Positions 1 through 13,083 of a DNA stretch of 13,083 nucleotides are shown here, in pieces. The notes under the pieces were generated by a model. The model was given only the letters and a program-made list of their open reading frames with translations, was not told the DNA's origin and did no database searches. This DNA is from Eggerthellaceae bacterium. Lineage in GTDB: Bacteria > Actinomycetota > Coriobacteriia > Coriobacteriales > Eggerthellaceae. Within the stretch, counting starts at the first letter, position 1; the number at the start of each line of letters is the position of its first letter. The position numbers and the translations under genes were made by a program. The stretch lies in the NCBI GenBank assembly GCA_017459485.1, contig JAFUCW010000270.1, positions 1 through 13,083 of the forward strand, written 5' to 3'.

Positions 1-2
1 CG

Positions 3-698
3 CCCCTAGATCGGAAGAGCGCGGTTGCCAAGTGCCTGGCGCATTACTACGACCTTGAAAGCGGATCGATTTCGCTGGGCGGGCAGGATATTTGCGACAT
101 GAGCCTGGAAGCGCTCAATGGCCAGCTGTCCTATGTTTCCCAGGAACAGTTCCTGTTCAACACGTCCATTTTGGAAAACATACGCATAGGCAAGCCGGAA
201 GCGAGCGACGAAGAGGTGGTTGCTGCTGCACGCGCCGCCCAATGCGACGAATTCGTGCGCGCACTGCCCGACGGCTACCATACGCAGGCAGGAGCGGCGG
301 GCGGCATGCTCTCCGGCGGGCAACGCCAGCGCATTGCGTTTGCGCGCGCCTTGCTCAAAGATGCGCCGGTGCTTGTCCTTGACGAGGCGACGGCCTACGT
401 CGATCCTGAAAATGCCGAAAAGATGAATGCCGCAGTCGCCGAGCTTTCGCGCGACAAGACGCTCGTCGTTATTGCTCATCGTCTGAGCTCCGTGGCGCAT
501 GCCGACAAGATTGTCGTGCTCGACAACGGGCGCATTGTCGACCAAGGCACGCACGAAGAGCTCCTTGGTCGTTGCGGCTCCTACCGCACGCTCTGGGACG
601 CCTCCGAGCAAGTCGACAGCTGGTCCCTTAAAGCGACTGAGTCAGCGGAAGGGTCGGAGCGGACGCAGGCAGCACGGGCGGACGGTGCCCCATGCTAG
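3..698 (+). CDS. ABC exporter half, nucleotide-binding domain only (5' truncated by window edge)
   Basis: This is the C-terminal ATPase part of an ABC half-transporter, about 231 residues in frame from base 3 to the TAG at 696-698. Seen: a Q-loop (VSQEQ, about 135-149), the ABC signature LSGGQ at 309-323, Walker B VLVLDEAT with the catalytic Glu near 384-386, and an H-loop His at 477-479. The membrane domain would lie upstream of the window. The Walker A motif is damaged: where GxxGSGKS is expected the frame reads PLDRKS, and this coincides with an Illumina adapter-like 13-mer at 8-20, so it is probably a sequence artefact and not a real mutation. The gene overlaps the next ABC half by 7 bases, indicating a heterodimeric exporter. 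Family resemblance is to fused permease-ATPase exporters (MsbA-like or siderophore YbtP/Q, IrtA/B-like); the substrate cannot be read from the sequence. Confidence 0.9.
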   Translation, partial: PLDRKSAVAKCLAHYYDLESGSISLGGQDICDMSLEALNGQLSYVSQEQFLFNTSILENIRIGKPEASDEEVVAAARAAQCDEFVRALPDGYHTQAGAAGGMLSGGQRQRIAFARALLKDAPVLVLDEATAYVDPENAEKMNAAVAELSRDKTLVVIAHRLSSVAHADKIVVLDNGRIVDQGTHEELLGRCGSYRTLWDASEQVDSWSLKATESAEGSERTQAARADGAPC

Positions 699-2536
699 GA
701 CTGGTACGGCAGATCATGAAATTCTGCGGTCCCTACGCCAGGCGCATCCGCGTTGCGTGGGTGTTCTCGTTTCTGCGGGCGCTCTGCGCCAACGTGCCGT
801 TGGTGGTGGCAGTGGTGCTCATCAACATGCTGATGGAGGGATCGCTTGCACCAGCAGGCTGCGTGGTTGCGGCCGTGGTGATGGTGGCGCTCATGGTGCT
901 CCAGTCCCTGTTTCAGCATGCCGCCGACCGCTTGCAGTCCACGGCGGGCTTCGAGCTTTTCGCCGACAAGCGCCTGGAGCTTGCGAACCATCTTCGCCGT
1001 CTGCCCATGGGATACTTCAGCGCTGGGAACATGGGCAAGATATCTTCGGTGCTTTCGGCCGACATGGTGTTCATCGAAGAGCATTCCATGATGGTGCTTG
1101 CCGACATCGCGTCGAATATCTTCGCGCAGCTTGTCATAACGGTGTTCATGTTCGCGCTCAACGTGTGGGTGGGACTTGCAGTGCTTGCGGCAGAAGTCGT
1201 GGCAGTGGCTCTTGCGCAGCCCATGAACCGCGAAGCGTTTGGAAACTCGGGAGCGCGCCAGCAGGCGGTCGAAGATCTGACGAGCGCTTTGCTTGAGTAC
1301 ATCGAAGGACTGCGCATGATCAAAAGCTTCAACCGCGCCGGAGAGGGCGCTGCGGACCTGCGTGCTGGGTTTCGCAGGATGACGGAAGCGAACCTTGGAT
1401 TCGAAGAAGAGCATGCTCCCTGGTTGCGGCGTTTGCTTATCGTCTATGCGCTGGGAACGACGGCTGTAGTGGCGCTTTCCGTCTGGCTGCTGGAATCGGG
1501 GGGCATAGCCGCAGGCACGTTCGTGGGAGTCATGCTGTTCGCCTTCAACCTGTTCGCTCCGCTGAAGGCGCTCTACCAGCTGGACAGCCAGATTACCATC
1601 ATGCAAGCCGCGCTCGAGCGCCTGCAGTCCCTGTTCGACGAGCCGGAAATAGCGGACGTGGCAGAAGGGGACCGCGCGGGGGCGGGTGCGGGGGAGCCAA
1701 GTTTGCTCTCCGACGGTGCGAAGCCGCGTTCTGGCGAGCCTCCTGCCGAAGTCGAATTCCGCAACGTCACCTTCGCGTACCTGGAAAAGGATGTGTTGCA
1801 AGACGTGAGCTTCACGGCACAGCGCGGACAGACGGTTGCCCTGGTGGGGCAAAGCGGATCGGGGAAGTCGACCATTGCCAACCTGCTGGCTCGCTTCTGG
1901 GACGTGAAAGAAGGTGCCGTCCTTCTGCGCGGCGTGGACATACGCACGATGCCCCTAGCACAGCTCATGGACAACCTGAGCATGGTGTTTCAGCACGTGT
2001 ACTTGTTTGAAGACACGGTGTACCGCAACATTGCGATGGGGCGTCCTGACGCAACCGAAGAGGAAGTGTGCGAAGCAGCGCGCAGGGCACGGTGTTACGA
2101 CTTCATCGCCGCCATGCCCTACGGCTTCAATACGCGCATCGGAGAAGGGGGAGCGACGCTTTCGGGCGGCGAAGCGCAGCGCATCTCGATCGCACGCGCG
2201 ATTCTGAAGGACGCGCCCGTCATCATCCTGGACGAAGCCACGGCAAGCATCGACGCGGACAACGAAAGCGCCATCCAGGCCGCCATGTCCGAACTGTGCC
2301 GCAGCAAGACCACGTTGGTGATTGCGCATCGCCTCAACACCATCGCCCATGCCGACAAGATTGTCGTGCTTGAGGATGGGCGTGTTGCAGAGCAGGGGTC
2401 GAGCGAAGAGCTGCTGGAAGCGGGTGGCGTGTTCGCTGCAATGGTGGCAAGCGCCCAGGCGTCGCACGAATGGAGCAGTGCTAAGCGTTCGCCAAGCGAA
2501 GGCGCGCTGCGCGTCGGCGAAGGGGGAGGTCCATGA
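692..2536 (+). CDS. ABC exporter half, permease fused to ATPase
   Basis: A complete 614-residue half-transporter, within the usual 570-620 range. The N-terminal membrane domain (about residues 20-310) contains hydrophobic segments near 22-46, 55-72, 134-175 and 247-290. The ATPase domain (about 353-585) has Walker A GQSGSGKS at 386-393, Q-loop Gln434, signature LSGGE at 490-494, Walker B IILDE with Glu515, and H-loop His546. All catalytic residues are present. A Gly/Pro-rich linker of about 30 residues (323-352) joins the domains. The ATG at 692 overlaps the stop of the preceding ABC gene (ATGCTAG) and no clear Shine-Dalgarno site is visible, so translation is probably coupled. The partner is the preceding gene; together they should form a heterodimeric, ATP-driven membrane pump. 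Drug, peptide, lipid or siderophore transport are all possible. Confidence 0.93.
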   Translation: MLGLVRQIMKFCGPYARRIRVAWVFSFLRALCANVPLVVAVVLINMLMEGSLAPAGCVVAAVVMVALMVLQSLFQHAADRLQSTAGFELFADKRLELANHLRRLPMGYFSAGNMGKISSVLSADMVFIEEHSMMVLADIASNIFAQLVITVFMFALNVWVGLAVLAAEVVAVALAQPMNREAFGNSGARQQAVEDLTSALLEYIEGLRMIKSFNRAGEGAADLRAGFRRMTEANLGFEEEHAPWLRRLLIVYALGTTAVVALSVWLLESGGIAAGTFVGVMLFAFNLFAPLKALYQLDSQITIMQAALERLQSLFDEPEIADVAEGDRAGAGAGEPSLLSDGAKPRSGEPPAEVEFRNVTFAYLEKDVLQDVSFTAQRGQTVALVGQSGSGKSTIANLLARFWDVKEGAVLLRGVDIRTMPLAQLMDNLSMVFQHVYLFEDTVYRNIAMGRPDATEEEVCEAARRARCYDFIAAMPYGFNTRIGEGGATLSGGEAQRISIARAILKDAPVIILDEATASIDADNESAIQAAMSELCRSKTTLVIAHRLNTIAHADKIVVLEDGRVAEQGSSEELLEAGGVFAAMVASAQASHEWSSAKRSPSEGALRVGEGGGP

Positions 2537-2718
2537 GCGAATCGAGCATCAAGATGATTGGCCTTGCATGCATGATGCTGTCTATCTTTGCCATCCTGTT
2601 TGGAGCCCATGCTGCCGAAGCGGGGGCGCCTGCCTATTTGGGCTCTGTGCTGGTTGCAGTGGGGCTGATTGTTCTGCTGGTGGGGACTATCCTTTATGTG
2701 GTGGTGAAAAAGGATTGA
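2533..2718 (+). CDS. Small two-helix membrane protein coupled to ABC exporter
   Basis: A 61-residue protein whose ATG overlaps the stop of the ABC gene by 4 bases (ATGA), with a strong purine-rich site (GGGGGAGG) just upstream at about 2522-2529. Two hydrophobic stretches are visible, residues about 7-25 and 36-58, separated by a short loop with small residues (AAEAGAP). The protein ends in a positive KKD tail, suggesting an inner-membrane hairpin with the C-terminus in the cytoplasm. I do not recognise a named family. The tight coupling argues that it is made together with the two ABC halves and may be a small subunit or stabiliser of that transporter. That role is inference. Confidence 0.75.
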   Translation: MSESSIKMIGLACMMLSIFAILFGAHAAEAGAPAYLGSVLVAVGLIVLLVGTILYVVVKKD

Positions 2719-2742
2719 GATTGCGGCTCTTCTCTTAGGTGT

Positions 2743-2759
2743 GCGCCTGGGCGCTTTTT
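2743..2759 (+). terminator. Weak hairpin plus T-run after the ABC operon
   Basis: A short GCGC / CTGG / GCGC hairpin is followed directly by five T residues. With only four base pairs it is a weak intrinsic terminator. Its position, 24 bases after the small membrane protein and just before the next promoter, fits the end of the ABC operon. Confidence 0.35.
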
Positions 2760-2765
2760 GCTGTT

Positions 2766-2774
2766 TGGTACAAT
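2766..2774 (+). promoter_or_regulatory. Extended -10 promoter for the metal permease
   Basis: TGG followed by TACAAT matches the TGnTATAAT extended -10 element with one mismatch. There is no good -35 hexamer, as is common for extended -10 promoters. Predicted transcription would begin around 2781, leaving a very short leader before the start codon at 2790. Confidence 0.45.
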
Positions 2775-2789
2775 GGGCGCCTTGTGGAT

Positions 2790-3653
2790 ATGATGCTCGA
2801 CATTCTGCTTGACGCTTTTTTGGACACGGCAAGGCTCGTGCCCTTCCTTTTCGTGACCTATTTGGCGATGGAAGCGCTCGAGCGGGCCGCAGGAGACAAG
2901 ACGGCTGCGGCAATCGAGCGTGCAGGCCATGCAGGCCCCTTTGTTGGAGCGCTGCTTGGCGCGTTTCCCCAATGCGGGTTTTCCGCGGCTGCGGCTACGC
3001 TTTATGCGGGTCGCGTTGTCACGGTCGGAACGTTGATTGCGGTGTTTCTTGCCACGTCCGACGAGATGATTCCCATCATGATCGCCGAACGGGTGGATCC
3101 CGTGCTTATTGCGAAGATCGTTGGCGTCAAGGTGGTTGTGGGCATGGTCATGGGCTTTGCTATAGACGCCGTGGTGCGCATTGTGCGCCGCAGCGCTTCG
3201 GAGCCTTTGCAGATCCACGAGCTGTGCGAAGCGGAGCATTGCCACTGCGAAGAGGGTGAAGGCGTGCTGATAAGCGCGCTGCGCCACACGCTGCAGGTGA
3301 CCCTTTTCATCTTCCTGGTCAGTCTTGCTTTGACTGCCTTTGTGGAAACGGTGGGCGAAGAGGCGCTCTCCACCTTCCTGGTTTCGAATCCCGAGTTGTC
3401 GGTGGTTGCAAGCGCTGTTGTGGGTCTTATCCCCAACTGCGCAGCGAGCGTTGTGATCACCGAATTGTACCTGGATGGCTCGCTTGGCTTCGGCGCGTGC
3501 ATGGCGGGCCTGCTCGTGTCGGCGGGCATCGGACTGCTCGTGCTGTTTCGCACGAATCGCCGTCCGCGTGAAAATGCGGCTATAGTGGTGCTTCTGCTGG
3601 CAATAGGCGTTGCGTGGGGGCTGCTGTTCACCGCTTTGGGAGTAACCCTGTAG
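2790..3653 (+). CDS. Putative heavy-metal exporter, ArsP_2 / 10-TM permease family
   Basis: A 287-residue polytopic membrane protein resembling the putative 10-TM heavy-metal exporter family (ArsP_2, PF11449), often annotated as arsenic efflux or manganese transporter-like. It has two half-repeats: the first with PQCG at residues 60-63 followed by ATSDEM near 88-93, the second with PNCA at 215-218. These Cys-containing motifs probably line the transport path. Between the halves a soluble loop carries a Cys/His cluster (H143, C146, H150, C151, H152, C153) that could bind metal. I chose the ATG at 2790 because family members begin at this hydrophobic helix and an extended -10 lies just upstream. 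A tandem ATG at 2793 is equally possible, and an in-frame GTG at 2739 would lie upstream of the promoter. The transported ion is not known from sequence. Confidence 0.8.
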   Translation: MMLDILLDAFLDTARLVPFLFVTYLAMEALERAAGDKTAAAIERAGHAGPFVGALLGAFPQCGFSAAAATLYAGRVVTVGTLIAVFLATSDEMIPIMIAERVDPVLIAKIVGVKVVVGMVMGFAIDAVVRIVRRSASEPLQIHELCEAEHCHCEEGEGVLISALRHTLQVTLFIFLVSLALTAFVETVGEEALSTFLVSNPELSVVASAVVGLIPNCAASVVITELYLDGSLGFGACMAGLLVSAGIGLLVLFRTNRRPRENAAIVVLLLAIGVAWGLLFTALGVTL

Positions 3654-3656
3654 GGG

Positions 3657-3725
3657 GTTGCCGTTTCGTGAGGGCACGCAAGTGGTTCGGGAGCAGCTGC
3701 AGAGGAGCAGAGGCTCTGCGGCAAC
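3657..3725 (+). other. Possible structured RNA leader before the HAD gene
   Basis: GTTGCCG at 3657-3663 is exactly complementary to CGGCAAC at 3719-3725. The enclosed sequence contains a CGTG-AGGG-CACG hairpin (3667-3678) and a GCAGAG/CTCTGC pair (3699-3704 with 3714-3719). The structure closes just before the Shine-Dalgarno site of the next gene. It could influence translation or be chance folding in GC-rich DNA. It matches no riboswitch class I recognise. Confidence 0.25.
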
Positions 3726-3741
3726 AAGGTAAGGAGAGCAC

Positions 3742-4413
3742 ATGATCGTACGAGGCGTTCTGTTCGACAACGACGGAACGTTGGTCGACACTCATGACCT
3801 TATCCTTTCGAGCATGCGCTATGCAACGGAAACGGTGCTCGGCGTGGAGTTTTCCGAGCGCGACCTCATGCGTGGGGTAGGCACGCCGCTTGCAACGCAA
3901 ATGCGCGACTTCACCGACGACCCCAGACTTCAAGACGAGCTTGTGAACACGTATCGTGCGCATAACCATGCACACCACGACAAGGCGGTCGCCCTGTTTC
4001 CCGATGTGGCCGAAGGGCTCGCGCTTCTTCGCAAGGAAGGGGTTGCCTTGGGCGTTGTTACGGCCAAGCGGCACGAGCTTGCGTGGAGAGGGCTGGAAAT
4101 AGCAGGCGCTGCACCGTATGTGAAGTGCCTGGTAGGGGCAGATGACTGCGAACCCAACAAGCCCGATCCTGCGCCAGTGGTCATGGGCGCTCGCCTATTG
4201 GGCCTTGAGCCGCCAGAATGCCTCTACGTGGGTGACAGCCCCTTCGATATCCGTGCGGGCAATGCGGCCGGGTGCCCCACAGTCGCCGTGCTCTGGGGCA
4301 TGTTCGGCGAAGACGAGTTGCGCACAGAAAACCCGACCTATGTGATACGCACGTTTTCGGAGCTTGTCTCCCTGGTGAAGACTTCTCGAAAAGCGGCGTT
4401 TCCCGGCAGGTGA
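3742..4413 (+). CDS. HAD-superfamily phosphatase (phosphoglycolate phosphatase / PpaX-like)
   Basis: A 223-residue cytoplasmic hydrolase of HAD subfamily IA. Motif I is FDNDGT with nucleophile Asp9 and acid/base Asp11. Motif II is VVTAK with Thr107, motif III Lys140 in PNKPDP, and motif IV GDSPFD at 164-169 with two Asp for magnesium. A helical cap domain lies between about residues 16 and 90. This arrangement fits phosphoglycolate phosphatase (Gph) or pyrophosphatase PpaX; the exact small phosphate ester cannot be decided here. The ATG at 3742 is preceded by AAGGAGAG at about 3730-3737. It lies 88 bases after the permease on the same strand and may be co-transcribed with it. Its last 76 bases overlap tail-to-tail with the minus-strand nucleotidyltransferase gene. 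Confidence 0.9.
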   Translation: MIVRGVLFDNDGTLVDTHDLILSSMRYATETVLGVEFSERDLMRGVGTPLATQMRDFTDDPRLQDELVNTYRAHNHAHHDKAVALFPDVAEGLALLRKEGVALGVVTAKRHELAWRGLEIAGAAPYVKCLVGADDCEPNKPDPAPVVMGARLLGLEPPECLYVGDSPFDIRAGNAAGCPTVAVLWGMFGEDELRTENPTYVIRTFSELVSLVKTSRKAAFPGR

Positions 4414-5678
4414 TAGGACAGGGCGTCCGCCGTGCGCGAGGCAGACGAGCGGCGTGCAGTCGCAATGGTGGCGTCGGTTTTCGCAAGTGCTTTGAGCTCT
4501 GCTGCAAACCGCTTTCTGCGAGCGGGATGGACCGCTGCGCGCACAGAACGAAACAGCAGCATCGGCGCACGTGCCCACCTGTGGCGGGCCGCAAACGGGA
4601 AGAACGCATCCCACCAGTCGTCGTCGGGGAAGAGGCGACTAAGGACATACGCGGTAGGAGAAACGCCCTTTTGCGTAGTGCGCTCAACGCGCAGCTCTGC
4701 CTGGTGGTCTACCGTGCCGTATATTCCGTACGACGTGAGCGCACCAAGGACTTTGGCGTCGTCGCGGTCAAGCTTCAAGACGTCAAATTCGGCGTCGAAC
4801 ACGAGCGAAGCTAGGTTAGCAAGAGATGCTTCGAACGGCTTGAGTCCAAGAGCTTCCAGCTCGCTGTCTACGTAGTCCCAGTCCATTTCCGCGTATTCGT
4901 GGTCGAAGAATACTATCAGGTCGCACAGGATGCGCACTCCGGTCCCACCGGACTGGAAATGCTTGTATGCGTGTGCAATCAGGTATACGTAGAAATCCTC
5001 TGGCGGAAGCTGGAGGGCGTAGGGGGAGTCGCTTTTGCGCACCAGTTTGCTCTCGATGGTGTCGTAATGCGATGCAAGCACCTGCGACGAATAGGGCGAA
5101 AACAGGCGCAGATGCATTTCGAAGTTGAAAATGGGCTTTTTGATGTACGTGTCGACGATTGTGGATTCGTGGTCGGAGGCATTTTTCACGTAGCCGCGCC
5201 TTTTGAAGAAACGAGCGACGTCTGCTCTGCGCGTTGTGTCGAACAGCAGGTCGTTGTCGCTGAACTCTCGCATTCCCAGGTGCGGATACCATTGCGCCAA
5301 TACGGCGCCTTTGAGCAGGGCATACCAAATGCCGTTCTGCTCGAACCATGAAAGGATCTGGTCTCGTTCGGTTTCGAAAAGCATCTGTCTGCGAGCAGCT
5401 TTGTCGCGCTCGTTGCGCCAGAAGGCTGCCAGGTTGGCCGGAAGGGAAGGCTCGTCTATGGCAGACTCCATGCCATACCAGGAAAGCGCGGAAAGATTCT
5501 GGCTTGCCGCAAGAGCGTGCACTCCTGCAAGATTCATCTTGCAAATGCGGGAAGGGAGCGCAGGCTCGCTCCTGAGCGCACGACCGCACAAATAGAGGAG
5601 GTCGCCGACCTCCTGAGGTACCGCCGCTTCTGTTTCAGGGTCGGTACCCATATGTCCAATAGGGAAGGTGGGTGGCAC
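4338..5678 (-). CDS. NTP_transf_5 family nucleotidyltransferase of a peptide-modification cassette
   Basis: A 446-residue protein of the uncharacterised nucleotidyltransferase family PF14907. Diagnostic parts are the LLKGAVLAQWYP segment (121-132), then REFSDNDLLFD (137-147) with the metal-binding Asp141 and Asp143, and the later AHAYKHF...GTGVRILCD block (235-253) with His236, His240 and Arg249. Members occur in some lasso-peptide and related RiPP (ribosomally made, modified peptide) loci, where they are proposed to nucleotidylate the peptide or a partner. The GTG start at 5678 lies 6 bases after the stop of the precursor peptide, so translation is probably coupled. An in-frame ATG at 5651 (residue 10) is an alternative, and neither has a strong Shine-Dalgarno site. 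The 3' end overlaps the convergent HAD gene by 76 bases. The target substrate is unknown. Confidence 0.85.
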   Translation of the reverse strand: MPPTFPIGHMGTDPETEAAVPQEVGDLLYLCGRALRSEPALPSRICKMNLAGVHALAASQNLSALSWYGMESAIDEPSLPANLAAFWRNERDKAARRQMLFETERDQILSWFEQNGIWYALLKGAVLAQWYPHLGMREFSDNDLLFDTTRRADVARFFKRRGYVKNASDHESTIVDTYIKKPIFNFEMHLRLFSPYSSQVLASHYDTIESKLVRKSDSPYALQLPPEDFYVYLIAHAYKHFQSGGTGVRILCDLIVFFDHEYAEMDWDYVDSELEALGLKPFEASLANLASLVFDAEFDVLKLDRDDAKVLGALTSYGIYGTVDHQAELRVERTTQKGVSPTAYVLSRLFPDDDWWDAFFPFAARHRWARAPMLLFRSVRAAVHPARRKRFAAELKALAKTDATIATARRSSASRTADALSYHLPGNAAFREVFTRETSSENVRIT

Positions 5679-5684
5679 AGGGGC

Positions 5685-5867
5685 CTACGGGCATACATCC
5701 GGTTTGTCGGGCCCTGGGATGGTGTAGTTTGTCGTTTCGGTCTGAACGAGCCAGTTGTCCCCGATCTGGAAGCATTGGGGCGTTGACGTTGAATTGACTC
5801 CCGAGGCCGTGATGACGTCTTCGTCAAAGCTGACAACTTCTATATGGGCTGTCTTGTAGGTCTTCAT
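5685..5867 (-). CDS. Precursor-like peptide of a RiPP-type cassette
   Basis: A 60-residue peptide. The ATG at 5867 is preceded by GAGAGAG about 6 bases upstream, and an in-frame TTG at 5885 lacks such support. The N-terminal part (about 1-23) looks like a recognition leader: a tyrosine at 4, then hydrophobic/acidic IEVVSFDEDVITASG (9-23). The remaining 37 residues are rich in Ser/Thr (STST at 26-29, T43, T45, T46, T49), with Cys32 and Cys59, Trp39, and a Pro-rich tail ending DVCP. It sits between a PqqD-like gene and a nucleotidyltransferase and has its own promoter. Known lasso precursors have a YxxP leader motif and Asp/Glu 7-9 residues into the core. Neither is present, so this is not a canonical lasso peptide. 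I infer a peptide modified by the neighbouring kinase and/or nucleotidyltransferase; the mature product is unknown. Confidence 0.75.
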   Translation of the reverse strand: MKTYKTAHIEVVSFDEDVITASGVNSTSTPQCFQIGDNWLVQTETTNYTIPGPDKPDVCP

Positions 5868-5908
5868 AGCGCTCTCTCGTTTCAATAACGTGGTATGCGA
5901 ATGGGCAT

Positions 5909-5937
5909 ACTATACTCCGAGCATTCTTTGTTTGCAA
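5909..5937 (-). promoter_or_regulatory. Sigma-A-type promoter of the precursor peptide
   Basis: On the minus strand TTGCAA (5937-5932) is separated by exactly 17 bases from TATAGT (5914-5909). Both are close to the TTGACA/TATAAT consensus. Predicted transcription starts near 5902, giving a leader of about 35 bases before the ATG at 5867. It would drive the peptide and the nucleotidyltransferase independently of the upstream kinase and PqqD-like genes. Confidence 0.65.
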
Positions 5938-6164
5938 CTGTTCAGACGGGTACGCGATTTCGTCGCTGAGCCCGTCGCTGAAACCATGAAAATCCCAGTT
6001 CATACAATTAGTATCGATATCTTTGCCTGCACCCTCGAAGACCTTTTCGCCAGCTGCAGGGCATCGGCAGAAGAGCGGGCGCTTGCTTTTAAGAACAACG
6101 TGACTCAGTTTCGTGCAGCACGGAGCGCGCGCAAGGCGGCGGGAAACGGCAAGCAGACCTATAC
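5938..6164. other. Gap between PqqD-like gene and precursor promoter
   Basis: Together with the precursor promoter and leader, this makes about 300 gene-free bases. I see no convincing gene, terminator or RNA. A nine-base direct repeat CGTCGCTGA occurs at 5961-5969 and 5973-5981. On the minus strand one frame stays open across the whole gap and ends inside the precursor gene, but its only ordinary start codon is an ATG about 60 codons before the end (near 6006), without a Shine-Dalgarno site. It overlaps the precursor promoter, so I do not call it. Confidence 0.4.
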
Positions 6165-6434
6165 CTATTCTTCTAGGGCGCCGATGCTGCGCAGGGTGTC
6201 GAGCACGTTGGCAACGTCGTATGCGAGCGTTTCGCGTGGGGCGTCGAACTCTTGCGCGAGCACATCGACGATATGCTCTTCGGTGGTTTCGGTCGCCAGG
6301 CAGTCGAGTATGACCGATGCTGCTTCGTTTGCGCGCAGCAGCCCCGAGAAGTTTTCGATCTCGCTTCCGGTGGCAACAGCGAGCTTTTCGCCATCTTTGG
6401 CGTCGTAGACGACGTATTCTTCCTTAAGTTTCAC
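6165..6434 (-). CDS. PqqD-like peptide-recognition protein (RRE)
   Basis: An 89-residue small protein of the PqqD family, the fold used as RiPP recognition element that holds precursor leaders for modifying enzymes. The pattern fits: beta-rich N-terminus (KEEYVVYDAKDGEKLAVATG), then GLLRANEAASVIL (31-43), an LATETTEEHIVDVLAQEFD helix region (46-64), and a final helix ending SIGALEE. I chose the GTG at 6434 because GGGAGGG lies 3-4 bases upstream with a purine-rich run, and because the family starts at this strand. An upstream ATG at 6485 would add 17 residues inside the kinase gene without support. The GTG overlaps the last 11 bases of the kinase gene, implying coupled translation. In the cassette it probably binds the leader of the peptide at 5685-5867. 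Confidence 0.85.
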   Translation of the reverse strand: MKLKEEYVVYDAKDGEKLAVATGSEIENFSGLLRANEAASVILDCLATETTEEHIVDVLAQEFDAPRETLAYDVANVLDTLRSIGALEE

Positions 6435-7200
6435 GGTCCCTCCCTTGTAGAAAGCAATTGTCGGATTGGCCCTGGGGCCGAACATCGTCCAACGCAGCGC
6501 GGGCAGCGTGGGCCGCCTGGATGCTGTCTGTGACTCGCAGGTGGAAAAGGGGCACTTCTTCTGCGATCTTCAATACAAGCTCGATAGTGCTGCGAGCGGC
6601 GTTCGCCGACACGGGGCGGTAGGCATGGCGCATCAGCTCCGGCGTGGCGGAGTGCGTATCTGCGCGTTGTGCGAAGTCCTGCTCTCCTTGTTTGAGAAGG
6701 CCGATGGCTGCCAGTCGGGCGCAGGCGTTCGTGGAGAGTCGTTCCTTGCCGTCCCAGGGCGTTCCGTAGACGAAGACGCCGTCTTCGCCGACGCGCACGA
6801 TGGGCTTGTCGTCGTTGATCACGTAAGGGTTTTCGTTGGCGAATGCCGTGCGCCACCAGCGCGCATGTGTGGACTTCCCCGTGCCGGAAGGCGCCATGAA
6901 CAGCCAGGAGCGGTTGCCAATTGCCACGGCGGAGCCATGGACAAGCATTCGTCCGAAACGCGGCAGTTCTTCTGCAATGGCGCGATAGACGGCCAGGGTT
7001 TCGTAATAAGGGTCGTCGAATGCCCCCTGCACGTCTTGTGTGCGCTCGTGGTCAATGTCGCGCTGACGCACGGAAACAGAGATGTCGAAAGGGCAGTCCT
7101 TGTCGCAAAGGTACGATTGGCACAGTTCGTATGTGGCAGCGTGGAGCGTTGCTACCTGGACGACCAAATTCGCAAGGCGTATTGAAAATGTGTGCCCCAT
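6424..7200 (-). CDS. HPr-kinase-like P-loop kinase of a peptide-modification cassette
   Basis: A 258-residue protein related to the C-terminal domain of HPr(Ser) kinase and to the HprK-like kinases of paeninodin-type lasso clusters, which phosphorylate a Ser of the precursor. Seen: His88 in the LVHGSAV strand, P-loop APSGTGKST (103-111), the INDDKP element (128-133) with paired Asp, and YGTPWDGK (145-152). It is shorter than true HprK (about 310 residues) and lacks its N-terminal domain, so it is unlikely to regulate HPr. The ATG at 7200 has an AAGGGGG site about 9 bases upstream; an in-frame TTG at 7242 would precede this. It is the first gene of the minus-strand cassette and overlaps the PqqD-like gene. 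Its likely substrate is the nearby Ser/Thr-rich peptide; this is inference. Confidence 0.87.
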   Translation of the reverse strand: MGHTFSIRLANLVVQVATLHAATYELCQSYLCDKDCPFDISVSVRQRDIDHERTQDVQGAFDDPYYETLAVYRAIAEELPRFGRMLVHGSAVAIGNRSWLFMAPSGTGKSTHARWWRTAFANENPYVINDDKPIVRVGEDGVFVYGTPWDGKERLSTNACARLAAIGLLKQGEQDFAQRADTHSATPELMRHAYRPVSANAARSTIELVLKIAEEVPLFHLRVTDSIQAAHAARAALDDVRPQGQSDNCFLQGRDRET

Positions 7201-7644
7201 GCCCTCAGAGCCCCCTTCTTCCGAAAAGACAGCTCGCGCCAAAGGTGTTGGCTTCGATGCTGAAAAGAAGGGCGGGCAAACCGAGCTTGTTCAATAGGCT
7301 GTCTGTCATTTCAGTCTAAAGCGCGACTCCTGCTGCGTGGTGCGAGCGGGCATTAAGGCTAGAACAAAAATGCCTGCTGTGTGGAAAGCACATTACATGT
7401 AAACACAGAGAAGCGCATGCGGCAAGCGTCGCTTACGGCAAAGGCAGTTCGCTGGTGCTAGCGCGCGTGCATTCGCATAACGAGGATGGAAGCTCCCTAT
7501 GGTGGTAAGCGCCCAAAGCGTTCTGTGAACATGAGCCACTTCGTCCACCGGGTGACAAGAGCACAGATTTGGGGCGCGTACGGCGTATAATGGGCACAAC
7601 GAAGTCGATCATTCCCGCTTGTGCGGGCAGACAAGGAGTGCATC
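7201..7644. other. Divergent intergenic region between kinase cassette and ferritin
   Basis: About 440 bases without a supported gene on either strand. It holds several inverted repeats that could be operators: GGCATT (7349-7354) with AATGCC (7369-7374), the perfect palindrome TTACATGTAA (7393-7402), and AAGCG-T-CGCTT (7424-7434). The ferritin promoter lies at its right end. I found no convincing -35/-10 pair for the kinase gene and no tRNA. No clear Fur or DtxR box is visible. Confidence 0.4.
7586..7591 (+). promoter_or_regulatory. -10 element of the ferritin promoter
   Basis: A perfect TATAAT lies 54 bases before the ferritin ATG. The region 16-18 bases upstream (around ACAGAT, 7563-7568) is only a poor -35, so the promoter may need an activator. 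A TGACA further upstream is too far away. Confidence 0.5.
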
Positions 7645-8160
7645 ATGCAAGCAAATATCGCCAAATTGATCAATGAACAGATCAACGCCGAGTTCTACAG
7701 CGCCTATCTCTACTTGGCGTTCGCCGACTACTACGAGGAAGTGGGCCTTTCGGGCTATGCCAACTACTTCGAGATCCAAGCTGCCGAAGAGCGCGACCAT
7801 GCGCTTATCTTCCGCAAGTACCTGCACGAAAACGGCGAAAACGTCACTCTGAAGAAGATCGACCAGCCCAAGATTAGCTTCAAGAAGCACATCGAACCGC
7901 TTGAGGCGGCGCTTGAGCACGAGAAGCTGGTCACTTCGCTGATTAACAAGATCTATGACGCGGCAAACAAGGCGAGCGATTTTCGCACCATGAACTTCCT
8001 CAATTGGTTCATTGACGAGCAGATGGAAGAGGAGGACAACGCCGACACCATGGTCACGCGCATGAAGCTCTTCGGCGAAGATGCAAAGGCGCTCTACGAC
8101 CTTGACACCGAATGCGCTGCCCGCACCTATTCCACACCCAGCCCGCTTGTCGGGGCGTAG
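7645..8160 (+). CDS. ftnA: Bacterial non-heme ferritin
   Basis: A 171-residue ferritin, normal length, that should form a 24-subunit cytoplasmic shell oxidising ferrous iron and storing it as a mineral. The four-helix bundle and ferroxidase ligands line up with E. coli FtnA: Glu16 (FtnA Glu17), Glu49 and His52 in the AAEERDH motif, Glu93, and Gln126 in the DEQMEEE segment. No heme-binding Met as in bacterioferritin is evident. The ATG at 7645 has AAGGAG six bases upstream; an in-frame GTG at 7621 lies upstream of this site and is unlikely. The gene is transcribed alone, with a TATAAT box 54 bases upstream and a strong terminator 30 bases downstream. It diverges from the kinase cassette. Iron or peroxide control is likely by family but no operator is recognisable. 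Confidence 0.93.
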   Translation: MQANIAKLINEQINAEFYSAYLYLAFADYYEEVGLSGYANYFEIQAAEERDHALIFRKYLHENGENVTLKKIDQPKISFKKHIEPLEAALEHEKLVTSLINKIYDAANKASDFRTMNFLNWFIDEQMEEEDNADTMVTRMKLFGEDAKALYDLDTECAARTYSTPSPLVGA

Positions 8161-8189
8161 GCCGAACTTTTTCGAGACGTGAATGACAG

Positions 8190-8221
8190 TGCGCCGCGCG
8201 CAGGAAGCGTGCGGCGCATTT
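8190..8221 (+). terminator. Intrinsic terminator after ferritin
   Basis: A 12-base-pair GC-rich stem (8190-8201 with 8207-8218, one G-U pair) with a five-base AGGAA loop, followed by TTT. The short T-run is modest, but stem stability and position make this a good terminator. Confidence 0.7.
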
Positions 8222-8286
8222 CGCACGTAAGATGAAAAGAACCAGGTGCTTTTTGTCGGCGCATCATCCGGTTCGTTGGGGGCACG

Positions 8287-9126
8287 ATGCAAGAAACGCT
8301 CAATATAGGATGCCATCTTTCTGCGTCGAAAGGGTACCTGCACATGGGCAAGGAAGCGTACTCCATCGGCGCGAATACGTTCGCGTTCTTCACGCGCAAT
8401 CCCCGCGGCGGACGCGCCAAAGACGTCGATCCGGAAGACGTCGCCGCGTTTCGCGCGTTTGCCGTTGAGCATTCGTTCGCGACGCTGGTGGCCCACGCTC
8501 CCTATACGCTTAATGCTGCCGCGAAGGATAGTCGTGTGGCGGAATTCGCTCGCGAGACATTCGCTGACGACCTGAAGCGGATGGAAGCCACGCCAGGGCA
8601 ACTGTATAACTTCCATCCCGGCGCGCACGTGGGCCAAGGCCCCGATGTGGGAGTGGAAAAAATCGCCGCAGTGCTCAACGAGGTCCTCGAACCTGGCCAG
8701 ACCACCATGGTATTGCTCGAGACTATGGCGGGAAAGGGCACCGAAGTGGGCCGCACGTTCGAAGAGCTTGCGGCAATCATCGACCGCGTGAAGCTGGACG
8801 GTCGGCTGGGCGTGTGCCTGGATACGTGCCATATCTGGGACGGCGGCTACGACATAGTGGATGACCTGGACGGCGTCCTTGACGAATTTGACCGCGTCAT
8901 TGGAATCGAGCGCCTGCGTGCAGTCCACCTCAACGACAGCAAGAACCCCCTGGGTGCGCACAAAGACCGCCACGAGAAGATCGGGCAAGGGCATATCGGG
9001 TTCGAAGCGCTTTCTGCGCTCACGCGCCATCCTGCGCTGCGAAGGCTTCCCTTGATCCTGGAGACTCCCACCGAGCTTGACGGCTATGCAGACGAGATTG
9101 CGCGGTTGCGAGAAGCATGGAGGTAG
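8287..9126 (+). CDS. nfo: Endonuclease IV (AP endonuclease)
   Basis: A 279-residue deoxyribonuclease IV that cuts DNA 5' to abasic sites in base-excision repair, using a three-zinc cluster. All expected ligands are visible: His70 (AHAPYTLN), His110 (FHPGAH), Glu145 ([10 protein letters not shown]), Asp179 and His182 (LDTCH), His214 (VHLNDSK), Asp227 and His229 ([13 protein letters not shown]) and Glu259 (LETP). Length is typical (about 280). The ATG at 8287 follows a weak GGGGG site at about 8278-8282. It is separated from ferritin by a terminator and stands 169 bases before the dipeptidase gene. No terminator is apparent after it. Confidence 0.96.
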
Positions 9127-9295
9127 GAAAAGGGGCGTATTTCGCGCGGGGTCTTTGGGGACTTTGGGCCACGTGCGTTCAGGATGCGCTAAGATGACCG
9201 TATGCAACTGCATCTGTGCGGCCGGCCATATTGGCAGAGCAAGGCAGGAACCGCACGCCCTGTTTTTCGCGGCATGGTAGGCAAGGAGGCCCTTA

Positions 9296-9949
9296 TTGCA
9301 TATCCAAGACCCTACGCTCGATTCGTCCGGTTTCGTCCTGCTGGCAGACTACGTTCCCAGCATAGTGCAAGAAATCCGCTATCATTCCACCTTCAACTTC
9401 GTGGGGGAGCGCATCGACGGCTACGAGGAGCCCATCGCGCTTCTTACACTGGAGGCGGCACGGGCGTTAAAGACGGTGAGCAACGAGATGATCGTGCGAG
9501 GCTACCGGCTGAAGGTGTTCGACGCGTACCGTCCTGCGGTCGCAGTGAAGCGCTTCATTTTCTGGGCGATCGAAGACGACGATGTGCGCATGAGGCGCTA
9601 CTTCTACCCGAACACCGACAAGGCCGATTTGTTCGAGCGGGGCTACATTGCCAAGCAGTCGAGCCACAGCAGGGGAAGTGCCATCGACTTGACGTTGCTC
9701 GACATGGAAACAGGCAAGGAATTGGACATGGGAGGCCCCTTCGACCTGTTCGACGAGGTGTCGCATCCTTCGTTTCGCGGCATTACCGACGAGCAGTACG
9801 CGAACAGAATGGTGCTCCAGGAATCCATGGTGCGCAACGGATTTAAGCCCTTGGATTGCGAATGGTGGCACTTTACCCTTGTAGACGAGCCCTACCCGAA
9901 CACGTATTTCGACTTTCCCGTGGCTATGTCGTCCTTGCGTCGGCAATAG
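9296..9949 (+). CDS. D-alanyl-D-alanine dipeptidase, VanX/DdpX type
   Basis: A 217-residue zinc dipeptidase (peptidase M15D) that hydrolyses free D-Ala-D-Ala. Zinc ligands His124 and Asp131 (SSHSRGSAID) and His192, catalytic Glu189 (EWWHF), and substrate Arg79 (DAYRP) occur at exactly the spacing of VanX Arg71, His116, Asp123, Glu181, His184. The start is a TTG at 9296, decided by a perfect AAGGAGG (9283-9289) six bases upstream; no ATG suits. There is no signal peptide, so it acts in the cytoplasm. Neighbours are nfo and tatA, not vanH, vanA or vanRS, so this alone does not imply glycopeptide resistance. Recycling or use of cell-wall dipeptide is more likely, as proposed for DdpX. Confidence 0.93.
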   Translation: MHIQDPTLDSSGFVLLADYVPSIVQEIRYHSTFNFVGERIDGYEEPIALLTLEAARALKTVSNEMIVRGYRLKVFDAYRPAVAVKRFIFWAIEDDDVRMRRYFYPNTDKADLFERGYIAKQSSHSRGSAIDLTLLDMETGKELDMGGPFDLFDEVSHPSFRGITDEQYANRMVLQESMVRNGFKPLDCEWWHFTLVDEPYPNTYFDFPVAMSSLRRQ

Positions 9950-9976
9950 GGCGCGCCCCGATTCGCTTCAATCGTG

Positions 9977-9982
9977 TACAAT
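9977..9982 (+). promoter_or_regulatory. Possible -10 element of the tatA-mob operon
   Basis: TACAAT preceded by GTG and followed by an AT-rich run (TTAAAA) lies 41 bases before the tatA start. No -35 hexamer is recognisable. The local AT-richness in GC-rich surroundings supports a promoter. Confidence 0.4.
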
Positions 9983-10022
9983 TTAAAACGAGGGGACGGA
10001 CAAATCGCATGAAAGGACTGCC

Positions 10023-10265
10023 ATGAAGATTCTTGGCATGGGCGTTCCGGAGCTAGTTATCATACTGGCTGTTGCTCTGCTTATTTTTGGCCCGAAAAAC
10101 CTACCGAAGTTAGGCAGCGCCCTAGGTAAGACAGTGAAAAATTTGCGTGAGGGTATGGGAAGCACGGCGGCTGCCGACGAAGATGACATCGAAGAGGCCG
10201 TCGACGAATCCAAGCCTAAAAGCGACGACAAGACCCTAGCGCTTGAAGAAGGCAAAGAGGCATAA
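10023..10265 (+). CDS. tatA: Twin-arginine translocase subunit TatA
   Basis: An 80-residue TatA/E protein, the pore-forming subunit that exports folded proteins across the membrane. It shows the short N-terminal transmembrane helix (about 8-22), the hinge FGPKNLPKLG (22-31), an amphipathic helix (about 26-45) and a very acidic, lysine-containing tail. TatA and TatB are hard to separate by sequence, but the FGPxxLP hinge and short tail favour TatA. The ATG at 10023 follows AGGA at 10014-10017. The stop codon is immediately followed by the mobBA start, so the two are one operon. This is sensible because many Tat substrates are molybdo-enzymes that need the guanylated cofactor. tatC is not in the window. 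Confidence 0.92.
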   Translation: MKILGMGVPELVIILAVALLIFGPKNLPKLGSALGKTVKNLREGMGSTAAADEDDIEEAVDESKPKSDDKTLALEEGKEA

Positions 10266-11519
10266 ATGGGCTCTTTGCTGCCTAGCCCCGCGGTCGCTAT
10301 CGTGGGGCGCCATAATTCGGGCAAGACCACGCTCATAGTGTCGTTGATCGGCGAGCTATGCGCTCGCGGCCTTGATGTGGGCAGCATCAAGCACCACAGC
10401 CACGCAGGGTTTGACATCGACGTGCCCGGAAAGGATTCCTTCCGGCATCGGGAGGCGGGTGCATCGGAGACCATCATTGCCGCGCCCGACCAGATGGCGC
10501 AAATCTCGACGCTTGCGCACGAGCTCGAATGCGCCGATCTGGTTGCCCGAATGCCGGGGCACGACATCGTGCTAGTGGAGGGATATCGCAAAAGCGGCAT
10601 TCCTACCATCGAAGTAATGCGTTCGGGCAATGCGGCCGACGTTCAGGTCGCCCAGGCGTTTTTGGATTGCGCGAAAGCGGGGGAGCCGCTGAGCAGCGAC
10701 TTCGTACAGCGCGCACGGTGGGAGGCGTCCTACAATCCTTCGGTCGACGTGGTGGCGAAGATGCCGCACTCCTCCACGGTTGCGGTGGTCTCCGACATTC
10801 CTGCGGCGCGCGAGGCGGCCAAGCTCTACGAAGTGCCGGTCTTTACGCTCGGCGACGTTTCGGGGATATGCGATTTCCTGGACCAGCATTTCGTGCGGTC
10901 GCGCGTGACGGTGGCAATCCAGGCAGGTGGCGAGTCGAAGCGTATGGGCAGGAGCAAGGCGACAGTGCCGTTCGCAGGCCGTCCGCTCATCGCCCGAATG
11001 GTGGAGCGCGTGGCCCCTGCTGCCGACGAGATACTCATCACAACCAACGAGCCCGAAAACCTCCAGTTCCTTTTCGACGACTTTCCTGGGCTTCCGATTC
11101 GCCTTGTGCGGGATGCCCTTGACGAGCGTGGTGCGCTGCCGGGGCTGCTGACGGCTTTTCAGGCCGCAACCACTCCCTTCGTTGCCATCGTCGCATGCGA
11201 CATGGTGTTTGCCTCACCGAACCTGATTGCGGCCGAATGCGCAGAGCTTGCGTTGTCGCAGGCAGACTGCGTCGTGCCCGTGAATAAGCACGGATTCGAG
11301 CCCTTTCATTCCGTGTACGTGCGCGAAACGTGCCTACCTGCCGTGCGCGCGCATGTGGATGCGGGGGAAAAGAGGGCGCAGTCGATGCTGCCAGATCTAA
11401 AGGTGCGCCATTTCAGCCGAAGCGAAGTCCTTGCCGCTGAACCTATGGGCGGCTGCTTTATCAATGTGAACACGCCTGAAGAGCTCGAGGCTATCGAGCG
11501 CCAGTTCCTAGAGCTGTAG
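10266..11519 (+). CDS. mobBA: MobB-MobA fusion, molybdopterin-guanine dinucleotide synthesis
   Basis: A 417-residue cytoplasmic fusion. Residues 1 to about 205 are MobB-like: P-loop GRHNSGKTT (14-22), IKHH (41-44), the DSFRHREAGA element (57-66) and VEGY (104-107). Residues about 213-417 are MobA, which transfers GMP from GTP to molybdopterin: AGGESKRMGRSK (220-231), Asp312 in the ACDM metal site, and INVNTPEEL near the end. Separate MobA and MobB are about 195 and 170 residues, so the fusion has full-length halves. The MobA loop begins IQAGG where LAGG is common. The ATG at 10266 directly follows the tatA stop. The product is the cofactor of DMSO-reductase-family enzymes, typical of anaerobic respiration. 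Confidence 0.93.
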   Translation: MGSLLPSPAVAIVGRHNSGKTTLIVSLIGELCARGLDVGSIKHHSHAGFDIDVPGKDSFRHREAGASETIIAAPDQMAQISTLAHELECADLVARMPGHDIVLVEGYRKSGIPTIEVMRSGNAADVQVAQAFLDCAKAGEPLSSDFVQRARWEASYNPSVDVVAKMPHSSTVAVVSDIPAAREAAKLYEVPVFTLGDVSGICDFLDQHFVRSRVTVAIQAGGESKRMGRSKATVPFAGRPLIARMVERVAPAADEILITTNEPENLQFLFDDFPGLPIRLVRDALDERGALPGLLTAFQAATTPFVAIVACDMVFASPNLIAAECAELALSQADCVVPVNKHGFEPFHSVYVRETCLPAVRAHVDAGEKRAQSMLPDLKVRHFSRSEVLAAEPMGGCFINVNTPEELEAIERQFLEL

Positions 11520-11565
11520 GCAGCGCATTAGGCATGGTGCTGCGCTGCCGTGCCTGCGGCATGGC
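11519..11565 (+). terminator. Overlapping hairpins after mobBA
   Basis: GGCAGCGCA (11519-11527) pairs perfectly with TGCGCTGCC (11541-11549). A second stem, GCCGTGCC (11547-11554) with GGCATGGC (11558-11565, one G-U), shares bases with the first, so the two are mutually exclusive. There is no good T-run, so termination efficiency is doubtful. Confidence 0.4.
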
Positions 11566-11570
11566 TTGTC

Positions 11571-11579
11571 TGGTATACT
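11571..11579 (+). promoter_or_regulatory. Extended -10 promoter of the amino-acid ABC importer
   Basis: TGG followed by TATACT fits the extended -10 consensus with one mismatch in the hexamer. It lies 83 bases before the lipoprotein start. No clear -35 is present. The same TGG-plus-hexamer form appears at 2766-2774. Confidence 0.5.
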
Positions 11580-11661
11580 AGCGAAGTTACTTTAGTGCGT
11601 TAGAGCATTGCAGCATTGTGCGGTGTGCTGGCGCGTTATTCGTTCGAAAGGGAAGGGAACC

Positions 11662-12534
11662 ATGAAGAAGAAAATCGTGTCGATTGTCGTATTCGCATTG
11701 GCTGCGGCGTTCGCGTCGTTTGCCCTGTTCGGATGTGGGGGAGGCTCGGCTGCGTCGTCTGGCGCAAGCGCGGATGCCTCTGCTTCTGCTGCGAGCGCAT
11801 CTGCAAGTGGTGGGTCCATCGACAAGCTCGTGGTTGGCTTCGACGCCGAATACCCGCCCTATGGATATGTAGGCGACGACGGCGAGTACACGGGCGTCGA
11901 CTTGGACTTGGCCGCGGAGGTGTGCAAGCGCAATGGCTGGGAGTTCGAAGCCGAGCCGATCGACTGGGATGCCAAGGACTCGCTGATTCAGGCAGGCACC
12001 ATCACCTGCATTTGGAACGGATTCACGGTAACCGAAGAGCGCAAGGCAGTGTACGATTTCTCCGATCCGTACATGTACAACGCCCAGGTGCTCGTAGTGC
12101 GCGCCGATAGCGACATCTCTTCTCTCGACGATCTTGCGGGAAAGCATGTGATGACTCAGACCGATTCCGCAGGTCTTGACGCCTTGACCGACGAATCCCT
12201 GGCGGATGTGGTCAAGACGTTTGCGGGCGGCGCCCCTGAAACGCTGGGCGACTACAACAACATCATGATGCAGCTCGAGTCCGGCGCGGTCGACGCCGTC
12301 GTGTGCGACCTGTCGATTGCCGCGCGTCAGATGGCCGCCAAGTCGGGGGTCTTTAAGCAGGTGGAGACGCTTTCCGACGAAGAGTACGCCGTTGGCTTCA
12401 AGAAGGGCGACACCGATCTGGCCAATGCCGTTAACGCCACGCTCAAGGAAATGACCGACGACGGCACCGTGGAGAAGATCCTGAAGGCTTACGAAGACCC
12501 GGCCGTATCTATGGAGAACTGGCTTATCAGCTAG
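11662..12534 (+). CDS. Amino-acid ABC transporter substrate-binding lipoprotein
   Basis: A 290-residue extracellular solute-binding protein family 3 member. The signal peptide begins MKKK, has a hydrophobic core (about 5-21), and ends in a lipobox LFGC with lipidated Cys25. A Ser/Ala-rich linker (about 29-52) tethers the domain to the membrane. The binding domain starts at KLVVGFDAEYPPYGY and includes FTVTEERKAVYDFSDPY, the conserved region around the ligand-binding Arg and the hinge. The ATG at 11662 follows AAAGGGAAGGG; an in-frame ATG at 11608 would place extra residues before the signal peptide. It is followed by a terminator and then by the permease gene, the usual arrangement that yields excess binding protein. 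Polar or acidic amino acids are plausible ligands, but specificity is not readable. Confidence 0.93.
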   Translation: MKKKIVSIVVFALAAAFASFALFGCGGGSAASSGASADASASAASASASGGSIDKLVVGFDAEYPPYGYVGDDGEYTGVDLDLAAEVCKRNGWEFEAEPIDWDAKDSLIQAGTITCIWNGFTVTEERKAVYDFSDPYMYNAQVLVVRADSDISSLDDLAGKHVMTQTDSAGLDALTDESLADVVKTFAGGAPETLGDYNNIMMQLESGAVDAVVCDLSIAARQMAAKSGVFKQVETLSDEEYAVGFKKGDTDLANAVNATLKEMTDDGTVEKILKAYEDPAVSMENWLIS

Positions 12535-12552
12535 TCCCGATTGTATTATTGG

Positions 12553-12586
12553 CGGGCGCCCGGCTGCATGGCGGGCGCCCGTTTTT
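12553..12586 (+). terminator. Intrinsic terminator between binding protein and permease
   Basis: CGGGCGCCCG (12553-12562) pairs with an identical self-complementary copy at 12572-12581 across a nine-base loop, followed by five T. This is a strong intrinsic terminator. Partial read-through would lower permease expression relative to the lipoprotein. Confidence 0.85.
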
Positions 12587-12621
12587 CGCGTAGTGGGGCA
12601 CTTGCAGGGGAAAGGAGGACC

Positions 12622-13083
12622 GTGGAGCTTTCTACGATGATGTCGCTGCTTGGCAGTGGCCTGGTGCTGACAGGGCAAATCTTCGTCGTCACGCTGTTGG
12701 GTTCGCTGCCGCTCGGCGTGCTCATCGCCCTGGGGCGCATGAGCAAATTCAAGCCGCTGGCGTGGCTCATGCGCGCATATATCTCGTTCATGCGCGGCAC
12801 GCCCCTGATGCTGCAGCTCATGGCGCTCATGTTCGGCCCCTACTACCTGTTCGGCATGCAACTAGGTTCCGAATGGAAATTCTGGGCGTGCGACATCGGC
12901 TTCATCTTGAACTATGCCGCCTACTTCGCCGAGATCTACCGTGGCGGCATCCAGTCGATTCCTCGTGGCCAGTACGAGGCGGCCGAGGTGCTCGGCTACA
13001 CCAAGGCGCAGACTTTCATGAAAATCGTGCTGCCGCAGGTCATAAAGCGCATTCTCCCTGCCATGGGCAACGAGGTCATCACA
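12622..13083 (+). CDS. Amino-acid ABC transporter permease (3' truncated by window edge)
   Basis: An open frame of 154 codons that runs off the right end; full-length relatives are about 215-230 residues. It is a HisM/GlnP-type membrane subunit. Hydrophobic segments are visible near residues 9-38 and 58-90. The motif RAYISFMRGTPLMLQL (48-63) is typical of the family. The EAA loop that contacts the ATPase reads EAAEVLGYTKAQTFMKIVLP (131-150). The start is GTG at 12622 with AAAGGAGG at 12611-12618, only three bases away, which is short. ATGs at 12637 and 12640 are too far from this site to be better. It pairs with the upstream binding lipoprotein; the ATPase gene should follow outside the window. 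Confidence 0.93.
   Translation, partial: MELSTMMSLLGSGLVLTGQIFVVTLLGSLPLGVLIALGRMSKFKPLAWLMRAYISFMRGTPLMLQLMALMFGPYYLFGMQLGSEWKFWACDIGFILNYAAYFAEIYRGGIQSIPRGQYEAAEVLGYTKAQTFMKIVLPQVIKRILPAMGNEVIT

Follow-up and report, generated by a model that had tools for sequence, protein, structure and literature searches.

The stretch analysed here, 13,083 nucleotides of an Eggerthellaceae genome (hereafter the window), probably contains most of a RiPP cassette like those of linear polyphosphorylated peptides (LPPs), in a branch that belongs to Coriobacteriales and uses a distinct type of leader. The basic kind of system is already published as LPP (lppAKBSDN; Popov et al., Nat Commun 2026, published May 2026; PMC13381572), where it was called restricted to Bacillota. 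The minus strand of the window carries four genes, for an HprK-like kinase, a PqqD-like RRE, a 60-aa peptide and an NTP_transf_5 protein. A preliminary description had proposed these four from the letters alone, and the Pfam scan, the match of an AlphaFold2 model and a leader profile show that they are real. Its claim of overlapping or nearly overlapping junctions holds for the kinase and RRE genes, which share 11 bp (6424-6434), and for the peptide and nucleotidyltransferase genes, 6 bp apart, but not for the RRE and peptide genes, which are separated by 297 bp. No Rfam model matched the window at gathering score, and terminator-like sites were not in excess (3 found, 4.1 expected).

The kinase gene (6424..7200, minus strand, ATG at 7200; LppK-like, 258 aa) matched no Pfam model, and its sole NCBIfam match was weak (E 0.047). 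Nevertheless, His88, Lys109 (within GTGKSTH) and Asp130 and Asp131 (within NDDKP) are the same in all 42 aligned sequences, of which the window's is one, and the AlphaFold2 model (mean pLDDT 91.7) resembles PEP carboxykinases and HprK/P in the comparison with PDB structures. Since His-Lys-Asp-Asp is the catalytic set reported in lasso-peptide kinases (PMC9266682), the protein appears to be an HprK-like kinase with the catalytic residues expected of an LPP kinase. The protein search returned 2016 proteins at E <= 0.001. At least 586 kinase relatives were confirmed, and 80 named loci were kept for neighbourhood counts. Most of the homologues listed bear PF27840, a family that the Pfam scan did not report in those that were scanned.

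The LPP description also asks for a discrete RRE gene and an NTP transferase gene, and both are present in the window. The RRE gene (6165..6434, minus strand, GTG at 6434) encodes a PqqD-like (LppB-like) protein of 89 aa, which scored 44.5 bits with PF05402 (cut-off 23.4; scored on the longer ORF 6165-6485) and is 81% identical to its counterpart in the related locus L011. In PDB its profile found the lasso B1 proteins TbiB1 (26.9 bits), TfuB1 (21.5) and PbaB1 (19.7) and, weakly, LppB (16.1; E 0.097), so that by these profile scores the lasso RRE TbiB1 outscores LppB and the window RRE is not specially close to LppB of LPPs. The nucleotidyltransferase gene (4338..5678, minus strand, GTG at 5678; LppN-like, 446 aa) scored 150.2 bits with PF14907 (cut-off 31.2), and G124, D141, D143 and D147 are invariant among 23 aligned sequences, its own included. 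Among PDB sequences, neither the kinase profile nor that of the nucleotidyltransferase had a match below E 0.2.

An HprK-type kinase and a PqqD-like protein are also what we take to make up the HPr-rel-A system (TIGR04352, TIGR04353). The window RRE scored 17.7 bits with TIGR04353 (cut-off 35), TIGR04352 was not listed for the window kinase in the NCBIfam scan, and two kinase relatives reached 12.4 and 17.8 bits against its cut-off of 200. By NCBIfam cut-offs, the window pair is thus not a member of HPr-rel-A.

The peptide gene (5685..5867, minus strand) is more than a chance ORF, because a leader profile built without this peptide and without its sister found it at 27.0 bits (E 2.8e-8), the top score among the 226 ORFs from the window and L011. 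The sister peptide (L011, 5902-6096) agrees with it at 15 of the 22 N-terminal positions and has the same C-terminal GPDKPxxCP. A protein search, which demands exact 5-residue words, returned solely the window's own copy, and peptide relatives were sought among small ORFs of related loci. Alignment of 38 peptides, the window's included, revealed the conserved leader and variable core that had been expected of relatives, with a consensus, Y..[P/A]..E[VI][IV].F..EDVIT[TA]S, that is common to precursors adjoining the cassette across many loci of Clostridia and Coriobacteriales. The leader reached 12 bits in 32 of the 80 kinase loci and stayed below it in 48; 43 of 13919 ORFs attained 10 bits (the seeds' own ORFs included), compared with none after shuffling. 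The core from Ser22 has 39 residues, more than in 35 of the 37 other peptides. A sigma-70-like match, TTGCAA-17-TATAGT (5909..5937, minus strand), lies just upstream as a possible promoter; it is the sole one in 4200-7700, though such matches are not in excess (1 found, 0.9 expected in shuffles). AGTATAGTATG also occurs upstream of the sister peptide in L011.

The published LPP leader motif is YxxPxVLxHQxIxFETxxS (PMC13381572). The window leader, MKTYKTAHIEVVSFDEDVITAS, does not match this motif: it retains the Tyr and the final Ser, while the remainder is different, with YKTA in place of YxxP and neither HQ nor FET. LppA is cut after Thr (PMC13381572), and Thr precedes the conserved Ser by two positions in 30 of the 38 peptides; therefore, we prefer a cut after Thr20, giving a predicted leader of residues 1-20 (5867-5808) and a predicted core of residues 21-60 (5807-5688), with Ser22 as the predicted phosphorylation site. 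A cut after residue 19, which would keep the exact LPP spacing of 18 from Tyr to Ser, was also considered.

The neighbourhoods of relatives extend the system. Near the kinase in the 80 named loci, many of them on short contigs, we found the RRE in 65, a signal-peptidase-like protease in 57, an exporter in 39 and the nucleotidyltransferase in 31; all four were seen in 19 loci and none in 12. These loci were read by profile searches; when long ORFs were used, no kinase was assigned in 20 loci, in part owing to antisense shadows. Among 396 genomes of the class, 24 had the kinase, 24 matched a query holding RRE and protease together, which does not count the protease alone, and 21 by eye had both, leaving three genomes on either side (hypergeometric 1e-28, with kinship not removed and the window's own genome included). 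Natural fusions join RRE and protease (P0122, from the window's own genome, and P0123), kinase and RRE (L077, L117), kinase and protease (L177, L186, L190), and nucleotidyltransferase and protease (L200). A search aimed at Paenibacillus lpp clusters matched 79 of 395 genomes of Kandleria's class, each of them no larger than 2.7 Mb.

The proposal of a stand-alone set is not supported in its original form, since the system does not look complete with four genes: relatives also carry a leader peptidase resembling signal peptidases, together with an exporter of the MsbA kind. Homologues of both lie on other contigs of the window's own genome, a MAG with 72% completeness and 504 contigs. The profile search found no such protease in the window; the RRE-protease fusion P0122 is an open gene on contig C206. 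For protease and exporter, the best NCBIfam matches, both below cut-off, are archaeal-type signal peptidase I and an MsbA-related model, respectively. The protease's Ser, His and Asp are invariant among 25 sequences, the counterparts in LppS being S29, H68 and D93 (PMC13381572). On contig C384, an open gene encodes an ABC protein that aligns over 606 residues, at 77% identity, with the exporter adjoining the kinase of the sister genome G004. Two ABC genes of the window itself (3-2536, plus strand), ending about 1.8 kb beyond the cassette, align with parts of the G004 exporter at 25% and 35% identity, so that the C384 protein is its closest counterpart. Neither the protease nor this exporter adjoins the cassette in the fragmented MAG.

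The published LPP set (PMC13381572) draws on the same families: an HprK-like kinase, a discrete RRE, an NTP transferase, a protease resembling signal peptidase of archaeal type and an exporter like MsbA, without a cyclase, acting on a precursor with a conserved Tyr-containing N-terminal leader, a Ser conserved at the motif end and a variable core. In LPPs a core Ser is polyphosphorylated, and the signal-peptidase-like protease makes the cut. The likeness to LppK, LppS and LppN is one of gene families and published descriptions. On the other hand, the host belongs to Coriobacteriales instead of Bacillota, protease and closest exporter lie on other contigs than the cassette, and an RRE is fused to the protease in the window's genome.

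By analogy, the likely product is an exported linear peptide that carries phosphate on Ser22, perhaps with a cap, and has been cleaved close to residue 20. The RRE would bind the leader via Tyr4 and the strand after it. The kinase would add one or more phosphates to the conserved Ser22, and a nucleotidyl or sugar group may be placed on the phosphate by the nucleotidyltransferase. The protease fused to a second RRE would cleave behind ...EDVIT, in the region of residue 20, and the MsbA-like protein would export the linear core, roughly 40 residues long. In LPPs, presentation of the leader to the protease by the RRE was modelled with AlphaFold3 and supported by mutagenesis, as the poor solubility of LppS prevented co-crystallisation (PMC13381572). 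The product here is most likely a secreted or surface peptide.

It is possible, at somewhat less than even chances, that a nucleotidyl- or glycosyl-phosphate is the main modification and the bare phosphate just an intermediate; as a refinement of the LPP-like reading, this overlaps with it in probability. The invariant Asp residues of the nucleotidyltransferase are consistent with capping, as is PsmN, a nucleotidyltransferase homologue required to attach a hexose to phosphorylated pseudomycoidin (PMC9266682), and a GT2 gene adjoins the exporter in the window's genome and also occurs in the G004 cassette. However, LppN was without activity in the B. subtilis host, where its deletion had no effect (PMC13381572), 49 of the 80 loci (some truncated) showed no NTP_transf_5 close to the kinase, and GT2 relatives, searched with two queries, lay within 5 kb of it in just one, so that a glycosyltransferase is not supported as a general partner.

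A decaying remnant, whose operon lost protease and exporter and whose cassette no longer functions, is improbable. The separation of these genes from the cassette would fit decay, and so would the patchy distribution (kinase match in 5 of 41 genomes, own included, one of them at merely 8.8e-5) and a transposase gene between kinase and RRE in G004, which indicates that the locus is under rearrangement in the genus. Against this, all four window genes are open with motifs intact, and the fusion and exporter genes are still open in the same genome.

A paeninodin-type lasso cluster with cyclase and B2 protease elsewhere in the genome is very improbable. PF13471, which we take to be the family covering lasso B2, is not over cut-off anywhere in the 72% complete MAG, and among 50 cassette genomes, surveyed without a lasso genome as positive control, it exceeded the cut-off in one (a 274-aa frame, 26.4 bits). 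PF00733 matches the window's genome twice. One protein (530 aa, contig C462) reached 117 bits with the lasso cyclase model NF033535 (cut-off 525), but scored higher, likewise below cut-off, with asparagine synthase (228.3 vs 267.1) and eps_aminotran_1 (238.1 vs 816.9), among others; by profiles, its 12.4-kb contig has no kinase, RRE, protease, nucleotidyltransferase or leader. The second match (21.7 bits) resembles, by reading, the tRNA thiouridylase MnmA beside a cysteine desulfurase. Hence neither a macrolactam cyclase nor a B2 protease for the cassette was found in the incomplete genome, and the window's ORFs, by reading and by model scans of the scanned proteins, contain neither a cyclase nor a transglutaminase-like protease, as already described. 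Among ORFs of the 80 loci, one query of limited sensitivity gave a single weak AsnB-like match. Paeninodin-like clusters do contain the same three accessory families, namely the kinase with His-Lys-Asp-Asp, the RRE and a nucleotidyltransferase homologue; however, their leaders carry Trp and the phosphorylated residue is C-terminal (PMC9266682; PMC13381572), whereas here Tyr4 replaces Trp in a leader lacking Trp and thus the WxxP motif, the predicted phospho-Ser adjoins the leader, and no cyclase is linked. Partner genes in relatives and the lack of a B2 match over cut-off in the MAG thus argue for what had been suggested, a peptide system without lasso enzymes in which an RRE guides the modification and a kinase and a nucleotidyltransferase take part.

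Finally, if the LPP-like reading is true, a RiPP family called Bacillota-restricted would extend into Coriobacteriales, and its tie to the leader type of many Clostridia loci would yield many new precursors. We suggest only tentatively, as a rather doubtful extension, that Clostridia (many from rumen or gut) and Coriobacteriales hold a large separate, lasso-independent branch of RRE-guided phosphopeptides with the EDVIT[TA]S leader, in which the Ser-phosphate would be a handle for nucleotidyl, sugar or, in some clusters, radical-SAM cross-links before export. Kinase, RRE, protease and nucleotidyltransferase would there form one physical complex, which would explain the four kinds of natural fusion. 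Presentation of the leader to the protease by the RRE could be studied with the natural fusions of the protease to RRE, kinase or nucleotidyltransferase as candidates.

The four minus-strand genes that the preliminary description had proposed are all present in the window: an HprK-like kinase (6424-7200), a PqqD-like RRE protein (6165-6434), a 60-aa precursor peptide (5685-5867) recognised by a leader profile, and an NTP_transf_5 nucleotidyltransferase (4338-5678). The RRE protein and the nucleotidyltransferase score over their Pfam cut-offs. The tight junctions ascribed to them hold for kinase and RRE genes (11-bp overlap) and for peptide and nucleotidyltransferase genes (6-bp gap), but not for RRE and peptide, which lie 297 bp apart. 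A promoter-like site precedes the peptide (1 found against 0.9 expected), and AGTATAGTATG also lies upstream of the peptide in the sister genome G004. The kinase had no good match to any Pfam or NCBIfam model searched and was identified by fold and invariant residues. Its AlphaFold2 model (mean pLDDT 91.7, pTM 0.88) had 62 matches in the PDB (E <= 0.001), of which the 50 listed are all PEPCK or HprK/P. Moreover, His88, Lys109, Asp130 and Asp131 are invariant in an alignment of 42 sequences including the window's, the set reported for lasso-peptide kinases in PMC9266682. Elsewhere in the window, an arsenic-efflux-like permease (2739-3653; NF037962, 326.6 bits, cut-off 100) and a MobB-MobA type fusion (10266-11519) look ordinary.

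The absence of lasso enzymes, claimed at first for the window, appears to extend to the rest of the genome as assembled (504 contigs, 72% complete). PF13471, which we take to cover the lasso B2 protease, had no match over cut-off there. PF00733 matched twice, on contigs C462 and C382. For the C462 protein (530 aa; L206:8537-10129), the asparagine synthase model gives 228.3 bits (cut-off 267.1) and the lasso cyclase model 117 (cut-off 525). Its frame begins only at about residue 70 of the family models, so that the front is missing or in another frame, and none of the cassette families was found on its contig. The C382 match is weak and reads like MnmA. In 50 of the 80 genomes carrying related cassettes, PF13471 matched at E <= 0.001 in 10 and over cut-off in one (26.4 bits, 274-aa frame), and a single weak AsnB-like hit (L080) was found across the 80 loci. 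In rumen bacteria, the accessory families seen in the cassette have been reported with lasso clusters (PMC7533575).

The peptide was expected to show a conserved leader and a variable core, and this is what the alignment gave. A leader profile built from 18 sequences, with the motif Y..[P/A]..E[VI][IV].F..EDVIT[TA]S, was run on 13919 ORFs. At >= 10 bits it hit 43 of them, a count that includes the seed ORFs themselves and a few loci that overlap, versus none in shuffled copies; at 5 bits the figures were 51 versus 3. When the window and G004 peptides were left out of the profile, they were still the two best of 226 ORFs, at 27.0 bits (E 2.8e-8) and 11.5 bits (E 0.002), respectively. The leader reaches 12 bits in 32/80 loci. 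The 42 ORFs at >= 12 bits in all loci searched gave 40 distinct peptides, and 38 after two not matching the motif pattern were dropped. Of these 38, 37 have a Tyr in range and 30 have Thr at the second position before Ser. The distance from Tyr to Ser is 19 in 33 peptides and 18, as in the window, in 3; position Tyr+3 holds Pro in 17 and Ala in 10. The downstream parts vary widely, as is characteristic of leader-core precursors. At 39 residues from Ser, the window core is among the longest, exceeded in only 2 of the other 37, and a protein search found no other copies of the window peptide.

A genome scan with the 42 kinase sequences confirmed at least 586 relatives, and 80 loci were kept. Judged by title alone, Clostridia predominate, many of them MAGs from rumen or gut; there are also some Coriobacteriia, a single Kandleria, and one each of Alistipes, Prevotellaceae, Bacteroidales and Synergistaceae. 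Profiles built from these loci revealed a recurrent run of kinase, RRE, protease, ABC exporter and nucleotidyltransferase. RRE and protease lie within 3 kb of the kinase in 65/80 and 57/80, exporter (>= 300 bits) and nucleotidyltransferase (>= 60 bits) within 6 kb in 39/80 and 31/80, all four in 19/80 and none in 12/80, counts that short contigs depress. In the window's class, 396 genomes were compared; 24 had the kinase (E <= 1e-10) and 24 matched an RRE-protease query (E <= 1e-5); counted by eye, 21 were common, with three outside on each side (hypergeometric 1e-28, uncorrected for kinship). All of 25 proteases compared share Ser23, His61 and Asp76. For one stand-alone protease, the best NCBIfam model was archaeal-type signal peptidase I (28.4 bits, below cut-off 51.85), and for one exporter an MsbA-related model (192.2 bits, below cut-off 780.4). 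Nine radical SAM genes occur inside or beside the kinase-RRE-protease cassette in six loci (L025, L038, L061, L072, L077, L087), three in a row in L061; one of the proteins, searched against both Pfam and NCBIfam, looks like a SPASM peptide maturase, with NCBIfam scores under the cut-offs.

The window's own genome, in which the window is contig C182, has a single protease homologue at E <= 0.1, on contig C206, as a 251-aa frame (L098:1450-2205) with RRE at residues 1-86 and protease at 108-244. Its AlphaFold2 model has mean pLDDT 87.0 and pTM 0.72, the RRE strands being the weaker part. The 4.2-kb contig lacks a kinase, and the adjoining genes read as mechanosensitive-channel-like and surface-protein-like. 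Of 303 homologues, the 120 listed include another fusion of this kind (P0123, 294 aa). Contig C384 carries a protein 77% identical to the exporter encoded before the kinase in G004; next to it is a GT2 gene that, on reading both translations, matches the GT2 of the G004 cassette. Thus the proposal of a stand-alone four-gene system holds only in part: because the protease and exporter counterparts lie on C206 and C384, the window's genes are most of the system, with the rest elsewhere in the genome. Other natural fusions join kinase and RRE (L077, L117), kinase and protease (L177, L186, L190) and nucleotidyltransferase and protease (L200), the last two kinds in genomes of Kandleria's class. A 174-aa frame joining a kinase front to an ABC protein end (L112:1279-1803) looks like a deletion remnant.

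The cassette spreads patchily, with kinase matches in 5/41 genomes (own included, one at only 8.8e-5) and nucleotidyltransferase matches in 3/41. In the same-family genome G019 it is not on a small contaminating contig, because the contig is 202 kb long and the neighbouring genes read as rplI, rpsR, ssb, rpsF and dnaB; this stretch has 34% G+C versus 59% in the window. Over 3717 bp, locus L100, from G362 of the window's order, shows no difference from L065, titled Atopobiaceae bacterium UBA1367. The family Atopobiaceae is part of Coriobacteriales (Coriobacteriia, Actinomycetota), and the window is accordingly assigned to this order. In the G004 locus, kinase and RRE are separated by an IS200-like (Y1_Tnp) transposase gene (L011:3354-4127), and short, repeated stretches resembling coding sequence occur close by.

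The nearest known system is that of linear polyphosphorylated peptides (LPP), which PMC13381572 (Nat Commun, 20 May 2026) defines by an SpI-like protease, a discrete RRE, an HprK-like kinase, an NTP transferase and an MsbA-like transporter. According to that paper, the precursor carries up to four phosphates at core Ser3, the leader is cleaved after Thr-1 by the protease LppS with the RRE protein LppB, deletion of the nucleotidyltransferase LppN in B. subtilis has no effect, and LPPs occur only in Bacillota; the terms 'radical SAM', 'Clostridia' and 'Coriobacteri' are absent from its main text. In the literature searched, and with nothing implied beyond it, we found no other recognisable description of this leader or gene combination. 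The window system very likely works like LPP, although the split gene set, the Ala in place of the Pro of the LPP motif, a weak likeness of the RRE to LppB (16.1 bits versus 26.9 for TbiB1), the lack of other peptide copies and the patchy spread count against it. Since the LPP leader motif fails in the window and its RRE, compared by profile scores, can only tentatively be assigned to a clade, we call it a variant rather than a strict member. In such a variant, Tyr4 would bind the RRE, Ser22 would be phosphorylated by the kinase, phosphate capping might follow, the leader would be cut after Thr20 and the product would be exported.
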